Below the pieces are notes generated by a model. That model did no database searches and was not told the origin of the DNA. It saw only the letters and a program-made list of their open reading frames with translations. Shown piece after piece: positions 1 to 64,000 of a stretch of DNA of 64,000 bases; within the stretch, counting starts at the first letter, position 1; each line of letters opens with the position of its first letter. Location: contig JASFYJ010000002.1 in NCBI GenBank assembly GCA_030055525.1, positions 168,189-232,188 on the forward strand, in the 5' to 3' direction. Source of the DNA: Archaeoglobales archaeon (GTDB lineage Archaea > Halobacteriota > Archaeoglobi > Archaeoglobales > Archaeoglobaceae). A program made the translations under genes and the position numbers.

Positions 1-117
1 GTTCATGCAAACGTAGTTATATCTAAAATAAGCTTAGAAGAGGCTGAAGAGATAATGAAGATCCTAAAAGAGATAGCACTCATGTCGGATGAAGAGCAAA
101 AATTAAGTAAAAATTGA
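1..117 (+). CDS. hypC: Hydrogenase assembly chaperone HypC/HupF, C-terminal part (5' truncated by window)
   Basis: Frame 1 reads VHANVVISKISLEEAEEIMKILKEIALMSDEEQKLSKN*, a HypC-like tail, immediately upstream of hypE. Confidence 0.65.
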   Translation, partial: VHANVVISKISLEEAEEIMKILKEIALMSDEEQKLSKN

Positions 118-133
118 AAAGGAGATAGGATCT

Positions 134-1177
134 ATGAAATTTATAAAACTATCTCATGGTTCTGGCGGCGTAGAGATGGGAGATATATTGAGCAAACTCG
201 TTTTTTCCAAAGTAGATGAGAAATTGAAAAAAGTGGAAAACGGTGTCGGCATAGATCTTCCAGATGATGGTGCTGCAATACCTTTAAAAAACATCACGAA
301 CGATTATATAATACTTTCAACTGATGCATATACCGTCAATCCGCCATTTTTTCCCGGAGGCAACATCGGATCTCTTGCAGCTACGGGATCCATAAACGAC
401 GTAGTTATGACAGGAGGAAAGCCTATTGCGGCTTTAGACTCTATAGTTGTCGAGGAGGGTTATCCCTTAGATCAGCTCGAGATTATTGTAGATTCAATGA
501 TCGATGTGTTTAAAAAAGAGGGGGTAGCATTGATTGGTGGAGATTTTAAGGTTATGCCAAAAGGAAACCTCGATAAGATACTGATAACGACAACAGTTTT
601 GGGTTTGGCAAAGAAACCCATCGTAGATATTCCGAAGGATGGAGATGTTTTAGTAGTTAGCGATTTTGTCGGTGATCACGGAGCAGTTATAATGCTCCTA
701 CAGATGGGAGTAGCAGATAAAGCAAGTGAATTAAAGTCCGGAAGACTTTCCAGCGACATAAAACCGCTTACAAGGCTTTTACCGCTGATCGATAGATTTT
801 TAGATGAGATAAACGCTGCAAGAGATCCCACAAGAGGAGGTATTGCTGGTGTTCTGAATGAATGGGCAAAAAACTCCGGTAACCTCATAGTGGTAGAAGA
901 TGTACCCATAAGGGATGAAGTTAGAAGATATGCTGAAATGCTTGGAATCGATCCCATGTATCTTGCAAGTGAGGGTGCGGCAGTTTTTTCTGTTTCCGCA
1001 GAGGTTGCTGAAGAGTTTGTTGAGGACATGAGAGATTTAGGTTTTGAAAACGCAAAAATAATCGGAAAAGTCAAAAAAAGCGAAAAATATAAAGGTTTCG
1101 TTCTTAAAAAGACTGAAATCGGCGGATTTAGACTTTTAGAGCCACCAAGGGGAGAAATAGTGCCGAGAATATGCTAA
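134..1177 (+). CDS. hypE: Hydrogenase expression/formation protein HypE
   Basis: AIR synthase-like fold (SHGSGG, DDGAAIP, GGDFKVMP); ends PRIC with the C-terminal Cys typical of HypE. Confidence 0.95.
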   Translation: MKFIKLSHGSGGVEMGDILSKLVFSKVDEKLKKVENGVGIDLPDDGAAIPLKNITNDYIILSTDAYTVNPPFFPGGNIGSLAATGSINDVVMTGGKPIAALDSIVVEEGYPLDQLEIIVDSMIDVFKKEGVALIGGDFKVMPKGNLDKILITTTVLGLAKKPIVDIPKDGDVLVVSDFVGDHGAVIMLLQMGVADKASELKSGRLSSDIKPLTRLLPLIDRFLDEINAARDPTRGGIAGVLNEWAKNSGNLIVVEDVPIRDEVRRYAEMLGIDPMYLASEGAAVFSVSAEVAEEFVEDMRDLGFENAKIIGKVKKSEKYKGFVLKKTEIGGFRLLEPPRGEIVPRIC

Positions 1178-3453
1178 AAACTACCAATTTTTGCTGCAGC
1201 TGCCATTATCTGTCCTACAGCTATCCCTCCATCGTTTGGAGGAATCTTTTTTGGAATTATTAACTCTCTACCTAGCTTCTCTTTTATCCCTCTGAATATG
1301 TAAGTATTTACAGCTGCTCCACCGCAGATGAACGTTTTTGAATCAAAAAAAGATGCAATTTCTCCAAAAGCTCTGCCAAGTGAAAGTAGTACTGTCTTTG
1401 CCAGATCTTCCCTACTAATTATGCCTGTATTATCAACTACGAAGTTCAGTAATGGTTCTAGGTCTATTAGATATCTCGAACCTCTTTTAGATATCTCTGT
1501 CTCTATTTTTCTGTCCTCCCCTTCCTCAGCAACAGCTTCAAGTTTCATTGGTGGCTCCCCTTCATAGGTTCTTAACTTACAAATCCCCAAAAGTGAAGCA
1601 AAAGCATCCAAGGTTCTCCCTAAGCTTGTAGTTGTAGTACCTGCATTTTTTTTGGCAAGCTCGAATGTTATCTCGAACTCCTCCGTTCCATAACTAAGCC
1701 CATCCAAAATTCTATTTCTTTTCAAAACTTCAAAAACCTCATCCTTTTCAAATCCATATGATGCCATCAAAGCTATGAGCGACTTTACAGGGTACTTTGC
1801 AGCACTATCCCCGCCAGGTAAGGAAAATGGTTTTAAACTTGCAACACGCTTGTAGGAAGAGTAGTTTGCAATCAGAACCTCTCCGCCCCAGATCGTTCCA
1901 TCATCTCCATATCCCGTGCCATCTATTGTTATAGCAACTATCTCTTCATCTTTCAATCCTGCATCTGCCATTGCAGATGCTGCGTGGGCATGATGATGCT
2001 GAACCTCCACGACATCGCATTCAAAATTGAATTCATTCAAAATTGCTCTGTTATGGTAGTTGGGATGCATATCTAAAGCTATGAATTTGGGCTTCATCTT
2101 GTAAACCCTAACGAGCCACTCTAACTCATTCTTCAGTTTTTCGAGCGTTTTAAAATCGTCCAAATCGCCTATGTATTGAGTTAGTATTATTTTATTTGAA
2201 AAAGCCACAGCTCCAGCAGTTTGCAGTTCAGCGCCAATTGCTAAACAATCGGGCAATTTAGAAGGGACCTCTATCCAGTTGGGTGCGTAACCTCTCGATC
2301 TTCTTAAAAAAACTGGCTTACAATCTGTGAACCTTACAACGCTATCATCTATTCCATGCACTATCTCTCTCTCATGTTCTACCACGTAATCAACAACATC
2401 GGAAAGTTCAGTAAAGACTTCTTCAATTTTTGTGCAGATCGGCTTTCCATGCAAATTTGCACTGGTCATTATAAGGAAACCCTCAGGAATTTCTTTTAGA
2501 AGTAAGTGCTGAAATCCAGTGTAAGGAAGCATGATCCCAACACTTGAAAGTCCTGGTGCTACGAGCTTAGAAACCAGCGAATTGTCCCTTCTTGGAAGAA
2601 TCACTATTGGTTTTTCTGGAGAAATCAGGATTTTTTTAGCCAATGGATCTATAAAAGCTATTTTTTCTGCAACATTCAAATCTCTTACCATCAGAGCAAA
2701 AGGTTTTTCTCCTCTTCCCTTTCTCCGCCTTAACTCAGCTACAACTTCATCCAATTTTGCCGAACAGGCAATATGATAACCTCCAACACCTTTGATAGCA
2801 AATATCTTACCATTAATTATATTTTTTGCCGTAAAATGAATCGGATCATCCACTTCGATAATTCTGCCATCTATTCTATACACGTAAGTTTTTGGGCCGC
2901 ATTTAGGACAGCTTATACCCTGAGCGTGAAATCTTCGAAAATTTTTTAAATCTAGGTAGTCTTTCCCGCATTCTTCGCATAGCTCGAACTTCCACATTGA
3001 TGTGTTCTCTCTATCGTAGGGTAACTTTTTGAGCATCGAAAACCTGGGTCCGCAGTTAATACAGCTGTTCCAGGGGTATCTGTAGAATCTACTTCTTAGA
3101 TCTTCAATCTCCTTAACACAATCCTCACAGATCGAAAAGTCTGGAGGAATTACGCTTCTTAGCTCAAAGTATTCGGAACTTTTTAGAATTTCAAATCTTT
3201 CAAAACCTTTTGGATCAGTCTCCTCTATTATTATCCTATCGTATTTTGCTTTCTCAGGTTTTTCGATCTCTAAAGCTTTAACGAAATCCCTCAAAAAATC
3301 TTCCCTACCTTCTATGTGGATTTCCACCTCACTTCCGCCGAGGTTTTTAACGTAACCTTTCAGAGCTCTAGCTGTAGCTAACCTGTAGATGAATGGCCTG
3401 AAACCGACGCCTTGTACAATGCCGACTATTTTAATCTTCAAAGCTCTAGTCAT
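1174..3453 (-). CDS. hypF: Carbamoyltransferase HypF
   Basis: Acylphosphatase N-term (VGFRPFIYRLA), zinc-finger motifs (CxxC repeats), YrdC-like domain, VQHHHAH carbamoyltransferase motif. Confidence 0.96.
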   Translation of the reverse strand: MTRALKIKIVGIVQGVGFRPFIYRLATARALKGYVKNLGGSEVEIHIEGREDFLRDFVKALEIEKPEKAKYDRIIIEETDPKGFERFEILKSSEYFELRSVIPPDFSICEDCVKEIEDLRSRFYRYPWNSCINCGPRFSMLKKLPYDRENTSMWKFELCEECGKDYLDLKNFRRFHAQGISCPKCGPKTYVYRIDGRIIEVDDPIHFTAKNIINGKIFAIKGVGGYHIACSAKLDEVVAELRRRKGRGEKPFALMVRDLNVAEKIAFIDPLAKKILISPEKPIVILPRRDNSLVSKLVAPGLSSVGIMLPYTGFQHLLLKEIPEGFLIMTSANLHGKPICTKIEEVFTELSDVVDYVVEHEREIVHGIDDSVVRFTDCKPVFLRRSRGYAPNWIEVPSKLPDCLAIGAELQTAGAVAFSNKIILTQYIGDLDDFKTLEKLKNELEWLVRVYKMKPKFIALDMHPNYHNRAILNEFNFECDVVEVQHHHAHAASAMADAGLKDEEIVAITIDGTGYGDDGTIWGGEVLIANYSSYKRVASLKPFSLPGGDSAAKYPVKSLIALMASYGFEKDEVFEVLKRNRILDGLSYGTEEFEITFELAKKNAGTTTTSLGRTLDAFASLLGICKLRTYEGEPPMKLEAVAEEGEDRKIETEISKRGSRYLIDLEPLLNFVVDNTGIISREDLAKTVLLSLGRAFGEIASFFDSKTFICGGAAVNTYIFRGIKEKLGRELIIPKKIPPNDGGIAVGQIMAAAAKIGSF

Positions 3454-4214
3454 TTTTTCAGATCGCTAAAAAGGCATTCAAGTTCTTTTATTTCCTTTTT
3501 CAAGATACCATCGTAATACTGCAGCTGTCCAATAAATTTGCTTATCTCTGGATCCATTGGCAAAACTTTGAGTTTTAAATTGTAGAGCTTTGAAAGATTT
3601 TCGGCTTCTTCAACACTACCAAAAGGATAGATCTTTCTATCTCCTGACAGGATGTATGCCATGTTTACGATAAAGTATCGGGTCCTTATACTGCTTTCTT
3701 TTAGGTATTCAAGCATTTTTCGAACGACATCTATGGATAGCTTGGAAGCTAGCGTTACGACAATAGCTTCCGGTTTTACTATCCTTGTAAGCGTCAAGAG
3801 CTCTTCACCCATTCCAGGAGGCATATCGATTATTACAGTGTCCTCCTCTACGTTCGATAAAGCCATGAAAGATTCAACAACACTCCTCTCTTGAGATCCT
3901 GGCAATATCAAATATCTATCTCCGATAAGTCCGTTTATGCTGAATATGGACAGTTTTTTAAGTTTAAAAGGCTCTATCCCTTCCTTACTGACCTTGTGAA
4001 GTTTATTCTGCATTCCAAAGAGTTTTGTAACTGAGTTTCCATAGATGTCAAGATCTAACAGAGCTACAGATCCCATCTCACTCAGGCTGAGAGCTAGCAG
4101 AGAAGCTAGGGTACTCTTACCCACTCCACCTTTCGAGCTCAAAACCGCTAAGACCTTTTTACCCGAAAACTTTTTCCTCGCAAACTCAAGCATCGGATTC
4201 ATAATCGATACCAT
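3450..4214 (-). CDS. MinD/Mrp-type P-loop ATPase, probable ATPase-type nickel chaperone (HypB-equivalent) next to hypA
   Basis: Deviant Walker A SSKGGVGKST; overlaps hypA start; lies between hypF and hypA where hypB would be expected. Confidence 0.75.
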   Translation of the reverse strand: MVSIMNPMLEFARKKFSGKKVLAVLSSKGGVGKSTLASLLALSLSEMGSVALLDLDIYGNSVTKLFGMQNKLHKVSKEGIEPFKLKKLSIFSINGLIGDRYLILPGSQERSVVESFMALSNVEEDTVIIDMPPGMGEELLTLTRIVKPEAIVVTLASKLSIDVVRKMLEYLKESSIRTRYFIVNMAYILSGDRKIYPFGSVEEAENLSKLYNLKLKVLPMDPEISKFIGQLQYYDGILKKEIKELECLFSDLKK

Positions 4215-4605
4215 CTACCAAAACAGACAACTCGGACGTGAAGTCGTGTGAACCGCAGAAAGGACATCTAGCAAAGGATGAAACAAATGCTGGCAATAGA
4301 TGCAGCGGATTCTCTTCTCCATAGTTTTCGAAGACTTCACTGAGTTGTCTTTTTATCTCTTCTAAACTGAACCTTCTTCCACAGTTTCGACAATCAAAAT
4401 CCGTATCCCTAACTCTAACTTCGAACTCTGAGTTCTCGAGGACAGTATTTTTTTTAAGTATTTTAAATGCATCTCTCATTATATCCAAATCCAGCATCGA
4501 CAACGAAGGTAGAGATACCACAACCTTCATAATATTAACGCCCCTCTCTTTTGCCCATTTCTCCATTGTCTGTATCACAGACATGGCGATTGCCCATTCA
4601 TGCAT
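4186..4605 (-). CDS. hypA: Hydrogenase nickel incorporation protein HypA
   Basis: MHEWAIAMSVIQTM N-terminus, two CxxC zinc motifs (CRNCG, CPFCG). Confidence 0.93.
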   Translation of the reverse strand: MHEWAIAMSVIQTMEKWAKERGVNIMKVVVSLPSLSMLDLDIMRDAFKILKKNTVLENSEFEVRVRDTDFDCRNCGRRFSLEEIKRQLSEVFENYGEENPLHLLPAFVSSFARCPFCGSHDFTSELSVLVDGIDYESDA

Positions 4606-4686
4606 GCAAATGGTAAATTAGATAAAATATGAGTTTTTCGATTCATTTCGGAAGATTGAAATAGAGGTGTCAAAAGAATTTATTCG

Positions 4687-5148
4687 ATGAGTAGGGTTGT
4701 GATAGGCCTTGGAAATGAATTGCTGGGTGATGAAGGAGTAGGAATTGAAGTTGTCAGGATTCTGAAAGAAAAGATCAAAAATAAAAATATAGGTTGTAAA
4801 GATGTTGAAGTTTATGAGGGAGGGGTTTCTGGATTCACGCTTCTTAGCCTAATTGAGGGTAAAGAGAAGGTAGTGATAGTCGATGCTGTTATTGGAAACG
4901 GAAGGCCTGGAGATGTTTACAGGTTTAGGCTTTCAGATGCTGTAGAGAGAAGCAAGATTCTTTCAATCCATGAACTCGACTTCATAAAGTGTTACAGATT
5001 GGCAAAGAATTTTTCTGACTTACCGGAGAACGTTGTTGTTGTAGGTATAGAACCAGAAAAATTTGAATTAGGAGGATTATCGAGCAAAGTTAAGGAAGCG
5101 ATCCCAAAGGCTCTGGAGCTTGTAATTGAGGAGATTTGCAAAGATTAA
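4687..5148 (+). CDS. Hydrogenase maturation protease (HycI/HyaD family)
   Basis: GLGNELLGDEGVGIEV motif, DAVIGNGRPGDV, HELD motif. Confidence 0.9.
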   Translation: MSRVVIGLGNELLGDEGVGIEVVRILKEKIKNKNIGCKDVEVYEGGVSGFTLLSLIEGKEKVVIVDAVIGNGRPGDVYRFRLSDAVERSKILSIHELDFIKCYRLAKNFSDLPENVVVVGIEPEKFELGGLSSKVKEAIPKALELVIEEICKD

Positions 5149-5152
5149 AAAT

Positions 5153-6481
5153 TTATTTGAAATTCTCTAGGATCTTCGCTCTCTCGTCTCTTATTTCGCT
5201 GAGCTTCTGACGCTTTGAAACCGGCTGTCCGCTTCCAAGTAAACAGCCACCCGGACAAAGTTTGAAAATTATCCTTTCAGCATTCATATTTAGCGCTGCA
5301 TTCAGCTGCCCCAACCCTATGCACTCGTGAATTTCGGGTTTTTTGATTCTTATCTCATCAGCCTCTAAAGCTTCAAGTACTTCGTAATCTATTCTTCTTA
5401 ACATAAGTTGCAATTCTCTTGCGGTGAGAACGTTGAAGCTGACGTTCTTCCAAGCAGCGCATTGAGTTACGTAAACTCCATTGAGTGGAATTGACGGCTG
5501 CAGCGTCTCTACTTTAATCTCCGGCCTTAGTTTTTTCAGCAAGCTATATTCAGCAGGAGAATAAGCGAAAATTTTATTTTTACCGTCCTTTAGCTCATAG
5601 AGTGGGGAATATACGACGACCTTCGAAAATCCAAAGTACTTAAGTGCTGCTATTATATGTCCGGCATCTATATTCTCCGCCTCCGAAAGCGCCGCAAGAG
5701 CTTCGGGTTCTATGTAAACAACACTTAAAGTTCCGTTTCTTATCTTCGTTATTATATTCTCAAGATCCATGCGATATGTTAAAGCCCCAACTGGGCAGTA
5801 GGAGGCACATAATCCGCACATTATACAGGATTTGTCGAAGGGTTCTTTGTAAGGCGTAGAGATTGCCGAATCTATACCTCTCTTGAAGTAATCTAACGCT
5901 TTTACACCTATCTTTCTACAAACCTCTATGCATCTACCACAAACGATGCACTTCGATCCATCCAGATTTATTATTGGTGAATCAATGTTGAAAGTATTTC
6001 TTTCTATAAGCTCAAACCTCTTTTCTCCCTGCTTGAAGTAATGCCCATCCAGAATTTTCTTAAGAACTAAAACAATCTCTTCAATCGTTGGAGGGCAACC
6101 CCTTATATAGTAATCTACACTAACCACCTCTCTTACAGCCTTGGAGGTTTCATGTGCAAATCTTACAGGATCTTCATATTTATCTACAGCGCTCTGGATT
6201 CCTCCAATAACTGCACAACTACCCATCGCCACCAAAATCTTCGATCTTGCCCTGAAAGATTTAAGCATCTCGTGATCTCTATTGGAAACTACCGATCCCT
6301 GCACAATAGTAACATCGAACTTGCCCTCCTCATCATGCATTCCAGCCACTGGCCAGTGAACTACTTCTATTCCGTTTCTCTGGAGAAATTCTATGACCTT
6401 TTCATCGACCAGATCGTATTCGCAACCGTCACAACCACTCAGACTCAACACTGCGAGCCTAACCTTATCGCCCATAATCAA
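5153..6481 (-). CDS. Chimeric hydrogenase subunit: [NiFe] small-subunit proximal-cluster domain + 2x[4Fe-4S] ferredoxin domain + degenerate [FeFe]-hydrogenase H-cluster-like domain
   Basis: N-term SGCDGCEYDL...MGSCAVIGGIQ...RGCPPT (small-subunit proximal cluster); CIVCGRCIEVCRK / CIMCGLCASYCPVGA ferredoxin motifs; C-term QCAAWK...VLTARELQLML and KLCPGGCLLGSGQP resemble HydA L2 and L3. Confidence 0.85.
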   Translation of the reverse strand: MIMGDKVRLAVLSLSGCDGCEYDLVDEKVIEFLQRNGIEVVHWPVAGMHDEEGKFDVTIVQGSVVSNRDHEMLKSFRARSKILVAMGSCAVIGGIQSAVDKYEDPVRFAHETSKAVREVVSVDYYIRGCPPTIEEIVLVLKKILDGHYFKQGEKRFELIERNTFNIDSPIINLDGSKCIVCGRCIEVCRKIGVKALDYFKRGIDSAISTPYKEPFDKSCIMCGLCASYCPVGALTYRMDLENIITKIRNGTLSVVYIEPEALAALSEAENIDAGHIIAALKYFGFSKVVVYSPLYELKDGKNKIFAYSPAEYSLLKKLRPEIKVETLQPSIPLNGVYVTQCAAWKNVSFNVLTARELQLMLRRIDYEVLEALEADEIRIKKPEIHECIGLGQLNAALNMNAERIIFKLCPGGCLLGSGQPVSKRQKLSEIRDERAKILENFK

Positions 6482-7740
6482 CCCTCCATTCTAATAACAT
6501 GGGTAGCACAAGCCAAGCATGGGTCGTAAGTCCTTGCAAGAGCTTCTATAAGCTTGACAATACCATAGATCTTCTCTTCTCCTCCGCTCGTCAGTATGTT
6601 CTTTAGAAGCTCCTCAGCCGACTTTTCAAAGTGGGCTGTGTTCATAACAGTTGGAGTGATTATGTCGGCATCAACAACTTTGAGATCCTTGTTTATAGTA
6701 TAGCAGTGAACAACTAGACCTCTTGGAGCTTCAACTATACCAACGCCCGTAGCTGGTTTCGGTTTGAAGTTCGATCTAAGTTTCAGATTCCTATCCAACA
6801 TGTTTTCCAAGCTTAATAGCAAATCCTCGAGCATTATCTTCGTTTCTAAGGCTTTTGCATGTATATTTGCAAACGGATTGTACTGCATGGCTTTGTAGAT
6901 TTCACTTGGGATTTCGACGTTTTTTATCTTTTTTAGATTAAGCAATCTCGCTCTGGTTCCAACGTAAAATGCGCTTCCTTTATAGAAGCACTTCTTGCTT
7001 GTTGAGTTGTCTGTTTGGATCTCCTGAAGCAATTTCTTATATTCTGAACCTTTGAACTCTTCTCCATTTGAAACCTTTACTTTAAATTCTGAAGTTTTTG
7101 GTACAGTCTCCATTGGGGCTTTTTCAAGTGTAAGATAAGTTGAATTTGGCTCTCTCATTTCTGGAAGTTTGAGAGTTAAGCAAAGCTCTACAAAATCGTT
7201 TACCCCGTCTTTCACAGATTTAAGCATCTCGTAAGCCTTCTTTAAGTGCAGAGTGGAGACGTCTTTAAAACCTCCAGGTGAATAGAGGTTCGGATTCGTA
7301 AGTCTACCACCTACAAGATCAAGAGCTTTTACAATTGGTGTATTAAGCTTTAAAGCCATTGAGAGAGCTTTCTTTTGGACTTCCTCGTTTGCGTAATCTG
7401 GAACAGCCATTACGGCGAGGTGGGCAATTAGGTTCTGAACAGTCTGGATCTTGTTACATATATCCCTAAGTTCTGCTGCATCTTCCGGAACTTCTATCCC
7501 TAAAGCCGATTCAACTGCTAAATTAGAGGCCCAAAAGTGTGCCTGACTGCAGGCTCCACAAACCCTTGAAGCAAGGTATGGCGGTTCATCGTACCTTCTT
7601 CCGACCATCATCTTCTCTATCAGCCGCATGGCTTTCAGGGAGTTGTAGTTTACAACTACGTTCCCCCCTCCGACCTTTATTGTTATTTCAGAATCTCCAA
7701 ATATTCTAATAGGTTCTGAAGATATTTTAAACGGATTCAT
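6478..7740 (-). CDS. [NiFe] hydrogenase large (catalytic) subunit, HoxH/group 3-like
   Basis: RVCGACSQAH (L1 RxCGxC) and C-terminal DPCLACATHV (L2 DPCxxCxxH). Confidence 0.93.
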   Translation of the reverse strand: MNPFKISSEPIRIFGDSEITIKVGGGNVVVNYNSLKAMRLIEKMMVGRRYDEPPYLASRVCGACSQAHFWASNLAVESALGIEVPEDAAELRDICNKIQTVQNLIAHLAVMAVPDYANEEVQKKALSMALKLNTPIVKALDLVGGRLTNPNLYSPGGFKDVSTLHLKKAYEMLKSVKDGVNDFVELCLTLKLPEMREPNSTYLTLEKAPMETVPKTSEFKVKVSNGEEFKGSEYKKLLQEIQTDNSTSKKCFYKGSAFYVGTRARLLNLKKIKNVEIPSEIYKAMQYNPFANIHAKALETKIMLEDLLLSLENMLDRNLKLRSNFKPKPATGVGIVEAPRGLVVHCYTINKDLKVVDADIITPTVMNTAHFEKSAEELLKNILTSGGEEKIYGIVKLIEALARTYDPCLACATHVIRMEG

Positions 7741-8378
7741 CGTTTCACCTCCACGTATCTACTAATCATATCCATGTACTTGTTCCAGAACAGTTTTATC
7801 TTCGATAGAAGTTCATCCTTTTTCACTTTATCATCGTAAAACTCAATGGCACTTTTCCAGACTTCTGCACTAGTTATTGGCCCTCTACAACCTATGCATG
7901 GCATTCCGTTTTTCGTACATTCAGCATCACAACCAGCTATAGTTAAGGGTCCTAAGCATGGCTGCCCTTTTGCAACTAAGCAATCAATTCCGAAAAACAT
8001 GCATTCAGAGCAGACTACAGGAGCCTCGACTCCATAATCTTTTGCGAGGCTTAAAAGTGTACAAGCACCGCCTTTTCGAACGCAAGACCAGCATTTGATT
8101 TTGTGTGTTGCAAAAAGCAGATTTATAAGATCTCTCCTGTACTTTCTAATAGCATCGCTTTCAGTCGTAACCTTCAAACCTTCAGATACCGGATATCTGC
8201 ATGATGGAAATAGTCTTCCACCAATATCAACAACACAGATCCTGCAGGTAGCTTCGTCAAATATTCCTTCTAGATGGCAGAGGGTTGGTATCTTAAAACC
8301 AGCTTTTTCTGCAGCGTCAAGTACTGTGGCATTTGAAGGAACTTCTACCTCTACACCATTAACTATTACCTTCACCAT
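7737..8378 (-). CDS. HoxU/NuoG-N-terminal-like 2Fe-2S protein with C-terminal [NiFe] small-subunit (MvhG/HydD-like) Fe-S cluster region
   Basis: 2Fe-2S domain (CHLEGIFDEATCRICVVDI), His/Cys cluster motif HKIKCWSCVRKGGACTL, then CSECMFFGIDCLVAKGQPCLGPLTIAGCDAECTKNGMPCIGCRGP. Confidence 0.85.
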   Translation of the reverse strand: MVKVIVNGVEVEVPSNATVLDAAEKAGFKIPTLCHLEGIFDEATCRICVVDIGGRLFPSCRYPVSEGLKVTTESDAIRKYRRDLINLLFATHKIKCWSCVRKGGACTLLSLAKDYGVEAPVVCSECMFFGIDCLVAKGQPCLGPLTIAGCDAECTKNGMPCIGCRGPITSAEVWKSAIEFYDDKVKKDELLSKIKLFWNKYMDMISRYVEVKR

Positions 8379-8381
8379 ACT

Positions 8382-10220
8382 CTACACCTTCCCAACAGCT
8401 CCGGCTGGGCAAACTATCATGCACTGACCACACCTCAGGCACTTTTCAGCAATTATCTTGTGAGCATCACGCGGTTTACCCTCTATAGCTCCAGCAGGGC
8501 AGGATCTTAAGCAGGTTCCACAACCGTTGCATATACCGGGGTTTATGACATAAGTCACTAGCTTCTGACAGACTTTTGCTGGACAGTGCTTGCGTTCGAT
8601 GTGTTCCAAATATTCATGCTTAAAGTACTTCAAAGTTGAGATCACAGGATTCGGAGCGGTTCCACCTAAGGCGCAAAGACTCGTTTTCATTATAGATTCT
8701 CCAATCTCCTGTAAAGTTTCGAGATCTTCGATTTTACCTTCCCCTTCTTTTATTTTTCCAAGTATCTGGTTAAGTAGTTTTACACCTACCCTGCAGGGTA
8801 AGCATTTTCCGCAAGATTCGGCAAGTGTGAATCCTGTAAAGAAATGAGCTACATCGACCATGCACATCGAATCATCTATAACTACAAGACCACCAGATCC
8901 CATTATAGCTCCATACTGCTGTAGTGTTTCAAAATCGAGCTGAACGTCGAACAACTCCACAGGTATACATCCTCCACTCGGCCCGCCAGCCTGTACAGCC
9001 TTTATATTTTTACCCTCTTTGGCACCTCCAGCAAGATCATAGATGAGCCTCCTTATTGTAGTTCCTATTGGGACCTCATAAACTCCTGTTCTTTTTACCG
9101 ATCCAGTAACACAGAACATCTTCGTTCCACCGGTTCTTTCGGTTCCGTATTTTAAGAACTCTTCAACACCAAATTGGAAGATCGTAGCTACATGAGCTAG
9201 GGTCTCGACATTGTTCAGAATCGTTGGCTTTCCCCATAATCCCTTAACCGCAGGATATGGAGGTCTCTGGCGAGATCTGGATCTACCTTCAATTGCGGCA
9301 ATCAAAGCAGTTTCTTCACCGCAAACAAAAGCACCAGCACTTCTATACGTTACGATATCGAAGTTGAAATCTGTTCCAAGTATGTTTTTACCCAAAAATC
9401 CTTTTTCTCTTGCCTGCTGAACTGCTTTTGCCAATCTTTCAGCCATGAGCGGTTTTTCAGCTCTTACAAATATAACTCCGTTCGTCGCTCCAACAGCATA
9501 GCCGGCAATTATCAAGCCTTCAACTACTCTATGCGGATCAGATTCTGAAAGAAGTCTGTTCATGAAAGCTCCAGGATCACCCTCATCACCGTTGCAGATC
9601 ACGTACTTTACGTCACTCTTCTGCTGATAGCAGAGGTTCCATTTAAGCCAGGTAGGAAAACCAGCTCCACCTCTTCCTCGAAGTTTTGACCTCTTTATCT
9701 CTTCGATCACCTCTTCTCTTTTCATCTCCAAAGCTCTTTTAAGGCCTGAATACCCACCTGTAGCTATATAGTCCTCTATAGACTCAGGATCTATCAATCC
9801 ACAGTTTCTCGAAACGAACCTTACTTGGTACTTCCATGGATCAAGTTCGGTAAGCTCCTGCGGGGATTTTACGCCATCAACCTTAAACCTTACAGCCATC
9901 GCTTCTGAAAGATCGCCGTTAACATAGTTCTGGATTATCTCTTTTATTTTTGAGGCATTGTTTGGATCTACATTTCCATAGATTGCAGGTGGTAAGCCTT
10001 CCTTAGCGATCTCTATCCAAGGATCGATGAAACATTGACCCATACAACCTACTCTGTATATCTCCGCCTCTACTCCCAAAGACTCGATTGCGTTAACAAC
10101 AGCATCTCTCACAGAATTTACTCCTGCAGCTAAACTGCAGCTTGCAATCGGGATCCTAATCCTAAAGCCCTTTGGCCCGTAAATTATTTTCCTAGTCTTC
10201 TCATCTATTTTCAAACTCAT
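8382..10220 (-). CDS. NuoF/HoxF/HydB-like flavoprotein subunit with thioredoxin-like N-term and C-terminal 2x[4Fe-4S] domain
   Basis: LRGRGGAGFPTWLKW, CNGDEGDPGAFMNR, SAGAFVCGEETALI, ESCGKCLPCRVG...SLCALGGTAPNP; CNGCGTCLRSCPAGAI and CLRCGQCMIVCPAGAV at C-term. Confidence 0.95.
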   Translation of the reverse strand: MSLKIDEKTRKIIYGPKGFRIRIPIASCSLAAGVNSVRDAVVNAIESLGVEAEIYRVGCMGQCFIDPWIEIAKEGLPPAIYGNVDPNNASKIKEIIQNYVNGDLSEAMAVRFKVDGVKSPQELTELDPWKYQVRFVSRNCGLIDPESIEDYIATGGYSGLKRALEMKREEVIEEIKRSKLRGRGGAGFPTWLKWNLCYQQKSDVKYVICNGDEGDPGAFMNRLLSESDPHRVVEGLIIAGYAVGATNGVIFVRAEKPLMAERLAKAVQQAREKGFLGKNILGTDFNFDIVTYRSAGAFVCGEETALIAAIEGRSRSRQRPPYPAVKGLWGKPTILNNVETLAHVATIFQFGVEEFLKYGTERTGGTKMFCVTGSVKRTGVYEVPIGTTIRRLIYDLAGGAKEGKNIKAVQAGGPSGGCIPVELFDVQLDFETLQQYGAIMGSGGLVVIDDSMCMVDVAHFFTGFTLAESCGKCLPCRVGVKLLNQILGKIKEGEGKIEDLETLQEIGESIMKTSLCALGGTAPNPVISTLKYFKHEYLEHIERKHCPAKVCQKLVTYVINPGICNGCGTCLRSCPAGAIEGKPRDAHKIIAEKCLRCGQCMIVCPAGAVGKV

Positions 10221-10233
10221 AGCTCACTCCTCC

Positions 10234-10770
10234 TTACATTTCTTTTAGAGCCTGAGCTCTGTATTTTCTAACAAGTTTTCTGCCCTCAGAGGGTGTTAGT
10301 TTCCCATGAACGTATCTTTCTTTACCATCCGCCGACGTAACCATCGCAACCGGAGCGAGACTACAGCAACCAAAACATCTAGCAGGTTCTATAGTTATTG
10401 CCAGGTCGTCTGTTGTATGTTTATCTCCCTTCAGACCCATTGCATCTCTCATCGCTTCATACACAATTGCAGAACCGAGCAGATAGCATGCTGTACCAAA
10501 ACAGATTGAAACTATGTATCTACCAACGGGTTCAAGTCTAAATTGATGATAGAAGGTCGCTACGTTGATTATCTCTGCAATTGGCACTTCTATCTTTTCT
10601 GAAAGTGTTTCTAGTATATCTCTGGGTAAGTAATGGTATCTTAGCATCACTTCCTGTAGCATTGGTATTAACATCGATCGATCTTTTCCATACTTTTTAA
10701 CAAGTTCGCTTACAAAGGTATCGTCGTCCAATCTCTCCCGTGATCTTTCGAATTCACATTCCATGTCCAC
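10234..10770 (-). CDS. NuoE/HydC-like 24 kDa 2Fe-2S subunit
   Basis: ATFYHQFRLEPVGRYIVSICFGTACYLLGS ... ARCFGCCSLAPVAMV thioredoxin-like [2Fe-2S] motif. Confidence 0.95.
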   Translation of the reverse strand: MDMECEFERSRERLDDDTFVSELVKKYGKDRSMLIPMLQEVMLRYHYLPRDILETLSEKIEVPIAEIINVATFYHQFRLEPVGRYIVSICFGTACYLLGSAIVYEAMRDAMGLKGDKHTTDDLAITIEPARCFGCCSLAPVAMVTSADGKERYVHGKLTPSEGRKLVRKYRAQALKEM

Positions 10771-10987
10771 TACGACATTATTGTATTTTTAAACTTTTCA
10801 AAATTTGACCGGAGCAATTTTTTTCTGCAAAAATAATCGTTCTGAAATTTTACGGGGCTATTAAATATTAATGGTTTTCACGAAATCAAAAAAAGATTTA
10901 TATGTTTGTACGAATTTACACTATAAATTGGGGGGACACAGCTATCTAGAACTGATTTTGAAAAATTAAGGAAAAGGTTAAAATAAG

Positions 10988-11089
10988 TCCCGCCTCCCGG
11001 ATTCGAACCGGGGACCCCGGGATATCTGCCCCCTTGCAGGGACAGGGCAGACTACAGTCCCGCGCTCTCGACCACTGAGCTAAGGCGGG
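10988..11089 (-). tRNA. tRNA-Tyr (GTA) with 28-nt intron
   Basis: Minus strand CCCGCCTTAGCTCAGTGG...CGGGA-CTGTAG[intron]A-TCCCG...CCCGGTTCGAATCCGGGAGGCGGG(A); intron at plus coordinates 11024-11051, after position 37. Confidence 0.93.
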
Positions 11090-11196
11090 TTAAAGGCTAT
11101 AGCTAGTTCGACTTAAAAAATTTGTGGAACAAATTTTAAGTTGGTTCAAAGACAAAATTTAAATAAAAATACTTGCTATTTTTTTGGGTGATTTCA

Positions 11197-11553
11197 ATGA
11201 AAAAAAGGGTTCTTGTCGTTGAGGATGACTCGGCTGTTCTTGAAGCTGTTAGACTTATGCTTAAAGACGAATTTGAAGTGATAGTTGCAACAAACGGAAT
11301 TGAAGCTGTCAGAATCTACGAGGCATACAAACCAGATCTTGTTCTAATGGACATAATGCTACCCACCATGGATGGTGTTGAGGCTACGAAAGAGATAACA
11401 AAGAGAGACAAGAACGCTAAAATAGTGGCAGTTACAGCATATGCAACGAAACGTGGGAAAGAAATATTAGACGCCGGAGCAAAAGAGGTTGTAGAAAAAC
11501 CATTTACAAGGAAAAAATTGCTAGAAACTGTAAGGAAATATGCTGGAAGCTGA
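11197..11553 (+). CDS. CheY-like response regulator receiver protein
   Basis: VLVVEDDSAV, LVLMDIMLPTMDG, VTAYAT, KPF receiver motifs; start taken at MKKRVLVV rather than the ORF-track start 11173. Confidence 0.9.
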   Translation: MKKRVLVVEDDSAVLEAVRLMLKDEFEVIVATNGIEAVRIYEAYKPDLVLMDIMLPTMDGVEATKEITKRDKNAKIVAVTAYATKRGKEILDAGAKEVVEKPFTRKKLLETVRKYAGS

Positions 11554-12532
11554 ACTCATTAAACCTGAAGAATTGAACGAAATCGAGGCAAAAAGCGCTC
11601 TTTTTTTGGTTCCGGACTACATTCTAGCAGAATTTAAAAAAAGTTTTAATAAAATTAAGTCAAAAAATCTTTTCGGAGCTTCATTTCCGGCAATACTTTA
11701 CGATGGAGAAGTATATTTCGATAGATTACTAGCTTTGACATTCGATTTTGAAGTTAAGGGATTTAGAGGTTGTGAATTTCCGGAAGTTGATATTAAAGAT
11801 GCCGAAACGCTTTTGGTTTTTGGAGATGGAATGTGGAGCAACTTCGACGATATCCTAGAAAAAGTTTATCTGAAACTCGGGAATAAGGTTTCCTACCTAG
11901 GCGGTGGAGCAGGGAGCTTTTTATCTTCTACGAGCTATCTGTTCGATAAAAAAGGTTTCTTTTCTAAAGATGCCCTTTTTTTAGTTTTACCTTTTAAAAC
12001 CAACTTTGCCTACGACCACGGATGGGAAACTACAGGTTACAGCTTCATATCAACTAAAACTTCTGGTAGAAAGATCGAGGAGTTAGACTGGGTGGAGGCG
12101 TTCGAAACTTATCGTAGAACTTTGATGGAACTGGGCGTTGAATTATCCAAGGAAAACTTCTTCGAAATTTCGAAGTACTATCCCTTCGGTGTTATAAGAA
12201 TGAAGAAGCATGTAGTAAGAGATCCAATATATCTAGAGGGAAACTCGATTGTTTGTGCAGGGAAAGTTGCGCAGAATCAGATCTTGGATCTTCTTTATGG
12301 CGAGAAGGAGAAAATAATCGAAGCAGCTAAGAAATGTTGCGAGAAAATTGAAAATAGAGAGATAGTTTTTGACTGCGTTTCAAGGCAAATTTTTCTTGAA
12401 AAGGATTTTGAAAAAGAAAAAAAGCTTTTTAGAGGTTGTTTTGGAGCTTTGACAATTGGTGAGGTTGCGTGCAGTAAGGGGTTTGCGGAGATTCTGAACA
12501 AAACCGTAGTTATAGGTGAATTTTATGTATAA
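11540..12532 (+). CDS. FIST-domain sensory protein
   Basis: FIST-like motifs YLGGGAGS, HGWETTGYSF, YYPFGVIR; overlaps neighbouring signalling genes. Confidence 0.75.
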   Translation: MLEAELIKPEELNEIEAKSALFLVPDYILAEFKKSFNKIKSKNLFGASFPAILYDGEVYFDRLLALTFDFEVKGFRGCEFPEVDIKDAETLLVFGDGMWSNFDDILEKVYLKLGNKVSYLGGGAGSFLSSTSYLFDKKGFFSKDALFLVLPFKTNFAYDHGWETTGYSFISTKTSGRKIEELDWVEAFETYRRTLMELGVELSKENFFEISKYYPFGVIRMKKHVVRDPIYLEGNSIVCAGKVAQNQILDLLYGEKEKIIEAAKKCCEKIENREIVFDCVSRQIFLEKDFEKEKKLFRGCFGALTIGEVACSKGFAEILNKTVVIGEFYV

Positions 12533-13712
12533 AACAAAACTTTTTCTAAATTTGTATGAGCTTTCTAACATGATCCAGCCTAAGGATCCCAGAAGCTTGC
12601 TTTACGAGTTTGGCAGAGAGGTAATGTTAAGGTTCGATCTTGACTGTTTTTATGCCGAGATGCCAGCCTTAAAAATTTCCATAAAAATTCCAGAGGCAAT
12701 GGATTGTAGGAAAGAGAGCTTCTATGAAGGAAAGGCTGTAAAAATCTGGTTGAGTGGAGATGCTGACGAATATATTAAAAAAAGTCTTGAAAAAGTTTTT
12801 GAAAAGCTTGATTCGTTTCTTTTCTACCTACTTTATCAGGAAGTATGGAAAAAATTGCTTGAAAGTCATGAGGATATCTTTATTTTAGCAGACGAAGAGG
12901 GTAAAGTAGTAGAGATGAACAAAAGAGCATCCGAAGTATTTGGTTTATTGGATAAGATACCTGAAGAGTGCAAAAAGGATCTTTGCGAAAGAAACGGTAG
13001 AATTTACAGCATAAAATGGTACGATCTTGGTTTGTTCAAGGCTATAGTTGGGAGAGATGTGACTCAGATCGAAAAGGAAAGACTATTCCTCAAGGAGTTG
13101 AAAAGCATACTGGAGTTGATAAACAGAACTATGAGGCACGACATTACGAACGCCTTAACTTCCTCGATAGCTTTCTTGGAGATCTTTGAAGATACCAAAA
13201 ACCCAAATTTGCTTAAAAACGTCAGAAAGTCGCTAGACAGATGCTTGGATATAATCAAAAACATGCGAGCTTTCGAAGAATCCATAAGAAAGGGTGAAAT
13301 CAAAGCTCTAGATGTTGTTGAAGTTGTAAGAAGCGTTTTGAAGAACTTCGAGTTTAATATAGAAGTTCTTGTAGAAGATGAATGTAAAGTCATCGCCGAT
13401 GAGGGGCTTTATACGGTAATCGAAAACATAGTACAGAATGCGATACAGCACAGCAACACTGACAAGATAACGATAAAAATCAAAAAAATTAATGACGTCT
13501 GTGAAATCTCAATAGCAGACTATGGAAAGGGGATTCCGGATGAAATAAAGGAAAAGATATTCGAGGAGGGTTTTAGCTATGGCGAAAAAGCGCAGAGCGG
13601 TTGGGGACTGTTTGTCGTTAAGCAGCTAGTCCATAGATATCATGGAGAGGTTTTTGTTGAAGATAACATCCCAAGGGGAGCCAAGTTCGTGATAAGACTT
13701 AAGTGCGTTTAA
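12516..13712 (+). CDS. PAS-containing sensor histidine kinase
   Basis: MRHDITNALTSS (H box), VIENIVQNAIQHS (N box), DYGKGIPDEIKEKIFEEGFS, GWGLFVVKQLV. Confidence 0.92.
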   Translation: MNFMYKTKLFLNLYELSNMIQPKDPRSLLYEFGREVMLRFDLDCFYAEMPALKISIKIPEAMDCRKESFYEGKAVKIWLSGDADEYIKKSLEKVFEKLDSFLFYLLYQEVWKKLLESHEDIFILADEEGKVVEMNKRASEVFGLLDKIPEECKKDLCERNGRIYSIKWYDLGLFKAIVGRDVTQIEKERLFLKELKSILELINRTMRHDITNALTSSIAFLEIFEDTKNPNLLKNVRKSLDRCLDIIKNMRAFEESIRKGEIKALDVVEVVRSVLKNFEFNIEVLVEDECKVIADEGLYTVIENIVQNAIQHSNTDKITIKIKKINDVCEISIADYGKGIPDEIKEKIFEEGFSYGEKAQSGWGLFVVKQLVHRYHGEVFVEDNIPRGAKFVIRLKCV

Positions 13713-13714
13713 AA

Positions 13715-15310
13715 TTAATTTTTATTTTTTGACTTTTTGTAATCCAAAGCTGCTTTTACGAATCCCAGAAAGGCTGGAGATGGAGAAAGTGGACGAGATT
13801 TAAATTCTGGGTGGAATTGAGTTGCAAAAAAGAACTTGTGAGATGGTAATTCGATAATCTCAGCCAAATTTGATTCAGAAAACCCGCTAAATACTAGTCC
13901 TTGTCTTTCAAGCAAGCTTATGTAAGATGAATTCACTTCATACCTGTGCCTGTGTCTCTCATATATAACCTCTTTTCTGTAAAGTCTGTGAGCGACAGTG
14001 CCGGGCTTCAAGATTATTTTTTCCTCTCCAAGCCTCATTGTCCCTCCGAGTTCTTTCACTCCCCTCTGTTCAGGCAGGAGATCTATAACGGGATTCTCTG
14101 TTTCAGCAATTTCACTACTGTTTGCATCCTTTATTCCAGCTACGTTCCTTGCGAATTCAACTATTGCGAGCTGGAATCCAAAACATATTCCAAGGAACGG
14201 TATATTATTTTCTCTCGCATATTTTATTGCTCTTATCTTACCCTCAGCCCCCCTCTTCCCAAATCCTCCGGGCACAAGGATACCATCTACTTCAAAGACA
14301 ACATCTCCTATTTTCTCCAGATCTTCACAATCAACCCATATGCAGTTTACTCTACATCCATTTTCAACTCCTGCATGTCTTAAAGCTTCTCTGATGCTAA
14401 GATAAGCATCTCTAACGTCAACGTATTTGCCTACGATCGCTATGGCTACATCCTCTCTTAAGCTCTTCAACCTATTTACGAATTCTACCCAGCGTCCATT
14501 TTCTTCTTTGTAACTAAGTCTCAGCTTCTTTGAGATGTAAAGATCGAGTTTTTCTCTCTTAAATATCAGCGGAACCTCGTATATATCTTCAACGTCCTCG
14601 TTGCTTATAACTGCCTCAACCGGAACGTTGCAGAAGAGAGATATCTTCCTCTTTGTTGAATCTTTAAGTCTCTCCTTGCACCTTCCAACTATAACATCAG
14701 GATGCAAGCCGAGCTCTCTCAACTCCTTAACGCTATGCTGTGTTGGCTTTGTTTTTTGCTCTCCATTTAAATCGATTGGAACTAATGTAACGTGGACAAG
14801 CAGAAAATCTTCCTCTTTTTCTTCATTGTGGATCTGTCTTATCGCTTCCAAGAAGGGCATGCTCTCTATATCTCCAACTGTCCCTCCAACTTCGATCAAA
14901 CAAATGTCTGCGTTGTTTTTCTTTGCAACGTTCCTTATCCAAGCTTTTATTTCATCCGTTACGTGAGGTATAATCTGAACAGTCTGGCCTAAATATTCTC
15001 CAGCTCTTTCTTTCTGAATTACTAATCTGTATATCTTACCTGTAGTAATGTTGTGTTCCCCTGTTAGTTCAACATCTATGAATCTCTCGTAATGCCCCAA
15101 ATCTAGATCAACTTCCGTTCCATCTTTAAGTACAAAAACTTCACCATGCTGGAACGGATTCATCGTTCCGGCATCGATGTTTATGTATGGGTCGATCTTT
15201 ATTGGAACCACCCTGTAGCCCATGTCCACTAGTATCCTACCGATCGATGCGGATGTTATTCCCTTGCCAAGACCACTCATAACTCCGCCGGTGATAACGA
15301 TGTACTTCAT
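13715..15310 (-). CDS. pyrG: CTP synthase
   Basis: [28 protein letters not shown]-term; GATase domain [10 protein letters not shown]. Confidence 0.98.
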
Positions 15311-15486
15311 TTGAGATCCTCCGGGAGAAGGTAGGGAATTCCTTCTTCGATTTTAAAAATTGATCCGCAGCCTTTACAAATTAGCTTTCCAGTCAAAATC
15401 TCATCTTCGTTTTCCTCATCAATAGATACCTCAAAATCACCTTTACATTTGGGGCAACAGATTATTTCGAGCAGTTTCCTTCTCAT
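15307..15486 (-). CDS. Trm112-family zinc-binding protein (59 aa, not in ORF track)
   Basis: Minus-strand translation [59 protein letters not shown]. Confidence 0.85.
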
Positions 15487-15559
15487 AACTCATGAATGAC
15501 ATCAGGGAGATAAACTTTTTGCGAAAACGTTTAAATCTCATGCCAACATCAGAGCGAGG

Positions 15560-16762
15560 ATGAATCCAAAGCTCCAACTCTCAATGGCATTAAGCATGAC
15601 TTTGCCTTGGATTCTGTCTCTGGCGTTCTCTGTGCACTATTTACCGGAACTCGAGGCCTTTTTAGCTGGTTTAGCAGTTGTTGGTGCAGCTTTTTTAATA
15701 TCTTGGGCTGCTGAAACTGCAGAGATGGATATACCTAGATCTTTCAGCTTGGCTATCGTTGCTTTACTTGCCATACTACCTGAATATGCAGTTGACGCTT
15801 ATTTTGCTTGGATGGCTGGAAAAGTTGGCGGAGACTATGTACATTATGCAACAGCAAACATGACTGGTGCAAATAGATTACTTATAGGTGTTGGCTGGAG
15901 TTTTGTGGCGATAACGGCTATTTACAGATTGAGAAAAGAGCTTAAAAAGAGTGAACTTGAACTTGATGATAGTTTAAATCTTGAAATAATTTTCTTATTG
16001 GCTGCGACGCTATACTCATTTAAGATACCGCTTACAGGAGAGATATCTGCCATAGATAGTCTCTTTCTAGTGTCCATGTACGTATTGTATCTATTTACTG
16101 CTATAAAATCAGAAAAAGAAGAATTTGAAGTCGTTGGCGTGCCCTGCTATCTATGCAGCTTTAGAAAAGAGAGAAGAAGAGCAACTGTGTTCATGATGTT
16201 TCTATACGCTGGTTTTGTAATCCTGATGAGCGTTGAGGCTTTTGCAGAAGGTCTGATTGGAACAGCAAGAAATTTGGGTATTGACGAATTTATAGTTGTG
16301 CAGTGGATTGCTCCACTTGCAAGTGAAGCTCCAGAGTTTATTGTAGCAATATATTTGGCAAACAGACTTCGAGTTTCTGCAAGTATTAACGCATTGATCT
16401 CTTCAAAAGTGAACCAGTGGAGCCTCTTGATTGGTACAATAGCTGTTATATACAGTATCTCTCTCCTCGAACTGAAGTCGCTACCTCTAGATGATAGGCA
16501 AAAGGAGGAGTTCTTGCTAACTGCCGCTCAATCACTCTTTGGGCTAGCTATAATAGTTGATAAGCGTATCAACCTTTTCGAGGCGTTAGCTCTACTGTTC
16601 TTGTTCCTAATTCAACTCGTCTTTCCATCAGTTTCAATGAGATATATAATAAGTTTCTTATACATAGCAATTGCAATCCCAATCATGCTGAGGAAATCAA
16701 GTGAGGTGATAAAAGCCTTAGATTATGTTTCAAAAGTTGCAAAGAAATCGAAAAGAGATTAA
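15560..16762 (+). CDS. Sodium/calcium exchanger-family (CaCA) integral membrane protein
   Basis: Multi-TM; duplicated motifs ALLAILPEYAVDAY and PLASEAPEFIVAIYLA resembling CaCA alpha repeats. Confidence 0.8.
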   Translation: MNPKLQLSMALSMTLPWILSLAFSVHYLPELEAFLAGLAVVGAAFLISWAAETAEMDIPRSFSLAIVALLAILPEYAVDAYFAWMAGKVGGDYVHYATANMTGANRLLIGVGWSFVAITAIYRLRKELKKSELELDDSLNLEIIFLLAATLYSFKIPLTGEISAIDSLFLVSMYVLYLFTAIKSEKEEFEVVGVPCYLCSFRKERRRATVFMMFLYAGFVILMSVEAFAEGLIGTARNLGIDEFIVVQWIAPLASEAPEFIVAIYLANRLRVSASINALISSKVNQWSLLIGTIAVIYSISLLELKSLPLDDRQKEEFLLTAAQSLFGLAIIVDKRINLFEALALLFLFLIQLVFPSVSMRYIISFLYIAIAIPIMLRKSSEVIKALDYVSKVAKKSKRD

Positions 16763-16767
16763 AAAAT

Positions 16768-18426
16768 TTAGTCTGAATCTGAGGAGGAGCTCTCCTCTTC
16801 TTCTTCACCACTCTTGCTTTCAGTCTTCTCGCTACCGCCTTTTTCGCCACCCTTCGCTGCGATCACATCATCAATTCTTAGGATCATTATTGCTACTTCT
16901 GTAGCGCTACTTATTGCTTGGGTTTTCACTTTAAGTGGCTCGATTACACCTTTTGCGAACATGTCTGCTGCTTTGCCAGAGAAGACGTCTACACCATATG
17001 TGGTTTTTCCTTCTCCATGAGCTTTCCTGAGCTCCACCAGTATATCTATTGCATCAAGTCCTGCATTCTCAGCTAGAGACCTTGGAATCACTTCCAAAGC
17101 TGATGCAAAAGCTTCTGCAGCTAGCTGTTCTCTGCCACCAAGCGTTGGCGCCCATTCCCTTAGCCTCAAGCTGACTTCGATCTCTGGTGCTCCACCACCA
17201 GCAACGACTTTGCCACTTTCAATTGTACTCTTAACGACCTTTATCGCATCGGTGATGTTTCTCTCTACCTCATCAACCACATGTTCGCTTCCACCCCTCA
17301 CCAGTATCGTTACAGCCTTTGGATTCTTGCATCCTGTAACGAAAACCATCTTTTCATCGCCGACCTTTCTTTCTTCGACAAGCTCAGCTTCTCCAAGATC
17401 CTCCGGCTTTATATCTCTGAGATCTGTGAGTATCTTCGCTCCAGTAGCCTTCGCAAGCTTTTCAATATCGCTCTGCTTAACCCTCCTAACTGCAAGAATT
17501 CCGGCTTTTGCCAAGTAGTACTGTGCAAGGTCATCTATTCCCTTCTGGCAGAAAACGACGTTTGCACCAGCTTTCGCTATCTTGTCTACCATCTCTTTGA
17601 CCATCCTCTCTTCCTGCTCCACGAACAACTTTATCTGATCTGGATCTGTAATCCTTATCTCTGCATCAATTTCCGTCTCTTTAACTTCCAAGGCTGCTTT
17701 CAAAACGGCAATCTTTGCATTCTTAACCCTTTTCGGCATCCCTGGATGCACAACTTCTTTATCGATCACTATGCCATCTACGAGCATTGTATCCTGAACG
17801 CTTCCACCCTGTCTCTTTTCAAGCTTTATGTTGTCTTCATCTACGTAGTACTTTCCATCCTTCTTTTCGGCAACCTTTCTTACAGCTTCAACCACTAAGC
17901 TTGCTAGCTTGCTAACCGCAAGTTCGGAATGCTTGCCTGTGATAGCAGTTGCAGCTACCTTCTTGAGCATCTCAACATCATTTGCATCAACCGTAATAGC
18001 GATATTGTTGAGTATCTCTATCGCTTTAGCTGCAGCTAATCTGTAACCTCTTGTAATAGCTGTTGGATGAATATCCTGATCAAGCAACTCCTCAGCCTTC
18101 TTCAGCAACTCCCCAGCTATAACAACAGCTGTAGTTGTACCGTCTCCAACCTCGTTGTCTTGCGTTTTTGCAACCTCTATCACCATCTTAGCAGCTGGAT
18201 GTTCAACGTCCATCTCCTTCAGGATTGTAACTCCATCGTTCGTGATAACAACATCTCCAAGGCTATCTACAAGCATCTTGTCCATCCCTTTAGGCCCAAG
18301 GGTGCTCCTTACAGCTTCAGCAATAACCCTTGCAGCCATTATGTTCATCCTCTGCGCATCTCTACCAACTGTCCTCTGCGTACCTTCCTTCAGTATCAAC
18401 ACAGGTGTACCCTGCAGCGTAGCCAT
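16768..18426 (-). CDS. ths: Thermosome subunit (group II chaperonin)
   Basis: [52 protein letters not shown]-like, [10 protein letters not shown]. Confidence 0.98.
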
Positions 18427-18463
18427 TCAACCACCTCCTGCAGATTTGAGTGGATAGGTACTT

Positions 18464-18479
18464 CTATATAAGGGTTTCG
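18464..18479 (-). promoter_or_regulatory. BRE/TATA promoter element of thermosome gene
   Basis: Minus strand CGAAACCCTTATATAG, about 38 nt upstream of the start codon, with GGAGGTGG RBS near the ATG. Confidence 0.6.
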
Positions 18480-18501
18480 TGACAAAGTGTAGCAGTAAAA
18501 G

Positions 18502-18852
18502 TTAGGTTTTACCTGTAACGTTTTTTATAGCTTCAATAACTTCTCTCCTTGTGAAAGGTTTCTTTAATATAAAATCTGCTCCAGCTTCAAGGATCTGATC
18601 GCCTTTTGCCGTAGCATAAGCTGTAATCGCTATGATCTTTACATTTGGGTCTATTTTCTTTATCTCTGCTGTGGCCTTTATCCCATCCATAAGCGGCATC
18701 ATGATATCCATGAGTACAACTTCTGGTCTCTCTTCACAGAAAATTTTTATAGCTTCTCTTCCATTAGATGCCTCAACAATAACGTAGTTTTTAAGCATGA
18801 TCTTAAGGATCTCGCGCATTGCTATTTCATCGTCCACAATGAGTATCTTCAT
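18502..18852 (-). CDS. CheY-like response regulator receiver protein
   Basis: ILIVDDEIAMREIL, VVLMDIMMPLMDG, AITAYAT, KKPF. Confidence 0.9.
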   Translation of the reverse strand: MKILIVDDEIAMREILKIMLKNYVIVEASNGREAIKIFCEERPEVVLMDIMMPLMDGIKATAEIKKIDPNVKIIAITAYATAKGDQILEAGADFILKKPFTRREVIEAIKNVTGKT

Positions 18853-18944
18853 GTTAGCAGTTAGATGTTTAGATTTGAAATATTTTGTTAAACAGTATTT
18901 CTCACTAAAATTTATATTGATAATAAAAGATTGAGTTTGTATCG

Positions 18945-19547
18945 CTAACTCCTCAAATTCTTTGTAGCTTCCGCAAGTTCTTTTATCCTTTTGGCAAGTG
19001 GAGCTACGGAATTTTTTGCTATTTCATCTTTTTTTACGCTTCTCCATCCAGTATCTCCTTGAATAACGCCTACAACGAAAGCACCTTGACTTATAGGATT
19101 ATCCGTAATTCCAGCGATTATCCAGCCCTGACTTATGGCGTAAACTATTAGACTCATGATCGCAAATTCAGCTCCGCCGTGTCTTAAGCCTGAAGTTACA
19201 ATGGGTGCGAAGATTTTATTCTTCAGCTTCATGTCGCTCATCTTTGCCATCCTGCTTCTGTCCATCAGATTTTTAACTAATCCAGAGACGTTTCCGAAGT
19301 AAGTTGGAGTACCAATCACTATCACATCTGCCTCCTCCATCCTCCTCAAAACGACAAATATGTCATCTTTCTGGCTGCATTCACCTTTAAGGCATGCATC
19401 GCAACCTTTGCAGGTAGAGATGTTGTAGTTGTAAAGATCCAAAATTTCAGAATTGATTTCCAATTTTTTTAGCTCTTCAGCTAATATTTCAAGCAGAAAC
19501 CTCGTGTTTCTATTCTTTGGGCTTCCGTTTATCAGGAGGGCTTTCAT
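18945..19547 (-). CDS. NAD(P)H-dependent FMN reductase / iron-sulfur flavoprotein family
   Basis: MKALLINGSPKNRNTRFLLEIL, CKGCDACLKGECSQKDD, IGTPTYFGNVSGLVKNLMDR. Confidence 0.88.
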   Translation of the reverse strand: MKALLINGSPKNRNTRFLLEILAEELKKLEINSEILDLYNYNISTCKGCDACLKGECSQKDDIFVVLRRMEEADVIVIGTPTYFGNVSGLVKNLMDRSRMAKMSDMKLKNKIFAPIVTSGLRHGGAEFAIMSLIVYAISQGWIIAGITDNPISQGAFVVGVIQGDTGWRSVKKDEIAKNSVAPLAKRIKELAEATKNLRS

Positions 19548-19568
19548 GATTGACTAAGATCTTTCTGA

Positions 19569-21374
19569 TTATTTAAGCGTTGCCAAAACCTCCGCCCCTT
19601 TCACAGTTTCACATTCGTTGCACCTTACGATAGGTCGGGGGTTCACGATACTACCCTTCAATCTATAACTTATCTCTGAAACATCTTCTGGCTTCAAAAC
19701 GACTTTCCAGGACAAAGTTTTGTAGTTTGAGTCTTCTATTTCAGCTTCGGCTTCAACAGTACCGTTGCAGAGCTCGTATATCTCCATTTCTACTCTAGAT
19801 TTTGAGAAGTTGTGAATGAAGAGTTTAACGTCTTTGTACCCGTCCATCTCTTTGATTACTCTTTCTACATAAACGTATCCCATAATTCTCGCAAGTATTT
19901 TTTCGTAGTTCGGTACTTCCTTGTCTAATATCTCAGCAGCTTTTTTCGCAATTAGAGGAATTATTTTTGTTATCTCCTCCTCCTTCTTTTTTTTCATTTT
20001 CTGCTTTTCTTTTCTATCAAGGTACTCCTTGAGCCTCCTACCTACCTCTTGAATAGCAAGTTTTGCCTCTTCCATTATTTCAACAATTTCTGCAATTGCC
20101 TCCTTCGATTCACTCGTGTATGGAACGTTGGTTGAAGCAAGATGTATAAGCACAACCATCGGTGCGGAAGGTAACTCGCCTATGTTCTGGTTAATTCCGT
20201 AATTTTTCCAGTTGATCATCTCTACAACCTTTGTAAGCGCACAACCACTTTGCTGATAAAGCAGTGGTATCTTGTTTGCATACCTTAAAATTATCGCTTT
20301 ATCAGCATCGATCTCTCCTCCATAAGCCAAGCCAACCTCAATTAAAAAAGGATGCCCCGAATAGACTTTTGGTTTTCTTGTCACAGCCGCTACAAACTCG
20401 GGTTTGAACCTTAAAAGCAGACTTTTTTCAAGGTTCTTGTCTCCAATCGGTAGAAGGCAGTCCGTTGGTGGAGGTAGCAGATCTACTTGCTTAAAAGCTT
20501 TGATCAAAGCTTCAGCTTGCTCTCTCTTAAGCTCTTTTGGATCTTCTTCTCCAGTGAGATTAGCAGCGCTGAGGATGCTTTCGGCAATCTTGTCTCCTAC
20601 TCTTACAAACTCTTCTTTCAAAAAAGATCTTAGATTTTTTTCTTTTGTATCTCTAAGCATTTGAATCAGCTTGCCTAACTCGATTCCATGTGGATGAGGT
20701 TTGATGGCCCTTGGTAGTTTTGGAACCTCTTCAATTAGTCTTTCAAACTCGTGTACAGTTCCATCAGGTTCTACAAAGGTTATTCTTGCGTATGGGTTTA
20801 CAATTGCCGTCTCTTTTAGATATTCGTATACACTTTGCTTTCTTTCCTTAACGTAATTTCCAGCAATTTCCAGCTCTATTCTTGTTCCGTGAGACATAAA
20901 CCATTCTTCTTCTTTTTCCTCTACTATTTCAGGCTCGTTCTTCTTTGTGTTTATGTATAGTGTAACGCTGTAAGCCTTACTACCTTTTACTCTGGAAATT
21001 ATCTTAGCTGGCTTTCCAGTAGTCAGTTGAGCGTAAAGAATCGCTCCAGAAATCCCTATCCCTTGTTGTCCTCTACTTTGTTTTATTTCGTGAAACCTTG
21101 AACCGTACAGGAGTTTTCCAAATACCTTCGGTAAAAACTCCCTTTCTATTCCAGGCCCATTATCTTCAACTATAATTTTATAATTTTCTCCAATTTTAGA
21201 AATTCTGACGTATATATCTGGCAGTATCCCCTCGTCCTCACAAGCGTCAAGTGAATTATCAACTGCCTCTTTTACGACGGTAACCAGAGCTTTTGATGGG
21301 TTTGTGTATCCTAATACATGCTTGTTCTTTTCAAAAAATTCGGCAACGCTGATCTCTCTACTTCTGGAACTCAT
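19569..21374 (-). CDS. top6B: DNA topoisomerase VI subunit B
   Basis: GHKL ATPase motifs EAVDNSLDACE, VEDNGPGI, SRGQQGIGISGAILYAQLT. Confidence 0.97.
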   Translation of the reverse strand: MSSRSREISVAEFFEKNKHVLGYTNPSKALVTVVKEAVDNSLDACEDEGILPDIYVRISKIGENYKIIVEDNGPGIEREFLPKVFGKLLYGSRFHEIKQSRGQQGIGISGAILYAQLTTGKPAKIISRVKGSKAYSVTLYINTKKNEPEIVEEKEEEWFMSHGTRIELEIAGNYVKERKQSVYEYLKETAIVNPYARITFVEPDGTVHEFERLIEEVPKLPRAIKPHPHGIELGKLIQMLRDTKEKNLRSFLKEEFVRVGDKIAESILSAANLTGEEDPKELKREQAEALIKAFKQVDLLPPPTDCLLPIGDKNLEKSLLLRFKPEFVAAVTRKPKVYSGHPFLIEVGLAYGGEIDADKAIILRYANKIPLLYQQSGCALTKVVEMINWKNYGINQNIGELPSAPMVVLIHLASTNVPYTSESKEAIAEIVEIMEEAKLAIQEVGRRLKEYLDRKEKQKMKKKKEEEITKIIPLIAKKAAEILDKEVPNYEKILARIMGYVYVERVIKEMDGYKDVKLFIHNFSKSRVEMEIYELCNGTVEAEAEIEDSNYKTLSWKVVLKPEDVSEISYRLKGSIVNPRPIVRCNECETVKGAEVLATLK

Positions 21375-21601
21375 ATTTCTGCTCCGACTACTGTGTGAGT
21401 CTTATATACTCCCTCTATAGCCCTCAACTCGTCGACGGTTTTATTCAACTCCGAAAGAGTTGGTGCGTCAATGATTACTACGAAATCGAACTCGCCAAAG
21501 ACGTGGTACACTTCCCTTATATATTTCTTGTTTTTTGATTCGATATAAAAGTTTCTCTCTTTTCCAGGAACCACACTAACCATCGTTACACCAATTACCA
21601 T
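21371..21601 (-). CDS. Lrp/AsnC ligand-binding (RAM/ACT-like) domain protein
   Basis: MVIGVTMVSVVPGKERNFYIESKNKKYIREVYHVFGEFDFVVIIDAPTLSEL; no N-terminal HTH; internal Met preferred to ORF-track start 21658. Confidence 0.75.
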   Translation of the reverse strand: MVIGVTMVSVVPGKERNFYIESKNKKYIREVYHVFGEFDFVVIIDAPTLSELNKTVDELRAIEGVYKTHTVVGAEI

Positions 21602-21778
21602 AAAAGAAGTGATTAGAGTTAATTTTAACTCTTTCGCTGTTGAAGTCTCGAATTTCAAAGACGTTTAGACAATCTTATAGCTGTATAAATATAATTATAT
21701 AAATATTTTTTACTACATTGCTTGGAGTTTCGACGTTCAACCGATGAAATTTAAAAAGCGAGGCGCAGGATTAGTACA

Positions 21779-23260
21779 ATGCACTGGGCAGATGTGATAG
21801 CAGCTGAGTTACTTTCAAAGTCAAAAAAACACAGGATAGCCACAGGAATCTCTCCTTCAGGACACATCCATTTGGGGAACTTAAGAGAGATGGTTACAGC
21901 TGATGCTGTAAGAAGGGCTTTGATCGATGCTGGTGGGGAGGCAGAGATAATATACATCGCCGATGATTTCGATCCTTTAAGGAGGAGATATCCATTTTTA
22001 CCGGCAGAGTATGAAAACTATGTAGGAATGCCACTCTGCAAAATTCCAGATCCAGAAGGCTGTCATGAGTCTTATTCGGAGCACTTTCTACAACCATTTC
22101 TTGAATCTCTGGACATCCTCGGAATACCTGTGATCTTAAAGAGAGCTCATGAGATGTACGAAGCTGGAGATTACAGCGATGCCATAAGGTTATCTCTAAT
22201 GAAGAGAGACAAGATAGCAGAAATAATAGCAGAGGTAACTGGAAGAGAGGAGATAGATGACTGGTATCCGTTCATGCCACTTTGCAAAAGCTGCGGAAGA
22301 ATAAATACAACCAAAGTCGTATCCTTCGATGAGAAAAGGATCTACTACAAATGCAAATGTGGAGACGAGGGTTATGTGAGCTACGAGGGTGGAGGGAAAC
22401 TAACCTGGCGATTAGACTGGGTATCGAGATGGAAAATTTTACAGATAACCTGCGAACCATTCGGCAAAGATCATGCCGCTGCTGGGGGGAGCTATGATAC
22501 AGGTGTTAGACTGGCAAGAGAGATCTTCAACTACGAACCGCCTTATCCAATACCATACGAATGGGTACAGCTGAAGGGTTTGGGGCCCATGAAGAGTTCG
22601 AAGGGGATAGTTATTCCAGTAAGACAGATAATAGATATCATTCCTCCAGAAGTTGTTCGATATCTTTTCATGCGTGTAAAGCCTGAGAGACATATAGACT
22701 TCGATCCATCTGCGACTTTGGAGCTTTTTGAAGAGTTTGAAGAGAAGTTCGCTGAAAAGGATAGAAGTGTTCAGCTCAGTCTAGTGAAAGAAGAGGATTA
22801 CAGTATTCCGTTCAAGCACATTATTATCGTCGGACAGATTGCAAACTGGGAGATGGAGAAGTGTATTGAAATCTTAAAGAGAACTGGACAAAAAATTGAT
22901 GAAAAAACCAAAAAAGAGTTGGAAAGAAAGCTAAATTACGCAAAAATGTGGGTAGAAAACTATGCACCAGATAGAATAAAATTCAAAATTGTTGAAAAGA
23001 TCGAAGTTGAATTCAGCGAGTCCGAAAGATGCTTCATATGTGAATTTGCTAAAACCATAAATGAAAGTATGAGTGCAGATGAAATTCACACAAGCGTGTA
23101 TGAAGTAGCAAAAAAGGTTGGGATTGATGCTTCGAGAGCTTTTCAAGCAATATATAAACTTACACTCAACAAAAACTATGGACCGAGAGCTGGATACTTC
23201 ATAAAATCTCTAGGCGTCGATTGGTTTAAGAAGAGGGCAGAAAAGATATGCCAAGGATAG
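21779..23260 (+). CDS. lysS: Lysyl-tRNA synthetase, class I
   Basis: HIGH-like ATGISPSGHIHLGN, KMSKS-like GPMKSSKG. Confidence 0.96.
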   Translation: MHWADVIAAELLSKSKKHRIATGISPSGHIHLGNLREMVTADAVRRALIDAGGEAEIIYIADDFDPLRRRYPFLPAEYENYVGMPLCKIPDPEGCHESYSEHFLQPFLESLDILGIPVILKRAHEMYEAGDYSDAIRLSLMKRDKIAEIIAEVTGREEIDDWYPFMPLCKSCGRINTTKVVSFDEKRIYYKCKCGDEGYVSYEGGGKLTWRLDWVSRWKILQITCEPFGKDHAAAGGSYDTGVRLAREIFNYEPPYPIPYEWVQLKGLGPMKSSKGIVIPVRQIIDIIPPEVVRYLFMRVKPERHIDFDPSATLELFEEFEEKFAEKDRSVQLSLVKEEDYSIPFKHIIIVGQIANWEMEKCIEILKRTGQKIDEKTKKELERKLNYAKMWVENYAPDRIKFKIVEKIEVEFSESERCFICEFAKTINESMSADEIHTSVYEVAKKVGIDASRAFQAIYKLTLNKNYGPRAGYFIKSLGVDWFKKRAEKICQG

Positions 23261-24234
23261 AAGCTGGAAGTTATTACACTTATCTACCAGAAGGTTGCAG
23301 GTTGTGCAGAAGGGGGGCAAAGTTGGTTCTTTTTATCACCGGAGAATGTAGAAATTCCTGTTTCTACTGTCCAATCTCGTTAGAGAAGAAAAATAAAGAT
23401 GTTGTGTATGCAAATGAGAGGCCCTTAAAGTCTTACAAAGATTTTATCTCCGAAATTGAGGCTATGGATGCTGAAGGAGTTGCAATAACTGGTGGAGAGC
23501 CTATTTTAAAGCTTGAAAGAGTTTTGGATTTTTTAAAAATTGCAAAAGAGTTCAGTTTACATGTACACCTCTACACAAGCCAAGCTTTGGATGAAGAGAA
23601 GCTGGAAGCTTTGAAGTACATAGATGAAATTAGGTTTCATCCACCAATGTTAAAAAATGCTGAGAAATATGCTGGATCGATAAAAACAGCAAAAGAACTC
23701 GGTATGGATGCAGGCTTCGAAATTCCCGCTATAAGTTTTGAACCTAAAATCGTTGAAATCGTAAACGAAAACGATGCTTTCCTGAACCTGAATCAGTTGG
23801 AGGTAAGTGAAACAAACTACAATGCTATACGGAGTATGGGCTTCGAAATTCTTGACTACTATGTAATTCCTGATGAGAAAATTTTAAGGGGGTACGAGAG
23901 GGCAAAAAAGTTCCACTACTGCAGTGCTAAATTTAAGGATGTGGCGCAGTTCAGAAGAAGATTAATTAGAATGGCTATGAACCTCCCCGACTTTTATATG
24001 GTGACGAGAGATGGTACGGTGATTTGTTGTAGAATCGAGGGCAATCTTGATAAAGCAGAAAAACTGCTGAAAGAAGCTGGTTTTGAATACAGACGGTTTG
24101 ATAAGTTTATTGAAACCTCTGCAGAAATTGTTGAAAAGATTGGAGAACGCTTAAAAGCTGAAAAGCTTAACTTGAAGTTAGTAGAAAGGTATCCCACTTA
24201 TAACGGGATCGTTATCGAATCCGAGGATTTATGA
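23248..24234 (+). CDS. Radical SAM protein
   Basis: GECRNSCFYCPIS CxxxCxxC motif, AITGGEP. Confidence 0.88.
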   Translation: MPRIEAGSYYTYLPEGCRLCRRGAKLVLFITGECRNSCFYCPISLEKKNKDVVYANERPLKSYKDFISEIEAMDAEGVAITGGEPILKLERVLDFLKIAKEFSLHVHLYTSQALDEEKLEALKYIDEIRFHPPMLKNAEKYAGSIKTAKELGMDAGFEIPAISFEPKIVEIVNENDAFLNLNQLEVSETNYNAIRSMGFEILDYYVIPDEKILRGYERAKKFHYCSAKFKDVAQFRRRLIRMAMNLPDFYMVTRDGTVICCRIEGNLDKAEKLLKEAGFEYRRFDKFIETSAEIVEKIGERLKAEKLNLKLVERYPTYNGIVIESEDL

Positions 24235-24533
24235 TGGAAACGACGTTTGAGATAGAGCGGAGGATAAAGAAGTATCTAGATAGAGACAAAACAGGGATAC
24301 GTAGAGAACTACTTAAGATCCTCTTAGAAGACAAGAAGTTTACAACGGACGAAATATTAGCGAAGCTAAGCGAAAAGGGTTTTGTTATAAACTTGAGAGG
24401 AGTTTCCGCAATGGTCGGACTTATAAGTGCCCGTTTTGGAATCCTAAAAACAGAGCTTGGGGAGAAAAACAGATACTATTTAAAGAGGGAATACAAGGAA
24501 GTACTCAGAAATATACTGGAGGGTCAAAAGTGA
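24231..24533 (+). CDS. Small HTH-like protein (DUF2551-like)
   Basis: Conserved short helical ORF overlapping both neighbours by 4 nt. Confidence 0.6.
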   Translation: MMETTFEIERRIKKYLDRDKTGIRRELLKILLEDKKFTTDEILAKLSEKGFVINLRGVSAMVGLISARFGILKTELGEKNRYYLKREYKEVLRNILEGQK

Positions 24534-25285
24534 TCCAATTACTCAGAAAAGTTTACGAAATCAAACTTTTAAGGCAGGTAAAGTCAGGTAAAATACCCAC
24601 CCATGTTGCAATAATAATGGATGGAAACAGGAGGTATGCAAAATCTAAGGGTCTTGATCCGCTGGTGGGACACTTTTTTGGATCAAAAAAGGCAGAAGAG
24701 GTTCTTGAATGGTGCTGGGAACTTGGAATAAAGATGCTAACTTTATACGCTTTCTCTACTGAAAACTTCAGCAGGCCAGAGGAGGAGAAGAGGAGCATAT
24801 TTTCCATCTTTGAGAGGGAACTCAACAGATTGATGAACGATAAGAGAACATATGATAGAGGAGTAAGAGTTAAGGTGATTGGAAAAATTGAGCTCTTACC
24901 AGAAAATCTGAGGAAATTGGTAGAGGAAGTTGAGAAAAGGACCAAGAAAAACTCGAAACATTTTCTAAACATCGCAATGGCTTACGGCGGAAGGCAGGAG
25001 ATAATAGATGCGGCAAAGAAGATTTTAAAGGGTGTTAAAGAGGGGAAAATTAAACTCGAAGATATAGATGAGAAGCTAGTGGAAAAACATCTTTACAGCG
25101 ATGGAGAGTACGTTAAGGTTGATCTGCTCATAAGAACCGGTGGAGAGCAAAGACTTTCAAACTTTTTACCTTGGCAAAGTGTAAAAAGTACGGCTTTCTT
25201 TTGTGATGTTTATTGGCCAGATTTCAGAAAAATAGATTTGCTGAGGGCTATTAGAGCCTGGCAGATGAGAGTTTTGGGATGCTGA
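24530..25285 (+). CDS. uppS: Undecaprenyl/polyprenyl diphosphate synthase (cis-prenyltransferase)
   Basis: IIMDGNRRYAKSKG, YAFSTENFSRPEEE, RTGGEQRLSNFLPWQ. Confidence 0.96.
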   Translation: MIQLLRKVYEIKLLRQVKSGKIPTHVAIIMDGNRRYAKSKGLDPLVGHFFGSKKAEEVLEWCWELGIKMLTLYAFSTENFSRPEEEKRSIFSIFERELNRLMNDKRTYDRGVRVKVIGKIELLPENLRKLVEEVEKRTKKNSKHFLNIAMAYGGRQEIIDAAKKILKGVKEGKIKLEDIDEKLVEKHLYSDGEYVKVDLLIRTGGEQRLSNFLPWQSVKSTAFFCDVYWPDFRKIDLLRAIRAWQMRVLGC

Positions 25286-25342
25286 TTTGCTTTGACGTAC
25301 CGCTAAATTTTATAAAACGTGTTGCAGTGCAGTGGATGTATC

Positions 25343-26572
25343 ATGACATCAAGGTTGCTTTACGAGTTCAAGAGGAAGCTTGAAGAATTGGAGAGCTATA
25401 AAGGTAAGGGTACAGAGCTTATTACACTCTACATACCTCCAGACAAAAACATAGCAGATATAGCTAATCAACTCAGAGAGGAGTTAAGTCAAGCTCAAAA
25501 CATAAAATCAAAACAGACTAGAACAAACGTCTCAGCAGGACTTGAAGCAATTCTAAATCGCCTAAAACAATATAGAAAACCTCCAGAGCATGGAATGGTA
25601 ATAATCAGCGGTGTTGTGAATGTTAACGGTAGAGAGAAGCATATCACAGAGATAATTGAACCTCCAGAGCCTGTACCGATATACAAGTACCACTGCGATT
25701 CAACCTTCTATCTGGAACCTTTGAAAGACATGCTGAGAGAAAAGAAACTTTATGGATTGATAGTTATAGACAGGAGAGAGGCTACCGTAGGAATCCTTAA
25801 GGGCAGAAGGATAGAGGTGCTGAACTCGGACACTTCGATGGTTCCTGGCAAGCACAGACAGGGTGGACAGAGCAGTGTGAGATTTGAAAGGCTGAGAGAA
25901 ATAGCAATACATGAGTTTTATAAGAAGGTCGGGGATATGGCGACGGAATCCTTGCTACCCTACAAGGATCAACTTTTGGGGATAGTAATTGGGGGCCCAT
26001 CACCAACAAAGGAAGAATTCTTTGAGGGAAATTATCTGCATCACGAGCTTCAGAGAAAAGTTTTGGCGTTAGTAGATGTAGGCTACACAGATGAGAGCGG
26101 ACTTTATGAACTGGTAGAAAAGGCTAAGGACATCCTAGAAGAGGCGGATTTGATACGAGAGAAAAAACTTATGCAGAGATTTATGTCTGAGGTTGCTAAA
26201 GATGGTTTGGCGGCCTATGGAGAGAGCGAGGTGAGGTATTACCTTCAGATGGGTGCTGTAGATATACTGCTGCTATCTGAAGATCTAAGATATGAGAGGG
26301 TAAGATACCGATGTCCAAAGTGCGGAAATGAGAAAGAACTGACTTTGAAGGAGAACATCGAGAAACAGATTGTTTGTGAGAAAGATGGAATTGCAATGGA
26401 AGAAGTAGGAAGGAGAGACATAGTGCTAGAACTTTCAGAGATCGCAGAAAGTATGGGTTCAAGAGTGGAGTTCCTTTCGACAGAATCTGAAGAGGGAGAA
26501 GTTTTATTCAAGGCTTTTGGAGGAATTGCTGCAATTCTAAGATTTAAGCCAACGGGAAATAAACAACAGTAA
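25343..26572 (+). CDS. prf1: Peptide chain release factor aRF1
   Basis: eRF1 fold; GGQ in KHRQGGQSSVRFERLREIA. Confidence 0.96.
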   Translation: MTSRLLYEFKRKLEELESYKGKGTELITLYIPPDKNIADIANQLREELSQAQNIKSKQTRTNVSAGLEAILNRLKQYRKPPEHGMVIISGVVNVNGREKHITEIIEPPEPVPIYKYHCDSTFYLEPLKDMLREKKLYGLIVIDRREATVGILKGRRIEVLNSDTSMVPGKHRQGGQSSVRFERLREIAIHEFYKKVGDMATESLLPYKDQLLGIVIGGPSPTKEEFFEGNYLHHELQRKVLALVDVGYTDESGLYELVEKAKDILEEADLIREKKLMQRFMSEVAKDGLAAYGESEVRYYLQMGAVDILLLSEDLRYERVRYRCPKCGNEKELTLKENIEKQIVCEKDGIAMEEVGRRDIVLELSEIAESMGSRVEFLSTESEEGEVLFKAFGGIAAILRFKPTGNKQQ

Positions 26573-26661
26573 AGTAATTTTTATAAAAATCGTTTCTGTA
26601 AATGGCAGCAATTCTTCTCCAAAAATCTTAAAAAAGATATACTCCCTAACATACGCTTTTT

Positions 26662-27891
26662 ATGGATCTGCGCTCAGCGATGGAGATAGTCAAGCCAAAA
26701 AATTTCTTAGAAGAGATCAGGCACGATGAGGTTGTAGATTTTTTGAAGAAGAATGCATGCCTAAATGAACCAGTTTTGCTGAATGTGGAAGGAAAAAAGG
26801 TTGCAAAAAATTTTGTTTCTTCACGTGAATTGCTTTCAAAACTTCTTGGAGTTGAAAAACAGAAACTGGCTCAGTATTTATCAGAGATCGAAAGAAGACC
26901 GCCAAATTTGGAATTTAGAAGTTTTGATGATATGGGTCTAAAAAGGATGAATTTAGATCTCCAAGAACTTCCAGTACTACGTTATTTTCCAGCGGATGGT
27001 GGTAGGTATGTTACAGGCGGAGTAGTTATATCTAAGGGCAGATTCGTAAACGCGAGCATTCACAGAATGATGCTTTTAAATTCTAAGCAGTTTGCTGTTC
27101 GTCTAGTTCCGCCCAGGCACACCTATATATTATGGAAAGAAGCCGTAGAGAATGGCGAAGAACTAAGAGCAGCTGTTGCAATAGGTGTGCATCCACTATT
27201 CTTACTCGCAGCAGCTACAAGGGTCGCTGAAGGTGAAGAGTTTAACTATGCTTCAAAGTTGCTCGGAAAACTAATTGTTTATGAGAAGAACGGAATCCCT
27301 GTGCCACCGGCGGAGATAGTTCTTTTTGGAAGGTTTTTGGATGAAAGAACTAAGGAGGGACCTTTTTTAGACATAACGGGAACTTACGACGATATCAGAG
27401 AAGAACCGATACTCGAGATCGACGAAGTTTATGCAAGAAAGGACTATATCTATTACTCTATAACTCCTTCGCTAAAAGAGCATCAGATCCTCATGGGAGT
27501 ACCCTACGAGCCTGTAATATACAAGTTCGTCTCAAACGTCTGTAGGGTTAAGAACGTTGTAATGACGCCTGGTAGCTTCCATTATTTTCATTGTGTAGTT
27601 CAGATAAAAAAACTATCTGAAGGTGATGCCAAGAATGCAATTTTAGCAGCTTTAGCAGCGAATCCAAGCATGAAAGGGGTGATAGTAGTCGATGAAGACA
27701 TAGATATAACGAACTACGAGGATATAGAATTTGCAATAGCTACGAGGTTCCAAGCGGACAAAGATCTGATCGTGGTTAGTGGAACGAGGGTTAGCAGTCT
27801 AGACCCCTCTGCCGGCTTGACTGGAGCTAAGTGGGGTATCGATGCAACGAAACCTTTGGATGGAAAAGGTTTTGATAGAGTGAGGGTATGA
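26662..27891 (+). CDS. UbiD-family decarboxylase
   Basis: UbiD-like motifs VTGGVVISKG, AVAIGVHPLFLLAAAT, VVDEDIDITNYEDIEFAIATRFQADKDL. Confidence 0.92.
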   Translation: MDLRSAMEIVKPKNFLEEIRHDEVVDFLKKNACLNEPVLLNVEGKKVAKNFVSSRELLSKLLGVEKQKLAQYLSEIERRPPNLEFRSFDDMGLKRMNLDLQELPVLRYFPADGGRYVTGGVVISKGRFVNASIHRMMLLNSKQFAVRLVPPRHTYILWKEAVENGEELRAAVAIGVHPLFLLAAATRVAEGEEFNYASKLLGKLIVYEKNGIPVPPAEIVLFGRFLDERTKEGPFLDITGTYDDIREEPILEIDEVYARKDYIYYSITPSLKEHQILMGVPYEPVIYKFVSNVCRVKNVVMTPGSFHYFHCVVQIKKLSEGDAKNAILAALAANPSMKGVIVVDEDIDITNYEDIEFAIATRFQADKDLIVVSGTRVSSLDPSAGLTGAKWGIDATKPLDGKGFDRVRV

Positions 27892-27897
27892 AATTTT

Positions 27898-29190
27898 ATG
27901 GAGATCCAGAGAGATCTTGAAGTACTGGAGAACAAATTTAGATACTATCAAAACGCTGCTGGCGAGTTAAGGGAACTTTTTTACGATTACAAGAAGTGTA
28001 ACGGTTGTGGGATTTGTGTCTACTCTTGTCCGGTTAACGCAATTGAACTTGGTCCTGTTCATGACATTGCTTTAGGCCTTGACATGCCACCGGTAATTTT
28101 AGATCACCTTAAATGTGCATACTGCGGAATCTGTTACTCTTTCTGCCCTTTCAACGCATTTGAGTTTAAAATCAATGGAAAAAGGGTGGAAAAATCTGAT
28201 CTGCCTTTGTCACCTATAGCCTACACATACAAATACGAAAATTGTAAGGAATGTGCTCTATGCTACAAAGCTTGCCCTACGGGAGCTATAAAGAGAGAGA
28301 CATTTGTAACTAGGCAGAAGATAGAAGAGAGAAACGATATCAAGGGAAGGCTTGAGATAGATAGAGAGAAGTGCAACTTATGCGGTATATGTGCTTACTT
28401 TTGCGAAGTTTTCAAAATGATTGAAAAAGAGCCGAATCCTTTAGATCCAATGCCTTTTTCTGATATCCTAATTGATGAGAACAAATGCGATTACTGCAAA
28501 CTTTGCGAGGAGGTGTGTCCAGAGGAGGCTATCAAGGTAGAGGGTAGAAGAATTTCATATAAACTACCGGAAAAAATTGCCGAGATAAATATTCAGCAGG
28601 AATTATGCTCTCATTGCAGTTATTGTGAAGAGGTCTGCCCTTACGAAGCTATAAAAACTTTAAAACCAATAGAAGGCAATCTTTCGACCTTCGAAGCCAG
28701 AATGTCTAAGTGTGATATTACCGGTTGTTTGGCATGTTTGAAGGTTTGTAAATACAACCGAGTTTGGTATGTAGCAAAAGATGAGGGTAGGGTTTACTTT
28801 AACGATAGATTCTGCATATATTGCGGCGCATGCGAGAACGCATGCCCCTATGATTTGATCACGGTTGTTAGGGAGAATTATTTTACAAAGGAAAAAATAA
28901 TTGACGAACCTTGGCGGTCTGCGTGGGAGGATGCTGTGGAGAGGATAATCAAAAAAGAAAAAGTTAGGGAGCCACTAAAACTTTTTATTGAAGAGGAAGA
29001 GACTGAAGAGGAAAAAGAAGAAACAATTATAATAAGAGCCGTGCCTGAGGATGTAAAAAATGCACTTGAGAAAGTAATTCAGGTATTAAGGACTCCAAGG
29101 TATAGAAGAGCAATGGAGAGCGGAAACTTGGAGGGATTTCTGAGGGGTGTAGAGTATGCATTTGGAGAAGATAAGGGGAAAAAAGAGTAG
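27898..29190 (+). CDS. Polyferredoxin with about eight [4Fe-4S]-type motifs (FwdF-like)
   Basis: Serial CxxCxxCxxxC motifs: CNGCGICVYSCP, CAYCGICYSFCP, CKECALCYKACP, CNLCGICAYFCE, CDYCKLCEEVCP, CSHCSYCEEVCP, GCLACLKVCK, CIYCGACENACP. Confidence 0.85.
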   Translation: MEIQRDLEVLENKFRYYQNAAGELRELFYDYKKCNGCGICVYSCPVNAIELGPVHDIALGLDMPPVILDHLKCAYCGICYSFCPFNAFEFKINGKRVEKSDLPLSPIAYTYKYENCKECALCYKACPTGAIKRETFVTRQKIEERNDIKGRLEIDREKCNLCGICAYFCEVFKMIEKEPNPLDPMPFSDILIDENKCDYCKLCEEVCPEEAIKVEGRRISYKLPEKIAEINIQQELCSHCSYCEEVCPYEAIKTLKPIEGNLSTFEARMSKCDITGCLACLKVCKYNRVWYVAKDEGRVYFNDRFCIYCGACENACPYDLITVVRENYFTKEKIIDEPWRSAWEDAVERIIKKEKVREPLKLFIEEEETEEEKEETIIIRAVPEDVKNALEKVIQVLRTPRYRRAMESGNLEGFLRGVEYAFGEDKGKKE

Positions 29191-30361
29191 AAAACTTGAA
29201 GGAAAACTCATAGTCCTTGGTGTTACAGGTAGCATAGCAGCTGTTGAATGTGTTAAACTTGCGAGAGAGCTTGCAAGAAGAGGAGCGAAGGTTGTTGCTG
29301 TAATGACCGAAGCTGCTAAAAAGATAATAAATCCATACGCGTTAGAATTCGCAACAGGAAACAGAGTTATAACTGAAATAACTGGAGAAATTGAACATGT
29401 AAAATATTTTGGAGCTGATGGTATAGCGGATTTGTTCTTAATAGCCCCGGCAACTGCCAACACGATATCTAAAATTGCAAATGGTATAGACGATACACCA
29501 GTCACAACTTTTGCAACAACAGCTTTGGGAAGTGGTAAACCGATAATATTAGTCCCAGCCATGCACGAAGCTATGTTAAAAAATAAATTCGTTTTGGAGA
29601 ATATCCAGAAACTTACTTCTCTTGGAATAGAGGTAGTGGATCCAAAATTTGAGGAAGGCAAAGCAAAGTTTCCAGATATAGATGCAATATGCTTATATGT
29701 AGAAAGGGCTCTGTACCCGAAGGAGTTTGATGGCAAAAGGGTGATAGTAACAGCCGGCCCAACTCACGAGCAGATAGATCCAATAAGGTTTATAAGCAAT
29801 AGAAGTTCCGGAATGATGGGTAAAGAGCTTGCACTCGAGTTCTGGCGAAGAGGAGCTGAGGTTGTGCTTATAACCTCAAAACCTTCAAACCTTTCGTTAC
29901 AAAAATTTAAAGAGATCAAAGTCTGGTCTGTAATGGATATGTTGAAGGCGGTGATAGGTGAGATGCAGAGGGGCTGTGATCTTTTCGTATCTTCAGCAGC
30001 AGCATCAGATTTTGTTGTAGAGATGGAGAGTAGAAAGATAAAAACTTCAGAAGAACTTACTTTGAAGCTCAAAGCTGCGCCAAAGATAATAAAGGAGGTT
30101 AGAAAGATATACAATGGAAAGATAATAGGTTTCAAAGCTGAAACTGGGCTTTGCGAAGAAGAGTTACTGAAAGTTGCAAAAGAGAAAATGATCGCAGATT
30201 CGCTTTCAATGGTAGTTGCAAACGATGTTTTAGAGAGAGGCATGGGTACGGAGGATACTAAGGTTGGTGTTATAACGCAAAGATCCGTTGAATGGTTTGA
30301 AGGCCATAAGAGTTTCGTTGCGGAGAAAATTGTTGAAAAATTTATTAAAGATTGCTTATGA
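29156..30361 (+). CDS. coaBC: Phosphopantothenoylcysteine decarboxylase / phosphopantothenate-cysteine ligase
   Basis: LGVTGSIAAVECVKLAREL, PAMHEAM, VTAGPTHEQIDPIRFISNRSSGMMG. Confidence 0.95.
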   Translation: MHLEKIRGKKSRKLEGKLIVLGVTGSIAAVECVKLARELARRGAKVVAVMTEAAKKIINPYALEFATGNRVITEITGEIEHVKYFGADGIADLFLIAPATANTISKIANGIDDTPVTTFATTALGSGKPIILVPAMHEAMLKNKFVLENIQKLTSLGIEVVDPKFEEGKAKFPDIDAICLYVERALYPKEFDGKRVIVTAGPTHEQIDPIRFISNRSSGMMGKELALEFWRRGAEVVLITSKPSNLSLQKFKEIKVWSVMDMLKAVIGEMQRGCDLFVSSAAASDFVVEMESRKIKTSEELTLKLKAAPKIIKEVRKIYNGKIIGFKAETGLCEEELLKVAKEKMIADSLSMVVANDVLERGMGTEDTKVGVITQRSVEWFEGHKSFVAEKIVEKFIKDCL

Positions 30362-31185
30362 TATTTGTCCCGGCTAGTGTTAGCTGCATATTCTCTCCGA
30401 GCTATGGAAAAGATGCCAAAAGCAGCGGAAGCATAGGGGTTGGCTTCACACTTGATCTGGGAATTTTTGCTGAAATTTCAGAAAATATCCTTTTTAATCA
30501 GCGAACGATAGATTTTCCTACAGTAAACTACGTTCTCAAAAAAACAGGGTTGAAGGGGGTAAATATAAAAAGTCAATTACCGCTCGGATGCGGTTTTGGA
30601 ATCAGTGGAGCTTCTGCACTAGCTGCAGCCTTGCTCTCTGAAAAATTTTCTTACATCGAAGCAGCTGACTTAGCGCACGAAGCAGAGGTTGCAAATCTTA
30701 CAGGGCTTGGGGATGTGGGTAATCAGACCTTTGGCGGGGTTGTTGTTAGAAAAAACGCTGCATGTCCTTCAGCGCTTAGTTTTGAAAAATTCTACTTTGA
30801 TGTAGAGCTCGACTTCCTTGTAATTGGAGAGCTTTCAACAAAAGAAGTCTTGAAAGAAAACAGAAGTGAAATAAAAAATGAAGGGAGAATCTGGACTAAA
30901 GAGTTCTTAAAGAAACCAACATTGGAAAATCTGTTTCACTGCTCATACCAATTTGCCAATAGAACGGGTTTAATAGAGTACGTTGACGATGTTGTTGAGG
31001 CTGTAATAAGTTCCGGTGGACTTGCAAGTATGATCATGCTGGGGAAAAGCGTATTCGCCTACAAAGGATTTGAAGCACTTTCGGAGTTTGGAAGACCATT
31101 TAAAGCAAAGATCAGTTGCTGTGGGGTGAGATGGGTTGAAGGTTGCAGCAATTCAAAGCAGATTGGGAGATTTGCAGAGCGCTGA
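30358..31185 (+). CDS. Pantoate kinase (archaeal GHMP kinase)
   Basis: Archaeal PoK-like GHMP motif LPLGCGFGISGASALAAAL; immediately downstream of coaBC. Confidence 0.85.
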   Translation: MIFVPASVSCIFSPSYGKDAKSSGSIGVGFTLDLGIFAEISENILFNQRTIDFPTVNYVLKKTGLKGVNIKSQLPLGCGFGISGASALAAALLSEKFSYIEAADLAHEAEVANLTGLGDVGNQTFGGVVVRKNAACPSALSFEKFYFDVELDFLVIGELSTKEVLKENRSEIKNEGRIWTKEFLKKPTLENLFHCSYQFANRTGLIEYVDDVVEAVISSGGLASMIMLGKSVFAYKGFEALSEFGRPFKAKISCCGVRWVEGCSNSKQIGRFAER

Positions 31186-31918
31186 AAGGTTGGCAAAAAA
31201 CGCTGTTAATACTGGAGCGGAGTTTTTGTTATTTCCAGAGTATTTTGGGTATTCAAAAATTGATCAGAGGCAAACAGAAGAAATTTTAAAGTTTCTAAGG
31301 AATTTCAGTAGGGAGTACGATGTTGTAACGATCGGCAACGTAGTATTGGAAGATGATGGTATTAAAAATAGAGCTCTTGTATATAAGTCTGGAGAGGTTG
31401 TTGGTCATCAGGACAAGATCCACCCGACCAAAGCGGAGATTGCAATGGGGATAAAAAAAGGGAACAGACTAAACGTTATAGAAGTCTCTGGAGTAAGAAT
31501 ATGTGTTTTAATCTGTGCTGATATTCTTTATCCAGAACTTTGCCGCGTTGCAGGTATTAAATGCGTGGACATAGCATTCAATCCTGTTATCAGCTTCAAA
31601 AACTCGGAGTTGCCCGGTTCGAACTACCGTTATTGCCTCTACTTTGCTAGAGCTTTTGACAACGCTTATCTGGTTGTAAAAGCCGGAGGAGTTGGAAAAA
31701 CCTTTACTGGAACGCTCGCTGCTGGTAGGAGCTTGATCGCATCTTTCGATGGAATACTGGCGAAAGCCAGCAGTGAAGATGCAGAAGAAGTCGTTTCTGT
31801 AGATTTTGATGTCAATAGTGTCAGGAAATTCAGGTTACTGAATTACTCTCTTTTTGATCGAAACGTTGAAGCGTACAGCGATCTCCTAGAAGATCACTAT
31901 TGTACGAGCGAAAAGTAG
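31136..31918 (+). CDS. Carbon-nitrogen hydrolase (nitrilase superfamily)
   Basis: MKVAAIQSRLGDLQ, LLFPEYFGYS, HQDKIHPTKAE, VLICADILYPEL; TTG start. Confidence 0.88.
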   Translation: MKVAAIQSRLGDLQSAERLAKNAVNTGAEFLLFPEYFGYSKIDQRQTEEILKFLRNFSREYDVVTIGNVVLEDDGIKNRALVYKSGEVVGHQDKIHPTKAEIAMGIKKGNRLNVIEVSGVRICVLICADILYPELCRVAGIKCVDIAFNPVISFKNSELPGSNYRYCLYFARAFDNAYLVVKAGGVGKTFTGTLAAGRSLIASFDGILAKASSEDAEEVVSVDFDVNSVRKFRLLNYSLFDRNVEAYSDLLEDHYCTSEK

Positions 31919-31957
31919 CAGTAAAGTTTATCTTTACTTGAGCCTGCAAGCCCCTAG

Positions 31958-32299
31958 ATGGACGTGGAATTCGAGGAACATGAAGTAACACATATATTGG
32001 CTGATGAAATATTGTCTTTAATATTAAAGCAGTACTCAGTTGAAGAGCTGATGAGGATAGTTGCCAGTAATGGTAGAAAGAACGTTTACTTGTATTTTAA
32101 GCGTCAAAATCCAAGAAGCGTAAAAATACTTATAGATCATGGTGATAGATTTAGGTATAGATGCGATGATGTAATTTGCGTTCCTATTCCAAAAAAGTTT
32201 GCCCTTCTTGAGCCAGATCCTGCTTACTTCGAGATCACACTTAAAGCGAACTTGATCTTAGCTTTTAGAGGTGCTGATGAAAGGGACCTCTACCCATAA
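31958..32299 (+). CDS. Hypothetical protein
   Basis: Uninterrupted ORF between same-strand genes. Confidence 0.6.
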
Positions 32300-32328
32300 T
32301 TTTTTTAGATGCATACACTTCTACATTC

Positions 32329-33366
32329 ATGCACTTCAAAGTTGGTGTGCTCGGTGCAACAGGTATAGTGGGGCAGAAGTTCGTTCAGATGTTGGAAAAA
32401 CACCCGTGGTTCAAAGTAACTGCGCTAGCAGCATCAGAAAAGAGGGTCGGGAAGAAGTATGGAGAAGAAGTAAACTGGTTGGTTTCTTCAGACATTCCGA
32501 AATACGCTGTAGATATGGAAATGCTACCTCTGGATCCAAAATATTTCGACGTAGATATTGTTTTCTCAGCTTTACCAGCAGATGTGGCTAAAGAAGTCGA
32601 ACCAGAATTTGCAAAGGCTGGGATAATAGTTGCCAGTAATGCTTCGGCCTTTAGGATGGATGATGACGTACCTCTAATCATTCCAGAAGTTAATCCGGAT
32701 CATCTAAAGCTTATAGAAGTCCAGAAGAAGAACAGAGGATGGGAAGGATGCATAGTTACTAATCCCAACTGTACGACGATCATGCTCGTGATATCTCTGA
32801 AGCCTTTACTTGAGCTGGGGCTTAAGTATGTAAAGATTGCAAGTATGCAAGCCTTAAGCGGAGCAGGGTATCCCGGAGTCCCATCGCTTGCAATTTACGA
32901 CAACGTCATACCATTCATAGAGAATGAAGAAAAGAAGGTTGAAACTGAGACACTAAAACTCCTTGGCCGCTTTGATGGTATGCAGATAAAGATGGCACCG
33001 ATAAGTGTTTCGGCTTCATGTCACAGAGTACCCGTACTCGATGGACATACCGAGGCAGTTTGGGTGGGCTTTGATCGGGAGATTTCTGTAGAAGAGGTTT
33101 CAAAGGCCTTTGAGTCGCTAAAGCCACTACCACTTCCAACTTCACCTGAGAAAGTGATAATAGTGAGAAAGGAGAAAGATAGACCTCAGCCCAGATTGGA
33201 CAGGGATTCTGGAAATGGAATGAGTGTGGTAGTTGGAAGGATCAGAAAGAGCGATAGAAACGAGATTAAATACATAGTTTTAGGTCACAACACTGTCAGA
33301 GGTGCCGCTGGGGCGAGTATACTCAACGCTGAACTCATGGTCAAGGAAGGGCTTATAAAAAAGTAA
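32329..33366 (+). CDS. asd: Aspartate-semialdehyde dehydrogenase
   Basis: [44 protein letters not shown]. Confidence 0.96.
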
Positions 33367-33398
33367 TTCCAAGTTGGAGGAAAAACTATTTTTAAATT

Positions 33399-33914
33399 TT
33401 GTCATCACCAGTTTTTGTGATAGACATACCGGAGAAGGTGCTTTACGAGGCTGAAGTTTACGAGATAAACGATGGTTTGCAGGTTAAGCGAGGGGTTGTA
33501 AAGATAACAGAAGACAGGATGGTATTTGAAAGTCGGGGAAGTTTAAGTGTAGTACATTTGGACGATATAAAAATGCTCAAGGTAGAAAAGAGTGAAAAAA
33601 TTGGTTATATAATTTCTGGAGCTATATTTTTACTAGCATCAGTAGTTTCTTTCATTTTCGGGATTCTTGCAGGCATTGCCACGTTTACCTCAGCTTTGGT
33701 TTATCTGATACTACCAATCGTTTTTACTTTTCTATCTGTTTTGCTGATCTACTGGTGGTACATGACTCGTTCATGGCTACTCATACTAACTACAGCATTC
33801 GAGAGAGACCTAAAGATCAGGGGTAAAAGTTTAGAGGATCTAACAAAGATCGCTAACGCAATAGAGCTAGTAAAGATGGGTGCAGTTAGAAGATTACAGA
33901 GAAAAGAAGTTTAA
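33399..33914 (+). CDS. Membrane protein with N-terminal PH-like region
   Basis: Beta-rich N-term, two hydrophobic segments ([33 protein letters not shown]). Confidence 0.6.
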
Positions 33915-34915
33915 TCTGTTCTCTTCTTTCTACCCTTCTCCTCCTCAACGTCTTCTATGCCTTTCTCCGTTACTTTAAAAAGCACCTCAGCCTCAGGCAG
34001 GTGTGGTGAATCAACGAGGCGTGCAACTCTAACTTCTGCTTTTGCCTTCTTGAGGTAGACTCTATAAGTTGCTGTGTGCGCAACTATATGCCCTCCAACG
34101 GGTTTGGTTGGATCTCCATAGATGATATCTGGTCTTGCCATAACTTGGTTGGTTACAACTATTGCAGCATTGAATATCTCACCAAAACGCATAAGATCAT
34201 GCATGTGTCTATTAAGTTTCTGCTGCCTATCTGCAAGCGTTCCTCTGCCAATGTACTCAGCTCTGAAGTGGGCTGTAAGAGAGTCCACAATCAAAAGCCT
34301 CACAGGTCTGCCTTCTCTCTTTAATTTCTCAGCTAATTCTTTCGCATTGTCGACAAGTAACATCTGGTGGTTCGAATTGTAAGCTTGAGCTACGTAAATG
34401 TTTTTAAGAACTTCTTCAGGATCCAAACCTTTCGCGGTTGCCATCTGGTATATCCTTTCGGGTCGGAAGGTGTTTTCTGTATCTATTACAATCGCCGAAC
34501 CGTTTAGTCCTCCTTTATCTTCTGGCAATTGAACATTTACAGCAAGTTGATGGCAAAGCTGGGTCTTACCACTACCAAACTCTCCGAAAAGTTCTGTTAT
34601 AGATTGGGTCTCAATTCCTCCGCCTAAAAGACTGTCTAAACTTACGCTACCTGTTGTGATCTTTTTTAGGTTCTTCTTTCTCTCTAAAACCTTGTCTCCA
34701 CTTTCGAATCCGCCAACATTTGCAAGCTTTCTTGCTGCCTGAATTATTTCAAAAGCTTTAGATTCTCCAATACCGCCAACTGAACACAGTTCTGCAGGAG
34801 AAGCAACAGCAATAGATTCTATTGTATAGAATCCAGCCTCTCTTAATTTTCTCGCTGTTTCTGCGCCAACTCCTGGCAGTTCTTCAAGATCTATAATTCT
34901 ATTCTCCATCATCAA
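33911..34915 (-). CDS. radA: DNA repair and recombination protein RadA
   Basis: HhH N-term [16 protein letters not shown], Walker [17 protein letters not shown]. Confidence 0.98.
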
Positions 34916-34967
34916 AGAATAGGTCCCAGACTTAATAAAATCTTCCCCAAAATTTCAAAAAAGAAAA

Positions 34968-35960
34968 TTATAAAATTATATCTATATCTAGTTTTTCTGC
35001 AAGTTCTTTATAGCGATTTCTTATCGTTACCTCCGTAACACCGGCAACCTCTGCAACTTCCCTCTGCGTTCTTCTCTCTCCAAGCAGTATTGATGCAACA
35101 TAAATCGCCGCAGCTGCTACACCTGTTGGCCCCCTACCACTCGTAAGTTCTCTCTCTTCTGCCTTTTTTATTATCTCTATCGCCTTCTTTTGAACTTCTC
35201 CGCTAAGGTTTAATGCAGCACAGAATCTTGGCACGTAATCTGCCGGGCTTGTTGGCATCAGCTTCAATCCAAGTTCTCTCGCAATGAACCTGTAAGTTCT
35301 GCCTATCTCTTTTCTGTCAACTCTCGAATAAGTTGAAATCTCATCAAGCGTCCTTGGCACACCAGCCTGTCTGCATGCTGCATATAGTGCTGCTGCAACT
35401 ACAGCTTCAATACTACGACCTCTAATAAGGTTGCTTTCTATCGCTTTTCTGTAAATAACTGCTGCAACTTCTCTAACGCTCTTTGGTAATCCAAGAGCTG
35501 AAGCCATTCTATCGAGCTCACTGAGGGCAAAAGCTAGATTTCTCTCGGTGGCATTGCTTATTCTTATTCTACGCTGCCATTTTCTTAATCTGAATAGTTG
35601 AGCTCTATTTCTTACAGATATCGCCTTTCCATAGAAGTCCTTGTTACTCCAGTCAATTATAGTCGACAAACCCTTATCGTGTATTGTGTAAGTAACTGGA
35701 GCTCCAACTCTGCTTCTTCTGTCTCTTTGTTCACTATCAAAAGCCCTCCATTCAGGGCCAGCATCTATGTAGCGATCCTCAATTACTAAACCACAGTCTT
35801 GGCAAATGAATTCTCCCCTACGATAATCGCGAATAAGTCTTGGACTACCGCATTCTGGGCAAACTTCTATGTCCTCTTCTCTTTCAATCTCCTTTCTTTC
35901 TAACTCTACTTCCTTTTCTACTTCCTTTTCCTTTACTTTCTCCTTCTCCACTTCCACCAT
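34968..35960 (-). CDS. tfb: Transcription initiation factor IIB
   Basis: [33 protein letters not shown] zinc ribbon, two cyclin repeats. Confidence 0.97.
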
Positions 35961-36195
35961 ACTCTTTCACCACAAACAACACATCATAATCTTTAGGCGT
36001 TTTTTTATTTGGCTTCACGAGAGCGAAAGGTGAGGAGACTGGACCAATGACATCCTGCACGACGCCTACTGACTCCATTTTTCTGTTGACTACTTTATCC
36101 CCTATCTTAGGGACATTTGCAGGATTCAATTTGACAACTAGCATTCCGCTTTTTGACATGTGTATTAAATTTCCAAGCTCTACGAGTTTTGTCAT
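35884..36195 (-). CDS. gar1: H/ACA RNA-protein component Gar1
   Basis: [20 protein letters not shown] Gar1 core; overlaps tfb N-term by 77 bp. Confidence 0.88.
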
Positions 36196-36381
36196 CGAAT
36201 TTATAAGTTTTGCGGTAATGTTTATAACTTTTTCGCTCTGAATATATAAACTTTTTTGTTCCCGTTAAGTTGGGTTGGTACGATTCTTTAGAAAAAGAAA
36301 AGTACCAGAAACATAAATTGCGAACTCAGCATTTTTAACTACTTCCACATTTCAATTCCAATTTAATTACACTCCTTAAAA

Positions 36382-36462
36382 CGCCGGGGGTGGGATTTGA
36401 ACCCACGCGGGCAAAGCCCAACAGCTTAGCAGGCTGTCGCCGTACCACTCGGCAACCCCGGC
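36382..36462 (-). tRNA. tRNA-Ser (GCT)
   Basis: GCCGGGGTTGCCGAGTGGTACGGCGACAGCCTGCTAAGCTGTTGGGCTTTGCCCGCGTGGGTTCAAATCCCACCCCCGGC(G); long variable arm. Confidence 0.93.
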
Positions 36463-36603
36463 TTCAAGCAGGACTAGGGTCTTACTGGTTATAAGATTTT
36501 TCTTGAAGTTTTTAAAGGTTCTCTACCAAGAAAAATTAAATATTTATTAAAATAATTTAATTAAGGAGTGATATTTATTTAGCCAATCATTTAGCGACTT
36601 TAA

Positions 36604-36675
36604 CGGGCTCGCCGGGAGTTGAACCCGGATCGGGGGTTCCGGAGACCCCCAGGATGTCCGCTACCCCACGAGCCC
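36604..36675 (-). tRNA. tRNA-Arg (CCG)
   Basis: GGGCTCGTGGGGTAGCGGACATCCTGGGGGTCTCCGGAACCCCCGATCCGGGTTCAACTCCCGGCGAGCCC(G). Confidence 0.92.
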
Positions 36676-36716
36676 GTATTCGAAACTGTCTTATTTATGA
36701 AGGTGTATTTAAAGCT

Positions 36717-37214
36717 ATGTGGAAGAAGATAGCTGAAAAGTTCGAGAAGTATCCATCACAGATAGCTGTAGCTAGAGAGTTTTTAAGGCTCGGAATATCT
36801 ATAAAGAACGGAAAAGCTTTTTGTGGAAATATAGAGCTTATTCCAACAAAAATTGCTGAGGCTATAGGAGTTGACAGAAAAGTTGTTTTGGCAGCTATTT
36901 CAAACATAGAAAGTGATGAAGAGCTAAGAAAAGTCTTTTCATCCTTGAAGCCTGCGGCAAACATAACAGAAGTTGCAAAAATATTAGGATTTGGAGTACT
37001 TGAAGTTTATGCGGATAGTAGAAAGTTTGGAATCGTTGCTGGAGTAACATCGATCCTTGCAAGGGAAAAGATATCTATACGTTACATGCTCGCAGAGGAT
37101 CCAGAGATAAGTGTGGAGTCGAAGATGATACTTGTTACTGAAACAAAAATACCTGGTAAGTTGATCGACGAGATCCTAAAAATAGATGGTGTAGAGAAGG
37201 TTGTGATAAGCTAG
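36717..37214 (+). CDS. ACT-domain regulator of amino acid metabolism (COG2150-like)
   Basis: C-terminal FGIVAGVTSILAREKISIRYMLAEDPEI ACT-like segment; internal ATG at 36717 preferred since ORF-track start 36654 lies inside tRNA-Arg. Confidence 0.7.
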   Translation: MWKKIAEKFEKYPSQIAVAREFLRLGISIKNGKAFCGNIELIPTKIAEAIGVDRKVVLAAISNIESDEELRKVFSSLKPAANITEVAKILGFGVLEVYADSRKFGIVAGVTSILAREKISIRYMLAEDPEISVESKMILVTETKIPGKLIDEILKIDGVEKVVIS

Positions 37215-37251
37215 AAACCAAACTTTATATAACCTTTGCTTAACAAAAAGC

Positions 37252-38583
37252 ATGCGTTATACCTTAGGTGTCCTATTGTTTTTCTTGTTGGTATTACCGG
37301 CAAGTGCTTTGTCTGTGGATTATCAGATATCTCCAGAAATCCTGTTGCCAGGAGATCTAGCCGACTGCATCCTTGAAATTAAAACCACAGAAGAGGTAAA
37401 AATTAACTCTATCTGGATTACAGGTTATGGAGTTAGCATTGAGCCAAAGAACTTTTACTACGTTGGAAACGTATCTGGGGTTTACAAGTTGCCCTTCTCT
37501 ATAAAAGCGGAGAAACCAGGGAAATTCAATGTTGAAGTTCTCATATCTCTGGAAAATGCGACAATAACGCAGAACATAATGGTTGTTGTTGACGATAAGT
37601 TTCCATCTATCTCACTCACCGAACCACTTTACCTTGGAGAGATAAACTATGCAAAATTTTCGATATCTTCTCCTGTAAAGCTTACAGACGTAAAGATAAG
37701 ACCTCTATTTAACTCCATTCCACAAGAAATTTTTATCGGAAATTTAGATGGAAAAGCGGATTTTCAGCTAAAATTTGAACCCCAAGAAAAGCTGGAGTTT
37801 AAGGTATCCTTCTACAATGGACTGAACTATCATGAAATCGTAAGAAGGGTTGAGGCATCGTACTTGCCTTCAAAGGGGGTTTTTGTGAACGTTAACTCCA
37901 GCCATTCTTCTCTTTACGTTGCAGACTGTACAAAGATAAGTGCTGAAATTTCAAACTTAAGGGGAGATGCTGTATACACTCTTAAAATTAGAGCCTTAAG
38001 TGACCTTGGAACGTTCGATTCCGAATTAAAGGAGCTGAGTAAGCTCGATAGCAAGAGCACTAAAGTTGTAGATTTTGTTTACACGCCACTAAGCAGCGGA
38101 GAAGATACGGTAAAAATTGTCATAGAATTTAAAGATGAATTTGGAAAGGAGTACATTGTCGAGAAGGAACTTAAAATCAAGGTTTTGGATAGCTATCCTT
38201 TGCTACTCAGCCTAACTACAACTGGAATTGGTAAAGTGTCGATAGCTGGAGTTGTAAGTAACGTTGGAAGAAGCGCTGTATACAACGTTTACGTGGTAGC
38301 AACGTGTATTGATAAGGCTGAGGAATTCGTAGGTAACGTAGACCCTTCGGATTACCAAACGTTCGATTTGAGTTTGAGGTGCAACAAGACGGCAAAAGTA
38401 ACTGTAACTTGGACAAACGAAATTGGAAAAAATTTTGAAATAACAAGATTTCTGGAAATTTCTGGTACAGAGAAGGAAGACACCTCTGTTAGTCAGATAT
38501 CTTTGTTTGTCTCATTGGGCGCTTTGGTTTTGGTGATAGCAATAATCTTTGCCATCTTGTGGAGGTATAAGAGAAGAACATGA
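37252..38583 (+). CDS. Secreted/membrane-anchored Ig-like (COG1361-type) protein linked to an ABC exporter
   Basis: Signal peptide MRYTLGVLLFFLLVLPASAL, C-terminal TM and KRRT anchor, beta-rich repeats. Confidence 0.75.
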   Translation: MRYTLGVLLFFLLVLPASALSVDYQISPEILLPGDLADCILEIKTTEEVKINSIWITGYGVSIEPKNFYYVGNVSGVYKLPFSIKAEKPGKFNVEVLISLENATITQNIMVVVDDKFPSISLTEPLYLGEINYAKFSISSPVKLTDVKIRPLFNSIPQEIFIGNLDGKADFQLKFEPQEKLEFKVSFYNGLNYHEIVRRVEASYLPSKGVFVNVNSSHSSLYVADCTKISAEISNLRGDAVYTLKIRALSDLGTFDSELKELSKLDSKSTKVVDFVYTPLSSGEDTVKIVIEFKDEFGKEYIVEKELKIKVLDSYPLLLSLTTTGIGKVSIAGVVSNVGRSAVYNVYVVATCIDKAEEFVGNVDPSDYQTFDLSLRCNKTAKVTVTWTNEIGKNFEITRFLEISGTEKEDTSVSQISLFVSLGALVLVIAIIFAILWRYKRRT

Positions 38584-39266
38584 AGATAATTGAATTGATA
38601 GATGTTCAAAAGATCTACAAAACCCAGTATTATGAAGTTCATGCCCTCAGAGGGATAAGTTTTGACGTTGAGAAGGGGGACTTTTTGATAATAATGGGTC
38701 CTTCGGGAAGTGGTAAGAGCACACTTTTGCATCTGATTGGATGCTTAGATAAGCCAAGCGCAGGAAAAGTTTTGATAAATGGTGTTGAAACATCGAAACT
38801 CAGCGATTTTGAACTTACGAATTTAAGAAGGGACAACATAGGTTTCATATTTCAGCAGTACAATCTCGTATCAACCCTTACAGCTCTTGAAAATGTCGAA
38901 CTTCCAATGCTCTTTAAAGGCACTCCAAAGAATTTAAGACAAAAAAGAGCGAAAGAACTTCTAGAACTTGTCGGGCTTGAAAAGGAGATAGACAGGCGGC
39001 CAAATGAGCTGAGCGGTGGACAGCAGCAAAGAGTTGCGATAGCAAGAGCTTTAGCAAACAGCCCATCTGTTCTACTATGCGATGAACCCACTGGAAATCT
39101 AGATAGCAAAACAGGAGAGCAGATAATGAAAATTATCAGAGATCTAAATGAAGAGAAAGGTGTTACAGTGGTCCTCGTTACTCATGATGTAAATTTGAAA
39201 AAGTTCGGCGATACGGTGATCCACCTTAGAGATGGAAAGATACAGGAGGTAGAGCATGTACATTGA
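38580..39266 (+). CDS. ABC transporter ATP-binding protein (LolD/MacB type)
   Basis: GPSGSGKSTLL, LSGGQQQRVAIARAL, LLCDEPTGNLD. Confidence 0.96.
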   Translation: MKIIELIDVQKIYKTQYYEVHALRGISFDVEKGDFLIIMGPSGSGKSTLLHLIGCLDKPSAGKVLINGVETSKLSDFELTNLRRDNIGFIFQQYNLVSTLTALENVELPMLFKGTPKNLRQKRAKELLELVGLEKEIDRRPNELSGGQQQRVAIARALANSPSVLLCDEPTGNLDSKTGEQIMKIIRDLNEEKGVTVVLVTHDVNLKKFGDTVIHLRDGKIQEVEHVH

Positions 39267-40383
39267 TATCGCCCGGAGAAATCTGGAAAGAGCAAAAATT
39301 AGAAGCGTTTTAGCAGTCGTTGGAATATTTATTGGTGTCATGGCTGTTGGAGCAATAGGAATTTTTGGAGAAAGCTTGAAAGTGGCTGTGATGCAGAACT
39401 TTGAAGATGTAGCAAACGAAATAGTTGTCTATCCGAACCCGCAGCAAGGTTATTCTTACGTTGAAGATAGAGACATCAGGACAATAGAAAAAATACCTGG
39501 AGTTAAATCTGCTATAGCTTTAAGATCCGATGCTTTGTCGCTTGAATTCAAGAACAAAAAAATAATAGCTACAGTATATGCTATGGACGAAAAAAATCTC
39601 AAAGAAATGTTTGAAGCCGATAAAGGTTCAATAAAACTTTCCAGTGGAAGCTGTGTAGTTGGAAAAAGATTGGCAGATTTTCTTTCTTTGAAAATTGGAT
39701 CGAAGATAACTTTGGAAGGAAGAGAACTTAAAGTAGCTGCAATACTGAAAGACGTTGGCGCAAGATTCGATATAAATCCAAACTTTGCCGTCTTGGTTTC
39801 GGAGGATGATTTCAAAAAGATTTCAGGTTCAGAAGTTTCGATGGTTATAGTGAAGGCTGAAAGTCTGGAGGATGTTCCGGAAATAAAAAAGGCCATTGAA
39901 GAGAGGATCAACAAAAAAGAGGAGAAATTGATTGTTGTAGAGATGAAAATGATACTGCAAACAATAGAAAATGCATTTGGGCAAATAAATTTGTTTTTAA
40001 TGGCAATAGCTGCGATTTCGTTGCTTGTGGCTGGAGTCAGCATTCTAAATATAATGCTAATGTCCACGATAGAAAGAACGAAAGAGATCGGAGTAATGAG
40101 AGCAATAGGAGCGCAGAGATCAACAATTTTAAAAATTTTTATAACAGAAGCTGCTATCTTGGGGTTAATCGGTTCGATGATAGGCAGTGCTTTAAGCTTG
40201 GTAGGAGGAATACTGATAGATTACGCAATACTGCAAGACTGGAGCTACGCTTTACAACCTTCAACGGTATTTTACATAATTTTAGGTTTATCTGTCGGGA
40301 TCTCAACAGCAATCTTTAGCGGCCTATATCCAGCCTGGAAGGCAAGCAAGCTTGAGCCAATAGAGGCTCTTAGGTATGAGTAA
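39256..40383 (+). CDS. MacB/FtsX-type ABC transporter permease
   Basis: MacB_PCD-like N-term, ISLLVAGVSILNIMLMSTIERTKEIGVMRAIGAQRSTI, LYPAWKASKLEPIEALRYE. Confidence 0.95.
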   Translation: MYIDIARRNLERAKIRSVLAVVGIFIGVMAVGAIGIFGESLKVAVMQNFEDVANEIVVYPNPQQGYSYVEDRDIRTIEKIPGVKSAIALRSDALSLEFKNKKIIATVYAMDEKNLKEMFEADKGSIKLSSGSCVVGKRLADFLSLKIGSKITLEGRELKVAAILKDVGARFDINPNFAVLVSEDDFKKISGSEVSMVIVKAESLEDVPEIKKAIEERINKKEEKLIVVEMKMILQTIENAFGQINLFLMAIAAISLLVAGVSILNIMLMSTIERTKEIGVMRAIGAQRSTILKIFITEAAILGLIGSMIGSALSLVGGILIDYAILQDWSYALQPSTVFYIILGLSVGISTAIFSGLYPAWKASKLEPIEALRYE

Positions 40384-41563
40384 GGTAATAGATTATAACG
40401 GGAAGCATAAGGCAACCCATACAGTTGACTCTTTTTACTTTCAATCTTACAGCCAAAATACCGATAAAAGAAGCGGCAAAGAATAATATTAGACCAAAAG
40501 GTCCTGTTAGGTAACCTATTAAAATAATGAGAAACCCAAGTACAGCTAAAGAAAGCTTTCCTGCTTTAAATTTTGATATCTTCTCCGATAAAAGATAACC
40601 AAACGCAATTGTTACTAGCAGAGCAGCAAATGCTGAAATAATAGCCAGAACAATAATATTCAGAACTTCGGGGTAGTAATGTAGCTTTTTTAAAGCATCT
40701 GCAGCACCACTGCGAGTTCTGTTTGTGACAATGTAAAAGAACAAACAAAGAATTGCATTTGCGCTGTTTGCAGCGCTTATTGCAGAAATGTACCTCTCTT
40801 CCTTTTTCTCGCCAAGCGTTGATACGACAGTTGCCACTCCACTGCTTATTCCAGGAAAAAGACTTACAAAAAATCCAGCTAGAGTACCCTTGGTTACAGA
40901 ATCTAAATCCGGTATTTTAAGCATCTTTTTCTGTTCCGGAACGGGATTTGAAGATGAAAAAACCAAGACTGGAGTTGCAAAAAGTCCCGTTAAAAGGGGT
41001 AACAAAACAGATCCAGCTGGATGAATCTCAAAAAGCTGGGAATTTTTTAGTGCTACGTATCCAAGAAAACCTGAAATTAGGAATATTAGAAGGGCGTAAG
41101 TTCTTTTTAGCCATGCAGAATATCTTCCGGCAAAGGGCTCCCCTTTTTCACTAAAAATTAGAAAAAAAGCGATGAATATCAAAACGTAGGGGGTCAAGAA
41201 CCTTAAAAGGCTGTAGTTGTGAGCGATGCTGTGTATCGTCAAGTATAACGGTAAAGAAATTACGATGCTTAAAAAAGATGCTAAAGCTGATATCGTTATG
41301 ACTTCGAAACCTCTACCCTCGAGTACCATCTTATGCGATGGTAAAACACTTAAAGCCGTATCTTCATCTGGAACACCTAAAAAAGTGGCTGGAATTATGT
41401 TTACAACTGTATACGTTATGGCAGAGGATATTATTATTACTCCCACATCCCCAAAGTTTGGAGCGGCTAAAAGAAGGAGCGCTGCAAAGGTGTTACTGTG
41501 TATACCTGGCACAAGGCCAGCAATCGTGCCCAGTATTATTCCTATGGCTAGTTCATACCACAG
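40370..41563 (-). CDS. TctA-family (COG1784-like) integral membrane protein; 5' end uncertain
   Basis: Polytopic; the ORF-track GTG start (41512) truncates the in-frame upstream segment LWYELAIGIILGTIAGL-VPGIHSNTFAALLLL. Confidence 0.75.
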   Translation of the reverse strand: MWYELAIGIILGTIAGLVPGIHSNTFAALLLLAAPNFGDVGVIIISSAITYTVVNIIPATFLGVPDEDTALSVLPSHKMVLEGRGFEVITISALASFLSIVISLPLYLTIHSIAHNYSLLRFLTPYVLIFIAFFLIFSEKGEPFAGRYSAWLKRTYALLIFLISGFLGYVALKNSQLFEIHPAGSVLLPLLTGLFATPVLVFSSSNPVPEQKKMLKIPDLDSVTKGTLAGFFVSLFPGISSGVATVVSTLGEKKEERYISAISAANSANAILCLFFYIVTNRTRSGAADALKKLHYYPEVLNIIVLAIISAFAALLVTIAFGYLLSEKISKFKAGKLSLAVLGFLIILIGYLTGPFGLILFFAASFIGILAVRLKVKRVNCMGCLMLPVIIYYLTHT

Positions 41564-41614
41564 TTACAGGTTAGCTACCAGCTATTAAACTTTATGGCAA
41601 ATGCTTAATAAAAA

Positions 41615-43471
41615 TTAAATTCCCAAAGCTCTTCTTTTTTCAACGATTACTTTCTCAAGTAGCTCCACAGCCTTTACAGGATCTTCTTCGATAATTAATT
41701 TCCCTCCAGTAAGCTTTTCCACATCATCTGTCAGCAATTTTACAACCTTCTCGCTTCCAGTCACTGGAGGAACTGGCGAAACGTGGGTTGCGAGCCCGTA
41801 GGCTACTGCAAAAACAGCATCTATTGTTGCCTTCTGCTCCATGTATTCTGGAGCTGTAACTGCTACTGGAAGCTGTGGAATGTCAACGCCAAGTTTTTCA
41901 GCAAACAATCTTAACAAATAAGCTGCTCTGCCAACGTCGGTGCAAGTTCCAAAGCTTAAAACTGGAGGTATCTTTAAAGCTTCGCAAACGGCTTTAAGCC
42001 CTTCTCCAGCCAATTCTTTTGCTTCCAAGCTTGTAAGTCCTGCAACTTGCAATCCAGCGTTTCCACAGCCCATTGATAGCACAAATATGTCTCTCTTTAT
42101 CAGTTCCTTTGCAATCGCAACTGTGTTTTCATCGTGGGGACCATTTTTCAGTGTTGTGCAGCTTACAAGTGCTACAACTCCCTTTATTTTTCCATCTTTT
42201 ATCGCATTCAAGAGCGTTTCAAAGCCTACAAGCTTTTCTATTGCCTCAATGGAGAAACCAACAACTATTTTTTGCTTTTTGTCTATTTTTACTGCTTTAC
42301 TTTTGTCCCTGTTCCTAAAGTTTTCGATGGCCATTTCTATAAGCTTTTTCGCTATCTTTTCGACCTCTTCAGCTCTGTAATCAAGTCCCTCATCGATTCC
42401 CCTGAACCTTACAAGTCTGCTCACTGGAACAATTTTTACACCATATTTCTGATACTCTGGCAAAGAAGGTAGAGCACAGTTCATATCAGCGGCGAATACA
42501 TCAACGCAACCCGTAGCTAATGCAAATTCCTGAACAATCCAATTACCGACTATTCCAGCGAATACTGGGCTTTTAACACGCTGTAAAATTTCCTGACCAG
42601 TCTCTATAAAACCTATGATTCGCAAACCCTTTGCACCCGCTTTTCTTGCCATTTCTTGCACTTCATCTCTTTCAGCTAGCTTTATCAAAGCCATGCCAAC
42701 GAAGGGTTCGTGTCCATCTACCGCAATGTTTACGTATTCAGCTTCGAGAATTCCCATGTCTGCAAAGCTTACATGGGGCATCGGAGTGCCAAAAATTATG
42801 TCTTGGATCATTTCTAGCACGAACTGCGCAGCAATGCAGGTCGTGATACTCATAGACATACTCTTCTTTGCCAGTGAAACATAATTCGAATCAACGTTTG
42901 TCATCGCCGAGCTTCCCATAACCAGAAGCTCCTCAAAAACTCCTTCAGCGATAATTCCAAGCTTTTTCCAGATTTCTTTCCTCTTTTCAGGAGCAATAAT
43001 CTCCACGATCTTGCTTTTCTCTGTAGAGCTTAGATCTGCTATAATAAAATCCGCCAACCTTATTGCAGTCTCTTTAATATCTTTGCCTTCAATTCCGAGC
43101 AAATTTGCAAGCCACCTAAGTTTTTCAGGTTCTTTTATCTCATAGGGTGTTTTTCCTTCAGCTGTAGCTTTGAGCGTTTTCGCAGCATCGATTGCATGGT
43201 AAGTGTATGCCTGAGTTCCGAGCATGTTCTTAAAAACAAAGTTTCTCATTACCATTCCCGCCGCATCGATTCCGCAGGCTCCATAGGGATTCTTCTCTGT
43301 AATTCTACAGGGACCCATGCTACAAAGCTGACAACTTAAGCCTTTTGTGCAGAATGGACAACGAGTCTTTTCCTGTTCGTTAAATCTGTCCACGACGTTT
43401 GTAATCTCGTTCTTCACTTTCTCGTACATTCGATTTACGCTTTCGTGATAACTTGGTTTTTCGAGTTTCAT
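41615..43471 (-). CDS. cooS: Anaerobic carbon-monoxide dehydrogenase catalytic subunit (CooS type)
   Basis: RCPFCTKGLSCQLCSMGPCRITEKNPYGACGIDA; VDGHEPFVGMAL; VSCTTLKNG; MGCGNAGLQ; GTCTDVGRA. Confidence 0.95.
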   Translation of the reverse strand: MKLEKPSYHESVNRMYEKVKNEITNVVDRFNEQEKTRCPFCTKGLSCQLCSMGPCRITEKNPYGACGIDAAGMVMRNFVFKNMLGTQAYTYHAIDAAKTLKATAEGKTPYEIKEPEKLRWLANLLGIEGKDIKETAIRLADFIIADLSSTEKSKIVEIIAPEKRKEIWKKLGIIAEGVFEELLVMGSSAMTNVDSNYVSLAKKSMSMSITTCIAAQFVLEMIQDIIFGTPMPHVSFADMGILEAEYVNIAVDGHEPFVGMALIKLAERDEVQEMARKAGAKGLRIIGFIETGQEILQRVKSPVFAGIVGNWIVQEFALATGCVDVFAADMNCALPSLPEYQKYGVKIVPVSRLVRFRGIDEGLDYRAEEVEKIAKKLIEMAIENFRNRDKSKAVKIDKKQKIVVGFSIEAIEKLVGFETLLNAIKDGKIKGVVALVSCTTLKNGPHDENTVAIAKELIKRDIFVLSMGCGNAGLQVAGLTSLEAKELAGEGLKAVCEALKIPPVLSFGTCTDVGRAAYLLRLFAEKLGVDIPQLPVAVTAPEYMEQKATIDAVFAVAYGLATHVSPVPPVTGSEKVVKLLTDDVEKLTGGKLIIEEDPVKAVELLEKVIVEKRRALGI

Positions 43472-43529
43472 AAAGTGTATATCTCATAATAAATAGATAA
43501 GTTTTCGCCCGAATATGTTCGCCACTCTC

Positions 43530-44129
43530 TTACTCTAAAAGCCTTTTCAACATCTTTTTCTGTGCTCTTCTTAAAATCTCTGAAAGTGTTGAAGGAGCTA
43601 TTTCAAGTTGTTTTGCAAGTTCTTCAAGTTTTATCTTTCTTGGATATTCAAAAAATCCTTTTTCTAGAGCAATTTTAAGTATTTCCTCCTCTTTAAAAGT
43701 CATTTCATCTTTGGATTCAAAAAAGCCTTTGTAAATTATTTCATAATCGATATTTTCATCTTCAAGCGCCTCGATTATTTTTAAAAAGCTCTCACTGTCG
43801 CAAAGCAAACTCCAAACGATCTTTTCACCTTCGATCCTCATTTTTGTTATCAAACCTCCATTTTTAAGCAACATCGATGCTATTAAACATGGATGTTCTT
43901 TTAAAAGAACTCTTGCAGAGCTTTTTGTAACTCTGAACCCTTCGCAAAATTCAGGGAGACTTTTTATTAAATTCTCTATATCTTCACTTTTAAGCTTCAG
44001 CAGACCTCTAACTGCATCATCGAAGTTCGATAAATTTTCTATCTCTACCTCAACTCTTTTTGCGACCTCCTTCAAACCATCAAAAACGCAGTTTTCTAAG
44101 ATAGGGGTAGTTATTTCGATTTTTAGCAT
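43530..44129 (-). CDS. Bat-like helix-turn-helix transcriptional regulator (HTH_10 family)
   Basis: C-terminal FKEEEILKIALEKGFFEYPRKIKLEELAKQLEIAPSTLSEILRRAQKKML. Confidence 0.85.
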   Translation of the reverse strand: MLKIEITTPILENCVFDGLKEVAKRVEVEIENLSNFDDAVRGLLKLKSEDIENLIKSLPEFCEGFRVTKSSARVLLKEHPCLIASMLLKNGGLITKMRIEGEKIVWSLLCDSESFLKIIEALEDENIDYEIIYKGFFESKDEMTFKEEEILKIALEKGFFEYPRKIKLEELAKQLEIAPSTLSEILRRAQKKMLKRLLE

Positions 44130-44424
44130 GTAGCTGTAGAGACGTTTAGCCTTAAATCACTTTCTTGAACTTTTAACTCAAAGACGGATTATAATTTTTA
44201 TTAGTTTTATAATGTTCAAATTTTTGAATTTTGCTTTCCTATTCTCTAAACCCTACAGCTTCAAAAAGATAGCTTATATAAAATTTAATCCTATATAAAA
44301 TTTAAAATTCTGGTAAAATAAATATCGCTAGAGCGAAAAGAATATATTTCTTAAGAGCAAAAATAATACTAGAAAACTCAATTGTCTAACGGATTGTTGC
44401 AAAATTTAAAGGAGGTGATAAATT

Positions 44425-45631
44425 ATGCGCCTTGTCACCCTCTCACTCCTTGAGATAGTCCTTGGAACTAGCTGGGGTGTAATCGCTAGCTTATACGCTT
44501 TCACATTAGTCTCCGAAGGATATGAAAACATCTACGGATTTCTAGCTATTATAACAAGCTTAATAGCAATACTATCTACTATGTTAACTGGATTTTTATA
44601 CAACTATAGGATTAAAAAATTTTTGATGCCTTTAGCAGCTCTCTCGATCACTCTCTCAATGTTTGAGCTATTCGAAGGTAAATTAGTTCTTTTACCAATA
44701 CTTCTTGGCTTAGCATCTGGAATACACGGAGTCAGTTCTCTTTATGCTGTAAGCAATCTTGAGGGAAGTTTCAAGAAGTACTCGATAGTATATGCATCAA
44801 GCCTGTTTGGGTTATCTTTTGGAGCTTTTTTGGTGGCCATTAGTTTTGCAAGGGCTCTTTATTTTATATTGGCTACCTTTACAATTCTTGCAGGGTTTAC
44901 ATATACTAAATTCGTTTCAAGTAACAGATTAAATGCTAGAACAAACAAAGAAGAGACTAAAATCAAAAAATTTCCCTATATGTACCTCTTACCTCTAACA
45001 GTACTTCGGCGTTGCAATTGGCATGACAGCCTACAATGCAGATTACTATTTGATCCTAAAATTTGAAGCAAAGGAAGAAGAAGTAGCTTTAATGCTCTCT
45101 ATAGCTTCTCTAGCTGCAGCTTGTGTAACTTTGACCGGAGTTAATCTGATAAAAGGGGACGTAAGATTAGTCCATGGAATTGCGATATCTATCCAAAGTA
45201 TTTTCTTTGTTGCAATGGCCATGGTTCCAGCAATAAGCTTTGCTATAGTAGTCTATGCTATGAGAGACGTCGTTGGCATTGTAGCGGAATCGACGATGGA
45301 AGCTATATTGATCGAATCAAACAAAGAGGCGAAAGTTACATCTATCTCTATATTTCAAGTACTTTGGGAGTTGTTCACCGGTGTTGGAAAGTATATAGGC
45401 AGTTCTATAGCATTAGTAAATCCTGATTTACCTTTCCTGATTGCTGCGGCCTTTCTCTTCGTTTACAGTGTTGTTTTTGTCTACCTATCTTACAGTAAGG
45501 AAGAAAAGTCGAGAGAATTTGAGAGTTCAAATCTTAAAATCAAATCAAGAAACAACCTAATATTAAATTTTGATCATAAGAAGGTAAGTTTAGTAACACC
45601 CATAGCACTCTACAAGTTCGACACTATATAG
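44425..45631 (+). pseudogene. MFS-type transporter interrupted by a frameshift near 45000
   Basis: ORF 44425-45066 (12-TM-like N half) and ORF 45023-45631 (C half); continuity restored by a 1-nt shift at ...LLPLT | QYFGVAIGMTAYNADYYL. Confidence 0.75.
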
Positions 45632-45692
45632 GTTGCAGAAGGACTTTGATTGATTTGGAAAATTATATCTAGTTTGCAACTGTTTTTGATTT

Positions 45693-46181
45693 ATGGAAAA
45701 AATATTTGCTCCATGGCGAATAAGGTATGTTTTAGCTCCTAAACCGAAGAACTGTATATTCTGTGACTTTCCCAGACAAGATAGGGATAAAGAGAACCTG
45801 ATTTTGTTTAGAGGTTCCAAAGCCTTCATCATCATGAATAGAAACCCCTACACTCCTGGACATGTTATGGTGTGCCCATATAGGCATGTACCCTCGACAC
45901 TTGAACTGGAGGATGAAGAGTTGAAAGAAACAATGAAACTTGTAAACTTAGCTATCAAAGTTATAAAGGAAGCCATGAATCCAGATGGGTTCAACATCGG
46001 TGCAAATATAGGTAAAGTAGCTGGGGCTGGGATAGCGGAGCATCTTCACATCCACGTTGTTCCGAGATGGAGCGGAGACACATCCTTTATGCCAATCTTA
46101 GCTGACGTTCAGATAGTTCCTGAAGCTCTAGAGGAAACCTATGAAAAATTAAAGGAAAAAATTGAAAAGACGAAGATATAA
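45693..46181 (+). CDS. HIT-family hydrolase
   Basis: HIT motif EHLHIHVVPRW. Confidence 0.93.
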   Translation: MEKIFAPWRIRYVLAPKPKNCIFCDFPRQDRDKENLILFRGSKAFIIMNRNPYTPGHVMVCPYRHVPSTLELEDEELKETMKLVNLAIKVIKEAMNPDGFNIGANIGKVAGAGIAEHLHIHVVPRWSGDTSFMPILADVQIVPEALEETYEKLKEKIEKTKI

Positions 46182-46193
46182 TATTCTTTTAAT

Positions 46194-46406
46194 TCATTCT
46201 ACAACTTCAGCAAACCCGTATTTTCTAAGGACCTTAGTTATCTTGACCGTTACTTCATCATTTACCTGAACTCCCGGTACGAAAATTACGAAGCCGTTAA
46301 TTTTCGCTATCCCATCTCCACTACTACCCATAGCCTCTATCTTTACAGTCCTTACATCTCCGACCTTCACTGGCGGTTTTCTCTCGAACTCTCTAAACTC
46401 TTTCAA
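46194..46406 (-). CDS. TRAM-domain protein
   Basis: VKVGDVRTVKIEAMGSSGDGIAKINGFVIFVPGVQVNDEVTVKITKV. Confidence 0.9.
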   Translation of the reverse strand: MKEFREFERKPPVKVGDVRTVKIEAMGSSGDGIAKINGFVIFVPGVQVNDEVTVKITKVLRKYGFAEVVE

Positions 46407-46588
46407 ACTTCACACCTCGATTTAATTTCTAGCTCTTTTACACGAGGATATAAAAACGTTTTGCTTGAAGTTTTTTTGTGTTAAATATTTGGAAGTAAAT
46501 ATTTAGCGTTGGATATATTAATACCAACTTCAGGCAATATAAAAAGGTATTTAAGTCTTTATTTAAGCTTTATAAATTGGTGAAAGGC

Positions 46589-47140
46589 ATGGAAGACTAC
46601 AAGATAAAAATTGAAAACGTGGTTGCATCCACCCAGATCGGCGAAAATATCGATTTAAATAAGATAGCTAAAGAAATTAAAGATTCTGAATATAAACCAA
46701 AACAGTTTCCTGGTTTGGTTTTAAGAACTAAAGAGCCAAAAGCTGCGGCCCTTGTTTTCAGAAGTGGGAAGGTAGTTTGTACTGGATCGAAAAGTATAGA
46801 AGAGGCTAGAAGGGCTGTGAAGCAGATAGTAAACATTTTAAAAGGAATCGGAATAGAAGTGATCGATGAACCCGACGTTAGAGTACAGAATATAGTAGCC
46901 TCGGCTGATCTGGGTGTAGATCTGAATTTAAATGCTATAGCTGTCGGTTTAGGGCTTGAAAATATAGAGTATGAACCTGAACAATTTCCCGGCTTGGTTT
47001 ACAGACTGGACAATCCGAGGGTTGTAGTATTAATATTTGGCTCTGGAAAGATGGTAGTTACCGGCGGTAAAAGCCCTGAAGATGCACAAAAAGCTGTAGC
47101 TCGTATTGCAGATGAACTAAGAACTTTAGGACTGATGTAG
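46589..47140 (+). CDS. tbp: TATA-box-binding protein
   Basis: Two direct repeats: FPGLVLRTKEPKAAALVFRSGKVVCTGSKS / FPGLVYRLDNPRVVVLIFGSGKMVVTGGKS. Confidence 0.98.
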   Translation: MEDYKIKIENVVASTQIGENIDLNKIAKEIKDSEYKPKQFPGLVLRTKEPKAAALVFRSGKVVCTGSKSIEEARRAVKQIVNILKGIGIEVIDEPDVRVQNIVASADLGVDLNLNAIAVGLGLENIEYEPEQFPGLVYRLDNPRVVVLIFGSGKMVVTGGKSPEDAQKAVARIADELRTLGLM

Positions 47141-47935
47141 ATGAATCTGCTTGACAAAAAGGGCTTCATCTTGGATATAGACGGAGTGATAGGTAGAGGT
47201 GACAAACCAATAATAGAAGGTGTTGAAGGAGTTAGGAGGCTAAAAGAAGCTGGTAAAAAACTTGTTTTTGTTTCAAACAATTCTACGAGAAGTAGAAGGA
47301 TCCTTCTAGATCGTCTGCAGAATTTTGGGCTGGATGTCGATGAAGGGGAAATACTAGTCGCAACTTATGCTACGGCAAGGTATATAGCTGAAGAGAAGAA
47401 GAATGCGAAAGTTTTCACAACAGGAGAGATAGGTTTAATTGAGGAACTAAAATTGGCCGATCTTGAAGTCGTTGACTACAAAAACGCTGAGTATTTAGTT
47501 GTTGCACAAAACAGAAATCTTAACTATGAGCTGATTACAAAAGCCTTGAGATTATGCTTGAAAAAAGATGTCAGATATGTTGCAACAAATCCTGACAGAA
47601 TTTTTCCAGGCGAAGATGGCCCAATACCTGGAACAGGAATGTTAATTGGAGCTTTATACTGGATGACTGGTAGAATGCCGGATGTTACAGTTGGGAAGCC
47701 TTCGAAGATTATTATGGAACAAGCTTTAAGTATATTGGGACTTAAAGCTGAAGAAGTTGCTGTAGTTGGAGACCAGATAGATGTTGACGTGTTAGCAGGT
47801 AAAAACATTGGAGCTACGACAGTTTTGGTTTTGACAGGTGTTACAAATAGCGAGAACTTGAAATCCTTAATTGAAAGGTTTAATTTAAGACCTGACTTTA
47901 TTTTCAGCTCTCTTTTGGATTTGGCGAGGGAGTAA
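47141..47935 (+). CDS. HAD-superfamily NagD-like phosphatase
   Basis: KGFILDIDGVIGRGDKPI, FVSNNSTRS, VGKPSKIIMEQAL, VGDQIDVDVLAGKNIGATTVLVLTG. Confidence 0.92.
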   Translation: MNLLDKKGFILDIDGVIGRGDKPIIEGVEGVRRLKEAGKKLVFVSNNSTRSRRILLDRLQNFGLDVDEGEILVATYATARYIAEEKKNAKVFTTGEIGLIEELKLADLEVVDYKNAEYLVVAQNRNLNYELITKALRLCLKKDVRYVATNPDRIFPGEDGPIPGTGMLIGALYWMTGRMPDVTVGKPSKIIMEQALSILGLKAEEVAVVGDQIDVDVLAGKNIGATTVLVLTGVTNSENLKSLIERFNLRPDFIFSSLLDLARE

Positions 47936-47936
47936 T

Positions 47937-48569
47937 ATGGATACCGCAAACGATTTTCGCATTCTAATGGCAGAAAAAGGTGTTTTAGAGCTTAACAGGC
48001 TTGCTAGCTCCTTAAAGATTCCAAAAAAACAACTTGGACTACTTTCGACTCTGAACTCGGAGATTCAGGCCATCAAGTACAGCTATCTATCCCCACAAGA
48101 GCTGATGGAGTTGGAATCTCTTAGGAAACTTGTTGATGTCTCAAAAGATATTAGAAGTACTTTAAAGATCGAAAATTACACTACTAAGCTTGCATCCTAC
48201 TGGCTGGAATATTTGGAGTATCTACCAAAACTTTTAAGCAGAGGGGAGATTCAAAAAGCCTATGAAGCTGTGAGATACTTTTCCTGCAAAATTTTATCAA
48301 GACAAAAACTTGGATCTCTGTTTTTGTGTATTGTAGAAGGGGATAAAAGGTTGGAAGTTGTGACAAACAGCGAAGATCTCGCCAAGAGACAGAGCATAGT
48401 CGTAAGCTATTTACCTCCAAGAAAATTTGGTGAATTTGTAAGTGATGGTATGTTCGTTGATGCTAGTTTGAAAAAAATAGGAGAGTTGGACTTTGAGGAG
48501 ATAAGGTCTATAAAGAGCAAATTAACCGAAGTTGAGACAGTCTTGATCAACATTGTTAGATCGCGTTAG
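47937..48569 (+). CDS. Hypothetical protein
   Basis: Uninterrupted 210-aa ORF with start 2 nt after the HAD stop codon. Confidence 0.65.
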   Translation: MDTANDFRILMAEKGVLELNRLASSLKIPKKQLGLLSTLNSEIQAIKYSYLSPQELMELESLRKLVDVSKDIRSTLKIENYTTKLASYWLEYLEYLPKLLSRGEIQKAYEAVRYFSCKILSRQKLGSLFLCIVEGDKRLEVVTNSEDLAKRQSIVVSYLPPRKFGEFVSDGMFVDASLKKIGELDFEEIRSIKSKLTEVETVLINIVRSR

Positions 48570-48650
48570 TTTATTGTTTATATTTTATAAAAAACAATTA
48601 AAGCAGCTACAGATTTATATACTCAGAAGCAGTAGAGATCCTAAATTTGA

Positions 48651-48733
48651 GCGGGGGTTGCCGAGTGGACAAAGGCGCTGGATTCAGGGTCCAGTCCTGT
48701 AGGGGTTCGGGGGTTCGAATCCCTCCCCCCGCA
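48651..48733 (+). tRNA. tRNA-Leu (CAG); integration target (attL)
   Basis: GCGGGGGTTGCCGAGTGGACAAAGGCGCTGGATTCAGGGTCCAGTCCTGTAGGGGTTCGGGGGTTCGAATCCCTCCCCCCGCA. Confidence 0.95.
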
Positions 48734-48734
48734 T
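48675..48734 (+). repeat. attL (3' part of tRNA-Leu)
   Basis: GCGCTGGATTCAGGGTCCAGTCCTGTAGGGGTTCGGGGGTTCGAATCCCTCCCCCCGCAT. Confidence 0.92.
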
Positions 48735-49547
48735 GTCTCAGAGCTGAAATCAAAACTTAAGACGTTTCTCAGAAATTTAGAGCTAACTAACATTTCAAAA
48801 AACGAAATAAAGCTTTACGCATCAAATATACAAAAATTTTTAGAGGAATGTTCATACTCGCTAAAAGATGATAGCATATTAATTTATATAAACAAATTAA
48901 AAGAAATTTACAAACCAAGAACAGTAAGAGGCAAAGTTGTCCGTATTAGGAGATTTCTAAAATTCATAAACCACCCGATAGCCGATGCAATTTCTTTGCC
49001 AAAGATCCCAAAACAGTTAAAGACTGTAATCAAAATCGGAGACGTTCAGAAAATACTTATACAAGCTAATGCGCTTCCACATCCATACAATCTAAGACTC
49101 AAAGCAGCAATTCTCTTGACAGCCACGTCTGGGTTGCGAGCGGAAGAAGTTTATAAGCTTGAACGAGAGGATTTCGATCTTGAAAACAGAACTATTTATT
49201 TAAAAGCAGAGAAAACGAAAGATTTTGAAGAACGACTTGTATTTTTCAGTGAAGAGACAAAATCCGCTCTCAAACAATATTTTGAAGTTTCTGATTACGT
49301 TTTGTTCCCTAAAAAATCAATAGCTTATTGGTTTAAGAAAATAGAAACACCATTAAGGCTCAAGCACATGAGAAAGCTCTCCTCTCAGCAAAGCGACCGC
49401 TTGGGGATGCCTACTGCGGTTAAAAAGCTGTTGATGGGACATTCTCTTCAGGGAGATGTGGATTTGAATCATTACGACTTTCAGGATGAGGAGGAGTTGA
49501 GGAAGATTTATGATAAATATTGGAGGGGCTTTAGAATTCTATCTTAA
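48732..49547 (+). pseudogene. Tyrosine recombinase/integrase, C-terminal fragment int(C) of a split SSV-type integrase
   Basis: Open frame from the tRNA through TSGLRAEEV ... LKHMRKLSSQQSDRLGMPTAVKKLLMGHSLQGDVDLNHYDF (R, HMR, GH, Y catalytic residues); no ATG; ORF track starts at TTG 48996. Confidence 0.85.
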
Positions 49548-49550
49548 TTC

Positions 49551-49811
49551 TTAGTAAACTTTCTTTCTATGCCCCAAAGCGATCAGATGAATCTCCTTCT
49601 TCTCTTCCACAATTCGATAAATAACTCGGTATTTTCCTATCCTCAAAGACCTTAAGCCAGAATACTCGTAGGACAACGGTTTCCCGGCGTTTGGATTCTC
49701 AGAGAGCTTCTTAATCGCTTTAGCTATCCTCAATGCAAGTTCTGAGTTCTTTTTCGTTAAGTCTTTGAAAGCTTTTTCGAATTCTGGAGTAGCTTTAATT
49801 TTATAACTCAT
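49551..49811 (-). CDS. relE: RelE/ParE-family toxin
   Basis: MSYKIKATPEFEKAFKDLTKK ... LRSLRIGKYRVIYRIVEEKKEIHLIALGHRKKVY. Confidence 0.9.
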   Translation of the reverse strand: MSYKIKATPEFEKAFKDLTKKNSELALRIAKAIKKLSENPNAGKPLSYEYSGLRSLRIGKYRVIYRIVEEKKEIHLIALGHRKKVY

Positions 49812-49996
49812 TCTGAGATCTCCAGATCTTCGAGAATTTCATCAAAATCTTTAAGTTCTCCTCTATCCGCTTCTTCTAAACCCTTCTTTATAGATTGAGC
49901 AAGCTCTTCATCATTCATAACTTCAAGAGTCTCGATGATTGACTCTATTCGGGCTTTAATCTCCTCAAGCTCTTTTATTATTGAAACTCTTTGCAT
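49808..49996 (-). CDS. relB: Antitoxin partner of RelE-like toxin
   Basis: 62-aa acidic helical ORF overlapping the toxin start by 4 nt. Confidence 0.75.
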   Translation of the reverse strand: MQRVSIIKELEEIKARIESIIETLEVMNDEELAQSIKKGLEEADRGELKDFDEILEDLEISE

Positions 49997-50156
49997 GATT
50001 AAAACACTCTCGCATTATTTTTAAGCTTTCTCTATGTTTTTCTTCAGACTTAAAACAAGCTTTTCACGGGAATGCTCAGAAACCTCAACCTCCTCAGTAA
50101 AGTAGCGATCAACAAGAGTTTCGTTTTGAGTAACTTTTTTCCTCTATCTTTCTCAT

Positions 50157-50306
50157 CCGGAAGTTCTTTCGGAATTTAAGAAGGCAGTGCTTGAGAGACA
50201 CGGCAAAATACGTGGAGTATTGCAAAAAGAGGCGACTGAAGCGATAAAGAAGCACATAGATTGGCTTAGATGTGAAGGTATATGCAGATCGATAAAAGAG
50301 CAGTAG
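50157..50306 (+). pseudogene. 5'-truncated gene fragment
   Basis: Reads PEVLSEFKKAVLERHGKIRGVLQKEATEAIKKHIDWLRCEGICRSIKEQ* with no start codon before an upstream in-frame stop. Confidence 0.5.
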
Positions 50307-50536
50307 GATTAGATGAGATCACCGCTCTGGATAGCGTTATAGCCAAGGCTTATTCGATTTTTTCAACTTTCGACTTTGAAACAAAGCCAAGAGTTGTGGA
50401 GGTATGGATAAACGCTCTCCTGCGTGCTATAAAGCTTAAAAACGAGATTTTAGCGCTGAAAAGTCCACAGAATGAATTTGAAAGAATTCTTGAAAATCTG
50501 TGGAAGGAGGATGGAAATGAAGAGGGAAGAATTTAG
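50282..50536 (+). CDS. Hypothetical protein of the integrated element
   Basis: 84-aa ORF followed by an overlapping ORF with its own RBS. Confidence 0.5.
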   Translation: MQIDKRAVGLDEITALDSVIAKAYSIFSTFDFETKPRVVEVWINALLRAIKLKNEILALKSPQNEFERILENLWKEDGNEEGRI

Positions 50537-50753
50537 AAAATTGAAGAGAGTTTTAAAAGTTGAGAACGCTAAAGACGTTCAAAGGATTTTGAACACGCTT
50601 TCAGCTCTCGTGATTACTGAAGCAATAGATCGAGAAATTGCAGAGATTTTGTTGAAAATTCTCGAGTTACAGGTCAGAATTCTTGAAATTATAGAACTCG
50701 AAGATGTTGAGAAGCTCGAAGATGCAAAGAAGGATTTCAACCCTCATACTTAG
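50517..50753 (+). CDS. Hypothetical small helical protein of the integrated element
   Basis: MKREEFRKLKRVLKVENAKDVQ...; GGAGG placed before ATG 50517; ORF-track start 50472 is likely too long. Confidence 0.55.
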   Translation: MKREEFRKLKRVLKVENAKDVQRILNTLSALVITEAIDREIAEILLKILELQVRILEIIELEDVEKLEDAKKDFNPHT

Positions 50754-50794
50754 ATACCAGAAAAAATCTTATTTTTGAAGGTGAACTTTCTCAC

Positions 50795-51049
50795 ATGTCA
50801 TTACCAGTAAGGGTGAAGATAAAGTGTCCAGGATGTGGAGAGTGGTTTGAAACTGGCTACTGGGCTTCTATAAACCTAATGGTTGAACCTCTAAGCGAAG
50901 AAGACGTTGAAGAGAGAATAACCCATCAATGCCCTCACTGTGGAAAAAAGATCGTTCTAACACCTGATCTTTTGGTGACATCCGAGGAGTGGTTGATTTT
51001 TGAAGCGGATCGGGAGCAGGAAAAGATCGAGATCGAATTTCTCGATTGA
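50795..51049 (+). CDS. Small zinc-ribbon protein of the integrated element
   Basis: CPGCGEWFETGYW ... HQCPHCGKKIVL paired CxxC motifs. Confidence 0.65.
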   Translation: MSLPVRVKIKCPGCGEWFETGYWASINLMVEPLSEEDVEERITHQCPHCGKKIVLTPDLLVTSEEWLIFEADREQEKIEIEFLD

Positions 51050-51186
51050 TTTCTCTTTTAGTTTACTCTAATCGGTTTTTGCTTTCTTTCCACAGTAGTT
51101 TTCGATTTTGTAAAAGCATAAATAATGTTGTGCGGTAGTTTACTGTGGAGAGTATTGGTTTATATAAATAAAGCAGTGGTGATAAA

Positions 51187-51378
51187 ATAAAGAAGAGAAC
51201 TTCTGTTTACGTTGATGCAGAACTGCTCGAGTGGGCAAAGCAGAATAGCGTGAACATTTCTCAACTGCTCGAAAATGCGCTAAAAAGTATTAAAAACAGA
51301 AAAAACCCTGTAAATGCGCTGGATTCAGGGTCCAGTCCCGTAGGGGTTCGGGGGTTCGAATCCCTCCCCCCGCATTGA
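51187..51378 (+). pseudogene. Integrase N-terminal fragment int(N) with ribbon-helix-helix-like segment, running through attR
   Basis: (ATA)KKRTSVYVDAELLEWAKQNSVNISQLLENALKSIKNRKNPVNALDSGSSPVGVRGFESLPPH*; TATA-like tttatata upstream; start codon position reads ATA. Confidence 0.7.
51316..51375 (+). repeat. attR (partial tRNA-Leu copy)
   Basis: GCGCTGGATTCAGGGTCCAGTCCCGTAGGGGTTCGGGGGTTCGAATCCCTCCCCCCGCAT. Confidence 0.92.
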
Positions 51379-51425
51379 TTTAAAAAGCGATTTTTTATTG
51401 GTTCTGAACACGATATAACCTAAAA

Positions 51426-51497
51426 CGCCCCCGCCGGGAATTGAACCCGGGTCTGAGGCTCCGAAGGCCTCCAGGATATCCTCTACCCCACGGGGGC
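51426..51497 (-). tRNA. tRNA-Arg (TCG)
   Basis: GCCCCCGTGGGGTAGAGGATATCCTGGAGGCCTTCGGAGCCTCAGACCCGGGTTCAATTCCCGGCGGGGGC(G). Confidence 0.93.
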
Positions 51498-51546
51498 TTT
51501 TGATAACTCTGCTTGTGTAGCAGGGATTTAAAACATTTCTTAAAAA

Positions 51547-53619
51547 TCAGTTAAGACTACCAATCTTAGCTGCCAGTCTTGCCAACACATCTTTTCGCTT
51601 TGCCTGTACGAACTTTATCGATCCAACAACCAAATGTCCCCCACCATCTATTCCTGCAACTATCTCGTTTCTAAGTTCTTGGACTATCTTAGGTATATCA
51701 AGCTGCACTCCATCGCTTCTTATAACTGCAAAATCCGGCCCATAACCAATAGTAACTAATCTACTGTACTTCTCTTTCAGTCTATCGTGCACTTCTCCAG
51801 TCAACTTCCCTGGTGGTGGAAAAGTAAACTTCTTTCCATAGTTTTCCACGTCAAGAGCTGCAAGAGCTATGCCATTAGGTAGAATTTGAACCTTTACACT
51901 CTCCATTGCGGTTGAAAGCTGATCTTCTATTGCCTCTTTAGCACATTTAGAGAGGATATCCACCAGTTTCTTCTGTCTGTCTTTTCTTCCAAAACCGAGT
52001 ATCTCGTGTATTATACCGCTTGCAGCCCTAAACCTCAGATAGAATGACTCAAATTCCAGGGCCAGCACTATATCTTCGAGCTCTTCTCTGCTAATCCCCG
52101 AAAGCTCGATATATTTTTCTACTTCTCCTTCTGCTTTATCTCCTACAACGGATACTGCTGCAAGGTGTTTTAAATCCGTATCCGTTATCATTCTTGCTAT
52201 CTCCACACAGAGCACACCTGATGTGTACCTACTATCTCCTCCGACCTTGTATGGGTTTATGTGATGTAAAACGTATGAATCAACTTCCGGATCTGGGAAG
52301 TGGTGATCTATGACTATCACATCGGCACCAAAAGCTAGGAATTGACTTATTGCTGGAATATCTTCTTTTCCAGACCCATTGTCGATCAACACTACAAGGG
52401 GTATCTTGTCACCGTATCTTTCTGTATCCTCCAAACTTTCGTCTAAATCTTTAACGAGATCTTCAAGTTCGTAAAAAGGAGCTCTCGAAACTTTTCTTTT
52501 TACAAGATAATATTTTGCCTCACTGTCTCCATGAACCTTTTCAGCAAGTTCGCATAAGGCCTTTTCAATCGCCACACCACCGCAAGTGCCATCGGCATCC
52601 CAGTGATGCCTTATTATAATTGGTCTGGATTCGTAAATCGCTTTTTTCAGTTCAGCAGCTACAGCCATCATTCCATCCTTAAGCTTTTCTAGAACATCGC
52701 TCTCTATCAAAAATCCCTTGAATTCTGGTTTGCAGGATTTTTCAACCTCTTCTCTGACCTTTTTCACTATCTCATAAGCTTCTTCGCCGAGAAGTTTTTC
52801 AATCTCCAGTATCTCCACCTGAAGCTTTGCATCCCTCTTTTTAACTATCCCTACTATTTTTACGACATCATCCACAGAAACCTCAGTAGGTTTGTCGATA
52901 TCGAAATAAGCTGCATTTACGCTTGCCTCCCCGTCGAGTATAGTGTAAATAATTGGTCCACCGGTTTGTTTTATATGTGTAACGATTCCCCTTACCTCTA
53001 CGATCTTGCCAACTTTTTTCTCCAGCTCTCCGATCTTGACAACTTCAACATCCTTCGAAACTTCTACTACTGTATAATTTTCCATCTTCACTGGTAAAAG
53101 ATCTATTTCACCACTTGGACTTATACCTGATACCTTCACGACAACTTCTTCTTCTGGCTTAAAAGTATATCCGGAAAAGTTTTTTCTGTGTATCAGACCT
53201 TTAAGTCTTTTATTTAGCTGTACAAAAGCCCCTATGTCCGTCAAAGACTGCACAACCCCGACGTAAATTTTGTTTATCCTTATATCCTCTATTCCGCACG
53301 AGTTACGAAGTTTTAACGCGTAAGGCTTTCTTTTACAATTTTGACAAACATCGTAATCTCCGAAAATTTTGCCTCCACAGATGGGACATTTTTTAACAAC
53401 TCCAGCGCCGTTGCAGGTTTTGCATTGTATCTGCCTTTTCACCTTTCCACTTCCCCCACAAACTCCGCAAATACCTTTTAGAAACATCTCCATCTGTTCC
53501 TTTGTAAGCTCGTTCATCATCTTCATGTCGAAAGACTTAGCCTTTCCACTTCCCCCACAAGTCTCACATGTTTTTTCGATATCAATGTAACCCGTGCCGC
53601 CACAATCTTCACACGTCAT
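51547..53619 (-). CDS. DHH-family phosphoesterase/RecJ-like protein with DnaJ-type zinc fingers, S1 and OB domains
   Basis: CEDCGGTGYIDIEKTCETCGGSGKAK zinc repeats; S1-like IYVGVVQSLTDIGAFVQLNKRLKGLIHRKN; HHWDADGTCGGVAIEKAL; VIDHHFPDPE. Confidence 0.92.
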   Translation of the reverse strand: MTCEDCGGTGYIDIEKTCETCGGSGKAKSFDMKMMNELTKEQMEMFLKGICGVCGGSGKVKRQIQCKTCNGAGVVKKCPICGGKIFGDYDVCQNCKRKPYALKLRNSCGIEDIRINKIYVGVVQSLTDIGAFVQLNKRLKGLIHRKNFSGYTFKPEEEVVVKVSGISPSGEIDLLPVKMENYTVVEVSKDVEVVKIGELEKKVGKIVEVRGIVTHIKQTGGPIIYTILDGEASVNAAYFDIDKPTEVSVDDVVKIVGIVKKRDAKLQVEILEIEKLLGEEAYEIVKKVREEVEKSCKPEFKGFLIESDVLEKLKDGMMAVAAELKKAIYESRPIIIRHHWDADGTCGGVAIEKALCELAEKVHGDSEAKYYLVKRKVSRAPFYELEDLVKDLDESLEDTERYGDKIPLVVLIDNGSGKEDIPAISQFLAFGADVIVIDHHFPDPEVDSYVLHHINPYKVGGDSRYTSGVLCVEIARMITDTDLKHLAAVSVVGDKAEGEVEKYIELSGISREELEDIVLALEFESFYLRFRAASGIIHEILGFGRKDRQKKLVDILSKCAKEAIEDQLSTAMESVKVQILPNGIALAALDVENYGKKFTFPPPGKLTGEVHDRLKEKYSRLVTIGYGPDFAVIRSDGVQLDIPKIVQELRNEIVAGIDGGGHLVVGSIKFVQAKRKDVLARLAAKIGSLN

Positions 53620-53673
53620 TGTTTTTTCCTCAATCGACGGATTAATTAATGTGGCGAAAGTCTAAATGTTGTT

Positions 53674-54234
53674 ATGCGAAACATGATTGAGGATGCAAAA
53701 AAAGTTGGCAAACTTCTTTTTGATGCAGAGCTGATCGATGGTGCAAGTGGAAACATGAGTTTTAAAGATGAGAAAGTATATGTAACAAAAACGGGTAGCG
53801 TGCTTTTTGATCTGAGAGAGGAGGATTTTGTTGAAGTGGACAGCAAATTCGCATCGAGAGATAGACTTATACATAAAAAGATTTATGAAAAGAGTTCACA
53901 TAGATGCGTGATCCATTGCCACGGTGTTTACAACGTAGTTCTTAGTATGGTTGAGAAGGAAATAAAACCCGTCGACTTGGAGGGGAAGCTTTACTTTGGA
54001 AGTATAGAGGTTGTAGATGGTGAATTTGGTAGTGAAGAGCTTGCGAGTAAGATAGCGAACGTTCTTGCAAAAAACAAGGTTGTTTTTGTAAGGGGACATG
54101 GAATGTACGTTGGAGCAGAGAGCTTCATTGAAGCCTTCAACTTATCCTGCTACGCTGAACACTCATGCAAGGTTCTTTTCCATTTAAAGCTTTTCGACAA
54201 GCTTCATCATTGCGAAGGCTGGAAAAATCTTTGA
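53674..54234 (+). CDS. Class II aldolase/adducin-family protein
   Basis: DGASGNMSFKDEKVYVTKTGS, HRCVIHCHGVYN, VRGHGMYV. Confidence 0.9.
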   Translation: MRNMIEDAKKVGKLLFDAELIDGASGNMSFKDEKVYVTKTGSVLFDLREEDFVEVDSKFASRDRLIHKKIYEKSSHRCVIHCHGVYNVVLSMVEKEIKPVDLEGKLYFGSIEVVDGEFGSEELASKIANVLAKNKVVFVRGHGMYVGAESFIEAFNLSCYAEHSCKVLFHLKLFDKLHHCEGWKNL

Positions 54235-55140
54235 AAAATCTCCATAAATTGAAGAGAGTAAGGTGCATTCTACCCCAACATTTTTACAAGCTTCTTTAAT
54301 TAAAAATTCTCCAATTCCACATCCGAATACCTTTTTTAGGCCGTAGTACTCGATTCTATCTCTGATTGCCTTTGAAATCTCTTTAATCATTTCTTTTTTA
54401 ACCATAAATGCCATTTTTTCTATTTTTTCCTCTCCAATTTCTCCAACATCGCAGCAAAGTGATCTTGCAAGTCTCCTCATGCAGCAGAATCTATCTTTTG
54501 CTTTCCCATCTGGGGTTTCGCACGTGTAATCTGAAGAACTTATATCGTTTGTTAATATAAAAACATCTGCTGTTATTGAAAAATACTCGGGTACGAGCTT
54601 TGTACCCTCAAATTCCCTTAATATGTAAAATACAGGTGTTCTTAGAATTCCAAAATATAACATCTCTCCTCTCTTCAACCTCTCGTAATCTGTCTTTGCA
54701 GCTTCTATTTTATCAGTAACCGGTATTATATCTGTTGTCGTAGAACCTATGTCAACGAACAGAAAGTTTCTGAACCCTTCAGAAATCAGAAATTTGCACG
54801 ATGCAATCCAGTTGCTTGCAGCAAATTTAACGGGATCGTCTATTCTGTCTTTCAGGTTGCCATCTATATCTAAAAAAACAACTTCCTCGAATGCATTCTT
54901 GCAAGCGTTTGCAACAAAGTTTACACCATCTTTCTTGCTTTCAAACACATCCGCAAGTTCTGCAGTCATCACAACTCCTGCTTTTATCGCATCGTATTTT
55001 TTGGAGATGTTTTTGAGCAAACTCTCAAGTCCTTCCGCTTTTTTCCACATTGGAAAGTATATTATCTCTGCTCTGTCTTTGTGAGCTATCTTAAGGTTCG
55101 CCCCGCCGACGTCAATCCCCAAGAAACCTTTCAAGCCCAT
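54184..55140 (-). CDS. H4MPT-linked C1 transfer pathway protein (MfnF-like)
   Basis: MGLKGFLGIDVGGANLKIAHK, FVDIGSTTTDIIPV; start shortened from ORF-track 55200, which overlaps the upstream gene. Confidence 0.8.
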   Translation of the reverse strand: MGLKGFLGIDVGGANLKIAHKDRAEIIYFPMWKKAEGLESLLKNISKKYDAIKAGVVMTAELADVFESKKDGVNFVANACKNAFEEVVFLDIDGNLKDRIDDPVKFAASNWIASCKFLISEGFRNFLFVDIGSTTTDIIPVTDKIEAAKTDYERLKRGEMLYFGILRTPVFYILREFEGTKLVPEYFSITADVFILTNDISSSDYTCETPDGKAKDRFCCMRRLARSLCCDVGEIGEEKIEKMAFMVKKEMIKEISKAIRDRIEYYGLKKVFGCGIGEFLIKEACKNVGVECTLLSSIYGDFSKIFPAFAMMKLVEKL

Positions 55141-55873
55141 CACCGAAATTGAAGCTTTGGTAGTCTTCACCAATCGGATATATCTTCTTTGCTTCTTCAA
55201 GTGGTGGAAAGAGATGGCTCACATGCGAAAAAATTGTTCTTTTTGCTTTTAGTCTTTTGGAAAGTTGTAGAGCCTCGTAAGCATTCATGTGCTTTCTGAA
55301 CTTTCCAGAAGGGGCTATGGCATCAACAACAAGTAGATCTGGGGAAGACATATCTTCAATTGATTTTTCGGGAATTTTTATATTTGTGTCTCCGCTTATT
55401 GAAATCTTGTATCCATTACACTCTGCAACAACACCAACGGCATCTACAGGCGGATGGTTGACGATAACAAGTTCGAAACTTATTCTTCCGATCTCAAATT
55501 TTTCATACGGATTCACTTCTATTGCTTCGTAAGATATAAAGTGCATGTATTTGTTTATCGCATCATGTATTTGTGGAGTTGTATACACTTTGACGTTATC
55601 TTGAACTCTATAAAATTCCCCAAATCCACCGAAGTGATCGTAATGACAGTGTGTCCATATTACAGCGTCTATCTTTTCTATTTTGTTTTCAAGGAGCTGC
55701 CTTCTTAAATCAGGAGAGGTGTCAACTAGTATGTTTAAATTAGAATCCTGTATAAGAATTGAAAATCTCTTTCTTTCCCATCCTCTTCTTCTGGCATCTT
55801 CACAAGTCCTGCAGTGACAGTTAATAACCGGTGTGCCCGGCGAGTCGCCCGTCCCTAACAGAACAACCTTCAT
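55112..55873 (-). CDS. MBL-fold metallohydrolase (PhnP-like)
   Basis: LGTGDSPGTPVINCHCRTCEDARR, WTHCHYDHFGGFGEFYR. Confidence 0.92.
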   Translation of the reverse strand: MKVVLLGTGDSPGTPVINCHCRTCEDARRRGWERKRFSILIQDSNLNILVDTSPDLRRQLLENKIEKIDAVIWTHCHYDHFGGFGEFYRVQDNVKVYTTPQIHDAINKYMHFISYEAIEVNPYEKFEIGRISFELVIVNHPPVDAVGVVAECNGYKISISGDTNIKIPEKSIEDMSSPDLLVVDAIAPSGKFRKHMNAYEALQLSKRLKAKRTIFSHVSHLFPPLEEAKKIYPIGEDYQSFNFGDGLERFLGD

Positions 55874-57101
55874 ATTCTGCAGATTTTAGCTGCAACCTAT
55901 TTTTAACCTCTTCCACTGCGTTCAGCAGGTCTGTCTGATTAAGGGATTTTCTACCACTTAGCAGAGCCTTAAGAACAGCTTCTCTAACAACAAGTTTTAT
56001 ATCTGCTCCTGTAAAACCTTTTGTAGCTTTTACGAGTTCCTCTACATCGAAATTGCCATCTATTCTTGATAAGAATATCTCAAAAAGCCTCCTTCTTATT
56101 TTTTCCTCTGGTTCAGGAAACTCGACTATCTTGTCAAATCTTCTCCAAACAGCTGGATCTAAAAGTCCGGGATGATTTGTAGCAGCGATAAGAACAACTC
56201 CATCGTTTACGAGGTTTATTTCGTCTATTGATTTTAGCAAAGTGTTTACAGCTCTTTTAATCGCTGCATGTTCATCGCTCGTCCTAGTTTTTGCTACGTA
56301 ATCGAACTCGTCAATGAACAATATGCACGGTGAAAGTTTCTTTGCGATTTCGAATATTTTCTCAATGTTCTTTGAAGTTTCTCCAAGGTACTGGCTTGTA
56401 ATCATCGACAGTTTAACTTCTACGAGTGGTAGGTAGAGTTTTTTACTCAGAGCCTTAGCTGTTGTTGTCTTTCCCGTACCCGGTGGACCAATGAAGAGGA
56501 GTTTGCCGATGTCTACAAGACCTATCTTTTTCAGATATTCTCTCTCAGATATTGCAATCTCAATTTTTCTTATCTCTTCTATCTGTTCCTCACTAAGCGC
56601 TACTTCGTTGAAATCAACCGGTATCTCTTCAGGAGAAAAGACCCTAACCAAACTCAACATCTCTCTAGTCTCTTCATTTTTTTCCAGATCGTTTATTATG
56701 CTTTGAAGCCATTCTTTATCTCCGTGCTTGGGTAAGGTGTATTTTTTTGCCTCTTCGTAGGAGACTCGCAAAGAATCGTAGTTTTGATAGTAGTAGGCAA
56801 GAACAGGGTTCTTTTTTATCATCTCTCCTCCCTTTGAAACAAACCACTTCGTTGCAAGTTCAAGTGAAGTTAGCTTGTACTGTTTTGTTAGTGGGTTGAA
56901 ATCCACAAATGGCAGCTTTGGGTCAAAATCGTTAGCGTAAACCTTAGCCATATCTTCTCTTACAACAAGCGGTCTTTTTATTCCTGTTCTGGTGTAGAAG
57001 ATCTTTCTAATCTCTTTCGGGATATCATCCTCACTCAAGTTTTCGAACCTGTTGAATATCTCAGCAGTTAGTAACAGTTCAACAAACTTCACTGATCCCA
57101 C
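55821..57101 (-). CDS. AAA-family ATPase
   Basis: GPPGTGKTTTAKAL, ILFIDEFDYVAKTR, AATNHPGLLDPAVWRRFD. Confidence 0.93.
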   Translation of the reverse strand: MGSVKFVELLLTAEIFNRFENLSEDDIPKEIRKIFYTRTGIKRPLVVREDMAKVYANDFDPKLPFVDFNPLTKQYKLTSLELATKWFVSKGGEMIKKNPVLAYYYQNYDSLRVSYEEAKKYTLPKHGDKEWLQSIINDLEKNEETREMLSLVRVFSPEEIPVDFNEVALSEEQIEEIRKIEIAISEREYLKKIGLVDIGKLLFIGPPGTGKTTTAKALSKKLYLPLVEVKLSMITSQYLGETSKNIEKIFEIAKKLSPCILFIDEFDYVAKTRTSDEHAAIKRAVNTLLKSIDEINLVNDGVVLIAATNHPGLLDPAVWRRFDKIVEFPEPEEKIRRRLFEIFLSRIDGNFDVEELVKATKGFTGADIKLVVREAVLKALLSGRKSLNQTDLLNAVEEVKNRLQLKSAEYEGCSVRDGRLAGHTGY

Positions 57102-57141
57102 TTAGAAAGAACTGACATGATGCATTAAAATCTTTTGCTGC

Positions 57142-57960
57142 CTATCGACCTGAAACTTTTTTATAAATCTTATCTCTTAAATTGATGCAATCAAAGTGGG
57201 ATTTAAACTTTTCTGGAATCGTTTCGCTCTTTCCAATTATTAGATAACCTTCAATGGAGAGAGAGTCGTAAAAATCGGCAAAAACCTTATCTTTTTGTTT
57301 ATCGTTGAAATATATTATTACATTTCTACAGAAAATTACGTCGAAATGCCTTGAAATCGGTGGATCTTTTATCAGATCGTGTTTCCTGAACTTCACACAC
57401 TTTTGTAAAATCGGTTTAACCTTAAATTTTCCATTTATCTTTTCGAAGTATTTTTCTACGATCTTCGGATCCAAGTTGAGGATACTCTTCTCTTCATAAA
57501 CTCCGTTTTTTGCAAAATTCAAGCAATTCTCATCGACATCTGTTGCATATATTGTTACTCTCCAATCTTCATTCAGTTCCTCCATAACGCAGATGGCTAT
57601 GCTGTATGGTTCTTCTCCATAAGAACAGCCTGCGCTCCAGATCCGTATTATGTTGCTTCCACTCCTCTTTTTTCTTTCGACAATTTCTTTTAAAACATTT
57701 TTTCTGAAGCTCTCGAAAGGAGTTTTATCCCTCATGAACTCCGTCACATTTATGGTTATTGCATCCAGGAGGTTCTTTATCTCCTCATCGCTTGTTCTGA
57801 GCAGCTTAAGGTAGTTTTCTACGCTATCGACTCCTGCAGATTTCATCCTGTATTCTATCCTCCTCTTTAAGTAGCTCTCTCTATATCCGCTGAGGTCAGC
57901 TCCCCCTCTTCTGCTCACGTAATCAACAATTGCTCTTAAAGCTAAATCGCTTATATCCAT
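57142..57960 (-). CDS. cheR: Chemotaxis protein methyltransferase CheR
   Basis: FMRDKTPFESFR, IWSAGCSYGEEPYSIAI, FDVIFCRNVIIYF. Confidence 0.96.
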   Translation of the reverse strand: MDISDLALRAIVDYVSRRGGADLSGYRESYLKRRIEYRMKSAGVDSVENYLKLLRTSDEEIKNLLDAITINVTEFMRDKTPFESFRKNVLKEIVERKKRSGSNIIRIWSAGCSYGEEPYSIAICVMEELNEDWRVTIYATDVDENCLNFAKNGVYEEKSILNLDPKIVEKYFEKINGKFKVKPILQKCVKFRKHDLIKDPPISRHFDVIFCRNVIIYFNDKQKDKVFADFYDSLSIEGYLIIGKSETIPEKFKSHFDCINLRDKIYKKVSGR

Positions 57961-58421
57961 AACTCTCCTCCGTTGCTGTATTTTACGAGCATTCTTCCAT
58001 CAACGGTATAGAAAAAAACTGTTCTTCCAGAACTCCCGCCGACATCTTCAGATACAACTCTTATCCCAAAACTGGCTAGAACTTCTTTTACAGCTTCAAC
58101 GTTTCTATCTCCTATACGAAGCATATCTGAAGTCATCTGCTTGAAAACCTGCGCGCCTCCAGCAAGTTTTGCAATTACGTCTCTTCTTTTGCAGCCGATA
58201 TTCTCCATCGCTTCAATCATCATCTCCACCGCGTGATCAGCGTACTTTGCACTCCTTTTAACGCTGTTGTGGGACTTAGGCAGCATCACGTGAGCTAAAG
58301 CTCCAGCTTTTTTAAAAGGATCGTAAAGTGCAAGAGCTATACAACTTCCCAAGCCTATAGTTTTCAGCACTAAACCTCTTGCAACTCTGAACTCTCCTAT
58401 CCCCACTGTTATTTCGCCCAT
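57951..58421 (-). CDS. cheD: Chemoreceptor glutamine deamidase CheD
   Basis: TIGLGSCIALALYDPFKKAGALAHVMLP, KLAGGAQVF. Confidence 0.96.
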   Translation of the reverse strand: MGEITVGIGEFRVARGLVLKTIGLGSCIALALYDPFKKAGALAHVMLPKSHNSVKRSAKYADHAVEMMIEAMENIGCKRRDVIAKLAGGAQVFKQMTSDMLRIGDRNVEAVKEVLASFGIRVVSEDVGGSSGRTVFFYTVDGRMLVKYSNGGELWI

Positions 58422-58422
58422 A

Positions 58423-59028
58423 TCAACCTACCATGTTGAGCATCTCTGCGATGTACCCCATGAACTTCTCATTTGGTACGAGTATTATCAAGATCTCGAT
58501 TGCATCATCTTTATCAGACATTTCTGCTTCAAATACAATTAAATAATCGCTTTTTTCAGCAAGTTGAGCAATAATAACTTGAAGTATGGCTATTGCAAAA
58601 TCTCTTGCATAGTTTGGTGGAGAAGGGATCAAAACTGTGTTCAGAAATTCTGCAATTGCATCGCAGAAGGAGGAAGATATTATGTTTCCGATCTCCATAA
58701 CCGAGGATTCAACCATGTCTTCACTTGTCTCCCCTAGAAGAATACGACAGATCTTTTCTGGAGTATCGTTCGGAAAAGCCACAAAAAGAAAACCGGAATT
58801 TCCCTTTTCCAGATTCTCCAAAGCTGTTACCACAGCAGCTACGGGAAATTCAGAAGCTATGTACTCGTGAAGCTTTGAAATTGCAACGATCTTTGCCTGC
58901 GGAACGCTCATGTCTATTTCTCTTCCCAACATACTCGAAATGGATGTCGCAGCCTTCCCAACACCCATGTTTCCGAGCTCTTTTATCGCATCCAGTTCCA
59001 TTTCACTCAGGTTATTCAAGTCTGTCAA
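58423..59028 (-). CDS. cheC: Chemotaxis protein CheC
   Basis: LDAIKELGNMGVGKAATSISSMLGREIDMSVP; duplicated E-[ILM]-GN motif (SSVMEIGNIISSSFCDAIAEFL). Confidence 0.93.
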   Translation of the reverse strand: MTDLNNLSEMELDAIKELGNMGVGKAATSISSMLGREIDMSVPQAKIVAISKLHEYIASEFPVAAVVTALENLEKGNSGFLFVAFPNDTPEKICRILLGETSEDMVESSVMEIGNIISSSFCDAIAEFLNTVLIPSPPNYARDFAIAILQVIIAQLAEKSDYLIVFEAEMSDKDDAIEILIILVPNEKFMGYIAEMLNMVG

Positions 59029-60968
59029 AAGTTATCACCCCCAATAAGGCTTGATATATCCAAAATCGGTACAACTCTACCATCTCCCAGTATTGTTATG
59101 CCATTAAATCCCTTTACTTTCGAAAGATAACCAGTTAGAGGTTTGATAACGATCTCTTGCTGTTCAGAAATCGAATCAACTATTAAGGCATATTTTTCAC
59201 CGTTTTTTTCCACCACAATACCAACTTCTCTTTCCATCTTTCCGTTTCTGATTCCAAAAATTTCTTTTATCTTAAATGCTGGAACAAGTTTGTCTCTCAC
59301 TATTATAAACGGATTTCCGTGTATAACCTTATAATTTGTGCTATCCACATATAAAGCCTCAACGACGCTTGAAATTGGAATTGCATAGGTTTCATTGCTA
59401 ACGTTCACAAGCAAGGCTTTTATTATGGCTATGGTAGGTGGAAGCTGGATCCTTATTTTTGTCCCCTCTCCCTTCTTTGTTGCAACCTTCAAACTTCCTC
59501 CTAGTTTTTCAACTGTTGTTTTTACAACATCCATTCCGACTCCTCTGCCAGATATTTCGCTTGCAGTATCTTTCGTCGAAAATCCAGGAAGGAAAATTAA
59601 AGATATGAGGTCTTCGTTACTTAAAGATGCTGCAGAACTTTCACTTATCAAGCCTTTCTCTATCGCCTTCTTCTTCACTTTCTCAAGGTCTATTCCTCTT
59701 CCGTCATCTTCTATCTCTATTACTATGTTGTTTCTTTCTCTCTTTGCTGATATCTTTATTTTACCAACTTCATTTTTACCTAAAGCTTTTCTCTCCTCGG
59801 GACTCTCTATTCCATGATCTATCGCGTTTCTTAGTAGATGAATAAGTGGGTCGGTCATCTCATCAAGCACGGTTCTGTCGAGCTCCGTGTCAAGCCCCTC
59901 CATTGTAAATTCTACCTTCTTTCCCAACTTCCTCGCAAGGTCCCTTACCATCCTTGGAAATCTGTTGAAAACTCTTTCAACTTTCACCATCCTTATGCGC
60001 ATCACCTCATCCTGTAAGTTCGTTATAGCTCTGTCCAGTATTGAAACAGCCTCTTTCAATTCAGCTATATCGTATTGCGAGGCTATCTGCAGAAGTCTGC
60101 CTTTTCCAATCACAAGCTCACCGACAAGGTTCATTATCTTATCAAGCTGTGACACGTTCACTCTTACACTTTCTGATTTCTTCTTTTCTGGAATTGCCTC
60201 TTTATCTTCCTCTTTCTCCCTCGTTTCGACCTTTTCAATTTTTAATTTATCTTCTTCGATAACATTTGAATCCTTTTTGGGTTCCTTTGTTTGCTCTCGA
60301 GTTGAAAGTGGTTTTATACTATAGGAATCAATCTCAGCGATCCTCTCAAGAACTTCATCTATCTTCGAGCAGTCTCCTTTAGCTAGAATGCTAAACTTGC
60401 CATTAAAATTTGTTGAATCCATCTCTTCTTCGGAAGGCACAACAGAAACAACCTTGCAAAATTCTTTTAAAGATTCGATAACAAGAGCAGCTCTTACACT
60501 TTTCATCAAACAATCATCAGCGATCTTGATATCGACAACAAAATCGGCATCTAAATTCAAGTTTTGATTTTCAGAAGTTTTATTTTCCTTACAGCTTTTT
60601 TTCCAGCTTTCAAGGGAAGAAAGGATATCTGATATATCTATTTCATCTTTTTTATTATTTTCTATCAAATTTATTATTTCAGCAATCTTGTCAACGGCTT
60701 TTAAAAGTATGTCAACAAGGTCGCTGTTTATCTCGATCTTTTCATCTCTAATCTCCCCAAGCAAATTTTCGAGTTTATGGCATAGATTTTCAAGATTTTT
60801 GAATCCCATAAAGCCGGCCATTCCCTTTATTGTATGAACGGCTCTGAATACCTCGTTGACAGCATCGAAGTCTCCTCTTTCTAAATTTAGAAGTTCCTGG
60901 TTCATTGCATCTAAGTACTCCCTCGCCTCGTGGATGAACTCCTGTAACATTTCTCCAAATTCATTCAT
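59025..60968 (-). CDS. cheA: Chemotaxis histidine kinase CheA
   Basis: HPt AVHTIKGMAGFMG, LIHLLRNAIDHGIESPEER, SGRGVGMDVVKT, C-terminal CheW-like domain. Confidence 0.97.
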   Translation of the reverse strand: MNEFGEMLQEFIHEAREYLDAMNQELLNLERGDFDAVNEVFRAVHTIKGMAGFMGFKNLENLCHKLENLLGEIRDEKIEINSDLVDILLKAVDKIAEIINLIENNKKDEIDISDILSSLESWKKSCKENKTSENQNLNLDADFVVDIKIADDCLMKSVRAALVIESLKEFCKVVSVVPSEEEMDSTNFNGKFSILAKGDCSKIDEVLERIAEIDSYSIKPLSTREQTKEPKKDSNVIEEDKLKIEKVETREKEEDKEAIPEKKKSESVRVNVSQLDKIMNLVGELVIGKGRLLQIASQYDIAELKEAVSILDRAITNLQDEVMRIRMVKVERVFNRFPRMVRDLARKLGKKVEFTMEGLDTELDRTVLDEMTDPLIHLLRNAIDHGIESPEERKALGKNEVGKIKISAKRERNNIVIEIEDDGRGIDLEKVKKKAIEKGLISESSAASLSNEDLISLIFLPGFSTKDTASEISGRGVGMDVVKTTVEKLGGSLKVATKKGEGTKIRIQLPPTIAIIKALLVNVSNETYAIPISSVVEALYVDSTNYKVIHGNPFIIVRDKLVPAFKIKEIFGIRNGKMEREVGIVVEKNGEKYALIVDSISEQQEIVIKPLTGYLSKVKGFNGITILGDGRVVPILDISSLIGGDNF

Positions 60969-62004
60969 TCAGTTTCACCTCCAAAAAACGAACTATCTCT
61001 TCGGCAATCTCAAAGACAGGTTTTACTGAAACTATCGCTCCTATCTCTATCGCAGCTCTTGGCATCCCAAAAACAACGCAGGTATCTTCACTGCTTGCGA
61101 TTGTCAAACCTCCAAGTTCTCTTATCTTCTTGAAACCTTTTGCACCATCGCAACCCATGCCAGTCAAAATTGCAGCGACGCAGTTTCCCCTGTAAACTTC
61201 CGCTATGGATTCGGCGGTTACATCAACTGAAGGCTTTACAGCATTTACAGGTTTTTCGTCGACTATCTTTATCCTTACGATGTTCTCGGCTATCTTCTTC
61301 AGCTTCATATGATACCCACCGGGAGCTATGTAAACAATACCTTCCTTCACCCTCTCATTGTCCTCAGCCTCCTTTACCTCTACCTCTGAAATCGATGCAA
61401 GCCTATCTGCAAGCTGTTTTGTAAATCCAACAGGCATATGTTGCACAACAAAAACAGGAGCTGGGATATCTTCTGGCAAACGAGGTATTATCATCTCTAA
61501 AGCCGAAGGACCACCGGTTGAAGAGCCAATTAAAATACAAACATTTTTATTTTTTTTCCAATTTCCCTTCACAACTCCCAAATTAATTTTTTTCAAATTT
61601 TGTAATCTTAAAGCGTTTATATTCGAATCTGCAGCGGTTTTTACTTTGCTAACGATCTCTTCCCTTATAGACTCCAGATCTGGGACAACACCAGATGGTT
61701 TGGTTATAAAATCTACGGCTCCGAGCTTTAGGGCATCTATCGTTTCTTTCGCCCCTTCTCTTGTAAGGGAGCTGAGCATAACTACGGGCGTTGGCTTTTT
61801 TTCCATTATAAGCTTCAGGGCTGTTAAGCCATCCATCACTGGCATGTTTATATCTAACGTAACGACGTTGGGGTTAAGAGTTAGAACTTTTTCCACCGCT
61901 TCCTTGCCATTCTTTGCACTAACTACCTCAAATCCTGCCTTTGAAAGTATCTCAGAGAGAGCCATCCTTATGAGGGCTGAGTCATCAACTACGAGTACCC
62001 TCAT
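60961..62004 (-). CDS. cheB: Chemotaxis methylesterase CheB
   Basis: Receiver domain plus GSSTGGPSALEMI, FVVQHMPVGFTKQLADRL, LTGMGCDGAKG. Confidence 0.97.
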   Translation of the reverse strand: MRVLVVDDSALIRMALSEILSKAGFEVVSAKNGKEAVEKVLTLNPNVVTLDINMPVMDGLTALKLIMEKKPTPVVMLSSLTREGAKETIDALKLGAVDFITKPSGVVPDLESIREEIVSKVKTAADSNINALRLQNLKKINLGVVKGNWKKNKNVCILIGSSTGGPSALEMIIPRLPEDIPAPVFVVQHMPVGFTKQLADRLASISEVEVKEAEDNERVKEGIVYIAPGGYHMKLKKIAENIVRIKIVDEKPVNAVKPSVDVTAESIAEVYRGNCVAAILTGMGCDGAKGFKKIRELGGLTIASSEDTCVVFGMPRAAIEIGAIVSVKPVFEIAEEIVRFLEVKLNE

Positions 62005-62390
62005 GTTCCAGCCACTTTCTTAAGCTCTTCAACCACCTTTGCCGCTTGGAAAGGCTTGACGATGTAACCTCTTGCTCCTAGCTTTATTGCAGTTTTAACC
62101 ATCTGTTCCTGACCAACTGCAGTACACATCACGACTTTTGCATTCGGATCGATCTTTTTTATCTCCTTCAGAGCATCTATTCCGTTCATCTCCGGCATTA
62201 CTATGTCCATTGTCACAACATCTGGCTTCAGTTGCTTGTAAAGTTCAACTGCCTGCTTTCCATTCTCTGCTTCGCCAGCTATATCAAAACCTGCCGAGAA
62301 AAGTATGTTTTTCAGTAGCTTCCTCATAAAGGCGGTATCATCAACAATAAGTACACGAACCAATTTAACCACCCCTTGAGACCTTTTCAA
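62001..62390 (-). CDS. cheY: Chemotaxis response regulator CheY
   Basis: VLIVDDTAFMRKLLKNIL, VTMDIVMPEMNGIDAL, VKPFQA. Confidence 0.96.
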   Translation of the reverse strand: MKRSQGVVKLVRVLIVDDTAFMRKLLKNILFSAGFDIAGEAENGKQAVELYKQLKPDVVTMDIVMPEMNGIDALKEIKKIDPNAKVVMCTAVGQEQMVKTAIKLGARGYIVKPFQAAKVVEELKKVAGT

Positions 62391-63168
62391 CTAACTCGCT
62401 TACAATCGCCACACCCTTCGGTGTAAGTTCAACCTCCTTTCTAACCTTAACGACCCTAACCAAACCCAGGGATATCAGTTTATCGTATATAGCGTTCAAT
62501 TCATCCGTGTTTATTCCGAGGATGGATTCTATGTTGCTTGAATCAACCCCTGTGTATACCATCTGCAGAACCTGCTCTTCAATTTCTGAAAGCTTTTCTT
62601 TGGGTTTTTGCAAATTTATTATCTTTCTTAGATATTCCTGAAGCATTTCCAAGGTCGTTTCTGGGCAGAGAACGAAACTTACAACCACTTCTCCCCCATC
62701 TATGTGTGTCACTGCGAGAACCCTTCTCTCCTTTTTGCCCACAGTTCTTATATCTCCCTTTACACTTCCTATGGCATCTATTGGAATCCTTAGCTGCTTT
62801 GTTGGTGATAAAAACCAGATAGCTCTCTCTGTTACGCTCAGATATCCCTTCTCCCACTTTGAAGTGTTTACAAAAACTCCTCCACGAAAGGCTGGAGATA
62901 AAAAATAAACTGCGAACCTGTCAGACTTTAAATTGAATGCTAAATATCGAAACACGCTTCTCTGCTTTTCTTTGAAGTTGAAGTAAAAATCAACCTCCTT
63001 TTTTATTCTAATGGCCTCTTTTCCGTCAATTTGGACAATCTCAATATCTTCGATCTCTTTAAGAGGAATAGTATTTTTTTCGAATAATATTTCTCTATCG
63101 CTAATAATAACATCCACCTCTCTCCACCCTTTTTCGTGTATCTCCGCTCTCAGTTTTAGAGCTTTCAT
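62365..63168 (-). CDS. cheF: Taxis protein CheF (archaeal chemotaxis-archaellum linker)
   Basis: CheF/DUF439-like sequence within a che operon; C-terminal winged-helix-like region. Confidence 0.8.
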   Translation of the reverse strand: MKALKLRAEIHEKGWREVDVIISDREILFEKNTIPLKEIEDIEIVQIDGKEAIRIKKEVDFYFNFKEKQRSVFRYLAFNLKSDRFAVYFLSPAFRGGVFVNTSKWEKGYLSVTERAIWFLSPTKQLRIPIDAIGSVKGDIRTVGKKERRVLAVTHIDGGEVVVSFVLCPETTLEMLQEYLRKIINLQKPKEKLSEIEEQVLQMVYTGVDSSNIESILGINTDELNAIYDKLISLGLVRVVKVRKEVELTPKGVAIVSELVEKVSRGG

Positions 63169-63617
63169 GATCTGAACTTTTCAACCTCATCATCGCTCAG
63201 AACTTTGTTCAAGTCTATGAGGATCATCAGACCATCGGGAAGTTTTCCAATTCCCTTCAAAAACTTCGCTTCACTTCTTGAAGTTATTATCGACGGTAGC
63301 GATTCGATCTCCTTTTCGCTCAGATACTTGACCTCGTTAACTGAATCGACCATCATACCTATCACCGCATTGTCGTGTTCGACGACTATTATCCTAGTGT
63401 CGTTATCTATGGGCTTAGCTTCCATTCCAAAGCGCTTTCTTAGATTTACTATCGTAGTTATCTGCCCTCTCAGGTTTATCACACCTTCAACAAAGTTTGG
63501 AGCGTTTGGAATTCTCGTAATCTGCGTCGGCCTTATTATCTCTCTAACTTGAGATATTTCAACTCCGTATCTCTCGTCACCAAGCCTGAAAACTATAACC
63601 TGAGTAGCCCTATCCAT
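63165..63617 (-). CDS. cheW: Chemotaxis coupling protein CheW
   Basis: VIVFRLGDERYGVEISQVREIIRPTQITRIPNAPNFVEGVINLRGQITTIVNLRKRFG. Confidence 0.97.
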   Translation of the reverse strand: MDRATQVIVFRLGDERYGVEISQVREIIRPTQITRIPNAPNFVEGVINLRGQITTIVNLRKRFGMEAKPIDNDTRIIVVEHDNAVIGMMVDSVNEVKYLSEKEIESLPSIITSRSEAKFLKGIGKLPDGLMILIDLNKVLSDDEVEKFRS

Positions 63618-63641
63618 TCTACACCACCCTAAATTTTTAAA

Positions 63642-64000
63642 TTAGTTCATATTCAATCTGAAGTTCTCAGCAATTATCTTCAGTATGTTCTCGCTGAACT
63701 CGTGTATCTTCTTTGCTGTATCTGTTATCTGCTGCATCGCAGCAGTCTGCTCTTCTATAGCCGCAGAAGTTTCTTCGCTGCTTGCGGCGTTCTCTTCAGC
63801 TGTAGATGCAACCTCTTCAAAGCTCTTTGCAACACTCTCTATCTTCGCAACGCTTTCCCTGACATTCTTGTTAACCTCATCTAGCATCTTGCTTATCCTC
63901 TCAACTGCAACGTTTATCTCTTCAGCCATCTTTAAAGCTGCAGATATTCCCTCCTTCCCAGCCTCACTGTTGGCTCCAACTTTGTTTATAGCTTCTATTA
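63642..64000 (-). CDS. Methyl-accepting chemotaxis protein, C-terminal part (truncated by window end)
   Basis: IEAINKVGANSEAGKEGISAALKMAEEINVAVERI...ASTAEENAASSEETSAAIEEQTAAMQQITDTA. Confidence 0.85.
   Translation of the reverse strand, partial: IEAINKVGANSEAGKEGISAALKMAEEINVAVERISKMLDEVNKNVRESVAKIESVAKSFEEVASTAEENAASSEETSAAIEEQTAAMQQITDTAKKIHEFSENILKIIAENFRLNMN

Follow-up and report, generated by a model that had tools for sequence, protein, structure and literature searches.

A split tyrosine integrase with an RHH head, an att-encoded linker and a XerA-like body in an integrated element of Archaeoglobales

Suicidal (type I) integrases are defined in a 2021 review of archaeal tyrosine recombinases (PMC8371274). 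According to that review, the SSV, pTN3 and pT26-2 families carry domain PF16795, for which a single origin is suggested, and pT26-2 integrases are listed in Archaeoglobales. The review also describes trapping by splitting of the integrase gene; in the SSV2 integrase, it reports, multimerisation is under the control of the N-terminus, and recombination by IntC alone is poor. Conversely, the gene of the pNOB8-type (type II) integrases stays intact on integration (PMC8371274).

The locus described here resembles the type I systems SSV1, pTN3 and pT26-2 in having an att site within the gene near its N-terminus (after about 63 codons in SSV1), an IntN/IntC split, a tRNA target and an R...KxxR...Y signature. 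It differs from them in that its catalytic half is recognised far better as XerA than as PF16795 (pT26-2 being compared by description only), and its N-terminal domain is of the RHH type, whereas that of SSV1 is PF07935. Furthermore, its att is read in the tRNA sense, whereas the examined PF16795 IntC that start in att appear to read it antisense. With pNOB8-type integrases it shares membership of the tyrosine recombinases of archaeal plasmids and a weak tblastn similarity (e.g., pKEF9), although these form a separate branch in our tree.

The element and its divided integrase gene

The window analysed is a stretch of 64,000 nt from an Archaeoglobales archaeon (GCA_030055525.1, contig JASFYJ010000002.1; genome size 1.56 Mb). 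It contains a mobile element of 2,641 bp, bounded by tRNA-Leu(CAG) at 48651-48733 and by a second copy of the 3' part of this tRNA at 51312-51375. The corresponding direct repeat (48671-48734 and 51312-51375; spacing 2641) measures 64 nt, is identical at 62/64 positions (2 mismatches), and spans from the anticodon arm to the 3' end of the tRNA. An empty site was sought by synteny in congeners, where the flanking genes do not lie beside this tRNA. Elsewhere in the window, two overlapping ORFs in different frames (44425-45631) resemble a single frameshifted membrane transporter gene. The parts of the element that concern the integrase are as follows:

48651-48733, + strand: tRNA-Leu (CAG), the integration target, whose 3' part is attL (ARAGORN; Rfam RF00005, 51.7 bits)
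48671-48734, + strand: attL copy of the core repeat, anticodon arm to tRNA 3' end (direct repeat D1, 62/64 against 51312-51375)
48735-49547, + strand: IntC, core-binding (SAM-like) and tyrosine-recombinase catalytic domains, 270 aa (PF00589, E=5.7e-10)
51187-51375, + strand: IntN, 63 codons, start ATA, ATG in the 13 other IntN compared (reading frame and upstream comparison)
51312-51375, + strand: attR copy of the core, encoding the interdomain linker ALDSGSSPVGVRGFESLPPH (direct repeat; frame at attR)

The frame at attR reads ...IKKRTSVYVDAELLEWAKQNSVNISQLLENALKSIKNRKNPVNALDSGSSPVGVRGFESLPPH* and the frame at attL reads ...ALDSGSSPVGVRGFESLPPHVSELKSKLKTF..., the IntC frame being open from inside the tRNA. 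As the original prediction had stated, both copies are in the same frame, and virtual circularisation, in which 51187-51375 is joined to 48735-49547, produces one in-frame ORF of 333 codons. The accompanying claim that the att sequence itself encodes protein also held, att constituting an interdomain linker. A search of the family with the joined protein retrieved a contiguous relative in genome G019 (L084), an intact gene with an ATG start that aligns over residues 1-331 at 55% identity, located on a contig of 3,431 bp (L032/L084). This gene possesses the N-terminal segment, and no intact homologue lacking it was found, a class of sequence that the prediction had named as contrary evidence; the intact relatives found comprise the G019 gene and a second one in G021. 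The G019 contig (L032, G019:C8, + strand) also bears ORFs of 323 and 299 aa that by eye resemble tail/fibre-type virion proteins; judged in this way, it suggests a fragment of a free virus genome.

Ten sense-orientation IntN/IntC pairs were reconstructed from separate genomes, and nine of them join in frame, with a probability of about 4e-4 under random frames. In the tenth (G026), the IntN frame mismatches that of an IntC 36 kb away; this suggests that two elements used the same tRNA-Leu(TAA), and since the halves differ in frame and appear to come from two elements, it was counted as one pair not in frame. Past the att of G026 (L039/L127, C1:750448 onward), a remnant similar to the beginning of a further IntC follows IntN. 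The nine in-frame joints, together with the intact contiguous gene of G019, place the match between both halves above chance. All nine in-frame elements display the head MKKRTSVYIDAELLEKAK..NLSQLLE.AI; elements of the family sit before tRNA-Leu, Gly, Thr or Lys genes, and the IntN-IntC distance within one element ranges from about 2.6 to 39 kb. The attachment site is thus located inside the integrase gene, which is split on integration, as in suicidal (type I) integrases.

Additional evidence for a single gene came from a sister element in a congener (G053), whose cargo (RelE toxin, antitoxin and three ORFs) is 93-100% identical in nucleotide sequence to that of the window. Identity between both elements drops to 40-60% at 51201-51375 and from 48735 to about 49350, recovering afterwards. 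Only circularisation brings these two divergent stretches (51201-51375 and 48735-49350) together, as one tract running through IntN, att and most of IntC, and this single contiguous tract across the virtual attP is evidence for one gene. The target of the G053 element is tRNA-Thr, that of the window tRNA-Leu, and the simplest reading of the sequences is that an element in circular or recombining form had the central part of its integrase gene, att included, replaced. The G053 IntN starts with ATG and its IntC is decayed. In this genome (L164, G053:C1:325800-345700), an inversion has left the IntC-toxin-antitoxin block and the cargo-IntN block about 15 kb away from each other; their relative orientation is opposite, and the genes in between are host-like.

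The same data bear on the notion that the ORF next to att encodes a separate RHH regulator or antitoxin, which abuts attR and matches the IntC frame by coincidence. The top Pfam match of this ORF is indeed an antitoxin family (CcdA), and a RelE-type toxin is carried by the element; the toxin, however, already has an overlapping partner ORF, nine of ten pairs are in frame, the G053 divergent tract is continuous through both halves, and intact genes hold both halves in one ORF. We consider this notion extremely improbable, and already refuted by the intact relatives unless these are assembly artefacts.

Regarding distribution, 24 of 397 genomes of the phylum match the family at E<=1e-25, 4 of them outside Archaeoglobaceae, where the family is rare; its loci come mostly from MAGs of Archaeoglobus/Archaeoglobales, and a search of annotated phages and plasmids retrieved distant recombinases and no close relatives. 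For the IntC copies of G001 and G005 no partner IntN was detected, and the only IntN detected for those of G004 and G022 were of antisense type and belonged to other integrases; several of these partnerless copies are truncated or contain stops. The intact relative in G021 (L117/L138, C67) comprises 362 aa, with a weaker RHH match below the cut-off and no tRNA-like linker; given this missing linker, retention of the gene may also occur within the clade. It adjoins a tRNA-Leu(CAA) that also bears the antisense RHH IntN of another integrase.

The RHH head and the att-encoded linker

51190-51291, + strand: RHH domain (KKRTSVYVDAELLEWAKQNSVNISQLLENALKSI), with helices predicted at 11-19 and 24-38 (Pfam CcdA, 32.2 bits; cut-off 22.4)

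An RHH-like N-terminus had been proposed from the sequence of IntN, and profile searches agree: the Pfam CcdA model, of the RHH superfamily, matches IntN at E=1.4e-7 (32.2 bits; cut-off 22.4) and all nine aligned members at E<1 (best 1.2e-8). The curated RHH (CcdA/CopG) cut-off is passed by IntN and also by an antisense-type IntN (35.1 bits). In structure prediction, the two helices were recovered and the beta strand was unformed in the monomer model; a Foldseek search with the model of IntN alone gave no significant match (best 5x3t, VapBC, at E=0.58). The AlphaFold2 model of the intact relative, built from 14 sequences and of moderate confidence only (mean pLDDT 68.3), places the head helices at 11-19 and 24-43. 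The strand-helix-helix register is shared with the RHH/CopG-type regulators ORF56 (2k9i) and 56B (2kel), sequence matches to the PDB being weak and non-significant; these regulators are free-standing, whereas the RHH of the window is fused to a recombinase.

RHH heads also occur outside the XerA-like clade. G015 carries, at tRNA-Glu, a 28-kb element in which an identical 43-nt att joins an RHH-like IntN to an IntC at a PF16795 match, a split integrase of the PF16795 type with this kind of head. In G004, G015, G021, G022 and G236, other RHH-like IntN extend into tRNA genes in antisense orientation; for that of G015 at tRNA-Leu(CAG), a second att was not found within 40 kb.

In the AlphaFold2 model of the intact relative, the segment 39-59 displays pLDDT values below 50 and coincides with the att-encoded part. 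Depending on the element, this tRNA-derived linker uses any of the three sense frames, yielding RGFES/RGFKS in the window, G015a, G025 and G039, RVQIP in G015b, G007 and G023, and GSNP in G014, G010 and G019. In G063, a relative from another family, it is read antisense; there (L139, C56:27900-29000) an RHH head and a catalytic half are contiguous, in different frames, across an antisense tRNA-like att, and the junction is possibly a chimera of two integrases or an assembly artefact. As the linker is read in differing frames, its peptide sequence is unconserved, and the head and the body alone are conserved. A linker free of sequence constraint would let the integrase be retargeted to other tRNAs and frames by exchange of the central tract.

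The catalytic half and its placement

IntC matches PF00589 at E=5.7e-10 (39.7 bits; cut-off 27.1), and residues R198, K225, K273xxR276, H299 and Y310 are invariant in the alignment, thus including the R...KxxR...Y signature (R198, K273-H-M-R276 and Y310). Against the XerA model NF040815, IntC scores 94.7 bits (E=6.7e-27), below the equivalog cut-off of 220, and the intact relative reaches E=2.5e-27. Since IntC aligns from the second residue of XerA through the core-binding and catalytic domains, the RHH and att parts would constitute an addition before a complete XerA-like recombinase. In the AlphaFold2 model of the intact relative, the core-binding region has four helices and XerA structures are the best Foldseek matches of the catalytic fold; the best PDB relatives by both sequence and fold are 4a8e and 5hxy. 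The window integrase differs from archaeal XerA in its RHH head and att linker, in being the gene of a mobile element, and in carrying KxxR instead of the usual HxxR. A search of the whole genome (98% complete) with NF040815 retrieved the split IntC as the only match, and no chromosomal XerA was found.

The original prediction had described the integrase as SSV-type, which holds for the arrangement of the gene and fails for its sequence family, the catalytic half being XerA-like and below the PF16795 cut-off; the N-terminus likewise departs from that of SSV1, which is PF07935 (E=2.6e-34), the window IntN having CcdA/RHH instead. An ordinary member of the SSV/pTN3/pT26-2 (PF16795) suicidal lineage would share the splitting arrangement and the R...KxxR...Y signature, as described in PMC8371274. 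Many PF16795 integrases are present in Archaeoglobaceae, and weak PF16795 matches were obtained in 5/9 members of the family; the window copy gave none at E<=1, and the best member (E=2.3e-4) stays below the 27-bit cut-off, against E=2.5e-27 of the intact relative to XerA. Furthermore, the tree sets the window family apart from PF16795/SSV with supports of 100/99, and membership of that lineage is in our view quite unlikely. An independent origin of self-disruption in the XerA-like clade is favoured by the tree (88/81), yet one clade comprising the window family and PF16795/SSV was not rejected (AU p = 0.195), and such an origin is not claimed here. The term helix-helix is absent from PMC8371274, and the parts of it consulted assign no RHH to the split-off N-terminus; the window gene is a suicidal (type I) integrase of a variant absent from the literature searched.

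State of the window copy and proposed mechanism

49551-49811, - strand: cargo RelE/ParE-family toxin (PF05016, E=7.1e-14; TIGR02385 above cut-off)
49808-49996, - strand: cargo probable antitoxin, no family hit (position and toxin overlap; conserved with the toxin in G053)
50282-50536, + strand: cargo ORF, N-terminally truncated by comparison with its 148-aa G053 homologue
50472-50753, + strand: cargo ORF of unknown function, 98% identical in G053
50795-51049, + strand: cargo CpXC-type zinc-binding protein, 84 aa (PF14353, 35.7 bits; cut-off 25.4)
51159-51170, + strand: TATA-box-like TTTATATAAATA upstream of IntN, conserved in nearly all of 14 upstream regions compared
51178-51183, + strand: Shine-Dalgarno-like GGTGAT of IntN (upstream comparison and sequence)

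The toxin and its overlapping probable antitoxin (49551-49996) are 92-95% identical in G053, and homologues of the CpXC-type protein were found in the G053, G007 and G010 elements. Nearly all of the 14 IntN upstream regions bear TTTATATAAA and a Shine-Dalgarno sequence, and 13 of these IntN start with ATG, the window copy with ATA (51187-51189). The only canonical in-frame start in the window IntN is GTG 51250, from which the RHH strand and first helix would be lost; owing to the ATA, the circularised window copy would give an ORF without a canonical start codon, and integrase activity in this genome is doubtful. Within IntC, the first ATG/GTG/TTG is TTG 48996-48998, at codon 88 counted from the tRNA, so that a complete catalytic half is unlikely to be translated. 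With the ATA start, the missing usable start of IntC and the truncated cargo gene, the window copy is probably immobile, although both halves are open. The window copy may well be a dead remnant, with neither half expressed and its features fossil, a reading that we hold to be probable and that is compatible with our explanation of the family; the two att mismatches also speak for it. On the other hand, both halves are fully open and the catalytic residues intact, which points to a recent or slow decay.

The locus is, in our view, very probably a small mobile element in its integrated state, whose tyrosine integrase was of the suicidal (type I) kind and consisted of an RHH head, an att linker and a XerA-like body. 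The circular form would encode the RHH domain, a linker from the attP/tRNA-Leu 3' sequence, and the XerA-like core-binding and catalytic domains. Integration at the tRNA would split the gene, fusing IntC to the tRNA 3' end, whose sequence is restored by the element's copy, and leaving IntN with its promoter at the far end. By analogy with the SSV2 integrase N-terminus, the RHH head may dimerise the enzyme, bind flanking DNA, or both. RHH proteins are normally obligate dimers, which would fit a role in multimerisation. Splitting would then strip the assembly domain from the catalytic part and lock the element in place, a lock that might be lifted if an intact integrase were supplied in trans.

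Alternatively, the RHH could bind an operator instead of mediating enzyme assembly; a conserved RHH operator upstream of IntN was sought by eye only, and none was found. In members whose IntN has an ATG, this half retains its TATA box, Shine-Dalgarno sequence and start codon, and could yield a separate RHH protein; by binding the integrase promoter or the att arms, such a protein would silence incoming relatives and hold the element in place. That integration turns the integrase gene into a repressor gene, and that the same RHH-plus-tRNA-linker module has been combined with both XerA-like and PF16795 lineages, is a proposal that we rate as rather doubtful.

Why integrases are maintained although they disrupt their own gene is an acknowledged puzzle, and the 2021 review ties self-disruption to one domain family, PF16795, of one origin (PMC8371274). 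In the integrases described here, instead, splitting detaches an RHH domain, att serves as a free linker read in several frames, and the catalytic half is XerA-like. In addition, two near-identical elements differ in their target tRNA and, along with it, in one central tract of the integrase gene. Taken together, these observations offer a concrete and testable route for target switching, as well as a testable role for IntN.
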